From: Caulobacter sp. SLTY
Lineage (GTDB): Bacteria; Pseudomonadota; Alphaproteobacteria; Caulobacterales; Caulobacteraceae
Direction: 5' to 3'
Length of the DNA stretch: 64,000 bases
Assembly (NCBI RefSeq): GCF_009905535.1
Contig: NZ_JAAALA010000008.1
Span: 73,487 to 137,486 of the forward strand
Shown here: positions 1-64,000 of the stretch, piece by piece
How the letters are laid out: each line of letters begins with the position of its first letter
How positions within the stretch are numbered: position 1 is the stretch's first letter
Program-made: the position numbers and the translations under genes
Notes under the pieces: generated by a model
The model's database searches: none
The model's input: only the letters and a program-made list of their open reading frames with translations
Told to the model about the DNA's origin: nothing

Positions 1-302
1 TCGGCGCAACGGACGGCGTCGGCCAGATCCTCGCTGGCGCTGGGACTGGTGTCGACGATCATCAGGTCGCGGCCCGCGCGGCGCGCGGCCTGCTGGGTGG
101 CGAACAGGGCGGGCGACTTCGCGCCGAACACCACGGGCCCGCCGATGCGCCGCTCACGCCGCCATTCGGAAGCCGAGCCCTGGCGGTCGCAGTCGGCCAG
201 CAGCACGCCGCGTCCGCCGAGCCAGGCGGCCACCGCCAGGTGCAGTGACACGGTTGTCTTGCCCGTGCCGCCCTTGCGGGAGAGAACCGCCAGCGTCTTC
301 AT
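1..302 (-). CDS. ParA/MinD-like ATPase, 3' truncated by window edge
   Basis: P-loop ATPase of the ParA/MinD/Soj superfamily. Such proteins dimerise on ATP and position DNA or protein cargo in the cytoplasm. Only the first ~100 residues are in the window. The deviant Walker A KGGTGKTT is at residues 10-17 with the signature lysine at 10. DCDRQGSASEW (37-47) and the Walker B MIVDT (81-85) follow in the expected order. DxDxQGSAxxW is more like small orphan or plasmid-type ParA/VirC1 proteins than the chromosomal ParA of parABS. The ATG at 300-302 is the only start giving an intact Walker A. No ParB partner is visible because the downstream side lies outside the window. Confidence 0.85.
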   Translation of the reverse strand, partial: MKTLAVLSRKGGTGKTTVSLHLAVAAWLGGRGVLLADCDRQGSASEWRRERRIGGPVVFGAKSPALFATQQAARRAGRDLMIVDTSPSASEDLADAVRCA

Positions 303-540
303 GAGGCTACCGGCCGGTCACCGGCGAGGCGGGTGAAGCGCGATCCCATCATGTCAGCCCCCCTCTATCCGGCGGAATGGACAGCCTTTTAGCGCGGTCC
401 TGTGGCGGTGATACGGCAAGGGATCGGCGACGAATCCCCCCGCCACCGCTTACCCCGTCCCGGGCGCTGAGGTAACACGGGCCATCGAACAGTGACAGTC
501 CGTGCGCGCTGGCGGCGAGATCGGCCCGGCCAATTGCCTG

Positions 541-2124
541 TCAGTTGAGCGCCAGCCGGCTGTCCACGCCCACCGCGGTGAGGAAGGCCTCATCGTGGCT
601 GACCAGCAGCAGGGCGCCGTCATAGCCGGCCAGGGCCGCCTCGATGGCCTCGATGGAGGCGAGGTCCAGGTGGTTGGTCGGCTCGTCGAGGATCAGCAGC
701 TGGGGCGGGCGGTCGCCGAGCAGGACGCAGGCCAGGGCCGCGCGCAGACGCTCGCCGCCACTCAGCGAGCCGACCATCTGGTCGGCTGCGGTGTTGCGGA
801 ACAGGAACCGGGCCAGGGCGGCCTGGGCGCGGTTCCGGTCGGCGGCGGGGTTCAGGCGACGGAAGTTGACGAGGATGGTCTGGTCGTCGCGCAGGATGGC
901 GGCCCGCTGGTCGAGCATCAGGGCCGGGACGCCGCGCCGGACAGTCCCGGCGGTGGGGTCCAGTTTGCCGGCGGCGATGCGGATCAGGCTGGTCTTGCCC
1001 GAGCCGTTTGGGCCGGTGACCGCGATCCGCTGGGGGCCGGCGATGCGCAGGTAGAGGTTTTCGAATAGCCGCGGCTGGCCGGGCCAGGCGAAGGCGAGGT
1101 CATCGAGTTCCAGCACCAGTCGGCCCGTCGGCAGGCCGCTGGGCGGCAGGTCGAAGGCCAGGGCGCGGGTGCGTTCGACCCGGCCCTGCGCATCGGCCAG
1201 GGTCTCGGCGGCGGCGTCTCGGCGGCGTTCAGCCAGCCGCTCGCCTCGCCCGCCGCTGTTCTGGGCCCGCTCGGCCATGGCGCCGAGCAGGATCTTCGGC
1301 TCGCTCTTCTTCGCGGCGAACTTGCGGCCGGCAGCGTCGCGGCGATCCTGTTTTTCGCGAGCGGCCTGCGCCTCGCGGTCAACGCGGGCGGCATCGCGCT
1401 GAGCGGCGGCAAGATCGCGCTCGGCGGCGGCGGCTTCCTGGGCCTTGCGGTCGGCGTAGAGGCTGTAGCCTCCGCCATAGACGGCCGCCCCGAGGCCGGA
1501 GAGTTCAACGACACGGTCCATGCCCTCCAGCAGGGCGCGGTCGTGGCTGACCACCACCGCCCCGCCGCGCCAGCGGCGCAGGATCTCGCCGACCAGCGCG
1601 CGAGACTCGGCGTCGAGGTTGTTAGTCGGCTCGTCGAGCAGGATCACGTCCGGCTCGGCCACCAACAGAGCGGCCAAAGCGGCGCGGGTCGCCTGGCCGC
1701 CGCTCAGCGAAACGGCCGGCCGGTTCAGATCCAGGCCGTCCAATCCCACCTCGGCCAACGCCGCATCCAGCCGGGCGGGCAGCGTCCAGTCGGCGTCGGC
1801 GAAGTCGGCCTCGCTGCCCTCTCCCGCTTCGATACGGGCCAGGCGGTCGACCGCAGCCGCGACGCCGAGAAGATCGGCCAAACGGTCGTCCGGACCAAGA
1901 AAGGGGGTCTGGCGCAGCATGGCGACCCTGCCCCGGATGGCGACCTCGCCGGCGCGCGGCGCCGCCTCACCGGCCATCAGCCGCAGCAAAGTGGTCTTGC
2001 CGACACCGTTGCGGCCGATCAGGCCGGTGCGCTCAGGCCCGACGGCCAGGGTCAGGTTTTCGAAGAGGGTGCGCCCATCAGGAGAGGCGGCGGAGACGGA
2101 ATCCAGGGTGATCAGGGCGGACAT
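541..2124 (-). CDS. ABC-F family ATP-binding protein (Uup/EttA-like)
   Basis: Duplicated ATPase without membrane segments, 527 residues, the ABC-F architecture of ribosome-associated translation factors and antibiotic-protection proteins. Domain 1: Walker A GRNGVGKTT at 37-45, signature LSGGQ at 140-144, Walker B ILLDEPTNNLD at 161-171. A charged Ala/Arg-rich linker (about 220-330, probably coiled coil) leads to domain 2: Walker A GPNGSGKTS at 371-379, signature LSGGE at 454-458, Walker B LLILDEPTNHLD at 476-487. Family length is about 520-640, so this is on the short side and lacks the Uup C-terminal coiled coil. Which ABC-F subfamily it belongs to cannot be settled by eye. It is divergent from the DUF1203 gene, with 211 bases between the two starts. 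Confidence 0.9.
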   Translation of the reverse strand: MSALITLDSVSAASPDGRTLFENLTLAVGPERTGLIGRNGVGKTTLLRLMAGEAAPRAGEVAIRGRVAMLRQTPFLGPDDRLADLLGVAAAVDRLARIEAGEGSEADFADADWTLPARLDAALAEVGLDGLDLNRPAVSLSGGQATRAALAALLVAEPDVILLDEPTNNLDAESRALVGEILRRWRGGAVVVSHDRALLEGMDRVVELSGLGAAVYGGGYSLYADRKAQEAAAAERDLAAAQRDAARVDREAQAAREKQDRRDAAGRKFAAKKSEPKILLGAMAERAQNSGGRGERLAERRRDAAAETLADAQGRVERTRALAFDLPPSGLPTGRLVLELDDLAFAWPGQPRLFENLYLRIAGPQRIAVTGPNGSGKTSLIRIAAGKLDPTAGTVRRGVPALMLDQRAAILRDDQTILVNFRRLNPAADRNRAQAALARFLFRNTAADQMVGSLSGGERLRAALACVLLGDRPPQLLILDEPTNHLDLASIEAIEAALAGYDGALLLVSHDEAFLTAVGVDSRLALN

Positions 2125-2335
2125 GGGAACTCACGGCGAGGGAGGCGTTCTGGGCGAAACGGGGGTCCGTCGCGATGATCAAGGCGCTCTCCACTGCCTG
2201 CGGCCCTATGCCGACTGTGGCGGCGATATAGGGTCCGCGGCCGGGCGGCGCAAACGATTGCCGAGCAAGCCGCGGAGTTTCAGGCCGGAGTGGCGGCGGC
2301 AGAAATGCTCTCAGAACCCCACAGAGGAGCCCGTC

Positions 2336-2803
2336 ATGTCCTTCCGCGTCACCGGCCTGTCGCCAGAACTCTTCCGACCGCTGTTTGGCCTCTCCAACTC
2401 GGCCCTTACCGGCCAGGGTGTGGTCCGCCAGACCGTCGAGGCCAACCCGGCCGCGCCCTGCCGCGTCACCCTGGACGACGCCGAGGTCGGGGAGACGGTT
2501 CTGCTGCTCAATTTCGAGCACCAGGACGCCGACACCCCCTACCGCTCGCGCCATGCCATCTTCATTCGCGAGGCCGCCGAGGCCCCGGCTGTATTCGAGG
2601 GCGAACTGCCGCCGGCCCTGGCGCGGCGGCTGCTGTCGCTGCGCGCCTTCGACGGCGACCACATGATGATCGACGCAGAGGTGGTCGAGGGGGTGGAGGC
2701 CAAGCCGCTGATCGAACGCCTGTTGGCAGACAACCGCACCGCCTACCTGCACGCCCACTACGCCCGGCGGGGCTGCTTCGCGGCGCGGATCGACCGGGTC
2801 TAG
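2336..2803 (+). CDS. DUF1203 domain protein
   Basis: 155-residue soluble protein that I recognise as DUF1203. These proteins have no established biochemical role. It starts MSFRVTGLSPE and contains NFEHQDADTPYRSRHAIFI and the C-terminal HAHYARRGCFAARIDRV typical of the family. The open frame continues upstream, but ATG 2336 is preceded by GAGGAG at the right distance and matches the family N-terminus. There is no signal peptide or membrane segment. It is transcribed divergently from the ABC-F gene and convergently with the TetR gene. Confidence 0.8.
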   Translation: MSFRVTGLSPELFRPLFGLSNSALTGQGVVRQTVEANPAAPCRVTLDDAEVGETVLLLNFEHQDADTPYRSRHAIFIREAAEAPAVFEGELPPALARRLLSLRAFDGDHMMIDAEVVEGVEAKPLIERLLADNRTAYLHAHYARRGCFAARIDRV

Positions 2804-2818
2804 TCGGGGCCTCAGACG

Positions 2819-3391
2819 TCAGCGGCTCGCGTCGGCAAGCGCGGCAAGGGCTTCAGCCGCCGCCAGCACCGGCGCTTCGGACCGCTCGGCGCGGGCCAGG
2901 ATCAGCGAGCCCTCCATGTTGGTGATCACCAGCAGCGCGATGCGATCGGCGGCGTCGTCCGGCAGGCCGGCGGCGCTGAGGCGGGACGCCATGGCCTCTC
3001 GCCACGAGGCGTAGACCGTCCGGGCGGCAGCCGCGATCGCGTCGTCCTGGGCCGCCTGTTCCAACACGGTCGAGGCAATGGGCGAGCCGTCGCGAAACCC
3101 AGAGGCCCGCAGCCAGCCGCCCATCAGCCGACCATACTCGCGCAGAAAATCTCCGGGCCGCTCCCCATGCGGCAGGGCGGCGATCGTTGCCGCGACCCTC
3201 TCGCCGGCGGCGGTGATAGCCGCAGTCCCGATCGCCGCCTTGCCGGCCGGGAAGTAGTGGTAGAGCGAGCCCTTCGGGGCGCCGCTGGCTTCGACGATCT
3301 GAGCCAGACCAGTGGCGGCGAAGCCCTGACGGCGGAACAGGCGCACGGCGGCGGCGATTATGGCCTCGCGATGCTTCGGCTTGGCGGACAT
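2819..3391 (-). CDS. TetR/AcrR family transcriptional regulator
   Basis: 190-residue one-component repressor. The N-terminal helix-turn-helix spans roughly residues 8-54: AAVRLFRRQGFAATGL, then LAQIVEASGAPKGSLYHYF, the canonical TetR recognition-helix pattern. The C-terminal ligand/dimer domain resembles the LmrA/YxaF group. It is divergent from a hotdog thioesterase, and the short gap between the two starts holds a perfect palindrome, TAGACCGGTCTA, at 3425-3436, the probable operator. I infer autoregulation and control of the thioesterase. The inducer is unknown. Confidence 0.9.
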   Translation of the reverse strand: MSAKPKHREAIIAAAVRLFRRQGFAATGLAQIVEASGAPKGSLYHYFPAGKAAIGTAAITAAGERVAATIAALPHGERPGDFLREYGRLMGGWLRASGFRDGSPIASTVLEQAAQDDAIAAAARTVYASWREAMASRLSAAGLPDDAADRIALLVITNMEGSLILARAERSEAPVLAAAEALAALADASR

Positions 3392-3424
3392 GGGTTGCGG
3401 CCCTCGATGTTCTCAGAAATTATA

Positions 3425-3436
3425 TAGACCGGTCTA
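3425..3436. promoter_or_regulatory. Palindromic TetR-family operator candidate
   Basis: Perfect 12-base palindrome TAGACCGGTCTA in the divergent gap between the TetR gene (start 3391) and the thioesterase gene (start 3438). TAGACC/GGTCTA half-sites are common among TetR repressors of this type. It ends one base before the annotated thioesterase ATG, so binding would block that promoter or start directly. This also suggests either a leaderless mRNA or translation from the internal ATG at 3453. Confidence 0.7.
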
Positions 3437-3437
3437 A

Positions 3438-3866
3438 ATGAAAGTTGAACCGATGACGCCAGAAGGCTTCGAACCGCATTTCCGCAAGAGCGGGCTCACC
3501 GATCCCTGGGAGCCGATCTATAGCCGGCGAGTCCCTGGCGAGGCGGTGATCATCGGCCTGCGGGCCGGCCAGGCGCACGTGAACAGCCGGGGTCTGGTCC
3601 ATGGCGGGTTGATCGCAGCAATGGCCGACAACGCCATGGGCCTGTCCTGCGTCGAGCAGGCGGAGCCGGGCTCGCTGAGCGGCCTGCTTACGGCCAGCAT
3701 GACCACCGACTACGTCGGGGTGGCCAAGGTCGGCCAGTGGCTGGAGTTCACGACAGGCTTCGTGAAGGTCGGCCGATCGATCTGTTTCGCCCAGTGCTTC
3801 GTCACCGCCGACGGCAAGCCCTGCGCCCGGGCCAATGCGACCTTTTCGGTGGTGCGGGCGGCTTGA
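3438..3866 (+). CDS. PaaI-family hotdog thioesterase
   Basis: 142-residue single hotdog-fold protein. Proteins of this family hydrolyse acyl-CoA thioesters in the cytoplasm. The family motif HGGLIAAMADNAMG starts at residue 55, with the helix and candidate catalytic acid D64. Length is normal for PaaI/YdiI-type enzymes. Two starts are possible: ATG 3438, directly abutting the operator palindrome with no room for a ribosome-binding site, and ATG 3453 (residue 6). The first would be leaderless. Divergence from a TetR regulator suggests induction by an acyl or aromatic compound. The substrate is unknown. Confidence 0.85.
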   Translation: MKVEPMTPEGFEPHFRKSGLTDPWEPIYSRRVPGEAVIIGLRAGQAHVNSRGLVHGGLIAAMADNAMGLSCVEQAEPGSLSGLLTASMTTDYVGVAKVGQWLEFTTGFVKVGRSICFAQCFVTADGKPCARANATFSVVRAA

Positions 3867-3920
3867 GGCTTGCGAGCCGATGCTCGGCGCGGGAGGCTGT
3901 CCTAAAGGCTGGAGGCCACC

Positions 3921-4322
3921 GTGATCGAACTGCTCGCCATCTCACTGTTGCTGTTCGCCCTCAAGGAGGAGCCGAAACTCGATCCAACACGGGACAAGCC
4001 AGCGCCGGCCAACGCCGTCTTCTTCAGCGATTGCCTGGCCGATGGGACCGCCAAGGGCACGCTGGGGGCGCAGAACGGCTATCTGATCATTCGCTGCCAC
4101 GGGGCGCCGGCGAAGCGGTTCTACGACAAGCTGGGGACCCTGCCGGAGAAGGCCACCTTCGTGGAGGTGCGCGGGACCGCGACCTGGCGGTTCACCACCC
4201 GGCCCAAGGAGAACACCGACGGTCTCGATGCCTGCTGGCAGGATACCGCCGCGGCCGGGACGGAGGCCGAATACGGCTGCCGGCTGATCTATCCGGCCGG
4301 CAAGTTCCTCGACGCGGAGTGA
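3921..4322 (+). CDS. Hypothetical protein with N-terminal hydrophobic segment
   Basis: 133 residues, not recognised. It opens with a short hydrophobic stretch (MIELLAISLLLFALK), which could be a signal or membrane anchor although no clear cleavage site is seen. Two pairs of cysteines (around residues 38 and 59, 106 and 120) could form disulfides outside the cytoplasm. The rest is a small soluble domain. It sits between the thioesterase gene and uvrA in the same direction, with a gap of 54 bases upstream. Codon use is like the neighbours, and GGAGGCCACC just upstream of the start supports the ATG. Confidence 0.65.
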   Translation: MIELLAISLLLFALKEEPKLDPTRDKPAPANAVFFSDCLADGTAKGTLGAQNGYLIIRCHGAPAKRFYDKLGTLPEKATFVEVRGTATWRFTTRPKENTDGLDACWQDTAAAGTEAEYGCRLIYPAGKFLDAE

Positions 4323-4366
4323 CCCCTGCTGCCACAGGTTGGCAACAAGTCGCCCGCGTGACGTTT

Positions 4367-4381
4367 GTTCGCATCTTGTTC
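4367..4381. promoter_or_regulatory. SOS box (LexA site), GTTC-N7-GTTC
   Basis: GTTCGCATCTTGTTC is an exact match to the alphaproteobacterial LexA operator GTTC-N7-GTTC. It ends 82 bases upstream of the uvrA ATG (4464). uvrA is a classical LexA target, so the match and the gene agree. It indicates induction of excision repair by DNA damage. Confidence 0.85.
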
Positions 4382-4463
4382 TTGTGTTATCCGACTCCCT
4401 GAACACTACATATTGCCGTTGCGCCGTGACCCATCGGGCCGGCTACTGCGTTCTCGGGACATC

Positions 4464-7358
4464 ATGGCAGAGCAGCTGAACTTCATCCGCGTGCGCGGCG
4501 CGCGGGAGCACAATCTGAAAAACGTCAGCGTCGATATTCCGCGCGGCGAGCTGGTGGTGATCACCGGGCTGTCGGGGTCCGGCAAGAGCTCGCTGGCGTT
4601 CGACACCATCTATGCCGAGGGCCAGCGCCGGTATGTGGAGAGCCTCTCGGCCTATGCCCGCCAGTTCCTGGAGCTGATGAGCAAGCCGGACGTCGACCAG
4701 ATTGAGGGTCTGTCGCCGGCCATCTCCATCGAGCAGAAGACAACCAGCCGCAATCCGCGTTCCACAGTTGGCACGGTGACCGAGATCCACGACTACATGC
4801 GCCTGCTGTGGGCTCGGGTCGGGGTTCCCTATTCGCCGGCCACCGGCCTGCCCATCGAGAGCCAGACCGTCAGCCAGATGGTCGACAAGCTGACCGCCCT
4901 GCCCGAGGGCGAGCGCATCTATCTGCTGGCCCCCGTAGTGCGCGACCGGAAGGGCGAGTACCGCAAGGAAATCGCCGAGTGGCGCAAGCAGGGCTACCAG
5001 CGGCTGAAGATCGACGGGACCCTGTACCCCATCGAGGATGTCCCGGAGCTCGACAAGAAGTACAAGCACGACATCGACGTGGTGGTCGACCGGCTGGTCA
5101 CCAAGCCGGGCCTGGAGGGCCGTTACGCAGACAGCCTGGAGCAGGCGCTGCGGCTGGCCGACGGGCTGGCGGTGGCCGAATGGGCGGATGTGAAGGAGGG
5201 CGAGAAGGAGCCGCAGCGGCTGCTGTTCTCGGAGAAGTTCGCCTGCCCGGTCAGCGGCTTCACCATCGCGGAGATCGAGCCCCGACTGTTCTCATTCAAC
5301 AACCCGGCGGGCGCCTGCCCGGTCTGTGACGGGCTGGGGGCCAAGCTGGCCTTCGACGCCGACATGGTGATCCCGGACAAGGACAAGAGCCTGCACAAGG
5401 GGGCGGTCTCGCCCTGGGCCAAGGGGCCCTCACCCCTCTACACCCAGACCCTGCAGGCCCTGGCGCTGCACTACGGCTTCTCGATGGACAAGCCCTGGCA
5501 TTCGCTGCCGGAGAAGGCCCATGAGGTGGTGCTGTATGGTACCGGGACCGAGAAGATAAAGTTTGTCTACGACGACAACGCCCGCAAGTACGAGGTGGTG
5601 AAACCGTTCGAAGGCGTGCTGCCCAACCTCGAGCGGCGCTGGCGGGAGACCGACAGCAGCTGGGTGCGCGAGGAACTGGGGCGCTATCAGTCGGATACCC
5701 CCTGCGAGGCCTGCGGCGGCGCGCGGCTGCGGCCCGAGGCGCTGGCGGTGAAGATCGCGGGCAAGAATATCTCCGAGATCTCCGGCCTGGCGATCCGACC
5801 GGCGCGGGACTGGTTCGCGGGCCTCGAAGGCCAGCTGTCGGACAAGCAGATGGAGATCGCCCGGCGGATCCTGAAGGAGATCAACGACCGCCTGCGGTTC
5901 CTGGTCGATGTGGGGCTGGACTACCTCAACATGTCGCGCGCCTCCGGCACCCTGTCGGGCGGGGAGAGCCAGCGCATCCGGCTGGCCAGCCAGATCGGAT
6001 CGGGCCTTACCGGCGTGCTGTACGTGCTCGATGAGCCGTCCATCGGTCTGCACCAGCGGGACAACACCCGGCTTCTGCAGTCGCTGCAGGGGCTGCGGGA
6101 CCTCGGCAACAGCGTGCTCGTCGTCGAGCATGACGAGGAGGCGATCCTGACCGCGGACTATGTCATCGACATGGGTCCCGCCGCCGGCATCCACGGCGGA
6201 GAGATCTGCGCCGAGGGCACGCCACAGGACGTGATGAACAGCCCCAACAGCATGACGGGGCAGTATCTGGTCGGCACGCGCGAGATCGAGGTGCCGGAGA
6301 AAAGGCGGCCGATCAGCAAGAAGAGGGTGCTGCGTGTCGTCGGGGCGACCGGCAACAACCTGAAGGGCGTGACGGCGGAAATCCCCGTCGGCACCTTCAC
6401 CTGCATCACCGGGGTGTCGGGCGGCGGCAAGTCGACCTTCACCATCGAGACCCTCTACAAGGCGGCCGCCCGGCGGCTAAACAACGCCTCGGACGCCCCC
6501 GCCCCGCATGAGAAGATCGAAGGGCTAGAGAACTTCGACAAGGTCATCGACATCGACCAGAGCCCGATCGGCCGCACCCCGCGCTCGAACCCGGCCACCT
6601 ATACCGGCGCCTTCCAGCCGATCCGCGACTGGTATGCCGCCCTGCCGGAGGCCAAGGCCCGCGGCTACGGCCCCGGCCGCTTCAGCTTCAACGTCAAGGG
6701 CGGCCGCTGCGAGGCGTGCCAGGGCGACGGACTGATCAAGATCGAGATGCACTTCCTGCCCGACGTCTACGTCACCTGCGGCGTCTGCAAGGGCAAGCGC
6801 TACAACCGCGAGACCCTGGAAATCCTGTTCAAGGGCAAGTCGATCAGCGACGTGCTGGACATGACCGTCGAGGAGGCGGCCGAGTTCTTCAAGGCCGTGC
6901 CGCCGGTGCGCGACAAGATGGAGACGCTGAAGCGTGTCGGCCTGACCTATGTTCAGGTCGGCCAGTCAGCCACCACCCTGTCGGGCGGCGAAGCGCAGCG
7001 GGTGAAGCTGTCGAAGGAGCTCAGCAAGCGGGCGACCGGGCGGACTCTCTACATCCTCGACGAGCCGACCACCGGTCTGCATTTTGAGGACGTGCGCAAG
7101 CTTTTGGAGGTGCTCCACGAGCTGGTCGACCAGGGCAACACCGTGGTGGTCATCGAGCATAACCTGGACGTGGTGAAGACCGCCGACTGGCTGGTCGACT
7201 TCGGCCCCGAGGGCGGAGACGGCGGCGGCGAGATCGTGGCTGTCGGCACGCCCGAGCAGGTGGCCGGCGTCAAGGAAAGCTGGACCGGCCGCTATCTCGA
7301 CCAGCTGCTCCAGCGCCACCGCGACCGCGCCGCCGAGCGGCGCAAGAAGCGGGCCTGA
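4464..7358 (+). CDS. uvrA: Excinuclease ABC subunit A
   Basis: 964-residue damage-recognition ATPase of nucleotide excision repair, acting with UvrB and UvrC on bulky lesions. First ATPase: Walker A GLSGSGKS at 35-42, and [12 protein letters not shown] near 497. Second: Walker [10 protein letters not shown] near 650, and [11 protein letters not shown] near 838, followed by [13 protein letters not shown]. Zinc-binding elements are visible: [14 protein letters not shown], and CEAC...[10 protein letters not shown] near 750. Full length for the family. The frame opens earlier (4365), but [18 protein letters not shown] at 4464 is the family N-terminus and keeps the SOS box at 4367-4381 upstream. 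The gene ends back to back with a convergent membrane-protein gene. Confidence 0.98.
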
Positions 7359-8252
7359 TCAGTCGAAGACGCCGGGCCGGGCCTTCAGCTGGGAATAGAC
7401 GACCGGTCCGGGCGTCAGGATGTTGATGTAGGCCAGGGCCAGGAAGCCGGCCATCAGCCCCTGGTAGACAAGCAGCGGACCAGTGAACAGGGCGGCGACC
7501 GAGCTCATCTCGGGGGCGGAAGCCTGGGCGAGGCCGTTGAACCCGAACACCACGCTGACCACGCCCACGGCCACGGCCAGGCCCAGCACCCAGACGATGA
7601 TCCCCATCACCCCAGCGATGAGATAGGCGAGGAACAGGTTCCAGAAATGGCCGCGGGTCATGTCCCAGGCGTCCCGAAGGGCGATGCGCCGGGTCTCGAA
7701 AGCCAGGGGCGCGGCCAGGGACAGGCGGATGGACAGGAAGATGATCACCGGAATAGCCGCGAGGAACGCAAGCAGGGAGCCCAACACCCCGCCCGCCACG
7801 CCGCCGATCACCGCGAGGATGCCGACCAGGAAGCCCGCCGCCATCACGACGCCAAGGAAGATCAGGTTCAGAATGATGACCAGCAGGATCTGGCGCACCT
7901 CGTCCGCGCCGAACGCGACCTTGCCCAGGGGACCGTCGGCGCCCGGCGTCAGCACCATCCGGGACGCCGAGGCGTACAGGACGCCGGTGATCACCGCCGA
8001 GATCAGCATGGTCACCAGGGAGGCCGGCGTCAGCCTCTGCAAGACGTCCATCAGGGCCGAGATATCCGGCTGAGGCGACTCGAGCAGCGCCTGGAGCTCC
8101 GCCATCGCCGGACCCGCCATCGCCGCTGTAACCACCAGGCTCAGCAGGTTTGTCGCCAGCATGAGCACCGCCCAGACGATCACCGAGCGGAGATTTTCGC
8201 GGGCGAACCTGAAGCCGGCAAGCCCGACATCGGTGGGCGAAAACTGGGACAT
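7359..8252 (-). CDS. Multi-pass membrane protein, paralogue 1 of 4
   Basis: 297-residue integral membrane protein with about six hydrophobic segments. It is one of four related genes between 7.3 and 12.3 kb. Shared features are an N-terminal soluble stretch like FSPTDVGLAGFRFARENLRS, and a central motif after a transmembrane helix, FETRRIALRDAWDMTRGHFW, matched in every copy as a (F/V)(E/D)xxR..W..T+G.(F/S) pattern. I chose ATG 8252 because AGGAGA lies upstream and it aligns with the paralogues; the frame itself opens at 8330. Function is not known. Transporter, membrane-remodelling or envelope-stress roles are all guesses. Confidence 0.75.
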   Translation of the reverse strand: MSQFSPTDVGLAGFRFARENLRSVIVWAVLMLATNLLSLVVTAAMAGPAMAELQALLESPQPDISALMDVLQRLTPASLVTMLISAVITGVLYASASRMVLTPGADGPLGKVAFGADEVRQILLVIILNLIFLGVVMAAGFLVGILAVIGGVAGGVLGSLLAFLAAIPVIIFLSIRLSLAAPLAFETRRIALRDAWDMTRGHFWNLFLAYLIAGVMGIIVWVLGLAVAVGVVSVVFGFNGLAQASAPEMSSVAALFTGPLLVYQGLMAGFLALAYINILTPGPVVYSQLKARPGVFD

Positions 8253-8358
8253 CGAAGCTCTCCTGGCGCGGCGATCGGCGACCTCTGACCCTGAATTAGC
8301 AGACTGCCGCGGTCGTGTAAGGCGCGTCACCCGACAAAAGCGCCTGGAGAGCCCGCCG

Positions 8359-9270
8359 TCAGTCGAAGGTGCTTAGGGCGGGGCTCAACTGGCGCTGGAT
8401 GTCCGGCGGCGGCGCGAGGATGCCGAGGCTCAGGACAACGCCCGCGATCTGCGAGATCGGCAGAATCAGCAGGTAGAGGATGATCACCGTAGGCGTCATC
8501 AGCCGGGCCAGGGCCTCAGGATCGCTCCCGCTCCCCATTGAGGCAAAGCCGCCCCCGACCGCCGCCAGCATGACCAGGCCGAGCAGCATGTAGAGCCCCA
8601 CGACCACCGCCAACGCGAGCAACCAGGCCAGGAGGTAGGCTCCCAGCATGGGCCAGAAACGCCCCTTGGTGGCCCCCCAGGACCCAAAGATGTTGATCCG
8701 ACGCTGGTCGAAGGTGAGGGCGCTGGCCAGCGACAGCCGCACCGCGAGGAAGATGAACAACCCGGCGAGCGCCAACTGGGTCACGAAGCCCAGCAATCCG
8801 CCCACCGCCCCGTCGGCGACCAGACCGACCCCGAAGGAGATACCGGCCCAGACCGCGCTCCAGCCGATGAACAGCAGGAAGTAGACGACCATCACGGCGA
8901 TCTGGCGAAACTCGTCGCCGCCGATCTTGAAGTAGGCGAATCCCTTGTCCTCGGGACGCAGGACGAGCCTGTTGACCGCCGTCTGCTGGATCGCCGACCA
9001 CAGCAGCGCCACGACAAGCACCACTCCATAGACCGGCAGGATCACCGACCAGACAGCCGGGCTCAGCTGTCCATCGGCGCTATCGAGCGATTGAAGCTCC
9101 CCGAGGCCAGCTATGCCACCAACCAGCGGAACCATGATCAGCAATGCAACGATCGCAAGGACGATGCTGGCCAGGAACGAGATGCCGGCCCAGGCCAGCA
9201 TCAATAACGGGCGCTTCACGGCCAGCCGATAGCCGCTCATCGCCGCCTCGGTTACCGACAATTGCGACAT
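8359..9270 (-). CDS. Multi-pass membrane protein, paralogue 2 of 4
   Basis: 303 residues, starts MSQLSVTEAAMSGYRLAVKRP. It shares with paralogue 1 the MSQ(F/L)S..(D/E) start, the helix layout and the central FDQRRINIFGSWGATKGRFW motif. About six hydrophobic segments; C-terminus ILAPPPDIQRQLSPALSTFD is close to that of paralogue 1 (ILTPGPVVYSQL...FD). Both are on the minus strand, separated by 106 bases, consistent with tandem duplication. No enzymatic motif is visible. Confidence 0.75.
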   Translation of the reverse strand: MSQLSVTEAAMSGYRLAVKRPLLMLAWAGISFLASIVLAIVALLIMVPLVGGIAGLGELQSLDSADGQLSPAVWSVILPVYGVVLVVALLWSAIQQTAVNRLVLRPEDKGFAYFKIGGDEFRQIAVMVVYFLLFIGWSAVWAGISFGVGLVADGAVGGLLGFVTQLALAGLFIFLAVRLSLASALTFDQRRINIFGSWGATKGRFWPMLGAYLLAWLLALAVVVGLYMLLGLVMLAAVGGGFASMGSGSDPEALARLMTPTVIILYLLILPISQIAGVVLSLGILAPPPDIQRQLSPALSTFD

Positions 9271-9446
9271 GGTCCTGCCCTCCCCAGTGCAGTGGTGATC
9301 CTGACACCTTATCAGCCAGGGTCCGGGCGCATAGGCGCAATCGGAGCCTGTAGCGCTCCGGCATACCCCGTGTTAGCCTTGATCACTGGCTGGTTCCGCC
9401 TGGGCGGGGCCGGAACTCCTCGATCCACTTCGTAGAAGAGTAAGTC

Positions 9447-9734
9447 ATGAAGCTCATCCTCGCCGCCCTCGCCTCTGCGGCGCTTGCCACCGCCTCGATG
9501 GCGGCGGCCGCCGAACCGGCCGCCAAGCCGGCGGAAACCACCAAGAAGCAGGAAGCCAAGAAGGACCCGAGCCGCATGGTCTGCAAGAAGACCCCGGTCA
9601 TCGGCACCCGCTTCCCCTCCAAGGTGTGCCGCACCCAGGGCGACTGGGAAAAGCAGGCCGAGATCGACAAGCAGAACCTGGAAGACGCCCAGCGCGCCGG
9701 CCTGACTACCTGCGCCACCAACCCCTGCAGCTGA
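9447..9734 (+). CDS. Small secreted protein with two-cysteine core
   Basis: 95 residues. The N-terminal signal peptide (MKLILAALASAALATASMAAAA) has likely Ala-type cleavage near residue 22. A Lys/Ala/Pro-rich linker follows, then a compact core MVCKKTPVIGTRFPSKVCRTQGDW whose VC...TGxR...CxTxxxW pattern I have seen in many small alphaproteobacterial exported proteins of unknown function. Two more cysteines lie near the end (TTCATNPCS), so two disulfides are possible in the periplasm. AGAAGAG upstream supports the start. It is followed after 5 bases by a GST gene. Confidence 0.75.
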   Translation: MKLILAALASAALATASMAAAAEPAAKPAETTKKQEAKKDPSRMVCKKTPVIGTRFPSKVCRTQGDWEKQAEIDKQNLEDAQRAGLTTCATNPCS

Positions 9735-9739
9735 TCTGA

Positions 9740-10360
9740 ATGATCCTGTACGGCGAACGCAACCCGGCGCCGAACCCGCGCAGGGTGCGCATTTTCGTGG
9801 CCGAGAAGGGCATCGACCTGCCGGAGACGCGGGTGAAGATGCGCGACCGCGAGCACAAGAGCCCGGAGCACCGGGCCCGCAACTCGCTGGGCCAGCTACC
9901 GACCCTGGTCCTCGACGACGGGACGGCGATTTCCGAGAGCGTTTCCATCTGCCGCTACTTGGAAAGCCTGCATCCGGATCCGCCGATGTTCGGGCGGAAT
10001 GCGGTGGAAGCGGCGCGGATCGACATGTGGATCCGCCGCATAGAGTTCCAGCTGATGACCCCGGTGGGGATGTTCTGGCGCCACGCCCATCCGCTGACCG
10101 CCGCCCTGCTGACCCAGTTCACCGACTTCGGCGAATCGAACCGCGAGCTTTACGCCCGCGCCTGCGGCTGGCTGGATCGGGAGCTGGCCGAGGGCGGACC
10201 GTTCATCGCCGGCGGCGACTACACCATGGCCGACATCGTTGCCCAGACGACGGTGGACTTCGCGGCCTTCACCGGCCTGGCGCTGCCAGAGGACGCCACC
10301 GCCCTGCGGGCTTGGCATGAGCGGGTCAGCGCCCGGCCGAGCGCCGAGGCCAACGACTAG
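9740..10360 (+). CDS. Glutathione S-transferase family protein
   Basis: 206 residues with an N-terminal thioredoxin-like domain (MILYGERNPAPNPRRVRIFVAEKG, cis-Pro in LGQLPTLVLDDG, and the glutathione-contact ESVSICRYLE near 73) and a C-terminal helical domain. Cytosolic GSTs conjugate or reduce substrates with glutathione. The substrate cannot be predicted. The gene lies 5 bases after the small secreted protein. Its stop codon shares the tetranucleotide CTAG (10357-10360) with the stop of the convergent membrane-protein gene. Confidence 0.85.
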   Translation: MILYGERNPAPNPRRVRIFVAEKGIDLPETRVKMRDREHKSPEHRARNSLGQLPTLVLDDGTAISESVSICRYLESLHPDPPMFGRNAVEAARIDMWIRRIEFQLMTPVGMFWRHAHPLTAALLTQFTDFGESNRELYARACGWLDRELAEGGPFIAGGDYTMADIVAQTTVDFAAFTGLALPEDATALRAWHERVSARPSAEAND

Positions 10361-11274
10361 CTGGAGACGTCATCCGAGAAGACCGGCTCTTCGTCCGGAT
10401 GGCGCAGGGCGCGGTAGGCGTAGACCAGCGCGCCGCAGGCCACGCAGTAGGCGACGGTCAGCTCGGCCGCCGCCAGCACTTTCCAGATCATCGGTCCGGC
10501 CCCGAAGAGGTCCAGAAGGTCGCCGTTGTTCGGCCAGAGGAACTCGTGGAACTCCTGCTGGCTGAAGCCGAGCACGAAGGCGAGCACCGTGCCGACGACA
10601 TAGGACAGGCCGCGCGCCGCCAGGATCACCAAACCCGCCCAGATGAAGCACAGTAGGGCGGTCAGCATGAGCCGCCAGAAGGCGCCCCGGGTGAGCCGCC
10701 AGGAAGCTTGAATGTCCAGCCGGTGGGTGTCGACCTCGATCAGGGCGGCAAAGGACGAGCGCATGACGATCCAGCAGAACAGCAGGAACGACGCAACCGA
10801 GGTGATGGCCGAGACCACCTGGGCCAGGCCGAAGTTCGCGGCGAACACCCGGCTGTAGCCGAAGATGATGCCGGTCGGCACCGCGGCCAGTGTGACCAGC
10901 ACCAGCACGGCCAGGAACAGCCAGAACATCCGCCATTCGTCTTCGCCGAGGCGGAACACGGGGCCGTCGGTCTTGCCCAACATCACCCGGAAGATCGACG
11001 GCACGACGATGCACAGGCTGGCAAAGGTCAGGAACAGGGCAATGGTGGCGGCCGGCAGCAGGTGGATGGCAAGATCGCGGACCGTCTCCCACGACCACTG
11101 GATCCCGGTCGCCTGCTGAAGGTCGCGCAGACGGCCGGCCCATGGGGTGAGGTTGAAGACCGTAGCCGCCAGGTTCAGCGCCAGCAGGGCGAGCATCCAG
11201 ACGGTGACCGGCCGGGGCCGGTCACGAATGAAGCGAAAGCCCTCGAGGGACGCCTGAACGGGCGAGAAGGACAT
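10357..11274 (-). CDS. Multi-pass membrane protein, paralogue 3 of 4
   Basis: 305 residues starting MSFSPVQASLEGFRFIRDRPRPVTVW, closely resembling the N-terminus of paralogue 1. The central motif is VDTHRLDIQASWRLTRGAFWRL. About six hydrophobic segments, and a short acidic tail (EEPVFSDDVSS). It overlaps the stop of the GST gene by four bases. Same minus orientation as the other copies. No catalytic signature recognised. Confidence 0.75.
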   Translation of the reverse strand: MSFSPVQASLEGFRFIRDRPRPVTVWMLALLALNLAATVFNLTPWAGRLRDLQQATGIQWSWETVRDLAIHLLPAATIALFLTFASLCIVVPSIFRVMLGKTDGPVFRLGEDEWRMFWLFLAVLVLVTLAAVPTGIIFGYSRVFAANFGLAQVVSAITSVASFLLFCWIVMRSSFAALIEVDTHRLDIQASWRLTRGAFWRLMLTALLCFIWAGLVILAARGLSYVVGTVLAFVLGFSQQEFHEFLWPNNGDLLDLFGAGPMIWKVLAAAELTVAYCVACGALVYAYRALRHPDEEPVFSDDVSS

Positions 11275-11363
11275 ACGAACCGATCTATCCCCGGCCGGGG
11301 CTGATTCGATTCATCCTCCGGCCGAGGCAGCTTACGCCACCACCCCACCCCGACGCGACAGGC

Positions 11364-12281
11364 TTAGAAGACCTCGGCGGTTTTCGGGACCAGCTGGCGA
11401 TAAGCCTCGGCCCAGGGCGCGATCAGCAGGACGTTCAGATAGCCCTGGAGCGCCGCGGACAGCAGCATGGCGACGATCCCTAGCGGGATCAGCAGGCTCA
11501 GTCGCTCCGGGGTGAAGAAGGCCGCGAAGTCCTCGGCCATCAAGGCCTCCATTCCACCACCGCCCAGAGCCACGCCGGCGAGGATGCCGAACACGACGCC
11601 CATCACCAGCGAGCTTAGGATAACCACCACGATGAAGTTGAGCAGCCACATCAGGAACAGCCGGAACGAATTGCCCTTGGTGGGTTTCCAGCTCTCGAAC
11701 AGCAGGAACCCCTTACGCTCGAAGCTCATGGCGAAGGCCAGCGAGGTGCGCATGGCGCCCCAGATCAACACACCGACGGCAACGAAACCCAGCAGCACCC
11801 CCAGCAGGATCGCCACCCCTTCGGAGACCATCGATCCGATGAAGGCGAAGATCGCGACGATCAGGCCCAGCGGGACCATGGCCACAACGAGCAGGATCAC
11901 CCAGACGATGCTGACCACCACCAGCATGACCTCGGCCATGCCCACGCGCATGAAGAACCAGGCCTTGTCCTCCGGACTCAGTATGGCGCGGAAGGTGGCG
12001 CCGGTGATCACCCCATAGGACAGCAGTCCCAACACCCAGCTCACCGGGGCAAACAGGTTGAGTTGCGCTTGATACGCCAGGAGCTGGCTCATGTCCGGCT
12101 CGCCGGTTCCGCCCGATGCGGCAAGCGAGCTGAACATCTCAAGCAGCACCGGTCCGATGAAGACCAGCGGCAGCATCGCCAGCAGGGTCTGGACGAGACC
12201 CCAGACCAGGGGCGCAATGGGTTCGCGGCGGATCAGACCAAAGCCCGAGAAGGCGGTCTGGGCGATATCAAGTTTAGCCAT
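11364..12281 (-). CDS. Multi-pass membrane protein, paralogue 4 of 4
   Basis: 305 residues starting MAKLDIAQTAFSGFGLIRREPIAP. The diagnostic central stretch is FERKGFLLFESWKPTKGNSF, and about six hydrophobic segments are present. ATG 12281 is preferred over an upstream start at 12335 because it aligns with the other copies and has GGGGAGG upstream. It is the most distal member of the family cluster and divergent from trmFO. Confidence 0.75.
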   Translation of the reverse strand: MAKLDIAQTAFSGFGLIRREPIAPLVWGLVQTLLAMLPLVFIGPVLLEMFSSLAASGGTGEPDMSQLLAYQAQLNLFAPVSWVLGLLSYGVITGATFRAILSPEDKAWFFMRVGMAEVMLVVVSIVWVILLVVAMVPLGLIVAIFAFIGSMVSEGVAILLGVLLGFVAVGVLIWGAMRTSLAFAMSFERKGFLLFESWKPTKGNSFRLFLMWLLNFIVVVILSSLVMGVVFGILAGVALGGGGMEALMAEDFAAFFTPERLSLLIPLGIVAMLLSAALQGYLNVLLIAPWAEAYRQLVPKTAEVF

Positions 12282-12390
12282 CGGTATAGCCTCCCCAGGC
12301 AAAGTCCTGCCGCAAGGACACCACAGCCGGCCCACTCACGCCATCGATAATCATTTTGCGGGTTGAGGGATCGGCCCTATCTGTCCGGCC

Positions 12391-13782
12391 ATGACCAATC
12401 CCATTCATGTCATCGGCGGCGGCCTGGCCGGTTCCGAAGCCGCCTGGCAGATCGCCCGCGCCGGCGTGCCAGTGATCCTGCACGAGATGCGCCCGGTCCG
12501 CGGCACCGACGCCCACCAGACTCAGGACCTGGCCGAGCTGGTTTGTTCCAACAGCTTCCGCTCCGATGACTGGCAGTACAATGCCGTCGGCCTGCTGCAC
12601 GCCGAGATGCGCCGTTGCGACTCCATCATCATGGCCTGCGGCGACGCCCACCAGGTGCCGGCCGGTGGGGCGCTGGCGGTCGACCGCGACGGCTTCTCCG
12701 CGGCGGTCACCGCAAAGCTGGAAGCCCACCCCCTGGTCACCATCGTCCGCGAGGAAGTGGCCGGCCTGCCGCCAGCCGACTGGGACAGCGTGATCATCGC
12801 CACGGGCCCCCTCACCTCCCCGTCTCTGGCCGACGCCATCCTGAAGCTGACGGGCGAGGACAGCCTGTCGTTCTTCGACGCGATTGCCCCGATCGTGCAC
12901 CTCGAGTCCATCGACATGGACATCGCCTGGCGCCAGTCCCGCTATGACAAGGAAGGCCCCGGCGGCGACGCGGCCGCCTACATCAACTGCCCGATGACGA
13001 AGGAGCAGTACGAGGCCTTCATCGACGCCCTGCTGGAGGGGCCGAAGGCGGAGTTCAAGGACTGGGAGAACGTCCCCTATTTCGACGGCTGCCTGCCCAT
13101 CGAGGTGATGGCCGAGCGGGGCCGCGAGACCCTGCGGCACGGGCCGATGAAGCCGGTCGGCCTGACCAACCCGCGCGATCCGACGGTGAAGGCCCACGCC
13201 ATCGTCCAGCTGCGCCAAGACAATGCGCTGGGCACGCTATGGAACATGGTGGGCTTCCAGACCAAGCTGAAGCACGGCGCCCAGGCCGAGGTCTTCCGCA
13301 TGATCCCGGGGCTGCAGGACGCTCAGTTCGCCCGCCTCGGCGGCCTTCACCGCAACACCTTCCTAAACAGCCCGCGGCTGCTGGACGACAAGCTTAGGCT
13401 GAAGGCTGACACCCGCCTTCGCTTCGCCGGCCAGGTGACCGGCGTTGAGGGCTATGTGGAAAGCGCGGCCCTGGGCCTGCTGACCGGTCGGCTGGCCGCA
13501 GCCGAGCGGCTCGGCGCGCCGATTGAAATTCCGCCTCCGACCACCGCCATGGGCGCCCTGGCGGCGCATATCACCGGCGGGTTTCTTGAAGGCGGGGCCA
13601 AGTTCCAGCCGATGAACATCAACTACGGCCTGCTGCCGCCCATGGATGCGCCCAAGAAGGACGCCGCCGGAAACAAGGTGCCGATGAAGGAACGCGGCCG
13701 GGCCAAGAAGGCGCTGATGAGCCAGCGAGCCCTGGACGACCTCGACGCCTGGCTGGGCGCGCGGGCGATGGCGGCGGAGTAG
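12391..13782 (+). CDS. trmFO: Methylenetetrahydrofolate-tRNA-(uracil-5-)-methyltransferase
   Basis: 463-residue folate/FAD-dependent enzyme that makes m5U54 (ribothymidine) in the tRNA T-loop. The N-terminal dinucleotide fold [20 protein letters not shown] and HEMRP are diagnostic, as is the [11 protein letters not shown] element near residues 50-60. [10 protein letters not shown] carries a conserved cysteine, and [13 protein letters not shown]...G is the C-terminal FAD-binding portion. Length is typical (about 430-470). The short Lys-rich C-terminus ([19 protein letters not shown]) is also normal for proteobacterial members. Organisms with TrmFO normally lack the SAM-dependent TrmA. Confidence 0.95.
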
Positions 13783-13850
13783 GCCTTGGCGCCTACGGAC
13801 CTCACGGACTAGTTTCCGCCGCAACGATATCGCTCCGGGAACGTCCACAG

Positions 13851-15914
<2,064 letters not shown>

Positions 15915-16568
15915 TCAGAGCCGGCCGGTCAGTACCGCCCAGGTGATCCGCAGCCGCTTGCCCAGCGGCCCCGGCTTGCCGCCGCCCGCGTAGGCCCTTG
16001 CCAGTGCCACATGGGCCACGGCCGGGAAGGCGGCGGGCGGCAGGGCGGCCAGCGCCCCCTGTCCTCGCCGCAGGACCTCACGCACCGCCGCCCGGTCGGC
16101 CTGGCCAGTGCGGGCCAGGGTCAGGGCGCGCGCGGCGTCGGCCACCTGTTCCACCCGCGCCGCCGCATCGAGGCGCAGAGCGGCCAGAGCCATGACCACG
16201 CCGTCGGTCTCGTCGATGCGGGCCAGCAGGCCCTCGTCGTCCGGCGCCGGCTCCAGGGCGCCGATGTAGCGGTCGGGCAGGCCGGCGACAGCGTCCATCG
16301 GCAAGGCGGCGGCCTTCAGCGCCTCGAGCACCGAATGGCCGCGCGTATCGCCGGTGGCGATCAGCCCCTCCAGCGCCTCGCGCCACCAGGCCAGCCGCAT
16401 CTCCCCGACCAGCGGATCGCGGACCTTCCTGGCTACCCCGGCCAGTTCGTTGTCGAGGCTGTAGAGCGCCACCAGATCGGCGCGCGCCGACGGCTCAGCC
16501 GCGAACCGGCTGGAGAGCCAGCGGTCGGGATCCTGTTCGGAAAGCTTGGCGTCGAGGTCTTGGGTCAT
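15915..16568 (-). CDS. Squalene/phytoene synthase-like protein (NDUFAF6 type)
   Basis: 217 residues of the squalene/phytoene synthase fold. LVALYSLDNELAGVARKVRDPLVGEMRLAWWREAL is the family hallmark (shown here in parts: LVALYSLDNELAG, then GEMRLAWWREAL). The first Asp-rich motif (DDxxD/DxxxD) of true synthases is absent, and LDNEL stands in its place. This matches the NDUFAF6-like branch, whose human member helps complex I assembly, rather than a carotenoid enzyme. No crt genes lie nearby. It follows a terminator after the PuuD-domain gene, so it probably has its own promoter. Confidence 0.75.
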   Translation of the reverse strand: MTQDLDAKLSEQDPDRWLSSRFAAEPSARADLVALYSLDNELAGVARKVRDPLVGEMRLAWWREALEGLIATGDTRGHSVLEALKAAALPMDAVAGLPDRYIGALEPAPDDEGLLARIDETDGVVMALAALRLDAAARVEQVADAARALTLARTGQADRAAVREVLRRGQGALAALPPAAFPAVAHVALARAYAGGGKPGPLGKRLRITWAVLTGRL

Positions 16569-16576
16569 GCGCTCAA

Positions 16577-16610
16577 CAGAAAAGGACCCGCCGTCGCCGG
16601 CGGGCCCTCC
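16577..16610 (-). terminator. Rho-independent terminator after PuuD-domain gene
   Basis: On the minus strand GGGCCCGCCG-GCGA-CGGCGGGTCC forms a ten-pair stem with one G-U wobble and a four-base loop, followed by TTTTCTG. It lies 22 bases after the stop of the PuuD-domain gene and before the squalene-synthase-like gene. Confidence 0.85.
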
Positions 16611-16630
16611 TCATAACCGATGTCGCGGTG

Positions 16631-17239
16631 TTAGCCGACGATGGTCTGATACATGGTCATGGTGACCAGCATCGGGATCGACAGCAGGGTGTTGGTCCGC
16701 GAGAAGAGCATGGCCTTCTTGGCTGCGGCGGCCTTCTGGTCGGCGTCGAAGCCTTCCTTGATGCCGAGTGCGATCTTCTGGGCCGGCCAGATGAAGCCCC
16801 AGACGTTGATGAACATGATGGTGGCCAGCCACATGCCGATGCCCAGCAGCATGATGCCCTTGTTGGCGAAGCCGTTGCCGGCATCGAGGGTGAAGGCCTG
16901 GACCAGGTAGCCGCGGTGGAAGGCCAGGAAGACCCCGACCACCCAGGTCGCCAGGGCGGCCCAGCGGAACCAGAACAGCGCTTCGGGGGCGATGTACTTC
17001 GACACCGCCGGCTTCAGCTCGGCCGGGATGTCCGGCATCTTCCGGATCTGGACGAAGTTGAAATAGTACAGCAGGCCGATCCACAGGATGCCGAAGAACA
17101 CGTGCAGGAACCGCAGCACGGCAACGGCGAAATCAGCGGCCGTGCCCTGATTGATCGCAAAGAAGGCGTAGATCATCACCAGCGCCAGAAGCGAGCTGAC
17201 AATGATGGTGTTTCGGAAATTGGACAGCAGCGCCGTCAT
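16631..17239 (-). CDS. PuuD-domain (DUF989) integral membrane protein
   Basis: 202 residues with five or six membrane segments. The stretch VLRFLHVFFGILWIGLLYYFNFVQ and the later WFRWAALATWVVGVFLAFHRG match the membrane domain of urate hydroxylase PuuD. Full PuuD has a C-terminal cytochrome c domain with CxxCH, which is missing here, and no purine genes are next to it. Urate oxidation therefore should not be assumed. His residues in the helices could bind haem. ATG 17239 has GAGGGG upstream, but that ribosome-binding site could pair with GCCCCT 15 bases further up. Confidence 0.75.
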   Translation of the reverse strand: MTALLSNFRNTIIVSSLLALVMIYAFFAINQGTAADFAVAVLRFLHVFFGILWIGLLYYFNFVQIRKMPDIPAELKPAVSKYIAPEALFWFRWAALATWVVGVFLAFHRGYLVQAFTLDAGNGFANKGIMLLGIGMWLATIMFINVWGFIWPAQKIALGIKEGFDADQKAAAAKKAMLFSRTNTLLSIPMLVTMTMYQTIVG

Positions 17240-17245
17240 GTTTTT

Positions 17246-17272
17246 GCCCCTCGAAAAGTCCTACCCAGGGGC
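17246..17272 (-). promoter_or_regulatory. Hairpin that can cover the ribosome-binding site
   Basis: In the minus-strand transcript GCCCCT (17272-17267) can pair with AGGGGC (17251-17246), a six-pair stem with a 15-base loop. The second arm is the Shine-Dalgarno of the PuuD-domain gene (ATG 17239). Possible translational control; the stem is short and may be chance. Confidence 0.35.
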
Positions 17273-17316
17273 TCAGCTATAGGCCGGTTCGCGCAGGGTG
17301 CAAAGATGTCGCGGGG

Positions 17317-17670
17317 TCAGACGGCGATCAGGGCGGCGGCCAGCCGGCGGCCGTCGGAGGCCAGCACGTTGTAGCTGCGGGCAGCCGCCTCGCTGGACAT
17401 GAATTCGAGGCCCAAACCCCTGGCGCGCAGGCCCTCTCGCAGCTCGCGGGACGGCAGGGCCTGGGTCAGGCCGGTGCCCAGCAGCACGAACTCCACGGCC
17501 GGACCGGCGGCGAACACCGGGGCGAAATGGTCGAGGGTCAGGGCCGCCAGGCTGGCCACCGGCCAGTCCTGGGGCAGGTCATCGACGATCAGCAGAGAGC
17601 CCGGCCGCCACAGGCCGGACACCCGGAAGCCGCCGCCGCCCCAGGCATCTATGGAGGGCGGCTGGCGCAT
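17317..17670 (-). CDS. Mth938-like domain protein
   Basis: 117-residue soluble protein of the Mth938/NDUFAF3 fold (MRQPPSIDAWGGGGFRVSG, FVLLGTGLTQALPS, and the GLGLEFMSSEAAARSYNVL segment). The eukaryotic homologue is a complex I assembly factor. The bacterial role is not established. Its ATG overlaps the secF stop by one base, so it is co-translated with secDF. A secF-Mth938 pairing is common in alphaproteobacteria. With the NDUFAF6-like gene at 15.9-16.6 kb, two complex-I-assembly-type proteins lie within 2 kb. Confidence 0.85.
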   Translation of the reverse strand: MRQPPSIDAWGGGGFRVSGLWRPGSLLIVDDLPQDWPVASLAALTLDHFAPVFAAGPAVEFVLLGTGLTQALPSRELREGLRARGLGLEFMSSEAAARSYNVLASDGRRLAAALIAV

Positions 17671-18683
17671 CAGGCCCGCGAGGCCGGCCCGAGCACCTGA
17701 ACCTCGGCCTCTTCGTCACCGCGCGCCACGCCCAGCCACATCAGCATGGGAGCGGCGATGAAGAAGGAGGAGAAGGTGCCGACCACGATGCCGAAGATCA
17801 TCGCCACCGAGAAGCCGAACAGCGCCTCGCCGCCGAACACCGCCAAGCCGGTCAGCGCCATCAGGCCGGTCACGCCGGTCATCACGGTCCGCGAGAAGGT
17901 CTCGTTGATCGACAGGTCGAGCAGCTCCTGCATCGGCATCTTCTTGTACTTGCGCAGGTTCTCGCGGATCCGGTCGAGCACCACGATGGTGTCGTTCACC
18001 GAGTAGCCGATGATGGTCAGGATCGCCGCCACCGCCGTCAGGGTGAATTCCATGTCGGTCAGGGCGAACAGGCCGAAGGTCAGCACCACGTCGTGCAGCA
18101 GGGCCAGCGCCGCGCCGATCCCAAACGAGCGACCGAACCGGAACCAGATGTAGGTCATCATCATGCCGATGCCGAGCGCCAGGGCCAGCAGGCCCTTCTG
18201 GAACAGCTCGCCGGAGACGCTGGGACCAACCACCTCCGTGCGGGTGAAGGCGACCTGGCCCAACTGCTGGCGCAGCACGTTCTGGATTTCGGTGTTCTTC
18301 TCGGCGCCATTGACCCCTTCCGGGGTCTTGAAGCGGATGGTGGCGGCGGTCTGGCCAATGACCGCGTCCCCAATCCCCTGGACGGTCACGTCGGTGACGC
18401 CCTGGGCGGAGACGATCGCGTCGAGTCGGCCGGTGTCGATGGCCTTGGGCGCGGTGCTGACTTCCATCACCGTACCGCCGGTGAAGTCGACGCCGCAGGC
18501 GAGGCCCGCGCAGGGCGGCTTGAACGGGAAGATGGTGACACCGATCGAGCCGATGCACAGAACCAGCGAGATGATCGCCAGCGGGGTCGCGAACCGCATC
18601 AGACGGAAATTCGTCTTGATGGGGATCAGCTTGATGAGGGGCCAGAAGCCTTTGGTTTCTTGCTGGATCATCGGGCCACTCAC
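17670..18683 (-). CDS. secF: Protein translocase subunit SecF
   Basis: 337 residues, inner-membrane RND-type subunit that with SecD uses the proton gradient to pull proteins through SecYEG. GVDFTGGT at 64-71 is the SecF signature, and six membrane segments are seen. The second half contains the conserved GYSVNDTIVVLDRIREN and the ETFSRTVMTG stretch. It starts with GTG at 18683, overlapping the secD stop in GTGA; ATG at residue 5 is an alternative. A Cys pair (C58/C63) lies in the first periplasmic loop. Confidence 0.97.
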   Translation of the reverse strand: MSGPMIQQETKGFWPLIKLIPIKTNFRLMRFATPLAIISLVLCIGSIGVTIFPFKPPCAGLACGVDFTGGTVMEVSTAPKAIDTGRLDAIVSAQGVTDVTVQGIGDAVIGQTAATIRFKTPEGVNGAEKNTEIQNVLRQQLGQVAFTRTEVVGPSVSGELFQKGLLALALGIGMMMTYIWFRFGRSFGIGAALALLHDVVLTFGLFALTDMEFTLTAVAAILTIIGYSVNDTIVVLDRIRENLRKYKKMPMQELLDLSINETFSRTVMTGVTGLMALTGLAVFGGEALFGFSVAMIFGIVVGTFSSFFIAAPMLMWLGVARGDEEAEVQVLGPASRA

Positions 18684-20275
18684 GTAATCGGAAGTTTCTT
18701 GGGCCGCGCGACGCGGAACCAGAAGGCGAGCAACACCTGGGTTACCAGAACGGCGCTGAACACCGAGGTGAACACCCCGATGGCCAGGGTCCAGGCAAAA
18801 CCCTTAACCGGCCCAGCCCCAAGGCTGAACATGATGAGCGAAGCGCCCAGGTGGGTGATGTTGGCGTCGAAAATGGTCAGCATGGCGCGGGAGAAGCCCG
18901 CGTCCGCCGCCGCAAGCGGCGTTCGCCCGGCCCTGATCTCATCCCGCATCCGCTCGTAGATCAGCACGTTGGCGTCGACCGCCACGGCCAGGGTCAGGAT
19001 CAGGCCGGCGATCCCCGGCAGGGTCAGGGTGGCCTGGGTCATCGACATAGCCGCCACGATCATCATGCCGTTGACGACCAGGGCGATGACCGAAATGCCG
19101 CCGAACAGCAGGCCATAGGCCAGCACCATGAACACCAGCACCGAGACGAAGGCGATCATCGTCGAGATCAGGCCCGCGTCGACCGCCTCGGCGCCGAGGC
19201 TGGCGCTGACCGTCGACTGCTGCTCCACCTTCAGCGGCGCCGGCAGGGCGCCGGCGCGCAGCAGGATTGCCAGCTCGTTGGCGGTCTGAACGGTGAAGTT
19301 GCCGGTGATGATGCCCGAGCCGCCAGTGATGGCGCTGTTGATGTTCGGAGCCGAGATCACCTTGCCGTCCAGGATGATGGCGAACGGCTTGCCGATGTTG
19401 GCGCTGGTCACCGCGGCGAAGCGCCGGGCGCCCTCGCCGTTCATCCGGAATGAGACCACGATCTGGCCGGTCTGCGGGTCGGTGTCCTGGCGCGCGTCGG
19501 TCAGCATCTCGCCGGTCACATCGGCCCGCTTCTTGACCACATAGGCCGGGGCGTAGCGGTCCGTGCTGACCAGGATTTCAGAGCCGGCGGGCACGCCCTC
19601 GGCCTCGGCCTGCTGCAGGGAAACGCTTTCGTCGACCATCTGGAAGGTCAGCTTGGCCGTCTGACCGATCAGCGACTTGAGCTTCTCCGGATCGCTCTCA
19701 CCGGCCGCCTGGACGACGATGCGGTTCTCGCCCTGGCGGTTGATCAGCGGCTCGCGGGTGCCCAGCTCGTCGACCCGGCGGGCGATGATGCCGATCGACT
19801 GCTCGACGGCGTTGGTCGAGACCTCGCGGATGGCTTCATCGGTGAAGTTGACCCGCACCTGGGCGCCATTGCGGCTGACGATCTTGTCAGCCGCGCCCGA
19901 CTTGGTCGGCGAGATCAGCTGGCGGCTGATGATGCCCTGCACCTCGCCGGCGCGGCTGTCGTCCGGCAGGGTGACCAACACCCCGTCGCCGGCCACCGCG
20001 ATGTTGGCGGTCTGGATACCGGCCTCGTTGGTCAGCCGCCGGACGTCCTCGACGAGGTTGGTGACCCGCTCCTTGCGCAGCGCCGAGGTCTCCACCTCCA
20101 GCAGCAGCTGTGAGCCGCCCTGCAGGTCCAGGCCCAGGTTCAGGCCCTTCTTGGGCAGGAACCCCGGCAGGCTGTCGCGCGCGCTCTGCGACAGCACGTT
20201 GGGCATGGCAAACAAAAGGCTGAGAAGCACCGCCGCAACAACGGCGATGATCTTCCAGCGGGACACAGTCATCAT
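18680..20275 (-). CDS. secD: Protein translocase subunit SecD
   Basis: 531 residues. N-terminal membrane segment, the GLDLQGGSQLLLE signature at 48-60, a large periplasmic P1 domain with RVDELGTREPLINRQGENRI, then the RND membrane domain with VDANVLIYERMRDEIRAG near residue 440. Works with SecF and YajC in protein export. Two adjacent ATG codons (20275, 20272) could both serve. Gene order yajC-secD-secF on one strand with 38-base and 4-base-overlap junctions is the standard operon. Confidence 0.97.
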   Translation of the reverse strand: MMTVSRWKIIAVVAAVLLSLLFAMPNVLSQSARDSLPGFLPKKGLNLGLDLQGGSQLLLEVETSALRKERVTNLVEDVRRLTNEAGIQTANIAVAGDGVLVTLPDDSRAGEVQGIISRQLISPTKSGAADKIVSRNGAQVRVNFTDEAIREVSTNAVEQSIGIIARRVDELGTREPLINRQGENRIVVQAAGESDPEKLKSLIGQTAKLTFQMVDESVSLQQAEAEGVPAGSEILVSTDRYAPAYVVKKRADVTGEMLTDARQDTDPQTGQIVVSFRMNGEGARRFAAVTSANIGKPFAIILDGKVISAPNINSAITGGSGIITGNFTVQTANELAILLRAGALPAPLKVEQQSTVSASLGAEAVDAGLISTMIAFVSVLVFMVLAYGLLFGGISVIALVVNGMMIVAAMSMTQATLTLPGIAGLILTLAVAVDANVLIYERMRDEIRAGRTPLAAADAGFSRAMLTIFDANITHLGASLIMFSLGAGPVKGFAWTLAIGVFTSVFSAVLVTQVLLAFWFRVARPKKLPIT

Positions 20276-20313
20276 GTCTGGGTCGCTCCGAGGCGATCAG
20301 TCGAAAAGGGCGA

Positions 20314-20610
20314 TCAGCTCTTGGCGTCGTTGGCGGGGGCGGGCTCGCCCTTGGCGCGGACCACTCCGATCATGGCCTTCACGACCTTGACGGTGACGCC
20401 TTGAGCGATCTCGACGCCGACCTCACGGTCCTCGACCCGCACGACCTTCCCGATCAGGCCGCTGTTCAGCTCGACCATGTCGCCACGCTTGATGTTGGCG
20501 ACCATGTTGGCATGCTCCTTGGCGCGCTTCTGCTGCGGCCGCAGGATCATGAAATAGAAGAGCGGGATCAGCAGCAGGATCGGAAGGATATTCAGAAGAT
20601 TGGGGTCCAC
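20314..20610 (-). CDS. yajC: Preprotein translocase subunit YajC
   Basis: 98-residue single-span inner-membrane protein that associates with SecDF. Starting from GTG 20610, MDPNLLNILPILLLIPLFYFMILRPQQKRAKEH gives the canonical short N-terminus, TM segment and RPQQKR motif, followed by the small beta domain IKRGDMVELNSGLIGKVV. The frame opens upstream at 20646, but GGAG precedes the GTG and the upstream residues are not family-like. First gene of the secDF operon. Confidence 0.93.
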   Translation of the reverse strand: MDPNLLNILPILLLIPLFYFMILRPQQKRAKEHANMVANIKRGDMVELNSGLIGKVVRVEDREVGVEIAQGVTVKVVKAMIGVVRAKGEPAPANDAKS

Positions 20611-20768
20611 GCTCTGGCTCCGGCAATAGCTCGTGGGCGCGGCCACACGGGCGCGCCTGTTTCAGGTCGGCGGAAACTAGGGCTTGACCCTGCGGTTTGC
20701 AATGAGCGGGGCGGAATGGGCCGGAGCCTGTGGCTTTTCGTCGTCACAAGCCGCTAGAACGGCGACCG

Positions 20769-21602
20769 ATGAGCGACCTCACTCCCCTCCTCTCCCGCAT
20801 CGCCGACGCCTTGGAACGCCTGGCCCCGGCGGCCCCGGCCGAGCCGGACTTCGGCGCGGCGAAGCTGTTCCGCCACGACCCGGCCCGCGCCGCCTTCCTG
20901 CCGGCGCCGGACTATCCGCTGCCGCTGGACCTGCTAGTCGGGGTGGATCGGCAGAAGGCGCGATTCGTCGAGAACCTGGACCGGTTCGCGCGCGGCCTGC
21001 CCACGAACCACGCCCTGCTGTGGGGCGTTCGGGGCACGGGCAAGAGCAGCCTGGCCAAGGCTGCCTTCATGGCCGCCGTTCCGGACCATCCGGATCTGAA
21101 GCTGGTCGAGGTCGATCGTGACGAGGTCACCGCCCTACCCGCCCTGTTCGACCTGCTGCGCGGCCGGGCTGAGCGGTTCGTTGTGCTGTGCGACGACCTG
21201 TCGTTCGAGGACGGGGCGGCGGCGGCCAAGGCGCTGAAGTCGGCCCTGGAGGGCGGGGTCGCCGGCCCGCCGGAGAACGTGCTGTTCGTGGCCACGTCCA
21301 ACCGTCGCCACCTGATGCCCCGCGACCATGCCGAAGGCCGAGGCATGATCGCCGCCGCCGAGGACGCCGAGGAGGAGGTCAGCGTCTCCGACCGCTTCGG
21401 CCTGTGGGTTGGCTTCCCTCCGATGGACCAGCCGGCCTATCTGGACGCGGTGCGAGCCTATGCCGACCGGTTCGGGCTGGCGGCGAAGGACCTGGACCGC
21501 CGCGCCCTGCAATGGGCCCAGATGCGCGGCTCGCGATCCGGGCGGGTAGCGTGGCAGTTCATCCGCGATCTGGCGGGTGAGTTGGAAAAGGCGCTTCCGT
21601 AA
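20769..21602 (+). CDS. DUF815-family P-loop ATPase
   Basis: 277 residues of the DUF815 group of AAA-like ATPases. Walker A GVRGTGKSS near residue 82, Walker B VVLCDDLSFED near 140, sensor-1 NVLFVATSNRRHLMP near 180 and an Arg-finger-like SDRFGLWVGF follow in order. The N-terminal helical part (LLSRIADALERLAP) is typical. Physiological role is unknown. ATG 20769 is chosen over the earlier frame opening (20730) because MSDLTPLLSRIADALERL is the family start. Confidence 0.9.
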   Translation: MSDLTPLLSRIADALERLAPAAPAEPDFGAAKLFRHDPARAAFLPAPDYPLPLDLLVGVDRQKARFVENLDRFARGLPTNHALLWGVRGTGKSSLAKAAFMAAVPDHPDLKLVEVDRDEVTALPALFDLLRGRAERFVVLCDDLSFEDGAAAAKALKSALEGGVAGPPENVLFVATSNRRHLMPRDHAEGRGMIAAAEDAEEEVSVSDRFGLWVGFPPMDQPAYLDAVRAYADRFGLAAKDLDRRALQWAQMRGSRSGRVAWQFIRDLAGELEKALP

Positions 21603-21641
21603 CCCGTGCCCTCCCCCGCTGGCGGGGGAGGATGCAGAGCT

Positions 21642-23177
21642 CTACCGCGGCAGGACCAGTTGCGGATCGATGGCCTTCGCCTTGAAGCGCGGCGAAGGCG
21701 AGTGGCGAACCTCGAAGTGGAGCTGCGGGCGCGGGGCGTCGCCGGACTGGCCGACCAGGCCGATCTGCTGGCCCTTGGTGACCCGCTGCTGCATCTTCAC
21801 GTCGGCTCGTTGCAGGTGCCCATAGACGGTGACCCAGCCGTCGGCGTGCTGGATCAGCACCGTGACGCCGAAGGTGGGCACATCGCCGCCCGAATAGACC
21901 ACCACACCGTCGGCCGCGGCGCGCACCGGCGTGCCGGCCGCGGCGCCAATATCGACGCCGTCATTGCGGCTGCTGACGCCCTTGGGGCCGTAGCCGGACA
22001 GTACGGAGCCCCGAACCGGCCAATCGAACCGGCCGGCCGCCATCCGGGTGTAGTCGCCATCGGTGTAGGTCGGCGGACGGTCGTCCTGCAGCGGCGGCGG
22101 ACGGGTGGCCGGCGGCGGCGTGACCGGGGTGTTGGTCGGCGGCTTGGCCAGCGGCGGGGTGACGGGCCGGGTCGCTGGCGGCGTGGCCGGCCTGGTCTCC
22201 GGCGGACGCGGCTGCGGCTGCGGCTGCGGCTTCGTGACCGGCGGGGTCGTGGGCCTGGTCTCCGGCGGGCGGCTCACGGGCGGCGCGGGGCGAGTCTCGG
22301 GCGAAGGCGTGGTGACCACCGGCGGCGGCGCCGGGCGGCTTTCCGGCGGGGGGGTGTAGACCGGGGGTGTCGGGCGCGGGGCGGGCCGGACCGGAGCCGG
22401 ATCCTGCACCGTCACGGTCACCGTCTTCTTGACCGGACCGCTGTCCTTGTAGCCCTGCGGCAGGCGCAGCTTCTGGCCCAGGCGGATCGGGTCATCGACG
22501 TCGATGTCGTTCTCTTCGGCAAGGGCCTTGGCCGAGACGCCGAACCGGCGGGCAATGGCGTAGAGGGTGTCGCCGCTGCTGACCACATAGGCCTTGCCCT
22601 TGCTGGCCGGGCCCTTCAGCACCTGGCCGGGCTTCAGAAGGTAGGGCTCTTTCAGATTGTTATCGGCGGCCAGCTGCTTGCGGGTGGTGCCGAGTTCGCG
22701 GGCCACCGCGTCCAGGCCCTGGCCGGACTTCACGGTGTGGGTCTTGGGCTTGCCGCCGACGTCGACTACCTTGCCGCTGACGCTGGTCACCGTGCGGGTC
22801 TCGGTGCGCGGGGGCGGCGGGGGCAGGTATTCAGGCTCAGGCGGAGCGCTTTCCTCCTGGCGCGGCGGCTGGATCTGGGCCACCTCGATCCGGCCAGGCG
22901 CCCCGACGGGCGCCAGGGAAGCGACCTCTACCCCTTCCGACGGGGCGGCCTCGGGGGCGGGATCAGCCTCTGAGTTGTCATACAGGTCAGGGCCCGGCTG
23001 GGCGTCGCCCTCGCGGCGGGTCGGATAGGCCGGACGCGGCATCTCGACGGGCTGCAGACCCTCCCCGCGCGGGGCTCCCTCGACCACCGGATAGCGGGGC
23101 GTCGGCGCGGTGGCGCAGGCGGCAAGCACCGCGGTCGAGGCGGCAATGAGGAGGGCGCGGGTAAGGACTTGGGGCAT
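21642..23177 (-). CDS. LysM-LytM lipoprotein, NlpD/DipM-like amidase activator
   Basis: 511 residues from ATG 23177. Lipobox LAAC with acceptor C21, two LysM peptidoglycan-binding domains (KTHTVKSGQGLDAVARELG and KAYVVSSGDTLYAIARRFG), a long Pro/Thr/Arg-rich linker (PPESRPAPPP-type repeats) and a C-terminal M23/LytM domain. The M23 zinc motifs are degenerate: HxGxD reads NDGVD (N405) and HxH reads QLH (Q485/H487). That is the pattern of NlpD/EnvC-type activators that switch on amidases rather than cut. The neighbourhood surE-pcm-nlpD is also classical. An exact CtrA-type site lies 47 bases upstream. Confidence 0.88.
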   Translation of the reverse strand: MPQVLTRALLIAASTAVLAACATAPTPRYPVVEGAPRGEGLQPVEMPRPAYPTRREGDAQPGPDLYDNSEADPAPEAAPSEGVEVASLAPVGAPGRIEVAQIQPPRQEESAPPEPEYLPPPPPRTETRTVTSVSGKVVDVGGKPKTHTVKSGQGLDAVARELGTTRKQLAADNNLKEPYLLKPGQVLKGPASKGKAYVVSSGDTLYAIARRFGVSAKALAEENDIDVDDPIRLGQKLRLPQGYKDSGPVKKTVTVTVQDPAPVRPAPRPTPPVYTPPPESRPAPPPVVTTPSPETRPAPPVSRPPETRPTTPPVTKPQPQPQPRPPETRPATPPATRPVTPPLAKPPTNTPVTPPPATRPPPLQDDRPPTYTDGDYTRMAAGRFDWPVRGSVLSGYGPKGVSSRNDGVDIGAAAGTPVRAAADGVVVYSGGDVPTFGVTVLIQHADGWVTVYGHLQRADVKMQQRVTKGQQIGLVGQSGDAPRPQLHFEVRHSPSPRFKAKAIDPQLVLPR

Positions 23178-23223
23178 CGCCGTTTCCAATCGGTTTAGCC
23201 GCACACACCTGCGGTGATGCGCG

Positions 23224-23238
23224 TTAAGCTCGCGTTAA
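23224..23238 (-). promoter_or_regulatory. CtrA binding site, TTAA-N7-TTAA
   Basis: Minus strand TTAACGCGAGCTTAAC contains TTAA-N7-TTAAC, an exact match to the full CtrA box of Caulobacterales. It lies between pcm (stop 23261) and the NlpD-like gene (ATG 23177). TTAA is rare in this GC-rich DNA, and I noticed no other exact spaced pair in the window. It suggests cell-cycle control of the envelope gene. Confidence 0.75.
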
Positions 23239-23260
23239 GCACACGAAGACGCCGGAGATT

Positions 23261-23920
23261 TCAGAGCTCCCGGGCGACGCCGTCCAGCAGGGGGACGAAG
23301 CGCACGTCGCACAGGGTTTCCTTCAGAAAGCCGCCCGCCCCGTCTCCCGCATAGCGGATCAGTTGCTGAACCGGCCCCTTGCCCACCGGCGCCACCAGAA
23401 CCCCGTCCGGTTTCAGTTGCGCAAGCAGTCTTGTCGGTTCTTCCGGCGCCGCCGCCGTGACCATAATGCGGTCAAAAGGCGCCTGCTCGGCCCAGCCTTC
23501 CCCGCCGTCGCCGAACTTGGTGATTATGTTGGTGAGTTCCAGTTTCCTGAACCGGTCCTCCGCATCCTTCATCAGGGTGCGGTAGCGCTCGACGGTGTAG
23601 ACCAGCCGCGACAGCCGGCTGAGGATCGCGGCCTGGTAGCCGCTGCCGGTGCCGATCTCCAGGACGCGCGAGCGGCGGTCCAGGGTCAGGGCCTGGCTCA
23701 TCAATCCGACGATGTAGGGCTGGCTGATCGTCTGCCCGCAGGCGATCGGCAGGGCTGAGTCCTCCCATGACCGGTCCTTGAACAGGTCGGGGGTGAACAG
23801 CTCGCGCGGCGTCTTCTCGATCGCGCCCAGCACCTTCAGGTCGGTGACGCCCTGCTCGCGCAGCGCCAGGATCAGCCTGGCGCGATCCTCTCCCTCGTGT
23901 TCGGACGGCGTCTTGGACAT
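23261..23920 (-). CDS. pcm: Protein-L-isoaspartate O-methyltransferase
   Basis: 219 residues. Methylates isoaspartyl residues of damaged proteins to start their repair. SAM motif I VLEIGTGSGYQAAIL (E88-Y95), preceded by ALPIACGQTISQPYIVGLM, the classical PCMT substrate/SAM loop, and motif II DRIMVTAAAPEEP. Length is normal. The ATG shares one base with the surE stop (TGATG), so the two are translationally coupled. The frame remains open far upstream, but ATG 23920 gives the family start. Confidence 0.95.
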   Translation of the reverse strand: MSKTPSEHEGEDRARLILALREQGVTDLKVLGAIEKTPRELFTPDLFKDRSWEDSALPIACGQTISQPYIVGLMSQALTLDRRSRVLEIGTGSGYQAAILSRLSRLVYTVERYRTLMKDAEDRFRKLELTNIITKFGDGGEGWAEQAPFDRIMVTAAAPEEPTRLLAQLKPDGVLVAPVGKGPVQQLIRYAGDGAGGFLKETLCDVRFVPLLDGVAREL

Positions 23921-24702
23921 CAGGCTTTCGGCGGCGCCCCGCCCAGTAGCCCCTTGAGGGCGTGGACGGTCTCGTTGTGGGTCAGGTCGATGTGCAGCGG
24001 GGTAACCGAAATGCGGCCTTCGTAGGTCGCGCGCAGGTCGGTGCCCTCCGGCGGGTTGGAGAGCTGGCCGGAGAAACCCATCCAATAGTAGTCCCGGCCG
24101 CGCAGGTCGGTGCGCCGCTCGGCCTGGCGGATGTGCATGTCGCGGAAGCCCTGGCGGGTCACCTCCACCGCGGTCACCTCTTCCGGCGGCCGCGAGGGGA
24201 AGTTGACGTTCATGATCACGTCCTTGGGCCAGCCGATTTCCAGCAGACGTTTCACGATCCCCGGGCCGTAGGCCTCGGCGGTCTCCCAATAGGCCTTCAC
24301 CTCGCCATGGAAGGCCAGCATCGATTGCGACAGCGCGATCGAGGGGATGCCCAGCGCCATCCCCTCGATGGCCCCGGCCACCGTGCCTGACATGGTCACG
24401 TCCTCGGCGATGTTCTGGCCCCGGTTGACCCCCGACAGCACCAGGTCCGGCGGCGCCCCCTCGACCAGGTTGCGGATGCCCAACATCACGCAATCTGTCG
24501 GTGTACCGGTCACCGCCCACTTCCGCTCGCCCACTTTGCGCACCCGCAGCGGATCGGCCAGGGTCAGCGCCCGGCTGGCCCCCGACTGCTCATACTCCGG
24601 CGCCACAACCCAGACGTCGTCCGTCAGGGCGCGGGCGATGTTCTCTAGTGCGACGAGCCCCTCGGCATGGATGCCGTCATCATTGGTGAGGAGAATTCTC
24701 AT
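23920..24702 (-). CDS. surE: 5'/3'-nucleotidase SurE
   Basis: 260-residue metal-dependent phosphatase acting on nucleoside monophosphates, linked to stationary-phase survival. N-terminal metal site [16 protein letters not shown] with N7, D8 and D9; [11 protein letters not shown] and [20 protein letters not shown] (third metal ligand Asn and substrate loop) follow. Overlaps serS by four bases and pcm by one, forming serS-surE-pcm. Confidence 0.96.
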
Positions 24703-25976
24703 GCCGCCTCGATATGCTTGAGGCCGCCCATATAGGGCTGCAGCACCTCGGGGATGGCGATCCGGCCGGCCTCGTCCTGGTAGTTCTCCATCACGGCCAC
24801 CAGGGTACGGCCCACCGCCAGGCCCGATCCGTTCAGGGTGTGGACGAACCGCGTGCCCTTCTCCCCGGCCTTCTTGGTTCGGGCGTCCATCCGCCGGGCC
24901 TGGAAGTCCCCGCAGTTGGAGCAGCTGGAAATCTCACGATAGGTGTTCTGCGACGGCAGCCAGACCTCCAGGTCATAGGTCTTCCTCGCCGTGAACCCCA
25001 TGTCGCCGGTGCACAGCAGCATAGTCCGGAACGAAAGGCCGAGCTTTTTCAAAATGCCCTCGGCGCACTCGACCATCCGCTGGTGCTCGTTCTCAGACTC
25101 TTCCGGCGTGGTGATCGAAACCAGTTCGACCTTCTGGAACTGATGCTGCCGGATCATCCCCCGCGTATCCCGCCCACTGGCGCCGGCCTCCGAGCGGAAA
25201 CACTGGGTCAGGGCGGTGAGGCGGAGCGGCAGTTCCTCCTCGGCGACGATCTGCTCGCGGACCAGGTTTGTCAGTGACACCTCGGCCGTCGGGATCAGGT
25301 AGAGCCCGTCGTTGGTGCGGAACAGGTCTTCCTCGAACTTGGGCAGCTGACCGGTGCCGAACAGGGCATGGTCGCGCACCATCACCGGCGGGCTGACCTC
25401 GGTGTAGCCGTTCTCAGTCGTCTGGACGTCAAGCATGAACTGGCCCAGCGCCCGTTCCAGCCGGGCGATGCCCGATTTCAGCACCACGAACCGCGACCCG
25501 CTCATCCGCGCCGCCGCCTCGAAGTCCATGCCGCCCAGCGCCGCGCCCAGGTCGACGTGGTCCCGCGCCTGGTTAAGCCGCACCGGCTCCCCATGTCGCC
25601 GCTGCTCGACATTGCCCGTCTCGTCCTCTCCGGCCGGCACGATGGCGTCGGGAATGTTGGGCAGCCGGGCCAGCAGGTCGCGCAACTCACCTCCGACCTG
25701 GGCCTCTATCTCTCCTTGCGCCGCCATCTCGGCCTTCAGGCTCTCGACCTCGGCCATCAGCTGGGCCGCTCCGGCCTCGTCCTTCTTGGCCTTGGCCTGG
25801 CCGATCAGCTTGGACGCCTCATTCCGCCGGCTCTGCGCCGCCTGCAACGCCGTGGTCGCCGCCCGCGCCCGCTCGTCCAGCGCCAGGATCTCCGGCGTCT
25901 GGGCGGACATCCCACGCGCGCTCCAGCCGGCGTCGAAGGCGGCGGGATTGTCGCGGATGGCTCGGATGTCGTGCAT
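24699..25976 (-). CDS. serS: Seryl-tRNA synthetase
   Basis: 425 residues. Class II synthetase charging tRNA-Ser with serine. An N-terminal antiparallel coiled-coil arm (about 25-110, rich in Ala, Glu, Lys) contacts the long variable arm of tRNA-Ser. Motif 2 [21 protein letters not shown] and motif 3 [18 protein letters not shown] are complete. Length is typical. First gene of the serS-surE-pcm group. The palindromic element at 26080-26230 lies just upstream, so it could affect serS transcription. Confidence 0.97.
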
Positions 25977-26022
25977 GGGTCTGTTGGCCGGGGTGGGGAA
26001 GGCGATCTGTCTAGTGTGCGTT

Positions 26023-26051
26023 GGGGACGGGATAAAGCCCTTCCCATCCCC
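26023..26051. repeat. Imperfect inverted repeat next to the palindromic element
   Basis: GGGGACGGGA (26023-26032) and TCCCATCCCC (26042-26051) pair with one C/A mismatch around a nine-base loop. It lies between the 26080-26230 element and serS. No run of T follows on either strand, so it is not a standard terminator. It may be part of the same repeat family. Confidence 0.45.
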
Positions 26052-26079
26052 GGAAAGCGATCGCGTGCGACGGTGGCGT

Positions 26080-26230
26080 GTCGGGGACAGGTACTCCGGG
26101 AAACAGCGGCGCGAACCTGCTAGCGATGGAGATGCGGAGAACCAGTCCCCGGCGCCGGCCTGGGGACTGGTTCTCCGCGCCCCAGGGCTTCAAGGCGCGA
26201 TGACTGCCGAACGGAGTACCTGTCCCCGAC
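26080..26230. repeat. Nested double-hairpin element, REPIN/MITE-like
   Basis: 151 bases bounded by a perfect 19-base inverted repeat: GTCGGGGACAGGTACTCCG at 26080-26098 and its complement at 26212-26230. Inside is a second perfect 17-base inverted repeat, GCGGAGAACCAGTCCCC at 26134-26150 and its complement at 26162-26178, around an 11-base loop. It has no coding capacity. GGGGACAG-type ends are common in REP-like sequences mobilised by REP-associated tyrosine transposases, but no such transposase gene is in the window. It occupies the gap between panB and serS. Confidence 0.7.
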
Positions 26231-26247
26231 AGTCCACAGTTCGCGCC

Positions 26248-27075
26248 TCACCCCTTTTTCGAGAAGTACGTCTCCGCCTCGCCCGGGAACGTCCGCGCCT
26301 TCACGTCTGCGGCGTATTTCGCCGCCGCCTCGCCGATCTCGCCGCGCAGGTCGGCGTACCGGCGCACGAACTTCGGCGTCCAGTCGAACAGCCCCAGCAT
26401 GTCGTCAGTGACCAGGATCTGGCCGTCGCACCCGGCGCTCGCGCCAATCCCGATGGTCGGCGGCGCGATGGCTGCGGTGATGTCCCGCGCCAGCCCCTCA
26501 GCCACTCCTTCGACCACCACGGCGAAGGCGCCGGCGTCGGCGGTCGCCCTCGCCTCTTGCAGGATCTTCGCCCGGCCGTCCTCGTCACGGCCCTTGGCCT
26601 TGAAGCCGCCGTCGACCAGAACCGCCTGGGGACGCAGCCCCACATGGCCCATCACCGGGATGCCCCGCTGGACCATGTAGTGGATGGTCTCCGGCACCGT
26701 CGGGCCGCTCTCGACCTTCACCGCCTGGGCGCCGGTCTCCTTCATGATCCGCGCGGCGTTGGCGTAGGCCTCCTCGCGGCTGCCCTCGTAGCTGCCGAAC
26801 GGCATGTCGACGACCACCATCGCCCGCCGCGCCCCCCGCATCACCGCCTGGCCGTGCAGGATCATCATCTCCATGGTCACGCCCACGGTGTTGGGCAGGC
26901 CATGGACCACCATCCCGACACTGTCGCCGACCAGCAGCAGGTCGCAGTGCGCATCCAGCACCTCGGCCACCGGCGCGGTGTAGGCGGTCAGGCAGACAAT
27001 GGGCTCGCCGCCCTTGCGGGCGGCGATGTCCGGCGCCGCCAGGCGCCGGACCGCGTCGTTACGATGCGAGGACAA
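26248..27075 (-). CDS. panB: 3-methyl-2-oxobutanoate hydroxymethyltransferase
   Basis: 275 residues. First committed step of pantothenate synthesis: transfers a hydroxymethyl group from 5,10-methylene-THF to ketoisovalerate. Family hallmarks are [15 protein letters not shown], the metal-binding [22 protein letters not shown] and MGHVGLRPQ. The start is TTG at 27075: no ATG lies in the N-terminal region, AGGAG is six bases upstream, and the TTG directly follows the TAG of the preceding gene. It is therefore probably co-transcribed with the upstream ECF cassette, an unusual partner. Confidence 0.95.
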
Positions 27076-27459
27076 CTAGAACTCCTGGGTGGCCCGGGTA
27101 ATCGCGAAGCCGACGGCCATAACACCCAGGGCCGCCGTCATCCACAGCACTTCCGGACTGACCGGCAGAGCGCCCAGGGCGCCGCCGACGTTCATCACCT
27201 CGCCGAAGGCCTTGCTCATGGCCTGAGTCTGCGCGGTCACCTCGCTGCCGGCCGCCTGCAGAAACAGTCCAGCGCCCATCATCTGCCCGACCCCGACCAG
27301 ACCGGCGACCAGGCCGGCCCCGCCGATCATGACGCGACGCAGCGACCAGCCCCGCTCAAGCCGGGCCTCCACCTGACGGGCGAAGAGCTCGGCGTCCTTG
27401 AAGTGCGGCGGCTCGGCAAACAGCCGGTCCAGTCGCGTTTCGAACTCGAGATCAGACAT
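27076..27459 (-). CDS. Two-TM anti-sigma-like protein, cassette B
   Basis: 127 residues from ATG 27459. Cytoplasmic N-terminal part (MSDLEFETRLDRLFAEPPHF..., about 45 residues) then two membrane segments (VMIGGAGLVAGLVGVGQMMG and VLWMTAALGVMAVGFAI). The start overlaps the preceding sigma factor gene by eight bases. Position and layout suggest an anti-sigma factor, but the zinc HxxxCxxC motif is absent. It corresponds by position and layout to the 95-residue protein at 28553-28840 in the neighbouring cassette. Confidence 0.7.
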   Translation of the reverse strand: MSDLEFETRLDRLFAEPPHFKDAELFARQVEARLERGWSLRRVMIGGAGLVAGLVGVGQMMGAGLFLQAAGSEVTAQTQAMSKAFGEVMNVGGALGALPVSPEVLWMTAALGVMAVGFAITRATQEF

Positions 27460-28027
27460 GACCTTGCCTTTCCGCATCGCGCCCCGCGCCTTCAGCAGGC
27501 GCAAGTCGGAGCCGGAGCTTATCCAAACCACGTTTGACATGAGACTTCACCGTCCCCAAGGGGGCTCCGATGGTTTCCGCCGCCTCGGCGTGAGATAGGC
27601 CGGCGCCGTAGCAAAGCGACACACACAAACGCTCCTGTTCGGACAGGCTCTTCATGGCCTCGTCCAGATCGATACGGCTGACGGTCGAAACCTCGCCGCC
27701 GTGGCCCTCGTCGTCCTGCTCGACCTCGTCGGTCATCCGGCTGTCCTTGCGCCACTTGCGCACATAGAGCCGGGCGGCGATCCGCTTCACCCAGGCGGCG
27801 AAGGTGCCTTCGCCCCGGAATTCCGCGATCCGCTCGAAGGCGGTCAGGAAGGCGTCCTGGGCGATGTCGTCGGCCGTCGAGGGCTGGGCGCCCATCCGGC
27901 GGAGCAGGCCGCGGACGGCCGAGCCGTGCCGACGCACCAGTTCCCCGAAGGCCGCCCGGTCGCCCGCCGCCGCGAGGGCGGCGAGCTCGACATCGTGCAG
28001 TCCTGTTACAGCCCTTGACTGGGCCAT
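27452..28027 (-). CDS. ECF-type RNA polymerase sigma factor, cassette B
   Basis: 191 residues. Region 2 is visible as FGELVRRHGSAVRGLLRRM and ADDIAQDAFLTAFERIAEF, and region 4 as LSHAEAAETIGAPLGTVKSHVKRGLDKL with the helix-turn-helix. This is a group IV sigma factor for a stress or envelope regulon. It lies between a DUF6249-like membrane protein (26 bases upstream) and an anti-sigma-like protein (8-base overlap). Target promoters are unknown. Confidence 0.93.
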   Translation of the reverse strand: MAQSRAVTGLHDVELAALAAAGDRAAFGELVRRHGSAVRGLLRRMGAQPSTADDIAQDAFLTAFERIAEFRGEGTFAAWVKRIAARLYVRKWRKDSRMTDEVEQDDEGHGGEVSTVSRIDLDEAMKSLSEQERLCVSLCYGAGLSHAEAAETIGAPLGTVKSHVKRGLDKLRLRLAPAEGAGRDAERQGHV

Positions 28028-28052
28028 GGTGAAAACTCCCCCTGCGACCGGC

Positions 28053-28433
28053 TTAAGACCGGTTGCCCTTGTTGGGGTTGAAGAAGCTGAGGACGACGTA
28101 GGCCAGGCCGATGATCACCGGGATGGCGCCAATGCCCAGCATCGGATGGAGAGCGCCGTCGGCCTCATAGCTGATCAGATAGCCCATCACCCCAATCCCG
28201 AGGCCGATAGCGATCCAGATGATGCCGGCGCGGATATCGCTCAACGCGGTCGGGGCGGTCTTAACGTTCTTGGTCATCGCGTCGATGATTTCCTGCGGAA
28301 CGTCCTGGCCGCGGTCGATGGCCGCGCGGAGGGTCGATTGCATCTCGCTGCGCTCACGGCTCTTCAGCCAGCCGGGAACGAGGACGATCGCCGCGATCAT
28401 CGCGAAGAACGCCAGAGGGATGAGGATTTCCAT
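28053..28433 (-). CDS. DUF6249-like membrane protein, cassette B
   Basis: 126 residues from ATG 28433. N-terminal membrane segment (MEILIPLAFFAMIAAIVLVPG), a basic amphipathic linker with the element TLRAAIDRGQDVPQEIIDAM, then two further membrane segments. It has the same layout as the 147-residue protein of cassette A, including the GQD-P-E-(I/L)-(I/M) element. Its function is unknown; placement ahead of an ECF sigma gene in both cassettes suggests a sensing or scaffolding role. Confidence 0.7.
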   Translation of the reverse strand: MEILIPLAFFAMIAAIVLVPGWLKSRERSEMQSTLRAAIDRGQDVPQEIIDAMTKNVKTAPTALSDIRAGIIWIAIGLGIGVMGYLISYEADGALHPMLGIGAIPVIIGLAYVVLSFFNPNKGNRS

Positions 28434-28552
28434 GATGTCAGTCTCTCTTCTTTGGGCCGGTCGGCGCCGCGCGATTGCGTGCGCCCTATGACCATGAGAG
28501 GCGCCGGGGCCCCCGAACGGATGCGGCCGGACGCATGAAATCTCCGTAACCC

Positions 28553-28840
28553 TCAGGCAGGGCGGAAAATTCTTTCGCCGAGGGCCAGCAGGCTGAATGT
28601 CACCGCCAGGACCGCAACCCCCGTCCCCAGGCTCTGCGCCGCCGGCTCCAGCGCGGTGGCCAGCACCGGGGCGGCCGCCCACAGGGCCAGGGCGCCGACC
28701 AGGGCGAAGCCGCCCAGGGTCATCAGCGAGCGCACGAATGCTTGGCGGGCCACCCGCTGCATCACGGCCGCGTCGAAGGCCGGCTCGACCGCCGGGCGGG
28801 CGGCGGTGAGGAAGGCGGCGATCCGGTCGTCGGGGCTCAT
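28553..28840 (-). CDS. Two-TM anti-sigma-like protein, cassette A
   Basis: 95 residues. Cytoplasmic N-terminus MSPDDRIAAFLTAARPAVEPAFDAAVMQRV followed by two membrane segments (SLMTLGGFALVGALALWAA and GTGVAVLAVTFSLLALGERIF). It overlaps the sigma factor gene by four bases, as expected for a sigma/anti-sigma pair. There is no zinc anti-sigma motif. Assigned as anti-sigma-like by position only. Confidence 0.65.
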   Translation of the reverse strand: MSPDDRIAAFLTAARPAVEPAFDAAVMQRVARQAFVRSLMTLGGFALVGALALWAAAPVLATALEPAAQSLGTGVAVLAVTFSLLALGERIFRPA

Positions 28841-29349
28841 GCGCTCTCTCCCAGGCTGGCCAGCAGTCTATCGCGTCCGCGCGCCACATGCGACTTCACC
28901 GTGCCGAGCGGCAGGCCCAGGGTGCTGGCCGCCTCCTCATGGGTCCAGCCCTCCCCCAGGCACAGGGTCACCGCCGCCCGCTGGTCCGGCGCCAGCCCAG
29001 CCAAGGCCGCCTCCAGAGACAGCCGGTCCTCGGCCCCGATCCCTTCGGCCGGCGCCGCTTCCGCCACCCATTCCCCGTCCCGCCGGGCCGACCGCACTGC
29101 CGATCGGCCCGCGGTCTGGGCCTTTCGCCAGGCGATGCCGAACAGCCAGGACCGGAACCTGGCGTCGTCCCGCAACCGGTCCAGGCTGGACCAGGCGGTA
29201 ACCAGCGCCTCCTGGGCGATGTCGTCGGCCTCCGCCCAACCGTGCGCCCGGCGCAGAAAGCCGCGCAGGGCTGGTCCGTGCAGCGCGACCAGTCTCGCGA
29301 AGGCGGCCTGAGATCCCTCTCGGGCCGCCCTCACCAGAGCGGCGTCCAT
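28837..29349 (-). CDS. ECF-type RNA polymerase sigma factor, cassette A
   Basis: 170 residues. Region 2 FARLVALHGPALRGFLRRA with AEADDIAQEALVTAWSSLDRL, and region 4 THEEAASTLGLPLGTVKSHVARGRDRLL. It clearly resembles the cassette B sigma (ADDIAQ(E/D)A, PLGTVKSHV.RG.D(R/K)L), but the region 4 recognition surroundings differ, so the two may read related but distinct promoters. Stop/start overlaps bind it to both neighbours. Confidence 0.93.
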   Translation of the reverse strand: MDAALVRAAREGSQAAFARLVALHGPALRGFLRRAHGWAEADDIAQEALVTAWSSLDRLRDDARFRSWLFGIAWRKAQTAGRSAVRSARRDGEWVAEAAPAEGIGAEDRLSLEAALAGLAPDQRAAVTLCLGEGWTHEEAASTLGLPLGTVKSHVARGRDRLLASLGESA

Positions 29350-29792
29350 CAGTCACGCCGGCTCGTCAACGCGGTGACCAGGGACGCCAGGCACAGGGCG
29401 CCCATGACGAAGGTGACGATCACGAAGGCCTCGCCGGCCCCGTAGATGTCGGTGGCGGCGGCAAAGCCGAACCCGGCCGCCATCACCCCGAACAGCACCA
29501 CCTGGTACCAGCGCCCCTCGCGGCGGCGATAGGACCGGTAGCGCCGGCGGGCGGCGCGGCGGTCCTCGCCGTAATCCTCGTCCTCCTCGCCGGAGTCGTC
29601 GGGATCGAGCGACCGGCTCTTAAGCCTGGCCATCAATTCCGGCGGCGGATCGCGGCCTTGATCTGCGTAGGTCTTGATCAGGTCCAGGGTGTCGCGGTGG
29701 CGCCGATAGCGCATGTACTGATCGAACGCCGCGTAGATGAAGTAGCCGATGGGAAACAGCAACCACCAGTAGGATCGGAACAGGTCTTCCAA
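29349..29792 (-). CDS. DUF6249-like membrane protein, cassette A
   Basis: 147 residues. N-terminal membrane segment (YWWLLFPIGYFIYAAFD), the element TYADQGRDPPPELMARLKSR, a highly charged stretch with acidic DDSGEEDEDYGED then basic RRAARRRYRSYRRREGR, and two C-terminal membrane segments. First gene of the cassette, sharing one base with the sigma gene start. The charged middle is longer than in the cassette B copy. Confidence 0.7.
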   Translation of the reverse strand: MEDLFRSYWWLLFPIGYFIYAAFDQYMRYRRHRDTLDLIKTYADQGRDPPPELMARLKSRSLDPDDSGEEDEDYGEDRRAARRRYRSYRRREGRWYQVVLFGVMAAGFGFAAATDIYGAGEAFVIVTFVMGALCLASLVTALTSRRD

Positions 29793-29890
29793 GGTCTTGC
29801 CCTCCAGCCCGCGGCGATCATCGCGCGGTTTCGAGAGGTAGTCGCCACCGAAGACGTCCCCGGATGCAGGGGCTCGAAACTTTTTTCCCG

Positions 29891-30493
29891 CTATCCGACG
29901 CGATCGGCGGGCCCGCCCTTGTTCACCGGCCGCGAATAGGTCTCCGGCCGCTTCTCCCCCGCCTTCTCCTTGATGGAGGCGATCTGGGCGGTGAAGTAGG
30001 GGGCCTCGCCCTCGCGCTTGAGGTAGGCGTCGAATTCCTCGAGCAGTTCGATGGCGTCCTTGGTCTGGCCCTTGCGGACCAGCTGGTTGGCCAGGCTGCC
30101 ACGCACGTCGACCAGCCTCGGCACGATCTCCAGCGCCTTGAGGTTGGCCCGGATCGCCCCGTCAAGGTCGCCGATCGCGTCCAGGCTGACCGCATAGTTG
30201 GCGTAGAGGTCGTAGGTCACCACACCCAGTTCCTCGGCCTTCTGATAGAAGTGGATGGATTCCTTGTGGTGGCCGGCGCGGGTGCGGGCGATGGCCAGCC
30301 GGGCGTTCACTGTCGGGTCGTTCGGATAGGTCTTCAGATAGCCGTTGTAGTTCGCCCCGGCGCAGTTCCAGTCACCCTCTCCGAAGCAGCGGTTGCCCTC
30401 CTCCAGGCTGGCCGGCTGCGGCGGCGCGGCCTTCTCGCAGGCGACGGCCAACAGGGACAGCGCCCCGACCAGAACCAGATCCCGAACCCGCAT
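29891..30493 (-). CDS. Tetratricopeptide-repeat lipoprotein
   Basis: 200 residues from ATG 30493 (GGGAGG upstream; the frame opens at 30529). The lipobox LLAVAC with acceptor C19 predicts an envelope lipoprotein. TPR-like helices follow: AGANYNGYLKTYPNDPTVNARLAIA, ESIHFYQKAEELG and AIRANLKALEIVPRL, giving three to four repeats for protein-protein contact. Partner unknown. It is separated from the ECF cassette by 98 bases and may share its direction of transcription. Confidence 0.8.
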   Translation of the reverse strand: MRVRDLVLVGALSLLAVACEKAAPPQPASLEEGNRCFGEGDWNCAGANYNGYLKTYPNDPTVNARLAIARTRAGHHKESIHFYQKAEELGVVTYDLYANYAVSLDAIGDLDGAIRANLKALEIVPRLVDVRGSLANQLVRKGQTKDAIELLEEFDAYLKREGEAPYFTAQIASIKEKAGEKRPETYSRPVNKGGPADRVG

Positions 30494-30545
30494 CGCGCGC
30501 CCTCCCCTTCGGCCAGCCATGGCTAGCACAGCCGGCGCGGCGTCG

Positions 30546-30896
30546 TCACTTGCCCAGAGCAGCGGCGTATTGCTCCGGCTTGAACCCGACCAGAAGGGGC
30601 CCGGCCCCCTCGACCACCGGGCGCTTGATCATTGAGGGGCTGGCCGCCATCAGGGCGATCGCCTTGGCCTCATCGATATCCCGCTTGTCGGAGTCGGGCA
30701 GCGCCCGAAAGGTGGTCCCGGCCTTGTTGAGCAGCACCTTCCAGCCGACCTGACCGGCCCAGGCCTTCAGCTTCGCCGCCGTCACCCCCTGCGCCTTGTA
30801 GTCATGGAAGTCGTAGCCGATCCCCTGCGCCTCCAGCCATTTGCGGGCTTTGGCGACCGTATCGCAGTTTTTGATGCCGTACATGGTCAGGGTCAT
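30546..30896 (-). CDS. ArsC/Spx-family reductase (YffB-like)
   Basis: 116 residues of the ArsC-like thioredoxin fold: MYGIKNCDTVAKARKWL with single N-terminal Cys C11 (CDTV instead of the arsenate-reductase CGTS-type loop), LLNKAGTTFRAL and the C-terminal MIKRPVVEGAGPLLVGF. This is the uncharacterised YffB branch, small and GSH-related, not a proven arsenate reductase and not the RNA-polymerase-binding Spx. ATG 30896 is chosen from the conserved N-terminus; the frame extends upstream. Confidence 0.85.
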   Translation of the reverse strand: MTLTMYGIKNCDTVAKARKWLEAQGIGYDFHDYKAQGVTAAKLKAWAGQVGWKVLLNKAGTTFRALPDSDKRDIDEAKAIALMAASPSMIKRPVVEGAGPLLVGFKPEQYAAALGK

Positions 30897-31007
30897 TGGG
30901 CTGCCTCTCGCCTTGCAAAACAGGCACGCAGATAGCGGCCTCGAAGATTCCCTTCCATCCTCGTTACGGCGCTGCAACCGGTCAGCGGCTCGCGTCGTTC
31001 TTCGGAC

Positions 31008-31571
31008 ATGAGGCTGTTCGTTCCCGCCCTGCTTGTCGTCTCGGCCACCGCAGCCATGCCGGCGGCGGCGCAGCAACTAAGCGATCCTTCGCTCGACAGC
31101 CTGCGCCAGCGACCGATCGACGGGCGGCTGGAACCGCGTCTGCGCGACCCTGGCGCCCAGGACGGCTGGGCGGCCGCCGACGAGCCCCCTTCGATCCGCA
31201 TCAAGGCGCCAGACAAGCGATCTGAATGGGATCTGTCGGCCAGCACCCGCTTCGTGGAGGAAACCCGCGCCAACGCCATCGACTTCCAGACCCCCGGCCT
31301 GTTCGAGGCCGAAGGCGCGGTGGTGCGGCGGGTCGGAGATTTCCGGGTCGGGGCGGTCGGCTACACGGCGCGCACGGTCGGCGACAAGGCCGGCCGAGGC
31401 CCGCGCCTGGGGCCGATGAAGTGGCAGGGCAACGCGGTCGGTCCCATCGTCGGCTATGACACCTCGGTGGTCGGCAAGCCCGCCACAATCTCCCTGCGCT
31501 GGTATCGCGAGATCGACGCGCCCGGGGAGGACGGCAACACTGTTTCGGCCTCCTTCGCGGTTCGGTTCTAG
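31008..31571 (+). CDS. Secreted hypothetical protein
   Basis: 187 residues. Signal peptide MRLFVPALLVVSATAAMPAAAQQ with AAA-Q cleavage. The mature part has a disordered Pro/Arg/Asp-rich first third and then alternating short strands (ASTRFVEETRANAIDFQ, VGPIVGYDTSVVG, TISLRWYREIDAPG) ending in VSASFAVRF. The terminal aromatic and strand pattern resembles a small outer-membrane or beta-rich periplasmic protein. Not recognised as a named family. Confidence 0.65.
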   Translation: MRLFVPALLVVSATAAMPAAAQQLSDPSLDSLRQRPIDGRLEPRLRDPGAQDGWAAADEPPSIRIKAPDKRSEWDLSASTRFVEETRANAIDFQTPGLFEAEGAVVRRVGDFRVGAVGYTARTVGDKAGRGPRLGPMKWQGNAVGPIVGYDTSVVGKPATISLRWYREIDAPGEDGNTVSASFAVRF

Positions 31572-31716
31572 ATTTGACACAACTCACGCTGGGCTGTGCC
31601 AATTGTCGCAGGGGGCCAAAATCGGCCCAAGCGGCGTCTGACGCCACCGTCAGTTAACTAAGCGGCAAGCCAAACCGGCGTCTAGGTCAAGGCTCAACCT
31701 GGGGCCGATTAGAAAC

Positions 31717-32397
31717 ATGAATTACCGCTATCTCGCAGTCGTGCTGGCAGCCGGCTGCGTCACCGCATCTCCCTCGGTCGCGGGCGAATTTTCCGGCAAG
31801 GTCGGCCTGGCCAGCCAATACCTGGGCAAGGGGCTGGGCAAGAGCGACGAGGAACCGGCGCTGTTGGGTTCGGTGCGCTACACCGCCGACAGCGGCCTCT
31901 ATGCGGACGCCTTCATCTCCCAGGCCGCGTCCAGCCGCGGCGCCGACGCCGAGTTGATCCTGGCTACCGGCTTCGAAGCCGAGGCCGGCGGGTTCGAGTT
32001 CGACAGCCAGTTGATGTACCGGGAAATGCTCGGCGAAACCAACGGCGTCGACAGTGGCTACTTCGAACTGCAAGGCGACGCCTCCCGCAAGTTCGGGAAG
32101 ATTTTCAGCGCCCGCCTCCGCGTTAACTACTCGCCTGACACCTACGGCTACGGCGACGAGGCCTGGTGGGTCGAGGCCCAGGGCGGCCTGAAAGCAGGCG
32201 AAGCCGGGCAGATCACCGCAGCCTATGCGGTGCGCCGCATCGAGGGCGGCGCGGACTACGACGCCTGGAATATCGGCTACCGCCACAAGTTCACCAAGGC
32301 CTTCGGCGGCGACCTGCGCTGGTACGACACCGATGCGCATTCGCTCGGCGAGCGGTACGAAGGCCGCCTCGTCGCCGCCCTCACCTACAGCTTCTAA
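31717..32397 (+). CDS. TorF-family putative outer-membrane porin
   Basis: 226 residues with signal peptide (MNYRYLAVVLAAGCVTASPSVAG) and a series of amphipathic strands ending in the C-terminal aromatic VAALTYSF, as required for outer-membrane barrel assembly. The start of the mature part, GKVGLASQYLGKGLGKSDEEPALLGSV, matches the TorF family pattern (SSQYLFRGxSxS...P). Family function is not proven. It stands directly ahead of the chemoreceptor gene with a 12-base gap, so it may be in the chemotaxis operon. Confidence 0.75.
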   Translation: MNYRYLAVVLAAGCVTASPSVAGEFSGKVGLASQYLGKGLGKSDEEPALLGSVRYTADSGLYADAFISQAASSRGADAELILATGFEAEAGGFEFDSQLMYREMLGETNGVDSGYFELQGDASRKFGKIFSARLRVNYSPDTYGYGDEAWWVEAQGGLKAGEAGQITAAYAVRRIEGGADYDAWNIGYRHKFTKAFGGDLRWYDTDAHSLGERYEGRLVAALTYSF

Positions 32398-32409
32398 GGA
32401 GGGGGACCC

Positions 32410-34356
32410 ATGAGCCTCGCGGACTGGACCATCGCCCGAAAAGTCGGTGCGGCGTTCACCGGTGTGGTGGCGATCGTCGCCGCGACCGGCGCCTTCACCG
32501 TCTACCAGGTCAACAACATCAGCGTCCTCAACAAGAGCCTTGAGGGCGCCTGGAACGAGGACATCGCTCTGCGCCGGGCCGAGTTCTACCTCGCCCGCCA
32601 GGAAAACAGCCTGCGTGGCTACATCCTGAGCCAGGACGCCTACTACCTTGAACGGCTGAACGCCCACCGGGCGAACTTCAAGAAGCAGCTGACGGTCATC
32701 GAGAGCAATGCCGGCGGCGACGCCGCTCAGCTGCAGCGTATCGCCGACACCGCCCAGGCCGCCGACGGCTGGCACACCGGCGTCGTCCAGCGCGTCGACG
32801 GCATGATTCAGTCTGGCGGGGTCGCCGACGCTATCGCCCTGGTCGGCCGGGATGGCGAGGCCGACGGCCTGATGGAGAAGGCCGAGAACAATCTGGACGT
32901 CCTGACCAAGGCCACCGACGGCCGCATCGCCGCCGAGCGCAAGGAGTTCGCCGATCTGATCGGCCTGACCGTCGCCCTGGCCATTGTCGGGGTCCTGTTG
33001 GCCGCCGCCCTGGCAGCCTTCGCCGGCCTGTTGCTGGCGCGGACCATCAGCCGGCCGGTTCGCGGCCTGACCTCGGTCATGGAACGGTTGGCGGTGGGTG
33101 ATCTGTCGGTCGATATCGCCTCCGCTCGTCGGGGCGACGAGATCGGCGCCATGAGCCGCGCGGTTCAGGTGTTCAAAGACAATGCCGTGGCCCTGAAGAC
33201 CGCCTCCGCGGACAAGGACCGCATGGAAGGCGACGCGCGACTGTCCCGCGAACGCACCGAGGCCGACCGCGCCCGCGCCGCCGCCGAACTGGCGGCCGTT
33301 GTCGAGGAGACCGGCGTCGCCCTCTCCGCCCTCTCCGAAGGCGACCTCAGCCACCGCATCCACGCCGACTTCCCCGGCGAATACCGCCGCCTGAAGGACG
33401 ACTTCAACCTGGCCATGGGCCGGCTGGAAGAGGCGATGAGCGTGATCACCGCCAACGCCACGGCCATGCAGTCCGGCGTCGGCGAGATCAGCCAGGCCGC
33501 CGACGACCTGTCCCGCCGCACCGAACAGCAGGCCGCGACTCTTGAAGAGACCGCCGCCGCCCTGGAAGAGATCACCGCCACGGTGAAGAAGACCGCCGAG
33601 GGCGCGCAACAGGCCAACAGCGTGGTCACCGGCGCCAAGGCCGACGCCGAGCAGAGCGGCGTGGTCGTCTCCAATGCCGTCGCCGCCATGGGCGAGATCG
33701 AGCGCTCCGCCGACCAGATCAGCCAGATCATCGGCGTGATCGACGAAATCGCCTTCCAGACCAACCTTCTGGCCCTCAACGCAGGGGTGGAGGCGGCCCG
33801 CGCCGGCGACGCCGGCAAGGGCTTCGCGGTCGTCGCCCAGGAAGTGCGGGCCCTGGCCCAGCGCTCCGCCGAGGCGGCCAAGGAGATCAAAGCCCTGATC
33901 ACCGCGTCCAGCCAGCAGGTCGGCCAGGGTGTGCAGCTGGTCGGCCAGACCGGCGAGGCCCTGCGCCGCATCGTCGAGCGGGTGGCCGAGATCACCGGTC
34001 TGGTCTCCGAGATCACCGCCTCGACCCAGGAACAGGCCACCGGCCTCTCCCAGGTCAACATCGCGGTCAACCAGATGGACCAGGCCACCCAGCAGAACGC
34101 GGCCATGGTCGAGCAGTCCACCGCCGCCAGCCACGCCCTGTCCCAGGAAGCGCTGGAGCTGGTCCGCCTGGTCGCCCGCTTCCGCACCAGCGGCGCTGCT
34201 CCGGTGGCGAGGGCGGCTCCCGTCGCCGCCCCGATCGTCGCCACGCCGGCGCCGACCGCAGCCAACAGCTTCCGCAACCGCTATTCCGCCCCTGCCCTCA
34301 AGACCACCCAACAGGTTCGCGCCGCCCCGGTGGACGACAGCTGGGAGGAGTTCTGA
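32410..34356 (+). CDS. Methyl-accepting chemotaxis protein (McpA-like)
   Basis: 648 residues, inner-membrane chemoreceptor. TM1 at about 12-34, a periplasmic four-helix sensor domain (about 35-180), TM2 at about 185-212, HAMP ([20 protein letters not shown]), a second HAMP-like stretch ([14 protein letters not shown]), then the signalling domain with hairpin tip [20 protein letters not shown] and [16 protein letters not shown]. The C-terminus ends DSWEEF, with the WExF pattern of the CheR/CheB tethering pentapeptide. GGAGGGGG upstream of the start is a strong ribosome-binding site. First of twelve consecutive chemotaxis genes. Confidence 0.95.
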
Positions 34357-34358
34357 CC

Positions 34359-34631
34359 ATGAGCGCCCGTAGCTACACCCTCCCCCCCGTCATCGATCCC
34401 GCCTCGGTCGGCGCCCTGCGCACCGATCTTCTGGCCCTGCGCGGCGAGGACCTGATCGTCGAGGGCGACGCGGTCCAGCGCATCGGGGGCCTGGGGCTGC
34501 AGGTGCTGATTTCCGCCCAGCGGACCTGGGCCGCCGACGGCCACACACTCAGCCTTAACCAACCTTCCCCCTCACTCATCGAGATGCTGCGCCTTACCGG
34601 CGCGGCCCAGCTGCCGGAGTTCAACTCATGA
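34359..34631 (+). CDS. cheX: STAS-domain protein of the chemotaxis operon (CheX position)
   Basis: 90 residues, single STAS fold (LPPVIDPASVGALRTDLLAL, DLIVEGDAVQRIGGLGLQVLISAQ). In anti-anti-sigma STAS proteins the phosphorylated Ser/Thr lies in a DSxG-type loop. Here that loop reads RIGGLGLQ with Gly at 43/44, so it cannot be phosphorylated in the usual way. The symbol follows the Caulobacter gene name at this position; it is not the CheX phosphatase of Thermotoga or Borrelia. Overlaps cheY by four bases. Confidence 0.8.
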   Translation: MSARSYTLPPVIDPASVGALRTDLLALRGEDLIVEGDAVQRIGGLGLQVLISAQRTWAADGHTLSLNQPSPSLIEMLRLTGAAQLPEFNS

Positions 34632-34993
34632 GCCTCACCGTCCTGACGGTCGATGACTCCCGAACCATGCGCGACATGCTGATGCTCGCCCTGAAGGACG
34701 CCGGCTTCGACGTCGTTCAGGCCGTCGACGGCGTCCATGGCCTGGAAGTGCTCGACCAGAGCAGCCCGCAGGTGATCATCACCGACATCAACATGCCCCG
34801 CATGGACGGCTTCGGCTTCATCGAGGGCGTGCGGCGCGACAACCGCCACCGCGGTGTGCCGATCCTGGTGCTGACCACCGAGAGCGACCCCAGCAAGAAG
34901 GACCGCGCCCGCCAGGCCGGGGCCACGGGCTGGATCGTAAAGCCGTTCAGCCCCGCCAAGCTGGTTGAAGCCATCCGCCGCGTCGCCGCCTAA
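34628..34993 (+). CDS. cheY: Chemotaxis response regulator CheY (first copy)
   Basis: 121-residue stand-alone receiver. Acid pocket D9/D10, phosphoacceptor D53 (ITDINMPRMDG), T83/T84 switch residue region (LVLTTES) and K105 (VKPF): a complete set. Phosphorylated by CheA and expected to bind the flagellar switch FliM or to drain phosphate. GATGACTCCCG-type start immediately after the STAS gene, translationally coupled. Confidence 0.95.
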   Translation: MSLTVLTVDDSRTMRDMLMLALKDAGFDVVQAVDGVHGLEVLDQSSPQVIITDINMPRMDGFGFIEGVRRDNRHRGVPILVLTTESDPSKKDRARQAGATGWIVKPFSPAKLVEAIRRVAA

Positions 34994-35013
34994 CCCAAAG
35001 CCTCGAGGCCCCC

Positions 35014-37263
35014 GTGGATCCGCTCGAACAGATCAAGATCACCTTCTTCCAGGAATGCCAGGAGCTGCTGGCCGACCTGGAGGCCGGGCTGATGGCGTTG
35101 GAGGCCGGCGAGGCCGACGAAGACACCATCAACGCGGTGTTCCGCGCCGTGCATTCGGTGAAGGGCGGGGCCGGCGCCTTCGGCATGGAGGATCTGGTCC
35201 AGTTCGCCCATGTGTTTGAGACCACCCTGGACGATACCCGCGCCGGCCGCCTGGATGCCGACGACCACGTCATCAAGGTGATGCTGCGAGCCTCCGACAT
35301 GCTGGCCGACCTAGTTACCGCCGCCCAGGGTGACGGCGCGGCCGACCTGGCGCGGGCTGAAGTCATCGCTCAGGAACTGGCCGCTCTTGGCCATACCCCC
35401 ACCGGGGCCGACGCGGAGCCGGAGAGCGACATCCCCGGACTGGATTTCACGCCGCTGCCCGCGTTCGTCGCAGAGGCCGCGTCGGCGATCGACGAGCCCA
35501 TCGCCGATGAGCTGGGCTTCACGCCGATGCGCGTCATCCTGGACGAGCCCCCGGCGCCCCCCGCCGGCAGAGGCTGGCGCATCCAGCTGACCCCTGCGGC
35601 GGACATGTACGCCAAGGCCAACGACGTCACCCCGCTCCTGCGTGAGCTGGAGCGTCTCGGCCCCTGCCTGACCAGCCTCGACGCCGCCGGCGTTCCGAAC
35701 CTCACCGCGCTCGACGCCGAAGGCGCCTACCTCAGCTGGACGGTCGAACTGGCCGCCGACGTCGCCCGCGACCAGGTCGCCGAGGCCTTCGAATTCGTCG
35801 AGGGCGATTGCGTCCTCAGCATCGAGCCGCTCGACACGCCCCCTGCCGTGGCGATCGAGGCGCCGCTCGACCTTGAGGCCCTCCTGGCCGAGGCCCGTGC
35901 CCCCGTTCCGCCCACCCCGGAGGACGAGATCCAGGCGGTAATCGACGAGGTGGTGCCGGCCATTCCGGTGAATGTCTCCCCGCCCCCCGTCGCCGCCTCG
36001 CCGCTCGCCGCCTCGCCGGCCGCCCAGGCCACGGCCGACGCCAGCGGCGCCTCCACCGCCCAGGCCACCATCCGCGTCGACCTGGAGCGGGTCGACCGGC
36101 TGATCAACCTGGTCGGCGAGCTGGTGATCAACCAGGCCATGCTGACCCAGCGGGTGGCCGAGTCCGGCATCGCCCGCTCCTCCAACGTCTCGGTCGGCCT
36201 CGACGAGCTGGAACAGCTGACGCGCGAGATCCAGGACAGTGTCATGGCCATCCGGGCCCAGCCGGTGAAGTCCGTGTTCCAGCGCATCCCGCGCCTGGTC
36301 CGCGAGATCGCCGCCAGCACCGGCAAGCAGGTCCGCTTGGTCACTGAAGGCGAGGGCACCGAAGTCGACAAGACCGTCATCGAGCGGCTCAGCGACCCGA
36401 TCACCCATATGATCCGCAACGCCATCGACCACGGACTGGAATCCACGGCCAAGCGCCTGGAGGCCGGCAAGCCGGAAGAGGGCGTGGTCAAGCTGGCCGC
36501 CCTGCACCGGTCGGGCCGCATCGTCATTGAGGTGTCGGACGACGGCGCCGGCATCAACCGCTCCCGCGTGCGCCAGATCGCCATTGACAAGGGCCTGATC
36601 GACCCGGAAGCGGCGCTGACCGACGACGAAGTCGACAACCTGATCTTCCTGCCTGGCTTCTCCACGGCGGCGACCGTGTCCAACATCTCCGGCCGCGGGG
36701 TCGGGATGGACGTGGTCCGCCGGTCGATCCAGGCGCTGGGCGGCCGCATCTCGATCAGCTCGACGCCCGGCAAGGGCTCGACCTTCACCATGAGCCTGCC
36801 GCTGACCCTGGCGGTGCTCGATGGCATGGTGGTCAGCGTCGGCGAACAGACCCTGGTCACCCCGCTGACCGCCATCATCGAGACCCTGCAACCCAAGGCC
36901 GCCGACGTCCGCACCCTGGGCCCCACCAGCCGCGTCATCGCGGTGCGCGACGCCTATGTGCCGCTGATCGACATCGGCGCCGTCCTCGGCTGGCGCACCG
37001 AGGCGCCCGACCCCTGCGAGGGCGTCTGCCTGCTGGTCGAGAACGAGGGAGGCGGCCGCGCCGCCCTGCTGGTCGACGCCATCCAGGGCCAGCGCCAGGT
37101 GGTCATCAAGAGCCTGGAAGCCAACTACCAGCAGGTCGCCGGCATCGCCGCCGCGACCATCCTGGGCGACGGCCGGGTCGCCCTGATCCTCGACGTCGAT
37201 GCCGTAATCGCCATGCGCGGCAAGGCCGCCAACCCCGTTTCCACTCTGGCCCTCGCGAGCTGA
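35014..37263 (+). CDS. cheA: Chemotaxis sensor kinase CheA
   Basis: 749 residues. GTG start 35014 with GAGG upstream. P1/HPt domain with phosphoacceptor H47 in AVFRAVHSVKGGAGAFG; P2-like region at about 190-270 (GRGWRIQLTPAADMYAKAND...), which normally binds CheY/CheB; Ala/Pro linker; dimerisation P3 from about 351 (IRVDLERVDRLINLVGEL); HATPase P4 with N box MIRNAIDHGLE near 466, G1 DDGAGIN near 509, G2 GRGVGMDVV near 560; CheW-like P5 from about 600. All catalytic motifs are intact. It serves the receptor through CheW and phosphorylates CheY and CheB. Confidence 0.97.
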   Translation: MDPLEQIKITFFQECQELLADLEAGLMALEAGEADEDTINAVFRAVHSVKGGAGAFGMEDLVQFAHVFETTLDDTRAGRLDADDHVIKVMLRASDMLADLVTAAQGDGAADLARAEVIAQELAALGHTPTGADAEPESDIPGLDFTPLPAFVAEAASAIDEPIADELGFTPMRVILDEPPAPPAGRGWRIQLTPAADMYAKANDVTPLLRELERLGPCLTSLDAAGVPNLTALDAEGAYLSWTVELAADVARDQVAEAFEFVEGDCVLSIEPLDTPPAVAIEAPLDLEALLAEARAPVPPTPEDEIQAVIDEVVPAIPVNVSPPPVAASPLAASPAAQATADASGASTAQATIRVDLERVDRLINLVGELVINQAMLTQRVAESGIARSSNVSVGLDELEQLTREIQDSVMAIRAQPVKSVFQRIPRLVREIAASTGKQVRLVTEGEGTEVDKTVIERLSDPITHMIRNAIDHGLESTAKRLEAGKPEEGVVKLAALHRSGRIVIEVSDDGAGINRSRVRQIAIDKGLIDPEAALTDDEVDNLIFLPGFSTAATVSNISGRGVGMDVVRRSIQALGGRISISSTPGKGSTFTMSLPLTLAVLDGMVVSVGEQTLVTPLTAIIETLQPKAADVRTLGPTSRVIAVRDAYVPLIDIGAVLGWRTEAPDPCEGVCLLVENEGGGRAALLVDAIQGQRQVVIKSLEANYQQVAGIAAATILGDGRVALILDVDAVIAMRGKAANPVSTLALAS

Positions 37264-37266
37264 ACC

Positions 37267-37734
37267 ATGATCGAAGCCGTCACCAACGCCAGCGAACCGC
37301 GACGCGAACTGGTCTCCTTCCGGGCCGGGGACCAGGAATACTGCGTGGACATCATGGCCGTCCGCGAGATCCGCGGCTGGACCCCCTCCACCACCCTGCC
37401 CCAGAGCCCGCCCTACGTCTGCGGAGTGATCAATCTGCGCGGGGCGGTGCTGCCGATCATCGACTTCAACTGCCGCCTGGGCCGTGACCCCGTCGAGCCC
37501 TCCGCCCGCCATGTGATCATCGTGACGCATATCGGCGCCAGGCTCGTGGGCCTGCTGGTCGATGCGGTGTCGGACATCCTGACGGTGACCAACGACTCCA
37601 TCCAGCCCACGCCCGACGTCGCCTGCGACACCGTCCGCAGCTTCGTGCGCGGCATCCTGGCCATCGACGGTCGGATGATCAGCCTGGTTGCCCTGGACCG
37701 CATCCTGCCCGAACTGGAAGCTGAAGCCGCATGA
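37267..37734 (+). CDS. cheW: Chemotaxis coupling protein CheW
   Basis: 155 residues with the two SH3-like subdomains of Che[43 protein letters not shown], and [14 protein letters not shown]. It couples receptors to CheA. Start is three bases after cheA, end overlaps cheR by four bases (ATGA). Confidence 0.96.
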
Positions 37735-38612
37735 CGGGCGCAGCCGCCATCCAGGTTCCCGCCAGCCCGGCCGGTCGCGCCCGCCTCGACGCGCCGGCGC
37801 ACCTGAGCGACCAGGACTTCCGCCGCATCGCGGCCATCCTGCACGAGGACTCCGGCATCCACCTGTCGCCCGGGAAGACCAGCCTGGTCTATTCCCGGCT
37901 GGCCAAGCGCCTGCGCGCGCTGGGGCTCGAGAACTTCCGCGACTACTGTGACCTGGTCAGCAGCGACGAGGGCGCCCAGGAGCGCCAGACCATGCTGTCG
38001 GCGCTGACCACCAACGTCACCCACTTCTTCCGCGAGATGCACCACTTCATCGACCTGGGTCAGCAGTTGCGCGGCGGTTGGATCGACCGGGTCAAGGCGG
38101 GCGGGCGCCTGCGCATCTGGTCGGCCGGCTGTTCGTCTGGCGAAGAGCCCTACTCCATCGCCATGGCCGTGCTTGCGGCCTTTCCGGACGCGGCCAAGCA
38201 TGACGTCCGCATCCTGGCCACCGACATCGACCCGATCATCGTCCAGAAGGGCCGCAACGGCGTCTATCCCGCCAAGAACGCCGAGTCCGTGCCCCCGGCG
38301 ATGCGCGACCGCTTCCTGGTCCGCCATGGCCAGGACGAGGTCGCCGTGTCTGACCAAGTGCGCCAGCTGGTCGCCTTCCGCGAGCTGAACCTGATGGCCC
38401 AATGGCCGATGAAGGGTCGGTTCGACGCCATCTTCTGCCGCAACGTGGCGATCTACTTCGAGGAAGAGACCCAGGAGCGGCTGTGGGCGCGCTACGCGCC
38501 GCTCCTCAACAGCGATGGCCGCCTCTACGTGGGCCATTCGGAACGGGTCAACGATCGCCAGTTCGTCACCGCCGGCCTGACCGCCTACCGCCTTGCGAAC
38601 GGTGTGGCATGA
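37731..38612 (+). CDS. cheR: Chemotaxis protein methyltransferase CheR
   Basis: 293 residues. N-terminal helical domain ([29 protein letters not shown]), SAM site [18 protein letters not shown], and the [13 protein letters not shown] motif. Methylates receptor glutamates for adaptation, tethered by the WEEF tail of the receptor in this operon. Starts on the last A of cheW and overlaps cheB by four bases. Confidence 0.96.
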
Positions 38613-39640
38613 GCCGGGTGCGCGTCCTCGTCGTCGATGATTCCGCCACCATGCGGGGGCTGATCTCCGCCAGCCTGCGCCGGGATCCGGAGATCGAGGT
38701 GGTCGGCTCGGCCGGCGATCCGTTGGAGGCGCGCGCGGCCATCAAGGCCCTCGACCCGGATGTCATTACCCTGGACGTCGAGATGCCGAACATGAACGGC
38801 ATCGACTTCCTGGAGCGGCTGATGAGGCTGCGCCCCATGCCGGTGGTGATGGTCTCCACCCTCACCCAGCGCGGCGCCGAGATCACCCTGGAGGCGCTGG
38901 AGATCGGCGCCGTCGACTGTGTCGGCAAGCCGGTTGGCGCCCATGCCGGCGACGGCTTCGACCGGCTGGCGGAGAAGGTCAAGGCCGCCGCCCGCGCCCG
39001 CGTCCGCACCACGGGCGACCGCCAGCCGACCGCCACCCGCCGCGACTTCCGCGGCGGCGAGGGCATGCTGGTGGCGCTGGGCGCCTCAACCGGCGGGGTC
39101 GAGGCCCTGATCACCGTGCTGAGCGCCTTCCCGGCCAACTGCCCGCCGACGGTGATCACCCAACATATGCCGGCCAACTTCACCACCAGCTTCGCCGCCC
39201 GCCTGGACCGCATCTGCGCCCCGAAGGTGCAGGAGGCCCATGACGGCGCCCCGCTGTCCGAAGGGATGGTCTACCTGGCCCCCGGCGGCGAACGGCACCT
39301 GAAGGTCGCCGGCCATCGCCACCTGACCTGTCAGCTGGTCGCCGAAGATCCTGTCAGCGGCCACCGCCCCTCAGTGGACGTCCTGTTCCATTCCGTCGCC
39401 GCGACCGGCCGCCCGGCCGTCGGCGCCATCCTGACCGGCATGGGCAAGGACGGCGCCGACGGGCTGCTGGCCATGCGCCAGGCCGGCGCCCGAACCTTCG
39501 GCCAGGACGAGGCCAGCTGCGTCGTCTACGGCATGCCCCGCGCCGCCTACGGCCTCGGCGCCGTCGAACGCGAGGCCCCGTTGGATGCAATCGGGGGGCT
39601 TATCCTGGACGCCTGTGAATCCCTGTCGAGGGTCAATTAG
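38609..39640 (+). CDS. cheB: Protein-glutamate methylesterase CheB
   Basis: 343 residues from ATG 38609. N-terminal receiver with D10/D11 and phosphoacceptor D56 ([11 protein letters not shown]), linker, and C-terminal methylesterase with the catalytic set S160 (GASTGG), H186 (QHMP) and D281 (MGKDGADG). Removes methyl groups from receptors when phosphorylated by CheA, counteracting CheR. Followed without gap by the second cheY (stop 39640, start 39641). Confidence 0.97.
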
Positions 39641-40030
39641 ATGCCTGCTCCCGCTTCCATTTCCACCCTCATCGTCGATGATCAGATGACCATGCGGGCC
39701 CTGGTCCGCGCCGCCTTGAATCAGATCGGCATCACCGAAATCCGCGAGGCGCCCGATGGCGAGGCCGGCTTGCGCAGCCTTGTCTCCAGTCCGGCCAATC
39801 TGGTGATCAGCGACTACAACATGCCGAAGCTGGACGGCCTTGGCCTGCTGCGGGCCGTGCGCTCCTACGCGCCGCTGAAGAACACTGCTTTCATCATGCT
39901 GACCGGCCGGGCCGACATCGACCTGGTGGCCCGCGCGCGCCAGTTCGGGGTCAACAACTACCTCGTCAAGCCGTTCACCACCCAGACGCTGAAGCAGAAG
40001 ATCAGCGAAGTCTTCGGTCCCCTCGGATGA
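39641..40030 (+). CDS. cheY: Chemotaxis response regulator CheY (second copy)
   Basis: 129-residue receiver. D13/D14, phosphoacceptor D58 (LVISDYNMPKLDG), Thr in IMLTGR and K110 in VKPFTT are all present. More divergent from the first cheY than expected for redundant copies (FGVNNYLVKPFTTQTLKQKI), and closer to the canonical CheY that faces the motor. It occupies the CheYII position in Caulobacter. Confidence 0.94.
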   Translation: MPAPASISTLIVDDQMTMRALVRAALNQIGITEIREAPDGEAGLRSLVSSPANLVISDYNMPKLDGLGLLRAVRSYAPLKNTAFIMLTGRADIDLVARARQFGVNNYLVKPFTTQTLKQKISEVFGPLG

Positions 40031-40620
40031 ACATGCTCGCGGACGAGAAACATCATATCGTTCAGGGCGAGTATTTCGTCAGCGAGGATCCGCGCGCGGT
40101 CGTCTCCACCATTCTCGGGTCCTGCGTCGCCGCCTGCATGCGCGATCCGGTGGCCGGCGTCGGGGGCATGAACCACTTCCTCCTGCCCGGCGAAGGCGCC
40201 GGCCAGGAGGGCCTGCGCTACGGCGCCTATGCGATGGAACTGCTGGTCAACGGCCTGCTCCAGCGGGGCGCGCGGCGTGAGCGGCTTGAGGCCAAGCTGT
40301 TCGGCGGCGGCCGACTGCTCAAGGGCCTGACCGACATCGGGCTTCAGAACGCCGAGTTCGCCGAGCGCTTCCTGCAGGACGAAGGCATCGCCTATGGCGG
40401 TGGCAGTCTGCGTGGGGATCACGCCCGCCGCATCCAGTTCTGGCCGGTCAGCGGCCGGGTGCGTCAGCAGAAGCTGGTCGGCGACGCCACTGCCTTCGCC
40501 GCCGAGAGCCGTCCCCGCGAGCGCCGGGCGGCGCAGGAGGACATCGAACTGTTCGACGACTTCGGCGCCGGACGGCGCCCGGCGGCCCGTGAAACAGGCA
40601 ATGATCTGGAACTGTTCTGA
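40027..40620 (+). CDS. cheD: Chemoreceptor glutamine deamidase CheD
   Basis: 197 residues. GSCVAACMRDP contains the catalytic Cys, and GGMNHFLLPG contains the catalytic His; the third element is KLFGGGRLLK. Deamidates receptor glutamines and helps adaptation. The C-terminal ~25 residues are an extension with two related acidic-hydrophobic pentapeptides, DIELF and, at the very end, DLELF. The same ending (DMDLF) occurs in the next protein. Overlaps cheY by four bases. Confidence 0.95.
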   Translation: MNMLADEKHHIVQGEYFVSEDPRAVVSTILGSCVAACMRDPVAGVGGMNHFLLPGEGAGQEGLRYGAYAMELLVNGLLQRGARRERLEAKLFGGGRLLKGLTDIGLQNAEFAERFLQDEGIAYGGGSLRGDHARRIQFWPVSGRVRQQKLVGDATAFAAESRPRERRAAQEDIELFDDFGAGRRPAARETGNDLELF

Positions 40621-40622
40621 CC

Positions 40623-40973
40623 ATGAGCCAGCCCCACGCCACCATCCCCCTGCCCGACCTGCTCACCCAGGTCGGCCGGGAGTTCGACGACCTGGCTCGC
40701 GAAGTCGAGCAGCTGCAGGAAACGCTGTCAGACGTCCTGCTGGGCGCCCGCCAGAACCCTGAATTGCTGCATCAGGCGCAGGCTCTGGACCACGTCTTCC
40801 AGCACATGGCCCAACTGGCCGTGATCGTCTCGCGCGCCGCCGACCAGGCTCCGGCCGAATGGCGGGTGCCTGCCGAACCGGTGCTGCGGGACGTCTCCCT
40901 GTCCGGCCTGGTCGGCCGGCTGACCGGAGCGCCGGTAGAGCCGGTCGCGGCCGGGGACATGGACCTGTTCTAG
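40623..40973 (+). CDS. cheU: Chemotaxis operon protein CheU
   Basis: 116 residues, mainly helical (LLTQVGREFDDLAREVEQLQETLSDVLLGARQ, then LDHVFQHMAQLAVIVSRAADQ), probably a coiled-coil pair, and a short tail ending DMDLF. The name follows the gene at this position in the Caulobacter chemotaxis operon. No enzymatic motif; function not established. The helical core could be a docking or phosphatase-like scaffold, but I see no CheZ or CheC signature. Its TAG overlaps the GTG of the next gene. Confidence 0.8.
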   Translation: MSQPHATIPLPDLLTQVGREFDDLAREVEQLQETLSDVLLGARQNPELLHQAQALDHVFQHMAQLAVIVSRAADQAPAEWRVPAEPVLRDVSLSGLVGRLTGAPVEPVAAGDMDLF

Positions 40974-41572
40974 TGGCCCTCGACATCGAATCCCGGGCCC
41001 GGTTCAACCTCAAGAGCGCCACGATCTTGCTGGTCGAGACGCCCGGGGTGAATATGGACATCCTGTCCCAGATCCTGATGGGCTTCGGGGCCAAGGCGAT
41101 GCACCGCTGCGACAGCGCAGTCGACGCCCGCACCACGATCGGCCGCACCGAGATGGACCTGATGGTGATCTCGCCATTCCTGGCCGACGAATGCGGCTAT
41201 GAGCTGGTGCAGTGGATCCGCAGAGAAGCACCGGACCCCAACAAGTTCGCGCCGATCATCATGGTTTCGCCGCACACCGAGCAGTCCAAGGTCGCCCGCG
41301 CCCGGGACTGCGGCGCGCACTTCCTGGTCGCCAAGCCGCTTACGCCCGCGGTGATCCTGGAGCGGATCATCTGGGTCGCCCGCTCGCAGCGCCCCTTCGT
41401 TTCCTGCGACACCTATGTGGGGCCGGAGCGGCGCTTCAAATTCGAAGGGCCGCCGGCCACGGGCGGGCGGCGACGCGACGATCTGCCAGAGACCGTCGGC
41501 GAAGCCGTCGAACCCAACATGTCCCAAGACCAGATCGACGCCCTGATGGCGCCGCGCAAGGTAGCGATATGA
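40973..41572 (+). CDS. cheYIII: Pseudo-receiver CheY-like protein (CheYIII position) with FliM-like tail
   Basis: 199 residues from GTG 40973 (TAGTG junction with cheU). A receiver fold is evident (LKSATILLVETPGVNMDIL, MDLMVISPFLADECGYELV, IIMVSPH, FLVAKPLTP), but the acid pair reads E22/T23 and the phosphoacceptor site is S67; only K121 remains. It should therefore not be phosphorylated normally. After residue 145 comes an arginine-rich tail (GPERRFKF, then GGRRRDD), reminiscent of c-di-GMP-binding Cle-type CheY proteins of Caulobacter. The extreme C-terminus MSQDQIDALMA (183-193) closely resembles the FliM N-terminal SQxEIDALL peptide that CheY-P binds. Both tail readings are inferences. 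Confidence 0.85.
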   Translation: MALDIESRARFNLKSATILLVETPGVNMDILSQILMGFGAKAMHRCDSAVDARTTIGRTEMDLMVISPFLADECGYELVQWIRREAPDPNKFAPIIMVSPHTEQSKVARARDCGAHFLVAKPLTPAVILERIIWVARSQRPFVSCDTYVGPERRFKFEGPPATGGRRRDDLPETVGEAVEPNMSQDQIDALMAPRKVAI

Positions 41573-42057
41573 GTGAAGTCCACTACTACCGGCCGAAGAT
41601 GAAGCTGGCGAAGATGCTCCGCGAGCCGGGCGGCAAGACCGTGGCCGAGGCGGTCAGAGACGCCAATGCCGGGCTGGAAAGCATCAGCGCCGATTGCATG
41701 GACGAGGTCGACGCCTTCATCGGCCGCATTGAGGCGACCTTCGCCGCCCTGCCCGCCGACTTCGACGCCGAGGCCCTCCATGGCCTCTACAAGGCGGCCA
41801 ACGGCCTGATCGGCCTGCCCGGCATCGTCGGCCTCTCGGAACTGGAAACCGCCGCCTACAGCCTGGCCGACCTGACGGATCGGATGATCGCCGCCGGCCG
41901 CTTCGAGCGCGAAGCGGCCCGCGTCCATGTCCAGGCCCTGCGCCTGCTACGCCGCCCCGACGCCCTGGGCGTCGCCGGCCTCGGCGAAGTTCTGGCTGGC
42001 CTGGCCCAGGTGCGCGACAAGTTCCGCGCAATGGACGTTCAAGCGGCCTCCGACTAA
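41569..42057 (+). CDS. cheE: CheE, HPt-like protein lacking the phosphoacceptor His
   Basis: 162 residues, last gene of the operon, starting on ATGA overlap. Residues 70-101 (LHGLYKAANGLIGLPGIVGL, SELETAAYSLAD) align without gaps to the P1/HPt helix of CheA from this operon, but the phosphoacceptor His is N78 and the HxxKG lysine is Ile. This is therefore a degenerate histidine-phosphotransfer fold that may bind receivers without transferring phosphate. The N-terminus is basic (YYRPKMKLAKMLREPGGK). The stop shares CTAA with the stop of the convergent GST gene. Confidence 0.8.
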   Translation: MSEVHYYRPKMKLAKMLREPGGKTVAEAVRDANAGLESISADCMDEVDAFIGRIEATFAALPADFDAEALHGLYKAANGLIGLPGIVGLSELETAAYSLADLTDRMIAAGRFEREAARVHVQALRLLRRPDALGVAGLGEVLAGLAQVRDKFRAMDVQAASD

Positions 42058-42758
42058 CCCTTGCTGGGGATTAGCAGGCCACGCTGAACCGCGGGTCGCG
42101 CGAGTCCCCGCTCCAGCCAGGCCGGAACCGCCTTCAGGCTGTCGAAGTCGACGATCTCCCGCGCCTCGTAGAAGCCGATCAGGTTACGCACCCAGCCCAG
42201 GGTGGCGATATCGGCGATCGTGTAGTCCTCGCCCATCAGCCAGTCGCGCCCGGTCAGCCGCGTCTCCAGCACCCCCAGCAGTCGCTTGGCCTCGGCGACG
42301 TAGCGATCGCGCGGGCGCTTGTCCTCGTAGTCCTTGCCCGCGAACTTGTGGAAGAAGCCAAGCTGGCCGAACATCGGCCCGACGCCGCCCATCTGGAACA
42401 TCAGCCACTGGATGGTCTCGTAACGCGCCGCCGGATCGGCGGGCAGGAACTGGCCCGTCTTCTCCGCCAGATAGATCAGGATCGCCCCGGACTCGAACAG
42501 CGCCAGCGGCTTGCCGCCTGGGCCGTCCGGATCGAGGGTCGCCGGAATCTTGCCGTTGGGGTTCAGCGACAGGAACTCCGGCGTCTTCTGGTCATCCGCG
42601 CCGAAGTCGACCAGGTGGGCCTCGTAGGGCAGGCCCGTCTCCTCCAGCATGATGGAGACCTTCACCCCGTTCGGCGTGTTCAGCGAATAGAGCTGGATGC
42701 GGTCGGAATGCCGGGCAGGCCAGCGGCGGGTGATCGGGAAGGCGGCGAGATCTTGCAT
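42054..42758 (-). CDS. Glutathione-dependent oxidoreductase (YghU/YfcG-like GST)
   Basis: 234 residues from ATG 42758 (the frame continues to a TTG at 42785). IQLYSLNTPNGVKVSIMLEE carries the TPNG(V/R)K motif of the nu-class/YfcG disulfide-bond reductases, followed by LNPNGKIPATLDPDGPGG, ESGAILIYLAEKTG, the helical domain with MFQMGGVGPMFGQLGFF, and DYTIADIATLGWV. These enzymes reduce disulfides using two glutathiones. Its stop overlaps that of cheE, and there is no functional tie to chemotaxis. Confidence 0.88.
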   Translation of the reverse strand: MQDLAAFPITRRWPARHSDRIQLYSLNTPNGVKVSIMLEETGLPYEAHLVDFGADDQKTPEFLSLNPNGKIPATLDPDGPGGKPLALFESGAILIYLAEKTGQFLPADPAARYETIQWLMFQMGGVGPMFGQLGFFHKFAGKDYEDKRPRDRYVAEAKRLLGVLETRLTGRDWLMGEDYTIADIATLGWVRNLIGFYEAREIVDFDSLKAVPAWLERGLARPAVQRGLLIPSKG

Positions 42759-42809
42759 CCAGGGCAGATGGGGTCGGCCGGCCAATTCTCAAGCTGAGCT
42801 GGAAGGGGT

Positions 42810-42854
42810 GTGCGCCTGGCTCCAGGGGCTGGGGGGAGGCAGAGCCAGGCGCAC
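42810..42854. repeat. 13-base perfect inverted repeat
   Basis: GTGCGCCTGGCTC (42810-42822) and GAGCCAGGCGCAC (42842-42854) are exactly complementary around a 19-base loop. It lies in the gap between the permease gene (stop 42990) and the GST gene (start 42758). No T-run follows on either strand, so it is not a classical terminator. Possible transcript-end hairpin or a REP-like unit. Confidence 0.55.
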
Positions 42855-42989
42855 GGGAACCGACATCGTGAGCGGCATAGCGGCCTGCGTCACCAGAGGG
42901 GCCCGGTTCATTTATGGACATGGTGGCCGCCCCTCCCGTCGCCAAGAGGTCCCCACATGAGTTTCCGCAATCACCGCGATTGGGGCGGG

Positions 42990-43955
42990 CTATCCGGTGA
43001 GAAAGCGGGTCGCCATGGCATGGCAGAGCGGGATCCCGATCAGCAGGTTGAACGGGAAGGTCACGGCGAGCGGAACGGTCACATAGACGCCAGCGTCCGC
43101 CTGCGGCAGCGCCAGCCGCATGGCGGCCGGAACGGCGATGTAGGAGGCTGAGGCCGCCAGCACCATCAGCATGGCCGCTTCCGGCGCCGGCACCGCGAAC
43201 AGGGCCGACAGCAGTCCCGCGACGAGGCCTCCGGACAGCGGGATGAGGACGCCGCTGGCCAACAGCGGCCCACCGATCCGCCGACCGCTGGTCAACGCGC
43301 GAGACGCCACCAGCCCCATGTCCAGCAGGAAGAGACAGAGCACGCCCGGGAACAGGTCCACGACGAACGGCGACAGCTTCGCCAGACCGGAGGCGCCGGT
43401 CGCCAGGCCGATCAGGAAGCTGCCCGCGAGAACCACCAGCGCCCCGTTGGTGAACACCTCATGCAGGCGCCCCTGGCCCCGCCCCTCTGTCTCTGTCGTC
43501 CCCCGCGCCAGCAGCAGGGCGACCAGGATGGCCGGCGCCTCCATCAGCGCCAGCACGGCGGCCATGTAGCCGCCGGCCGGGGAGCCCGCCTCCGCGAAGT
43601 AGGCGCCGGCCGCGGCGAAGGTCACCAGGGACACCGAACCATAGGCCGCCGCGAGGCCGGCCGCCGTCGCCTGATCCAGGCCGCACAGCCTGCGGACGGC
43701 CGGAAAGACGCAGAGCGGCAGCAGCACGCTCAGCCCCACCCCGAGCAGGGCGACCATGGCCATCTCCGCGTGAAATCCCTCCGCCCGGGCCGCCACCCCA
43801 CCTTTGAAGCCGATGCAGAGCATCAGATAGAGCGCCAGGGTCTTGGACACCGCCTCGGGGATACTGAGGTCCGAGCGCACGAACCCGGCTCCCATTCCCA
43901 GCAGGAAGAACAGGATGGGTGGCGCAAGCAGGGTCGAGGCGAGATCTATGGACAT
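42990..43955 (-). CDS. Sodium-dependent bicarbonate transporter-family permease (SbtA/DUF897)
   Basis: 321 residues from ATG 43955 (GGAG upstream), about ten membrane segments. MSIDLASTLLAPPILFFLLGMGAGFVRSDLSIPEA, LMLCIGFKGG and LAAAYGSVSLVTFAAA are typical of the SbtA-like family. Cyanobacterial SbtA takes up bicarbonate with sodium. In heterotrophs the substrate is not shown. A LysR gene diverges upstream with 90 bases between starts. No SbtB-like regulator is seen. Confidence 0.88.
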   Translation of the reverse strand: MSIDLASTLLAPPILFFLLGMGAGFVRSDLSIPEAVSKTLALYLMLCIGFKGGVAARAEGFHAEMAMVALLGVGLSVLLPLCVFPAVRRLCGLDQATAAGLAAAYGSVSLVTFAAAGAYFAEAGSPAGGYMAAVLALMEAPAILVALLLARGTTETEGRGQGRLHEVFTNGALVVLAGSFLIGLATGASGLAKLSPFVVDLFPGVLCLFLLDMGLVASRALTSGRRIGGPLLASGVLIPLSGGLVAGLLSALFAVPAPEAAMLMVLAASASYIAVPAAMRLALPQADAGVYVTVPLAVTFPFNLLIGIPLCHAMATRFLTG

Positions 43956-44029
43956 GCGGAGCTCCGTGAACGCCGCGCCCCATAGAGGCGTCAGGTCGAT
44001 GGCTGGGGTTGAAATGCGCCATGGCAACA

Positions 44030-44044
44030 ATAAGATTTCTCAAT
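44030..44044. promoter_or_regulatory. Candidate LysR-type operator, upstream copy
   Basis: ATAAGATTTCTCAAT lies just upstream of the LysR start (44046) in the divergent gap with the permease. It matches 10 of 15 positions with ATTAGGTTTTCCAAT just after the LysR gene. Its T-N11-A style outline (ATxxG...CAAT) fits a LysR-type site. Chance similarity is possible. Confidence 0.4.
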
Positions 44045-44045
44045 C

Positions 44046-44948
44046 ATGCCTGAACGTACCAAGCGAAACGTCAATCTTGACCTCGACCTCATCCGCACCT
44101 TCGTGGCGGTCGTCGAGGCGCACAGCTTCACCAAGGCCGGCCGGCGGCTAGGCCGCAGCCAGTCGGCGATCAGCCTGCAGATGCGGCGGCTGGAGGATCA
44201 GGTCGGGGCGGTCCTGCTGTCCCGCGATCCCCGCCATGTGGTGCTGACCGCGGCGGGAGAGGCCTTTCTCCCCCAGGCGCGCCGTCTATTGCGGCTGAAT
44301 GACGAGATCCTTTCCGAGGTGCGCGGTGACGATATAGAGGGCGAGGTGCGGCTGGGCGCGCCGGAGGATTTCGCCACCGTCCACCTGCCGGAGATCCTCG
44401 GCGAGTTCGCGCGCCAGCATCCGAAGGTGGCGCTGACCGTCACCTGCGACCTGACCCTCCACCTCCTGGAGCGACTGCGGGAGGGCCAGCTCGACGTCGC
44501 CCTCGTCAAGCGCGAGCCCCTGGGTCCCGACCAGGGCATCCGTGTGTGGCGCGAACCGCTGGTCTGGGTCGGGGCGGACCGCAGCCTGCTCGACGGGAAG
44601 GCGGCGGCCCCGCTGATCCTGGCCCCCTCCCCCTGCGTCTACCGCAAGCGCGCCATCGCCGCCCTCGACACCGCCGGGCGGCCCTGGCGCTGCGCCTATA
44701 CCAGCCCCTCCCTGGCCGGGCAGCACGCGGCGCTGCGGGCGGGCCTCGGCATCACCGTGCTGCCCCGGGACATGGCGCCAGCGGACTTAGCGATCCTGGG
44801 CGAGGGAGAGGGCCTGCCAGCGCTGCCGGACACCGAGATCGCCCTGCTGCGGGCCAGAACCGCGGTGCCGACGGCGGCCAATCGCCTGGCGGAATTCGTC
44901 CTGGCGGCCCTCGACCGCCGACATGCCATGACTTCGGACGCGCCGTAG
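44046..44948 (+). CDS. LysR family transcriptional regulator
   Basis: 300 residues. N-terminal winged HTH: LDLIRTFVAVVEAHSFTKAGRRLGRSQSAISLQMRRLED, then the two-lobed effector-binding domain with GITVLPRDMAPADLAILG near 240. It is divergent from the permease gene, and regulators of this arrangement normally control the divergent neighbour together with themselves. The N-terminal MPERTKRNVNLDLD extension is basic. The effector is unknown; a carboxylate or inorganic-ion signal would fit the permease, but that is a guess. Confidence 0.92.
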   Translation: MPERTKRNVNLDLDLIRTFVAVVEAHSFTKAGRRLGRSQSAISLQMRRLEDQVGAVLLSRDPRHVVLTAAGEAFLPQARRLLRLNDEILSEVRGDDIEGEVRLGAPEDFATVHLPEILGEFARQHPKVALTVTCDLTLHLLERLREGQLDVALVKREPLGPDQGIRVWREPLVWVGADRSLLDGKAAAPLILAPSPCVYRKRAIAALDTAGRPWRCAYTSPSLAGQHAALRAGLGITVLPRDMAPADLAILGEGEGLPALPDTEIALLRARTAVPTAANRLAEFVLAALDRRHAMTSDAP

Positions 44949-44963
44949 CTTCCGGACGCCATG

Positions 44964-44978
44964 ATTAGGTTTTCCAAT
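44964..44978. promoter_or_regulatory. Candidate LysR-type operator, downstream copy in a palindrome
   Basis: ATTAGGTTTTCCAAT, part of the perfect palindrome CATGATT (44960-44966) / AATCATG (44976-44982) with a nine-base loop. It lies 16 bases after the LysR stop, and its neighbouring bases CAATCATGCC repeat those around the LysR start (44041-44050). It may be a second binding site or a local duplication. Confidence 0.4.
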
Positions 44979-45003
44979 CATGCCGTTCAGCAGTCATCAT
45001 CCT

Positions 45004-45120
45004 GCGCCCCCTTGCGATTGAGGGGCGAGCCTACAAATCCAGCCCGCGGACCGGGCCCCTCTGGCGACTGATGTCGTGATGTCGGACCGCATCGGGAGCG
45101 CCCGATGCCGTCGGCCCGAC
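45004..45120 (+). ncRNA. Structured 5' leader of the TerC operon, riboswitch candidate
   Basis: The ~170 bases before the 61-residue gene can fold into consecutive hairpins. These are CGCCCC/GGGGCG (45005-45010 with 45022-45027), GCCCG/CGGGC (45042-45046 with 45052-45056), and a strong compound stem, GTCGG/CCGAC (45081-45085 with 45116-45120) closing over the perfect eight-pair GCATCGGG/CCCGATGC (45089-45096 with 45101-45108). TerC/Alx genes are well-known hosts of the manganese yybP-ykoY riboswitch. I did not see its conserved GGGGAGUAG core, so the class is unassigned. Confidence 0.45.
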
Positions 45121-45151
45121 TGCGTCGCGCTCCTTCATGAGGAGCAACGGA

Positions 45152-45337
45152 ATGACACATCCTGCCAGACTGAATGGCCTGCGGGCCGAACTCAACCATA
45201 TCGGCGCCGCGCTCGCCGGGCTTCGCGATCCTGAGAAGATGGAACGGCTTCGCCAACGCCGGGCGGAACTGCGCGAGGAACTGATCGCCCTGGAGATCGA
45301 ACTGAGCGCCCAAGGCTGGCGACGGAGGGCCGGCTGA
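45152..45337 (+). CDS. Small amphipathic-helix protein upstream of TerC
   Basis: 61 residues, rich in Arg, Glu and Leu (LRAELNHIGAALAGLRDPEKMERLRQRRAELREELIALEIEL), predicted to be two helices of a coiled-coil hairpin. GAGGAG precedes ATG 45152 at proper distance, and its TGA overlaps the ATG of the TerC gene, so it is translated and coupled to it. Not recognised; may be a TerC regulatory partner or simply a leader-controlled cistron. Confidence 0.7.
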   Translation: MTHPARLNGLRAELNHIGAALAGLRDPEKMERLRQRRAELREELIALEIELSAQGWRRRAG

Positions 45338-46329
45338 TGGACATCCTGTTCCAGGATTTCCTTGGAAAACCGGCCTGGATGTGGGCCGGCTTCATCGTGC
45401 TGGTGCTTGCGCTGCTGGCCTTCGACCTCGGCGTGCTCCATCGCAAGACCCGCGAAATCCGCGTCGGCGAAAGCCTGGTGATGTCACTGGTCTACATCGC
45501 CCTGGGTCTGACCTTCGGCGGCTTCGTCTGGATGCAGCTGGGCCAGACGGCGGGCATCGAGTACCTCACCGGCTTCATCGTCGAGAAGAGCCTGGCGATC
45601 GACAACGTCTTCGTCATCGCCCTGATCTTCGGCTTCTTCGCCATTCCTCCGGCGCTGCAGCACCGGGTGCTGTTCTGGGGCATCCTCGGGGTGATCGTGC
45701 TACGCGCGATCATGATCGGTCTGGGCGCCACACTGGTCAGCGAGTTCTCCTGGGTCCTCTACCTCTTCGCCGCCTTCCTGGTGCTCACCGGGGTGAAGAT
45801 GCTGTGGCTTGGGGACAAGGAGGTGGACCTCTCCAAGAACCCGGTGCTCAAGCTGGTGCGGCGGGTCATGCCGGTCTCCGACCAGCTGCACGGTACGCGC
45901 TTTTTCGCCAAGCTTCCGAATGGACCCGGCGGCGCCCTGGTCTGGACGGCGACACCGATGTTCCTGGCGCTGGTGCTGATCGAGATCGCCGACCTGATCT
46001 TCGCCGTCGACTCGGTCCCGGCCATCTTCGCGATCACTACCGACCCCTACATCGTCTACACCTCCAACATCTTCGCCATCCTGGGGCTGCGCGCCCTCTA
46101 TTTCGCCCTGGCGGCCGTCCTCCATCGCTTCGCCTATCTCAAGCAGGCCCTGGCGGTGCTGCTGATCTTCATCGGCTCGAAGATCTTCCTCGCCGACCTG
46201 TTGGGCTGGGAGAAATTCCCGCCGGCGCTGTCACTGGGGGTCACCTTCGCCATCCTGGCGGCCGGCATCGGCTGGTCGCTGTGGCGAACCCGCAACGTCT
46301 CCGAGCGACCCTCCCTGGAAAGCTCGTGA
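45337..46329 (+). CDS. TerC/Alx family membrane protein
   Basis: 330 residues, about eight membrane segments. Contains the TerC hallmarks FDLGVLHRKTREI with Asp in TM1, VEKSLAIDNVFVIALIFGFF, LIEIADLIFAVDSVPAIFAI (acidic residues in membrane helices) and YLKQALAVLLIFIGSKIFL. TerC/Alx proteins export manganese or help metalate exoenzymes; tellurite resistance is not implied by this sequence alone. Coupled to the preceding small gene by TGATG. Confidence 0.92.
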   Translation: MDILFQDFLGKPAWMWAGFIVLVLALLAFDLGVLHRKTREIRVGESLVMSLVYIALGLTFGGFVWMQLGQTAGIEYLTGFIVEKSLAIDNVFVIALIFGFFAIPPALQHRVLFWGILGVIVLRAIMIGLGATLVSEFSWVLYLFAAFLVLTGVKMLWLGDKEVDLSKNPVLKLVRRVMPVSDQLHGTRFFAKLPNGPGGALVWTATPMFLALVLIEIADLIFAVDSVPAIFAITTDPYIVYTSNIFAILGLRALYFALAAVLHRFAYLKQALAVLLIFIGSKIFLADLLGWEKFPPALSLGVTFAILAAGIGWSLWRTRNVSERPSLESS

Positions 46330-46359
46330 TACGGGACTAAGTCTCGACACAACGTCCTC

Positions 46360-46380
46360 GGGCGGCCAGCGTGGCCGTCC
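46360..46380 (+). other. Intergenic hairpin after TerC gene
   Basis: GGGCGGCCA-GCG-TGGCCGTCC is a nine-pair stem with one G-T wobble. It lies 30 bases after the TerC stop (46329) and 39 bases before the MipA/OmpV gene. It is followed by a GC-rich stretch and then GTTGTCGTTTTT; a terminator or attenuator is possible but not typical. Confidence 0.4.
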
Positions 46381-46418
46381 GGGGGCCCTTGTCGGTTGTC
46401 GTTTTTCTGGAGTTCACC

Positions 46419-47252
46419 ATGCGTACCGCCCTCCTCGCCGCGGCCCTTGCCGTGGCCGCCCCCGGCTTCGCCCTGGCCGCCGACCCCCAGCCCCGGGATC
46501 AGCCCCAGGATCAGCCGGAGGGGTGGACCGTCACCGTAGGCGCCGCGGCCGTGGCCAGCCCCGTCTGGCAGGGCTCTGACGACACCGCCGTCTCGCTCTT
46601 CCCGGACCTGCGCGTCGGCTACAAAGACGTCTTCTTCGCCTCCCTGCCGGACGGCATCGGCTGGAACGCGATCAACTCGGACGGCTGGAAAGCCGGCCCG
46701 GTCGCCAAGATCCGCTTCGGCCGTGATGAGGAGGATGGCGGATCGCCCTTCCGCATCTCCGGCGACAGCGACGCCCTGATCGGCCTGGGCGATGTCGACG
46801 CGGCCGTCGAAGTCGGCGGGTTCGTCGAGAAGCGCTTGGGCGACCGCGAACAGTGGCGCGTTAAGGCCGAGGCCCGCCGTGGCTTCGGCGGCCACGAAGG
46901 CCTGCTGCTGGACGCCTCGGCCACCTACCAGGCCCGCTTCGGCTACACCCAGCTCAACGTCGGCCCCAAGCTGACCGTGGCCAGCGAAGACTACATGCAG
47001 ACCTATTTCGGCATCGATCCGCTCCAGTCGGTGCGGTCCGGCCTGCCGACCTACCAGGCGGACGGCGGGCTGCTCTCCTATGGCGTCAGCGCCCAACTAA
47101 TCCAGCCGCTCAACCGGCGCAGCGCCATCCTGGCCTTCGCCTCCTACGACCGCCTCGCCGACAACGCCGCGGACTCTCCCCTGGTGCGCCTGCGCGGCGA
47201 CGAGAACCAGTTCACGGTCGGCATCGGCTATGGCCTGAGGTTCGGCTTCTAG
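46419..47252 (+). CDS. MipA/OmpV family outer-membrane protein
   Basis: 277 residues from ATG 46419 (TGGAG upstream; frame opens at 46371). Signal peptide MRTALLAAALAVAAPGFALAA, then GWTVTVGAAAVASPVWQGSDDTAVSLFPDLRVGY, characteristic of MipA/OmpV, amphipathic strands through the rest, and a C-terminal GIGYGLRFGF with terminal Phe for barrel insertion. MipA proteins are scaffolds for murein-synthesising complexes, or porin-like. The ligand is not evident. Confidence 0.9.
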   Translation: MRTALLAAALAVAAPGFALAADPQPRDQPQDQPEGWTVTVGAAAVASPVWQGSDDTAVSLFPDLRVGYKDVFFASLPDGIGWNAINSDGWKAGPVAKIRFGRDEEDGGSPFRISGDSDALIGLGDVDAAVEVGGFVEKRLGDREQWRVKAEARRGFGGHEGLLLDASATYQARFGYTQLNVGPKLTVASEDYMQTYFGIDPLQSVRSGLPTYQADGGLLSYGVSAQLIQPLNRRSAILAFASYDRLADNAADSPLVRLRGDENQFTVGIGYGLRFGF

Positions 47253-47376
47253 GTCAGGGCAGCCGCCGGACTGGACCGACGGCGGGTCCAGCCGACGACA
47301 CCCGGCGATTTTTCTCGCCCGCAGTCCGCGGCTTGTCGAAACCGACAGCGGTGAGGAGATCAGCGGCCCGAGGCCG
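47253..47376. other. Convergent intergenic region with two hairpins
   Basis: Between the MipA/OmpV gene (plus) and pncA (minus). CTGGACC/GGTCCAG (47271-47277 with 47285-47291) follows the first gene; a TTTTT lies about 18 bases beyond its stem. AGCGGCC/GGCCGCT (47362-47368 with 47372-47378) abuts the pncA stop. Both are plausible transcript ends, but neither has a directly adjacent T-run. Confidence 0.45.
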
Positions 47377-48015
47377 CTACGCGGCTGTCGCCAGGGCGAC
47401 ACCTTGGGTGCGAAGCGCCAGCATCGCTGCATCCAGGGACCCGTTCATGTCGATGGCGCGCGCCGCGTCGGTCACCACCATTGCCTCAAAGCCCTCACTG
47501 ACGGCGTCCTCGGCCGAGTAGCGGACGCAGAAGTCGAGGGCCAGGCCCACGAAGACGCATCGTGTCAGGCGCCGGTCCCGCAGATAGCCGGCCAGGCCCG
47601 TCGCGGTCGTCTTGTCGTTTTCAAAGAAGGCCGAGTAGGAGTCGACGGCGGGGTTGTAGCCCTTGCGAAGGATGACCTCCGCCCGGTCGACGAGGCCGCC
47701 GGACTTGATCAGCGGATGGAAGTCGGCCCCAGGGCTACCCTGCACGCAGTGATCAGGCCACAGAACCTGCTCGCCATAGGGCGCGGTCATCGTCGAGAAG
47801 GGCTCGGCGCCGTGCGTCGAGGCGAACGAGATCTGATTACGGGGGTGCCAGTCCTGGGTCAGCACCACATGGGCGAACCGCTCGGCGATGCGGTTGACCA
47901 GCGGCATGATCTCGTCACCGCCCGGCACGGCAAGCGCGCCGCCGGGACAGAAGTCGATCTGCGGATCGATGACGATCAGGACATCGCCGTCCGCGGGATT
48001 GTTCAGGTCGATCAT
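47377..48015 (-). CDS. pncA: Nicotinamidase PncA
   Basis: 212 residues. Hydrolyses nicotinamide to nicotinate in NAD salvage. VIDPQIDFCPGGALAVPGGDEI holds the catalytic Asp, TQDWHPRNQISFASTH the metal ligands, HCVQGSPGADFHP follows, and GLALDFCVRYSAEDAVSEGF contains the catalytic Cys. Full set and normal length. It is the last gene of a minus-strand group VWA-purA-like-pncB-pncA, starting 18 bases after pncB. Confidence 0.96.
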   Translation of the reverse strand: MIDLNNPADGDVLIVIDPQIDFCPGGALAVPGGDEIMPLVNRIAERFAHVVLTQDWHPRNQISFASTHGAEPFSTMTAPYGEQVLWPDHCVQGSPGADFHPLIKSGGLVDRAEVILRKGYNPAVDSYSAFFENDKTTATGLAGYLRDRRLTRCVFVGLALDFCVRYSAEDAVSEGFEAMVVTDAARAIDMNGSLDAAMLALRTQGVALATAA

Positions 48016-48033
48016 GCGTGGATATCCTTCGGA

Positions 48034-49359
48034 TCAGACCAGGACCGGGGCGCCGTGTACGCCTTCGACCCCGAACACCCGCCGGTAGCGGACGATCTCC
48101 TCCGCCGGACCGGAGGCCTTGTTGTAATTGTCGGATAGCTTGACCGCCGGCCTGCCGTTCGCGGTGGTCACCTTGCAGACCAGGGAAACCGGATCGAACA
48201 GGCCTTCGCCGCGTGGGTCGCACCCCCGAAAATCGTTGCTGGCGTTGGTGCCCCAGCCATAGGCCCTGCCGACACGACCATCGAAATGGGCGTGGATTTC
48301 GCCGATGTCCTCGCCGTGCGGCTCGAAGCCGGGAACGCGGACATCCAGGCCGTCGGAGAACAGCACAAAGCGGCTAGTCGGATCGACGCCGTGCCCCTGC
48401 AGCCAGTCGATGAGCTCTTCGCCCGCCTCCACCGGCGCCTTGGAGTCCGGCCGATACCCTCGCCAGTTCAGGGGCAGCCAGGTCGGCGCATCGCGCAGGA
48501 ACTGGGTGGTGCCGAAGGTGTCCGGCAAGGCGACGAGCAGGTTGCCCGAATAGGCGCCCTGCCACTGTTTGCACAGCTCGTATTGGCTGGCCTTCAGCTC
48601 CTCGTCGGTATTGGCCAGCGCGGCCAGCACCATCGGCAGCTCATGGGCGTTGGTGCCCTTGGCGTCGAACCCGTGCTTCATCGCCAGATAGGCGTTGCTG
48701 GTGCCTACGAAGCGGTCGCCAAGGACCTGCGCCATCGCCAGCACCACCCACTCGTGCCAGAGAAACGAGTGGCGCCGCCGCGTCCCGAAGTCTGAGAGCG
48801 CCAGACCCTCGAGCCGCTTCAACTGCTTCAGCTTCGCCAGCAGCTTGGACTTGGCCCCGGCGTAGAGGAAATCCAGCTCCATCTCGCCACGCTGACGGTG
48901 CCCGGCCCGACTCTTCAACTCGCTGACGATCGACAGGGCGTGGATTTCCCACCAGGTCGTCGCCGCCCAGGAACCGGTGAAGGTAAGGACGTACTGTCCG
49001 TCCTCCTTGCGCAGGTCGTAGTCCGGCAGGCGCAGGGCGCGCAGGAAATCGATGAAGGCTGGCTGGAAGATGCGCTTCTGGCCGTAAAAGGTCGCCCCAG
49101 ACAGCCAGATCAGCTCGTTCGGCCGAAAGCGCAGGCCGCGAACATGATCCAGCTGCGCGCGCAGTTCTTCTTCCGGAATGATGTCCGCCAGGCGGACCGA
49201 GCGCGTGCGGTTGGTCAGACCGAAGGTGACCTCCACATTCGGGAACCGCTCGTAAATGAACTGTCCCATCAGCAGCTTGTAGAAATCCGTGTCCAGCAGC
49301 GACCGCACGATGGGATCGATCTGGAAGCTTTGGTCGAAAGCCCGCTTGGCGAAGTCCAT
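48034..49359 (-). CDS. pncB: Nicotinate phosphoribosyltransferase PncB
   Basis: 441 residues. Makes nicotinate mononucleotide from nicotinate and PRPP, using the product of PncA. Family motifs: LLDTDFYKLLMGQFIYERFPNVEVTFGLTNRT at the start, FTGSWAATTWWEIHALSIVSEL, and the RHSFLWHEWVVLAMAQ segment with the conserved His. The C-terminal part has SDGLDVRVPGF and KLSDNYNKASGP. Length is normal. The 126 bases between it and the PurA-like gene upstream hold no gene I can support. Confidence 0.95.
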   Translation of the reverse strand: MDFAKRAFDQSFQIDPIVRSLLDTDFYKLLMGQFIYERFPNVEVTFGLTNRTRSVRLADIIPEEELRAQLDHVRGLRFRPNELIWLSGATFYGQKRIFQPAFIDFLRALRLPDYDLRKEDGQYVLTFTGSWAATTWWEIHALSIVSELKSRAGHRQRGEMELDFLYAGAKSKLLAKLKQLKRLEGLALSDFGTRRRHSFLWHEWVVLAMAQVLGDRFVGTSNAYLAMKHGFDAKGTNAHELPMVLAALANTDEELKASQYELCKQWQGAYSGNLLVALPDTFGTTQFLRDAPTWLPLNWRGYRPDSKAPVEAGEELIDWLQGHGVDPTSRFVLFSDGLDVRVPGFEPHGEDIGEIHAHFDGRVGRAYGWGTNASNDFRGCDPRGEGLFDPVSLVCKVTTANGRPAVKLSDNYNKASGPAEEIVRYRRVFGVEGVHGAPVLV

Positions 49360-49485
49360 GAGGCGCGTCCTGCTAGGCCCGGTCGATCAACGCGACCATC
49401 GCCCGGATGAACGGCTGAGCGGTCGACAAAGACGGCGAGATCTGCGGTCTGGGCGGCACGTTGCGGAACTCCGGTGGTCACGCCG

Positions 49486-50703
49486 TCAAGCAACAGCGGG
49501 TTCGCGCAGACGAACCCCGACGCGATCGGGACCCCAACTCTCCGCCTTCAGCGGCAGACTTAGCCTCGTGCTGACGGTTCCGGCAAGCGCGTGGGCCGAA
49601 TGCCGGGTCGTCCCGCCGGCCTCAACCAGCGGCGCGGGGCCGCGCGCCTGATCCAGGCAGGTCACCGCCAGACTGGCCCGGACCGCGACCGGTCCCGGGT
49701 CGGCCAGCCGCCGGTCGGCGGCGATCGCCCCTGCCAGGCGGTCGAGATCGAGCGGCGCATATCGGATGCGGCCCTGCCAGGGGTTGGGGGCATTGGTCGG
49801 ATCGACGACGTCGAAGGCCTCCAGCCGTGCAGTAGCCCCAGGCAGCGGCCCAGCCCCGTGCCGGGTCGCATAGGCGCGGGTGATGTAGGTCGCCTCGATG
49901 GCGTCCAGGCCGGCTTCGCGAGCGATGGCCGTCATGTTGACCAGGCCGGTGTGTGACCGGGTCACGTGCGGAAAGACCCCGATGGCCTGATCCAGCAGCA
50001 ATCCCTGCGCCCCTTCGAAGACAATCGGGCCCCTGTCGCCGAGGCCGCCGTCCGGCGACTGCCGCACCGTTTCGACAAAGCGCCGGCAGTCCTCGATGAA
50101 CACCGCCAGCAGCCCATCGTCCGCCAACACCCGCGCCTCCTCCGCCGACAGGTCCACAACGCCCAGCGCCGCCAGCCGGCGCGGAACCCAATGGTCGCGG
50201 ATCGCCCCGAGCCGGTCTTCAAGGCCCGCGCCCGCCAGGTCGGCCACTGTCAGCGCGAAGGCCGGATCCAACGCCCGTTCGATGGTCTCGCCAAAGCCCA
50301 GGCCACAGCTGCCGTGCCGACCGTCGCCGCGCGACCGCTCCACGGCTTGGTTGATCAGCATATCCCAGGGGGTCGTCACAAGGCCGCGGGCGTCGGCGCT
50401 GATCTCCACGCAACCGCCCTGCGCTGCCACCGCCTCCCGCTCGGCCTCCAGCAGCATCGGGTGATGCACGAAGAACCGCGACAGGTGGGTGGCGGCCCCG
50501 GCGAACGCGCCGGACCCGATGTGGTGGAAGACGTGACGCCGGCCATCGGCCAGCGCCACGGTATGGCCGGCCTGCGCCCCGCCGTTGGAGCGCACCACGA
50601 CCGGGCGATCCTGGGCACCAGCCGCCAGGACGTCGACGAGGTGCCCCTTGCCCTCGTCTCCGTACCCTGCCCCGATGACGGCCTGGGCGACGCGCCTGCT
50701 CAT
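49486..50703 (-). CDS. Divergent adenylosuccinate synthetase homologue
   Basis: 405 residues, PurA family but shorter than the usual ~430. Kept: GAGYGDEGKGHLVD (general-base D16, K19), GHT with H47, FEGAQGLLLD (229-238), VTRSHTG, and the nucleotide-base site GPDR (391-394). Lost or changed: the TTGRG(I/L)GP loop reads HGSCGLGF (130-137), the guanine motif TKLD reads VTCLD, and the aspartate-binding TTGRxRRxG loop is replaced by TNAPNPWQGRIRYAPLD (303-319). A GTP-driven ligase on IMP or a similar nucleotide without the usual aspartate grip is plausible. It is encoded between a VWA gene (10-base gap) and pncB. Confidence 0.8.
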   Translation of the reverse strand: MSRRVAQAVIGAGYGDEGKGHLVDVLAAGAQDRPVVVRSNGGAQAGHTVALADGRRHVFHHIGSGAFAGAATHLSRFFVHHPMLLEAEREAVAAQGGCVEISADARGLVTTPWDMLINQAVERSRGDGRHGSCGLGFGETIERALDPAFALTVADLAGAGLEDRLGAIRDHWVPRRLAALGVVDLSAEEARVLADDGLLAVFIEDCRRFVETVRQSPDGGLGDRGPIVFEGAQGLLLDQAIGVFPHVTRSHTGLVNMTAIAREAGLDAIEATYITRAYATRHGAGPLPGATARLEAFDVVDPTNAPNPWQGRIRYAPLDLDRLAGAIAADRRLADPGPVAVRASLAVTCLDQARGPAPLVEAGGTTRHSAHALAGTVSTRLSLPLKAESWGPDRVGVRLREPAVA

Positions 50704-50713
50704 CGCCCCCTCC

Positions 50714-51634
50714 CTAACCCAGCAGCCGGCGCAGCATGCCGCCTGCTCCGGGCGGGCGCCGCATGGTCTGCAGGGCCTTGGCCACCACGGCCGAGGCAGG
50801 CCCCGACCAGCTGCCGGCGACCGAGCCCAGATCGGCGCCTTCGGCGACCTGGATGGCCGACACCACCACCTCCGCCAGCCTGCGGTGATCGTCGAGGATC
50901 AGTAGGCGGCCCGGCAACAACGGCTTCCAGCTCCGCAGCACCCGCCCGAGATCGTGCCCAGCGTAGCCCTCCATCACCACCACGTGGAAGACATCGAAAT
51001 TGCGCTGCGCCAGCGCCAGGCATTCCCGGGCGGACAGGCCGCGCTCGATGTCCTCGCCGAAGACGTCGATCATCTGGTCGCGGGTCATCCCGTCAAGGAT
51101 AGGCTCGTCGCCGATGGTGAACAGATAGCCCCGCCGGCCCCGCCGAGCCATGCAGTCCACATCCGTGCGGAGTCCGGCGAAGGCGTGGGCGGCCGAGTAG
51201 GACTCCCCGCCATTGCCACCCCCGCCGCCCTCCAGCCACAGGCGCCGGACCTGGTCGGCAAGGCGGATGTCGGCCTCGAACTGGGTGACCTGAAGCGGGG
51301 CTATGTCGGTCTCCGCATCGCCCACGGCCATGACCATCACATGAGGATCGGGCACCGGCCTGCGCTCATAGATTTCGGTCGCCAGCGTGTTCAGTCCGCT
51401 GTTCATCAGTTCGTGGGCGATCAGCCCCATCGAACCGGTCACATCCGAGGCCAGGATGATCGGCGTGGACATCGGATTGTCTTCGCTGTCCCGCGACTCC
51501 CGGACCCCGATCAAGGCCGGATCGAACTCAGGGTCCATCCGGCGCGCCGTGAAAATCTGGTCGCGCGAGCGGCCGTGCACGTTGCGGCTGGCGTAATCGT
51601 CCCAAGCCGACCGGCTCCAACGTCCCGAGCCCAT
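50714..51634 (-). CDS. VWA-domain protein with MIDAS motif
   Basis: 306 residues from ATG 51634 (GGAGAG upstream; frame opens at 51661). The von Willebrand A fold with metal-ion adhesion site DVTGSMG (D64, T66, S68) begins near residue 57; Gly-rich GGGGGNGGESY (136-146) may supply the second MIDAS loop. The last third, including WSGPASAVVAKAL, is of unclear fold. The N-terminal 50 residues are basic/aromatic (WSRSAWDDYASRNVHGRSRDQIF). No signal peptide, so cytoplasmic. Such VWA proteins often partner ATPases or metabolic enzymes; here the partner would be the adjacent PurA-like protein or the NAD enzymes. Confidence 0.8.
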   Translation of the reverse strand: MGSGRWSRSAWDDYASRNVHGRSRDQIFTARRMDPEFDPALIGVRESRDSEDNPMSTPIILASDVTGSMGLIAHELMNSGLNTLATEIYERRPVPDPHVMVMAVGDAETDIAPLQVTQFEADIRLADQVRRLWLEGGGGGNGGESYSAAHAFAGLRTDVDCMARRGRRGYLFTIGDEPILDGMTRDQMIDVFGEDIERGLSARECLALAQRNFDVFHVVVMEGYAGHDLGRVLRSWKPLLPGRLLILDDHRRLAEVVVSAIQVAEGADLGSVAGSWSGPASAVVAKALQTMRRPPGAGGMLRRLLG

Positions 51635-51689
51635 GTTCGTCTCTCCTCTGTCCGCCACCACGGTGGCTCCGATAGCCGAACCCTAGGAT

Positions 51690-51695
51690 CGTCAA
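51690..51695 (-). promoter_or_regulatory. Candidate -35 element for the VWA operon
   Basis: On the minus strand TTGACG matches the Caulobacterales housekeeping -35. Thirteen bases further the sequence GCTATCGG resembles the first half of the -10 GCTANAWC. The NrtR-type palindrome lies directly upstream. Spacing suits transcription of VWA-purA-like-pncB-pncA. Confidence 0.45.
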
Positions 51696-51697
51696 AC

Positions 51698-51725
51698 TTT
51701 GTTGTAAAGTGTATTTTGCAACTAA
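51698..51725. promoter_or_regulatory. NrtR operator candidate (imperfect palindrome)
   Basis: TTTGTTGTAAA (51698-51708) and TTTGCAACTAA (51715-51725) are inverted repeats matching at 9 of 11 positions around a six-base spacer. It is the only AT-rich stretch in the divergent gap between the VWA gene (51634) and nrtR (51734). NrtR boxes are AT-rich palindromes of this size. Binding would control both directions, and it ends eight bases before the nrtR ATG. Confidence 0.65.
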
Positions 51726-51733
51726 CTTAGAAG

Positions 51734-52429
51734 ATGTCAGATTGGCGCATGCCTCAGACCGTCCATCCCGACCACAAACAGATCGTCACCGCCGACGTGG
51801 TGCTGCTCACCGTCGTAGAGGGGCGGCTGGCGGTCGGGCTGCTGACCCGGGAAAACGAACCGTTCGCCGGTCGCGGCGCGCTGATCGGCGGCTATGTCCA
51901 TGCCGATAAGGACCGCGACACCGACGCGACCGCCGCCCGCGTGCTGCGCGACAAGACCGGCCTCGAGGGCTTCTTCATCGAACAGTTGGCCACCTTTTCG
52001 GGCCCAAAGCGCGATCCGCGCGGCTGGTCGATCTCCGTGGCCTACCTCGCCCTCACCCCGCTGCAGCGGCTGACCAATGTCCTGGGCGAGGCGAGCCGGG
52101 TGTCGCTGGTTCCGGTCGATCAGGCGCGGGATTTGCCCTTCGACCACGGTGAGATCCTGGCCGCAGCGGTCGGCCGGCTGCGGTCAAAGGGGGCCTATTC
52201 CACCCTGCCCGCCCGGCTGTTGCCCGAGGTCTTCACCCTTACCGAACTTCAGGCCACCTACCAGATCGCCCTCGGTGTCCCCCGCATCGACAAGAGTTCA
52301 TTCCGCCGCAAGCTGAACGAACTGGCCCTGATCGAACCGGTCGAGGGACTCCGCGCCGAAACCGGCGGCCGTCAGGCCCAACTCTACCGGCTGCGCCAGG
52401 AAATCTCGGTGTTTGAGCGCCGCCTCTAA
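51734..52429 (+). CDS. nrtR: NrtR-family Nudix transcriptional regulator of NAD metabolism
   Basis: 231 residues. N-terminal Nudix-like domain in which the catalytic Nudix box (GX5EX7REUXEEXGU) is degenerate: GGYVHADKDRDTDATAARVLRDKTGL lacks the first Glu and the RE..EE core. It would sense rather than hydrolyse ADP-ribose-type ligands. C-terminal winged HTH (FTLTELQATYQIALGVPRIDKSSFRRKL). The family represses NAD-salvage genes; here pncB and pncA are in the divergent operon. ATG 51734 with AGAAG is likely; residue 6 ATG is an alternative. Confidence 0.92.
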   Translation: MSDWRMPQTVHPDHKQIVTADVVLLTVVEGRLAVGLLTRENEPFAGRGALIGGYVHADKDRDTDATAARVLRDKTGLEGFFIEQLATFSGPKRDPRGWSISVAYLALTPLQRLTNVLGEASRVSLVPVDQARDLPFDHGEILAAAVGRLRSKGAYSTLPARLLPEVFTLTELQATYQIALGVPRIDKSSFRRKLNELALIEPVEGLRAETGGRQAQLYRLRQEISVFERRL

Positions 52430-52439
52430 CCCAGGCGCG

Positions 52440-53986
<1,547 letters not shown>

Positions 53987-53990
<4 letters not shown>

Positions 53991-55330
53991 TTTTTGCGGT
54001 CCAATAGCGCTGCGAAGAAGCCGTCCGTGCCGGCCTTGCGGGGCGACAGCCGCAGGTAGCCCTGCGGCGTCGTGAAATCCGGAAAGAGGTCGATCTTGCT
54101 CAGCTTGAAGGCGCTGTTGCGGGCCAGGAAGGCCTCGACCTGTTGCTCGTTCTCCTCGGCGAAGAAGGAGCAGGTCACATAGACCATCCGCCCGCCGGGT
54201 TTGACGAATTCACTCGCTTGATCAAGCACCTTGCGCTGTTCGTTCAGACGCCGCTGTAACGTATCGGGCGTCAGCCGCCACTTGGCGTCCGGATGCCGTC
54301 GCCAGGTGCCAGAGCCGGTGCAGGGGGCATCGACGAACACCATGTCCATCGTCTCCTGCAGGCCGTTCAGCGGCTCCTTGTTGAGCGGCGTCCGCAGTTC
54401 CAGGTTGGTCACGCCGGCCCGCGTCGCCCGCGGGATGATGTCGGTCATCCGCCGCGCGTCGCTGTCGTAGGCGTAGATCTTGCCGGTGTTGCCCATCGCC
54501 GCCGCCAGGGCCAGGGTCTTGCCCCCGCCGCCGGCGCAATAGTCCAGCACTTGGCAACCCTTCACGTCGCCGGCCACCGCCGCCGCCATCTGACTGCCCA
54601 GGTCCTGCACCTCGAACCAGCCCATGGCGAAGGCGGGATGGATCTCCACCGCCGCCGCTCGCTCCGCCGCCGCCGGGGCCGGCACGCGCAACGCGTCGGG
54701 CAGCACGCCCGCCGGCTCGGCGCCCATGCCCTCCAGCGCCTTCAGCACCTCGTAGGCGTCGCTCTTCAGCCGATTGACCCGCAGATCCACCGGCGCGCGC
54801 TGGGCGAAGGCGATGCCTTCTTCGACCCGGTCCTTGCCGAAGGTGCGGGCCATGCTGGCCTCGATCCAGTCGGGATAGTCGCCGCGAACATCGGCCTTTG
54901 CTTTCGACAGATCGTACTTTGGACCGGTTGCTTCGGTCACCTCGCCGAGCTTGTCGACGGCGGCGTAGACAACCGGCGGCGCACCCGGGCTGCCAAGCCT
55001 GAAAAGAACCTCGAATTCGTCGCCTGACAGGGCGCCAGGTCCATGGGGATCGGCGCACGCCTCCAGGATTCGGTCGGGCTCCCATCCCCAAACCGCTCGA
55101 AGTGCCGCCAGTGCCCGGGCGCGATTGCTCTCCTCACCCATCATGAAGGCGAGCGACCGCTGCCGGCGCAGCACGTCCAGCGCCAGCCCCGACACCCAGG
55201 CCCGGTCCTTGGACCCGGCATAGCGCGCGCCGTCACTCCAGGTTTTCAGCGCCTGTCGAACCGGCTTGTGGCGCAGCTCGATGTCATCCAGCACCTGGAT
55301 CGCCGCCGCGATGCGTCCGCCATCCCTCAC
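53987..55330 (-). CDS. RsmB/NOP-family rRNA (cytosine-C5) methyltransferase
   Basis: 447 residues. N-terminal NusB-like helical domain ([20 protein letters not shown]...[17 protein letters not shown]), then the methyltransferase with SAM motif [18 protein letters not shown], motif [22 protein letters not shown] and motif [18 protein letters not shown]. Both catalytic cysteines are there. This layout suggests RsmB (m5C967 of 16S rRNA). GTG 55330 is used as the start, with GAGGG upstream. It sits between guaB and guaA. Confidence 0.9.
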
Positions 55331-55349
55331 TGGGTACCCTCACTCAACT

Positions 55350-56861
<1,512 letters not shown>

Positions 56862-56972
56862 TCAACCGCGGCCTTGTGACATCGCCTCCGGACGGCCTGC
56901 CCTTCGTGCAATCGGAACAGGCGGCGGGCTCAGGGGTTTTGTCGGCTCATCGCAGTAACGGAGCGTTTCCCC

Positions 56973-57428
56973 ATGGACACCAACAACGACCACGCCGTGA
57001 AGGTCCTCAACGGCCTCATCGAAACCACCCTCGACAGCGCCAACGGCTACAAGGAAGCGGCCGAGAACGTCGAGAGCCAGGAATATCGCGCCATGTTCAA
57101 CGAGCGGGCCGCCAAACGGATGGACCTGACGCGCCGCCTGCAGCAGGAGGTGCGCAGCTTCGGCGGCGAGCCCGAGGACGATCAGTCGATCATGGGCAAG
57201 CTCCACAACAAGTTCGTGGACCTGAAGACCGCCCTCACCGGCGGGCCGAACGACAAGGGCGTGATCAACGAAGTCGAGCGTGGCGAAGACGTGATCAAGG
57301 CCAAGTACGAGCACGCCTGCCGGGACGAAGAGCTTCCGAGCACCGTGAAGGGCCTGGTCACCGAGGCCTACAGCTCGGTCAAGGCTGACCATGACGAGAT
57401 CAGCCGCATCAAGCACGCGCTGAACTGA
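56973..57428 (+). CDS. DUF2383/PA2169-family four-helix-bundle protein
   Basis: 151 residues, ferritin-like helix bundle without clear metal motif. KVLNGLIETTLDSANGYKEAAENVES at the start and the GDxxxxxxxExGEDxxKxxYExAL-type segment (VINEVERGEDVIKAKYEHACRDEELP) are the family signature. The family is of unknown function, often stress induced. It has its own terminator immediately downstream and is divergent from guaB. Confidence 0.88.
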   Translation: MDTNNDHAVKVLNGLIETTLDSANGYKEAAENVESQEYRAMFNERAAKRMDLTRRLQQEVRSFGGEPEDDQSIMGKLHNKFVDLKTALTGGPNDKGVINEVERGEDVIKAKYEHACRDEELPSTVKGLVTEAYSSVKADHDEISRIKHALN

Positions 57429-57445
57429 TCAGTCCGATTGAGGAG

Positions 57446-57470
57446 AAAGGCGCCCGGCCCGGGCGCCTTT
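57446..57470. terminator. Bidirectional rho-independent terminator
   Basis: AAAGGCGCCCG-GCC-CGGGCGCCTTT: a perfect eleven-pair stem with a three-base loop and T-ends on both strands. It serves the DUF2383 gene (stop 57428) and the convergent rlmE gene (stop 57470-57472). Confidence 0.9.
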
Positions 57471-58177
57471 CAACCTTTGAAGCCGGTCGCCGCCAGGAAC
57501 ACTTCCGAACTGTCGGTCCGGCTCGCCTTTGGCTTGATGTGCTGAACCTTGTCAAAGCGCTTCTTCAGCCTGGCGATGACCTCAGCGGTCTCGCCGCCTT
57601 GGAACGCCTTGGCCACAAACGACCCGCCGGGCTTGAGCACCGAAATCGCGAAGTCTGCGGCCAGTTCGATCAGCCCGACGATACGCAAGTGGTCGGTCTC
57701 CCGGTGGCCCACGGTGTTGGGCGCCATGTCCGACAGCACGATGTCCGGTTGGCCGCCTAGCAGCTCCATGAGCTTCGGGCCGCATGCCGGGTCGGTAAAA
57801 TCCATCTGGATGATCTCGGCCGGCGACAGCGGATCGACATGCAGCAGGTCGACGCCGACCACCCTGCCCGCTCCGCGCTCCAGCGCCACCTGAATCCAGC
57901 CGCCAGGCGCGCAGCCGAGGTCAATGACCTTCACGCCTTTCTTCAGAATATGCAGCCGGTCATCAATGCCGCTCAACTTGAAGGCCGCCCGGCTGCGATA
58001 GCCCTTGGCCCGCGCCTCGGCGGCGAACGGGTCGTTGATCTGCCGCTCCAGCCAGGCCTGCTGGCTGGGCGTGCGCTTGTAGGCGGTCTTCAGTCGCGCC
58101 GGCTTGTGGCGCCCGGCCTCCAGCCCGCCGGAGGGTGGGCGCACCATACGGCGTTTGGGGGGCTCTTCATCACTCAT
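57470..58177 (-). CDS. rlmE: 23S rRNA (uridine-2'-O)-methyltransferase RlmE
   Basis: 235 residues from ATG 58177. FtsJ/RrmJ fold: YRSRAAFKLSGIDDRLHIL (catalytic Lys), VIDLGCAPGGWIQVALE (SAM), DIVLSDMAPNTVGHRETDH (catalytic Asp), and GGSFVAKAFQGGE (second Lys) with TGF-type end. It modifies U2552 of 23S rRNA. The N-terminal basic tail (KRRMVRPPSGG) is slightly longer than in Escherichia coli. It overlaps ppx by four bases. Confidence 0.95.
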   Translation of the reverse strand: MSDEEPPKRRMVRPPSGGLEAGRHKPARLKTAYKRTPSQQAWLERQINDPFAAEARAKGYRSRAAFKLSGIDDRLHILKKGVKVIDLGCAPGGWIQVALERGAGRVVGVDLLHVDPLSPAEIIQMDFTDPACGPKLMELLGGQPDIVLSDMAPNTVGHRETDHLRIVGLIELAADFAISVLKPGGSFVAKAFQGGETAEVIARLKKRFDKVQHIKPKASRTDSSEVFLAATGFKG

Positions 58178-59277
58178 GCGGCTGCTTCTACAGCCCGCCG
58201 GCCCCGACCGCCACGTCGGCGGCGCCGGGGCCGCTGTTCGCTCATCAGGCTGAGCAGGATGCCCTCGCGCAGGCCCCGGTCGGCGACCCGCACCCGCGAG
58301 CAGGGCCACAGCTCCTGCACCGCCTGCAGGATCGCCGCCCCGGCCAGAACCAGGTCGGCCCGGTCGGGCCCGATACAGGCCAGCTGACCGCGCTCGGCGC
58401 GGGTCAGCTGGATCAGCCGGTCCGCCGCCACTTCGCACTCGGCCCGCGTCATCCACATGCCGTCCACCCGGTTACGGTCATAGCGCGGCAGGTTGAGGTG
58501 CAGCCCCGCCAGGCTGGTAATAGCCCCGGACGTGCCGACCATATGCGCCCGGTCGCCGACGAATACCTCGCGCAGCGGCTCGGCGTGGGGGAAGGCGGCG
58601 ATCTTCTCCTTCACCGCCTCGACCATCCCCCGGAACCAGGCCTCCGACGCACGCTCCCCCTCCGGGAACCGCTCGGCCAGGGTGACCACCCCGATCGGCA
58701 CCGACAGCCAGGCCTTGATCGGCAGCTTCCAGGGCGCGAACTCCCGGGGCCGGGAGTCGAGCCCGTCGCCCTTCAGGTCGACCCAGGAAAGCTCGGTCGA
58801 ACCGCCGCCGACATCGACCACCAGCGCCGCCTCGGCCTGGCGGTCCAGCAGGTTGACGCAGCCGGCGACCGAAAGGTGCGCCTCTTCCTTCGGGGTGATG
58901 ATCTGCAGCTTCAGGCCGGTTTCGTCTGCCACGCGCTGGATAAATGCCGGGCCATTCTCGGCCCCTCGGCAGGCCTGGGTGGCGATGGCCCGGAACTTCA
59001 CGCACCGCCGCCGCCGCACCTTCTCGGCGCAGACGGTCAAGGCGGCCATGGCTCGCTCCATGGCAGCGTCGGACAGCCGCCCCGTCTGGGTTAGCCCCTC
59101 CCCCAGCCTCACGATTCGCGAATAGGCCTCGACCACCCGAAAGCCGCCGGGCGTCGGCGTCGCCACCAGCAGGCGGCAATTGTTCGTGCCCAGGTCGAGC
59201 GCCGCATAACACGGCGGCCCGGCCGACCCGCGCCGAGCCTCATCAGGCTCGCGCCGGGCGCTTGGCGCCTCCGACAT
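58174..59277 (-). CDS. Exopolyphosphatase/pppGpp phosphatase (Ppx/GppA)
   Basis: 367 residues from ATG 59277 (AGGTGA upstream; a GTG three codons before is less likely). Acetate/sugar-kinase/actin-like fold with ALDLGTNNCRLLVATP, YSRIVRLGEGLTQTGRLSD, ATQACRGAENG and VVDVGGGSTELSWV. It lacks the C-terminal HD-type domain of long Ppx, as in other alphaproteobacterial short forms. Polyphosphate or pppGpp is the likely substrate. Operon with rlmE. Confidence 0.9.
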   Translation of the reverse strand: MSEAPSARREPDEARRGSAGPPCYAALDLGTNNCRLLVATPTPGGFRVVEAYSRIVRLGEGLTQTGRLSDAAMERAMAALTVCAEKVRRRRCVKFRAIATQACRGAENGPAFIQRVADETGLKLQIITPKEEAHLSVAGCVNLLDRQAEAALVVDVGGGSTELSWVDLKGDGLDSRPREFAPWKLPIKAWLSVPIGVVTLAERFPEGERASEAWFRGMVEAVKEKIAAFPHAEPLREVFVGDRAHMVGTSGAITSLAGLHLNLPRYDRNRVDGMWMTRAECEVAADRLIQLTRAERGQLACIGPDRADLVLAGAAILQAVQELWPCSRVRVADRGLREGILLSLMSEQRPRRRRRGGRGRRAVEAAA

Positions 59278-59425
59278 GGTTGTCACCTGTCTGCGCGGAC
59301 GCCGTGGATCGGCGCCCGGTTTCCCGGCGACCTTAGACCACAGGTCCGCGGTCCGAAAGGCAGAGACTTGTCAGACGGCGGCTGATGACTACGTTCAGGA
59401 TTCAGTCAGGCGGGAGGCGTAAACT

Positions 59426-59764
59426 ATGGTCATTATGAACACTCAGCTCGCCAAATTCGCCATTGGCCAGGTGGTCCGGCACCGGATCTTCCCGTTCCGC
59501 GGAGTGATCTTCGACGTGGACCCCACCTTCGCCAACACCGAGGAATGGTGGAATTCCATTCCCGAGAACATCCGGCCCCGCAAGGACCAGCCGTTCTACC
59601 ACCTATTGGCCGAGAACGATCAGAACACCTACGTCGCCTACGTCTCCGAGCAGAACCTGCTCCCCGACGACAGCGGCGAGCCGGTGGGCCATCCCCACAC
59701 CGCGCTGATCTTCGACGGCTTCGAGGACGGCCACTACAACATGCGGCCCCGCGTCGCGCACTGA
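59426..59764 (+). CDS. hspQ: Heat shock protein HspQ
   Basis: 112 residues of the HspQ/hemimethylated-DNA-binding fold: AKFAIGQVVRHRIFPFRGVIFDVDPTFANT, PFYHLLAENDQNTYVAYVSEQNLLPD. In Escherichia coli HspQ affects DnaA stability and Lon activity, which is of interest in a cell-cycle organism. The ATG at 59426 is preferred to the later one at 59435 because GGAGG lies 9 bases before it. Terminator downstream. Confidence 0.92.
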   Translation: MVIMNTQLAKFAIGQVVRHRIFPFRGVIFDVDPTFANTEEWWNSIPENIRPRKDQPFYHLLAENDQNTYVAYVSEQNLLPDDSGEPVGHPHTALIFDGFEDGHYNMRPRVAH

Positions 59765-59774
59765 CGCAACTTCA

Positions 59775-59813
59775 TTCCGCCGGACCGGCCAAAGCCGGGC
59801 AAATCCGGCGGAA
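59775..59813. terminator. Long hairpin terminator after hspQ
   Basis: TTCCGCCGGA (59775-59784) pairs with TCCGGCGGAA (59804-59813), extended by inner CCGGC/GCCGG (59785-59789 with 59794-59798) around a four-base loop with one bulge. CTTTCC follows. It lies 10 bases past the hspQ stop. Confidence 0.75.
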
Positions 59814-59844
59814 CTTTCCGCGCGGCGCGACGTAAGCTTCCCCT

Positions 59845-60723
59845 ATGAGCGCAGACGGCTTTACCGCCGCGCCGCCCCCGGGCGCGCGCGAGGACTGGAC
59901 CATCGACCAGGGCTGGGCGGACTACACGCCCGAGGAGCACGCGACTTGGGACATTCTGTATGAACGCCAAGCCGCGCTACTGCCCGGCTACGCCTGCGAT
60001 GAGTTCCTTCACGGGCTCGATGCGCTGAACTTGCATCGCGGCGGCATTCCCAACTTCGACGAGATCAATCCGGAGCTGAAGCGCCTCACCGGCTGGACCG
60101 TGGTGGCCGTTCCCGGCCTGGTCCCGGACGAGGTGTTCTTCGACCATTTGGCCAACCGCCGCTTCCCGGCCGGCCAGTTCATCCGCAAGCGGGATCAGCT
60201 CGACTACCTGCAGGAACCCGACATCTTCCACGATGTCTTCGGCCATGTGCCGATGCTGACCGACCCGGTTTTCGCCGACTACATGGAGGCTTACGGCAAG
60301 GGCGGCCAGCGGGCGCAAGGCCTGGGCCGGCTGCAGAATCTGGCCCGTCTCTACTGGTACACGGTGGAGTTCGGGCTGCTGGAAACCCCGAAGGGCCTGC
60401 GCATCTACGGCGCCGGCATCGTCTCCAGCCGCACCGAGTCGATCTTCGCCCTCGACGATCCCTCGCCCAACCGCCTGGGCTTCGACCTGGTCCGCACCAT
60501 GCGCACCCCCTATCGAATCGACGATTTCCAGCAGGTCTATTTCGTCATCCCCAGTCTCCAGGCCCTGCTCGACGCCACCCTGCAGGACTTCGCCCCGATC
60601 TATGCCGCCCTGGAGACGGCCAGCGACGTGCCTATCGACGCGATACTCGCCGAGGACCGCGTCTTCACGGCGGGGACCCAGGCCTATGCTGCCGGTGGCG
60701 GCAGGCTGGCCACGGCCGACTGA
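59845..60723 (+). CDS. phhA: Phenylalanine 4-monooxygenase
   Basis: 292 residues. Non-haem iron, pterin-dependent enzyme converting phenylalanine to tyrosine. Iron ligands H129 and H134 (FHDVFGHVPML) and E175 (VEFGL), spaced 46 residues as in bacterial enzymes. Motif VPGLVPDEVFFDHLANRRFP is the pterin-site region. Complete except for a somewhat shorter C-terminus. Its last 40 bases overlap the acyltransferase gene on the other strand. No phhB pterin dehydratase is seen next to it. Confidence 0.95.
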   Translation: MSADGFTAAPPPGAREDWTIDQGWADYTPEEHATWDILYERQAALLPGYACDEFLHGLDALNLHRGGIPNFDEINPELKRLTGWTVVAVPGLVPDEVFFDHLANRRFPAGQFIRKRDQLDYLQEPDIFHDVFGHVPMLTDPVFADYMEAYGKGGQRAQGLGRLQNLARLYWYTVEFGLLETPKGLRIYGAGIVSSRTESIFALDDPSPNRLGFDLVRTMRTPYRIDDFQQVYFVIPSLQALLDATLQDFAPIYAALETASDVPIDAILAEDRVFTAGTQAYAAGGGRLATAD

Positions 60724-61874
60724 GACTTCAGCCCGAACAGCGGCCGCAGGAACCCGACGCGGCTGACGATCAGATAGGTCAGCAGGCATCCGGCCGCGGT
60801 GATCCCGATCAGGACCAGCGCCTCCAGGCCCTGGGGCATCCCCAGTTTCGCCAGATGATGGCCGGCGACCACGATGATCGTCTGATGGACGATGTAGAAG
60901 GGGAACACCGCCAGGGTCAGCCAAGTCAGCACCGGCCCGCCTCGCACGACATGCCGCGCCCCGAACCCCAGCACCGCAACGATGGCGGTCCACTGGTTGA
61001 CCGCATAGACCGCCCGCATCGCCTGGCGCAGCGCCTCGGGGGCAATGGCGTCATCCGCCCTCCACAGCCAGGCGTAGGTCGCCCAGCCCGCCCAGCTTAG
61101 CAGGGCCAGGATCAACGCAGGCCAGCGCAGGCTGATGAACGCCTGCTTCAGCCGCTCGGAACGCGCCATCAGGTAGCCGAACAGGAAGGCGCTGAACGAC
61201 AGGGCGTGGTTGTACCAGTCGTCGACCAGGGCATGGGTGATCTCGAACAGCGGCAGCAGGCTGATGCGGACTGCCGCCAGGAAGAGGATCGGCGCCAGCA
61301 GCAGCCCCCAGGCCGGCAGGCGCTCGAGCGCCCTCTCCATCGCCTTCAACACCCTGGGCGCCAGGGCGATGATCGCCGCCAACAGCAGGGTGTAGACCAA
61401 CAGGTAGGCGACGAACCACATGTGGTTCCAGGTGGGGGTGATCAGGCAGTCGTCGGCGTCGCACCAGCCGCCCGAGGCCGTCAGGTACTTCCCCCAGAAG
61501 GTCAGGTAGTCGTCCACGAAGCCCGGCCCCTGCTCCACGAGTTCGTAGTAGCTCTGCGGCGGCACGATCAGCACCATCGCCAGGATCAGCGGCGGCAGCA
61601 GTCGCCAGGTCCGCATGCCGGCCAGCGAGCCGGCGCTCATCTTGTCGGCCATGAACCGCGTCGCCGCCCCGCTGACCAGGAACAGCAGGGTCAGTCGCCA
61701 GGGGTTGGTCAGCTGCATCACCGGTTCCAGCCATTCCACCGGCCGAGGGGTCTTCACGTGCCAGTCCCAGGGCACGTAGAACATGCCGACGTGGTAGAGG
61801 ATCAACAGGCCGAACGCCGCGACCCGGATCCAGTCCAGGTCGTGTCGGCGCTGAAGGGGGATGTCGGTATTCAC
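60684..61874 (-). CDS. Acyltransferase-3 family membrane protein
   Basis: 396 residues from GTG 61874 (GGAG nine bases upstream). About ten membrane segments, starting with RRHDLDWIRVAAFGLLILYHVGMF with the conserved Arg and His of the family. Family members acylate exported sugars or glucans (OpgC, OafA types). The second half, RSERLKQAFISLRWPALILAL and FPFYIVHQTIIVVAGHHLA, is typical. Its 3' end overlaps phhA by 40 bases. A LytTR regulator diverges from it. Confidence 0.88.
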   Translation of the reverse strand: MNTDIPLQRRHDLDWIRVAAFGLLILYHVGMFYVPWDWHVKTPRPVEWLEPVMQLTNPWRLTLLFLVSGAATRFMADKMSAGSLAGMRTWRLLPPLILAMVLIVPPQSYYELVEQGPGFVDDYLTFWGKYLTASGGWCDADDCLITPTWNHMWFVAYLLVYTLLLAAIIALAPRVLKAMERALERLPAWGLLLAPILFLAAVRISLLPLFEITHALVDDWYNHALSFSAFLFGYLMARSERLKQAFISLRWPALILALLSWAGWATYAWLWRADDAIAPEALRQAMRAVYAVNQWTAIVAVLGFGARHVVRGGPVLTWLTLAVFPFYIVHQTIIVVAGHHLAKLGMPQGLEALVLIGITAAGCLLTYLIVSRVGFLRPLFGLKSQSAVASLPPPAA

Positions 61875-61987
61875 GGAATGGCTCCAGTCCAGCGGAAGGT
61901 CGGCGGACAGGGATGGCGCCTCGCCTCCCCGCGCCGAAAGGCCGTCGGGCCGTCCGGCGCCTTGGCGGTGACCAGCGGGAGCGGCCT

Positions 61988-62812
61988 GTGACGAGCGGCG
62001 CCGCAAGAGGGACGAACGGAGCGGAGCGCCGCGCCTTCTGGATCTGCATGGCCGGCGCGGTGTTGTTCATCGCCGCGATCAACGTCGTCAACGCGCTCAG
62101 CTGGATGCAGGAGGAGCCCGACGTCGCCCCCTGGGTGGTCTGGGTCACCGAGTGCAGCAGCAGCCTTGTTTCCGTCGCGCTGATCTGGATTCCCTGGCTG
62201 GTCCTGGTCCGCCTGCCGCTGGACCGGCCACCGCTTTGGCGCACCTTGGCCATTCATGCGGCGGTGCTGGTCGCCTTCTCGGCGGTTCGGGTGACCGGCT
62301 TCATGTCCCTGCGGGTGGTCATCTTCGAGGCGCTTGGACGGCCCTATGAGATCGGCTCCTGGCTGGACCGGTACGTCTATGAACTGCGCAAGGATGCGGT
62401 CTACTATACCATGGTGATGGTCTGCTTCTGGCTGGTGCGGGAGCGGATTCTCGGCCGCTCAACGCCGGCGGCTTCCAAGGCCGAACCCGCCACCTTCGAC
62501 ATCCGCGACGGCGCCAAGCTGGTCCGCGCCGCCGTCAGCGACATCCTCGCCGTCTCCTCGGCCGGCAACTATGCCGAGTTCCACCTGGCCGACGGCCGCA
62601 AGCCGCTGATGCGCGCCTCCCTGGCCAGCCTGGAGACCAAGCTCGCCCAGCACGGCTTTGTCCGCACCCACCGCTCCTGGCTGGTCAACGCCGCCCGCGT
62701 CACCGAACTCAAGCACGAGGGCAGCGGCGACTACGCGGTCACCCTGGGCGGCGTGGTCGCCCCCCTCTCCCGCCGCTTCCCGGACGCCCTGGCCCGCCTG
62801 CGCGGCGGCTAG
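61988..62812 (+). CDS. Membrane-bound LytTR-family regulator
   Basis: 274 residues from GTG 61988 (GGGAG upstream). About four N-terminal membrane segments (IAAINVVNAL, SLVSVALIWIPWLVLVRLP, LAIHAAVLVAFSAV, VYYTMVMVCFWLV) followed by a C-terminal LytTR DNA-binding domain (ILAVSSAGNYAEFHLADGRKPLMRASLASLE and VRTHRSWLVNAARV). Such membrane-tethered LytTR proteins regulate a nearby gene. The divergent acyltransferase is the obvious candidate. Its stop shares CTAG with astB. Confidence 0.9.
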   Translation: MTSGAARGTNGAERRAFWICMAGAVLFIAAINVVNALSWMQEEPDVAPWVVWVTECSSSLVSVALIWIPWLVLVRLPLDRPPLWRTLAIHAAVLVAFSAVRVTGFMSLRVVIFEALGRPYEIGSWLDRYVYELRKDAVYYTMVMVCFWLVRERILGRSTPAASKAEPATFDIRDGAKLVRAAVSDILAVSSAGNYAEFHLADGRKPLMRASLASLETKLAQHGFVRTHRSWLVNAARVTELKHEGSGDYAVTLGGVVAPLSRRFPDALARLRGG

Positions 62813-64000
62813 CGCTGGAAGGGATAGAAGCCCGAGCCCAGCCCCAGGATCTGGGTCAGCTCGTCCAGCGCTGTCCGGCTCTCGACCAGCAGCGACGGAT
62901 CGGCCAGGTCGGCCGGCAGCAGCCGGTCGCGATACCGCGCCCCGGCCCAGGCCTCGAGCCGCTTCTGCAGCGCCGGATCGAACCGCTGGCCAGGATTAGT
63001 CGCCGCCAGTTCCTCGTCGGTCAGGACCACCCGCAGCCGCAGGCAGGCCGGCCCGCCGCCGTTGCGCATTGACTGGCGGACATCGACATACGCCACCCGC
63101 CCGATCGGCCCGTTGGACGAGACCAGCCCATCCGCCACCGCCCTGGCCGACGGCGTCTCCGCCACCTCCATCGGCGCGATCAGGGTCAGCCGGCCATCCC
63201 CCGGCAAGGCGACCAGCATCGAGTTGAACAGATAGCTCCGCACCGCCTCGCCCAGCGGCAGGTCAGCCTCGGCCACCTCTACGAATTGCGGCTCAAAGCC
63301 CGCCGCCGCGCGCACATCCGCTTCCATCGCGGCCCGGTCCTCGAACGCCGCCTCATGGAAGAACAGGCAGGTTCGCGCGCCCACGCAGACCACGTCGTTG
63401 TGGAACACCCCCGCCTCGATGGCCCGCCGCGCCTGCCGGGCGAACACCGCGCCGCCCGCGCCATGCCGCCGTTGCACCGCCTCGAACGCCTGCAGCGTCT
63501 GCCGCGCCGGGAAGCGCCCGCTCCAGCCCTCCCAGGCGTCGCGCCCCCAGACGAACAGGTTGACCCCCGGCTCCCCATGCTCGGCGCAGAGCCGCACATG
63601 GTTGGCCGCGCCCTCGTCGGCGAAATGCCCCTGCGCCGGCAGCGGATCATGCACCGCGAACCGCGCCTCGTCCGGAAACAGCGCCCGCAACGCCCGCGTC
63701 GTCTGTTCCCCCTCCAGGCTGCGGTGCAGGTTGGTCAACAGGTTGGCCGGGGTGAAATGCACCCGCCCGTCGGCCGCGTCGGCGCTCGGCGTCACCGTGG
63801 CGGCGTTGGCCGCCCACATCGGGCTGGCCGAACAGGCGGTGTTCAGCAGCTCCGGCGCGTTGCGCCCCGCCGCCTCGATCACCGCCGCGTCCGAGCCGCC
63901 AAAGCCTAGGCGCCGCAGGAACCCCACATCCGGCCGCTCATGCGGCGGCAACACGAACTGCGGCAGGCCCAGGTCGTGCAACAGCCGCATCTTGGCCAGC
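62809..64000 (-). CDS. astB: N-succinylarginine dihydrolase, 5' truncated by window edge
   Basis: Converts N2-succinylarginine to N2-succinylornithine in the AST arginine-degradation route. The visible 397 residues lack the first ~50 of the ~445 expected; the frame is open to 64000 and reads LAKMRLLHDLGLPQFVLPPHERP, an internal family stretch. Later NGGGPACLRLRVVL contains the catalytic Cys, and FHNDVVCVGA, YVDVRQSMRNG are present. The start lies outside the window. A neighbouring ast operon is expected on that side. Confidence 0.93.
   Translation of the reverse strand, partial: LAKMRLLHDLGLPQFVLPPHERPDVGFLRRLGFGGSDAAVIEAAGRNAPELLNTACSASPMWAANAATVTPSADAADGRVHFTPANLLTNLHRSLEGEQTTRALRALFPDEARFAVHDPLPAQGHFADEGAANHVRLCAEHGEPGVNLFVWGRDAWEGWSGRFPARQTLQAFEAVQRRHGAGGAVFARQARRAIEAGVFHNDVVCVGARTCLFFHEAAFEDRAAMEADVRAAAGFEPQFVEVAEADLPLGEAVRSYLFNSMLVALPGDGRLTLIAPMEVAETPSARAVADGLVSSNGPIGRVAYVDVRQSMRNGGGPACLRLRVVLTDEELAATNPGQRFDPALQKRLEAWAGARYRDRLLPADLADPSLLVESRTALDELTQILGLGSGFYPFQR

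Follow-up and report, generated by a model that had tools for sequence, protein, structure and literature searches.

The CleA family of CheY-fold c-di-GMP effectors is already known. In Caulobacter crescentus, the input of CleA is c-di-GMP, which acts at an arginine-rich (Arg-rich) region between the receiver and the C-terminal tail, and CleA binds the N-terminus of the flagellar switch protein FliM in a bacterial two-hybrid assay; this binding is lost with the FliM ID57WA mutant (PMC5677366). CleA D67A is functional and RR153AA is not, while R111 contributes partly. The polar localisation of CleA requires the central arginines of the Arg-rich region together with R111, and R167 is dispensable for it (PMC5677366). 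The isolated Arg-rich region of CleA did not bind c-di-GMP, and binding was seen when the C-terminal region was included, as a SUMO fusion. For the related CleD, the FliM peptide gives rise to NMR shifts only when c-di-GMP is present. In genetic terms, CleA opposes CheYII (PMC5677366).

How does c-di-GMP at the Arg-rich region enable the protein to grip FliM? In the main text of PMC5677366 this is answered by a proposal only, and the authors favour a remodelling of the binding face via helix 4 when c-di-GMP binds. The C-terminal region of the Cle proteins is described there as variable in length and sequence. A conserved FliM-like peptide lying just past the Arg-rich region would offer a concrete switch that can be tested with mutants.

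The cleA locus and its product

The window is a stretch of 64,000 nucleotides from Caulobacter sp. SLTY, and the features considered here are as follows.

40623..40973, + strand: cheU, with a CheZ/CheT-like DxxxQ signature and a C-terminal GDMDLF
40973..41572, + strand: cleA orthologue at the CheYIII position; 199 aa from a GTG start; receiver (REC) with Arg-rich region and FliM-like tail
41012..41395, + strand: CheY-like receiver domain of cleA, residues 14-141, with a degenerate phosphate pocket
41171..41173, + strand: Ser67 codon at the position of the phospho-acceptor Asp, read from the translation and relatives
41303..41305, + strand: Arg111, the helix-4 arginine conserved in Cle proteins (R in 41/42 non-redundant relatives)
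41414..41485, + strand: Arg-rich c-di-GMP region, residues 148-171, YVGPERRFKFEGPPATGGRRRDDL, from conservation in relatives
41516..41569, + strand: C-terminal tail, residues 182-199, NMSQDQIDALMAPRKVAI; frame kept in relatives, helix in the AF2 model
41519-41548, + strand: FliM-like core of the tail, residues 183-192, followed by a Caulobacterales-type end, residues 193-199
41569..42057, + strand: cheE, a degenerate HPt-like protein, partner gene of cleA

The start of cleA shares one base with the stop codon of cheU, and its own stop codon overlaps the ATG of cheE as ATGA; cheU, cleA and cheE are therefore probably co-translated. The protein encoded by 40973-41572 is a CleA orthologue. The published residues D67, R111, RR153 and R167 of CleA correspond to S67, R111, R153/R154 and R167 in the window protein. 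The CheY fold of the receiver was confirmed, and the earlier note was right that the phospho-acceptor Asp is lost: the pocket positions are occupied by E22, T23, S67 and S99, and only K121 is retained of the set found in a phosphorylatable CheY (acidic pair, Asp, Thr/Ser and Lys). Phosphorylation as the input of this protein is thus ruled out by S67. The natural loss of Asp67 fits the published CleA, since the D67A mutant is functional. CheYI and CheYII, encoded in the same cluster, retain their phosphorylation residues. An account of the protein as a pseudo-receiver with a docking tail was, however, incomplete: the protein is CleA, its input is c-di-GMP, and the receiver side itself binds FliM.

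In the window CleA the Arg-rich region is represented by YVGPERR, R166-R167, D170 and R140. Residues R153, R154, F155, K156, R166, R167 and D170 are kept in all 42 non-redundant relatives, as are G150 and P151, and the GPDRRFK segment shows 0 non-synonymous against 536 synonymous differences in 168 close pairs. A second tandem copy of the motif is degenerate in the window CleA (GGRRRDD), as it is in CleA orthologues of C. vibrioides, for example L144. On a FastTree receiver tree of 197 REC + Arg-rich proteins, built from few columns and with many open forks, at least 13 changes of Asp state and at least 15 of tail state were counted, with no direction assigned to them.

A FliM-like peptide at the C-terminus

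Translation of the 199-residue frame gives VGEAVEPNMSQDQIDALMAPRKVAI as its last residues, and confirms both Ser at residue 67 and MSQDQIDALMA at residues 183-193 (41519-41551). The earlier note had reported a match of seven of nine positions to SQxEIDALL. This figure counts the wildcard; at the specified positions the agreement is six of eight, with Q for E and M for the last L. A nearer yardstick for the tail is the FliM of the same genome, encoded on another contig (ERILNQDEIDSLLGFD), whose docking helix reads LNQDEIDSLL.

When the 4.08-Mb genome was searched with a degenerate DNA pattern of the motif, 29 matches were found, compared with 9 for a reversed-pattern control. Among the 29, [LM][NST]QDxID near a protein end occurs only in FliM, at the N-terminus, and in CleA, at the C-terminus; the other matches within 60 residues of a C-terminus are RIAQDDINAV (14 residues away) and LAQEAIDWL (35). 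The window segment MSQDQIDALM compares with a FliM-type docking pattern of LSQxEIDxLL. On a matrix built from 30 class-wide FliM helices the window tail scores 6.8, and the 99.9% shuffle threshold is 6.81, so that taken alone the window tail is borderline. The case for a FliM-like tail, as judged from sequence, is one of conservation in relatives and not of a single sequence. In an AF2 model the tail forms a helix at residues 185-192, with a mean pLDDT of 79 for residues 181-190 against 57, 47 and 54 in the three preceding blocks, although a free short helix could also reach about 79.

Conservation of the tail among Caulobacterales

Two sets of relatives were used: the named relatives, which are the best 79 of 180 confirmed loci, and a Caulobacterales set of 90 REC + Arg-rich proteins from 150 genomes (the 30 best matches and 60 picked by list position). 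Alignment A2 covers 71 of the 79 loci; L117, L124, L127, L129, L148, L154 and L165 were omitted as near copies, and L174 because its tail is broken. The loose frame [ML][STDEA][QD]xx[ILV], within the last 19 residues, is kept in 78 of the best 79 named relatives of the 180 confirmed, which supports the FliM-like tail as a real and conserved feature. By contrast, Q-x-x-[IV]-D is kept in only 43 of the same best 79 of 180. Conservation of a C-terminal SQxxIDAL, which the earlier note had named as a check, therefore holds for the frame and often fails for the ID pair. In the Caulobacterales set, 76 of 90 proteins matched the tail regex, with L035 and L084 added by eye, and 42 of 90 exceeded the 99.9% shuffle threshold on the FliM matrix.

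Individual positions differ in how strictly they are kept. In the 42 non-redundant relatives, N182 is found in 40, Q185 in 41 and I188 in 39, and position 196 always holds K or R; position 189 is D in 27 and N in 13. Counted over 74 relatives, Asp stands at position 189 in 42 and is replaced in 32, by Asn (20), Ala (7), Ser (4) or Glu (1). In the FliM of the same genus, ILNQDEIDSLLGFD is kept in 30/30 genomes, and nearly so class-wide, with the motif in 30/30. In the CleA tail, the Asp of the ID pair is replaced in each of the 25 same-genus genomes in which both proteins were read (Ala/Ser in 20, Asn in 5); the window tail itself retains the ID pair. The tail mostly ends in [KR]Px[KR]Vx[LI] in Caulobacterales, an element lacking in FliM. 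The CleA tail thus retains the hydrophobic frame of the FliM helix and often not its full sequence, which speaks against its being a strict copy of that helix.

When codons were compared in 168 close pairs, the non-synonymous fraction was lowest in the Arg-rich region (0.00 and 0.15), intermediate in the receiver (0.31) and the tail end (0.36), and highest in the tail core (0.45) and the linker (0.46). The expectation that the tail core would be more constrained than the linker is contradicted by these values. Within the tail, no amino-acid change was seen at N182, I188 and V197 in the close pairs. By eye, the receiver face of the tail-less proteins L064, L072, L073 and L069 shows no changes of note relative to their tailed neighbours, a comparison that neither helps nor hurts docking of the tail in cis.

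The tail beyond Caulobacterales

At E <=1e-15, a CleA profile finds matches in 163 of the 289 genomes of Alphaproteobacteria, a count in which the Arg-rich region is not confirmed for each match. A class-level sample was made up of 116 REC + Arg-rich proteins from 110 loci (30 loci reported and 80 further listed places), and leans to good matches of a profile model that includes the tail. A strict FliM-like regex picks out ten of the 116 proteins, that of the window among them, and in each the match lies within 2-8 residues of the C-terminus; examples are AMSQDQIDSLME, DLSQDEIDALFK and GLSQDEVNALLS. The same regex found 0 matches in 200 shuffles, 0 in reversed sequences and 0 in 835 other reading frames. 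It had been composed after some tails were seen, and its control is the matrix made from the 30 FliM helices only, on which 9 of 115 class-level proteins score above the 99.9% shuffle threshold, where 0.12 would be expected. Among these nine, L271 and L218 are poor fits to the pattern, and L267 and L269 have the motif 11 and 9 residues before the end, with Lys for Asp; the matrix misses L220, L230, L232 and L239, all of which match the regex.

Could the likeness to FliM be a chance feature of an otherwise unimportant tail? The score of the window tail, which alone only comes to the threshold, and the share of amino-acid changes in the tail core, as large as that in the linker, are what such a reading would predict. 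It is nonetheless very improbable, given the near-invariance of N182, Q185 and I188 in the non-redundant relatives (40, 41 and 39 of 42) and the recurrence of the peptide across the class at the extreme C-terminus, with none in the controls.

The class-level tails, the window row apart, end 2-5 residues past the FliM-like core, and the part that recurs is Q-x-x-[IV]-[DNE]. A KPxKVxI-like end is absent from the other nine of the ten regex-matched proteins and thus seems to be an addition of Caulobacterales. This bears on the idea that the tail is mainly a part of the c-di-GMP site, folding with the Arg-rich region round the ligand, with its likeness to FliM secondary or that of any amphipathic helix. 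The idea draws on the published need for the C-terminal region in c-di-GMP binding by the Arg-rich region of CleA (PMC5677366), and on the conservation in Caulobacterales of an end that FliM does not have. It becomes improbable when the class-level tails are considered, which stop after the core without that end and in which the recurring part is that of FliM.

In 12 genomes picked by hand, nine with strict-regex proteins and three with looser peptides (L270, L258 and L267), searches found FliM in nine and CheW in the same nine. In the other three, all with tailed proteins, neither was found by the search.

G357, 98% complete: L217, GLSQSEVESLLGD; FliM and CheW not found
G193, 97% complete: L239, AMSQEEVEALMNS; FliM and CheW not found
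G373, only 70% complete: L258, GLSPTEVEALMRR, a looser peptide; FliM and CheW not found

In all three tails, Glu replaces the Asp of the ID pair. Since FliM and CheW were not found, the partner of the tail in these three genomes would be other than the chemotaxis CheY-FliM pair, and the protein's own receiver is the simplest candidate.

A proposed tethered pseudo-ligand

Our preferred reading, which we hold tentatively and place a little short of probable, is that the tail of CleA is a built-in pseudo-ligand that lies over the protein's own FliM-binding face until c-di-GMP frees it. The last 18 residues contain an amphipathic helix of the same build as the CheY-docking helix of FliM. Without c-di-GMP, this helix would rest on the alpha4-beta5-alpha5 face of its own receiver, that is, the face for FliM, and a linker of about 40 residues would keep its local concentration high, so that it could compete with FliM in cis. 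Binding of c-di-GMP to the Arg-rich region, which is the linker, would fold linker and tail together and uncover the face; CleA could then dock on FliM and compete with CheYII-P.

The reading starts from the CheY fold, the Arg-rich region and the conserved tail seen here, and from the published binding of c-di-GMP and FliM by C. crescentus CleA. From these we infer two steps, the tail on its own receiver and its movement by c-di-GMP. Competition in cis is to be expected because the CleA receiver recognises the FliM helix and carries a like helix on a tether, and c-di-GMP could draw the tail off the face because it binds at the tether, with the C-terminal region contributing to that binding. 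CleA orthology, conservation of the tail, the distant C-terminal peptides, the AF2 helix and the published CleD and CleA data all point in this direction. The drift of the tail would make it a weaker ligand than FliM, as such a switch needs.

Several observations go against it: in close relatives the non-synonymous fraction of the tail core is about that of the linker, D189 is variable, and the FliM ID57WA mutant loses CleA. In addition, some REC + Arg-rich proteins are tail-less and yet have a similar face; therefore, not every Cle protein can need the tail for gating by c-di-GMP. In PMC5677366, remodelling of the face via helix 4 is proposed instead. Displacement of the tail and remodelling of the face can both operate together.

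The main rival is that the tail acts in trans, as the earlier note had suggested, by capturing CheYI-P, CheYII-P or another receiver via its FliM-docking face. CleA would then serve as a sink for CheY-P, or would carry CheY to the motor on which it is itself docked. The peptide resembles the CheY-docking helix of FliM, the gene lies within a che cluster together with cheYI and cheYII, whose phosphorylation residues are intact, and the published opposition of CleA to CheYII (PMC5677366) is in keeping with such a role. Capture in trans is possible but unlikely, and is not favoured here: the Asp that FliM keeps is missing from the tail in 25/25 same-genus genomes, 3 of the 12 genomes checked have tailed relatives while the search found no FliM and no CheW, and local concentration favours the form in cis.

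CheE, CheU and CheD

From its sequence, cheE is best described as a degenerate HPt gene. Its class-level relatives beside REC + Arg-rich genes carry AHDMKGQG-like motifs. In a scan of five CheE-like proteins with Pfam Hpt, two gave E values of 5e-4 and one of 0.015, all below the curated cut-off; the CheE of the window and that of L208 gave no match. The HPt His is absent in the window CheE and in all 75 named relatives aligned, and the five rows with His are all class-level. Outside Caulobacterales, CheE-like partners often keep the His; the one beside L230 is an example of a partner with His.

In 24 of 29 class loci, the REC + Arg-rich gene has a CheE-like neighbour on its own strand; such a gene was found in 0 of 87 control loci. 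Laxer limits add L236 (1.1e-9) and L223 (1.7e-4). The CheE model includes proteins from 7 of the 29 tested loci, for which leave-own-out scores are still 1.1e-35 to 4.8e-12. Negative distances to CheE in L208, L209, L212, L214 and L218 (one base) reflect overlapping stop-to-stop frames and are not gene distances. Of 11 partners of Asp-less receivers, 10 are without the His, against 28 of 57 partners of Asp-keeping receivers, a comparison that is not corrected for relatedness and counts two doubtful alignments (L260 and L314) among the 28. It draws on the 74 of 123 loci in which a CheE-like gene was found, many loci having short flanks, and omits four gap rows and two rows without a receiver state.

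Among the best 79 of the 180 confirmed loci, cheE was found in 75, cheD in 52 and cheU in 38. In L099, L100, L102, L104, L106-L108 and L110-L112, which are Phenylobacterium and one MAG, the cleA-cheE pair occurs without a close same-strand CheD in 6-kb flanks. The pair therefore seems to form an independent unit.

We would extend the tethered pseudo-ligand, as a doubtful and speculative generalisation, to a class-wide design, in which c-di-GMP-controlled CheY-like proteins carry the docking peptide of their target as a tethered pseudo-ligand, the c-di-GMP site is the tether, and the ligand swaps the peptide for FliM. Many such proteins would be paired with an HPt-like gene, with the His and the receiver Asp lost as c-di-GMP replaced phosphotransfer; without flagella, the same parts would act on another target.

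The other two neighbours share features of their own. CheZ and CheT share the catalytic signature DxxxQ. CheU has DxxxQ (D, with Q at +4) in 39/39 sequences and ends in F or W in 38/39; against the NCBIfam CheT model it gives E 1.2e-3 and 18.9 bits, where the cut-off is 200. CheD ends in F in 52/53, mostly as [LVI][ED]LF. CheD (to 40620 in the window) and CheU (to 40973) differ in their linkers, which are variable, but both end in hydrophobic-[ED]-[LF]-F. The common ending suggests that CheD and CheU may share one docking partner. A receptor encoded at 32410-34356 ends in SWEEF. According to PMC10579534, a CheZ homologue has not been found in Caulobacter, and little has been described of cheD, cheU and cheE. 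CheU is a candidate for the CheY-P phosphatase that Caulobacter has seemed to lack.

Comparison with known systems

Searches of open-access literature, and passages of PMC5677366 and PMC7534056, gave no mention of a FliM-like motif in the Cle C-terminal region, and the main text of PMC5677366 has no wording on mimicry, intramolecular contact, autoinhibition or Hpt. A figure supplement of that paper aligns the Cle C-terminal regions, and the motif may be visible there. If the proposed mechanism is true, tethered mimicry of a target joins the known controls of receiver proteins, and helps to explain how Cle receivers could come to do without phosphorylation. For the origin of the Cle family, the HPt-like partner gene offers a second line of approach.

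The window protein agrees with C. crescentus CleA in its CheY fold, helix-4 Arg, Arg-rich region, position in the che cluster, C-terminal region and residue numbers; it differs in having Ser for Asp67 and E-T as the first acidic pair. With the N-terminal helix of FliM, the tail shares the hydrophobic spacing and the Q-D-x-I-D core. Unlike that helix, the CleA peptide ends a receiver protein, is mostly followed by [KR]Px[KR]Vx[LI], and is far more variable. CheZ, a phosphatase, also carries a CheY-docking peptide at its C-terminus. The CleA tail would be a peptide of this type, also at a C-terminus, on a protein that is itself a receiver. Within the cluster of the window, cheU is more like CheZ and CheT than CleA is.
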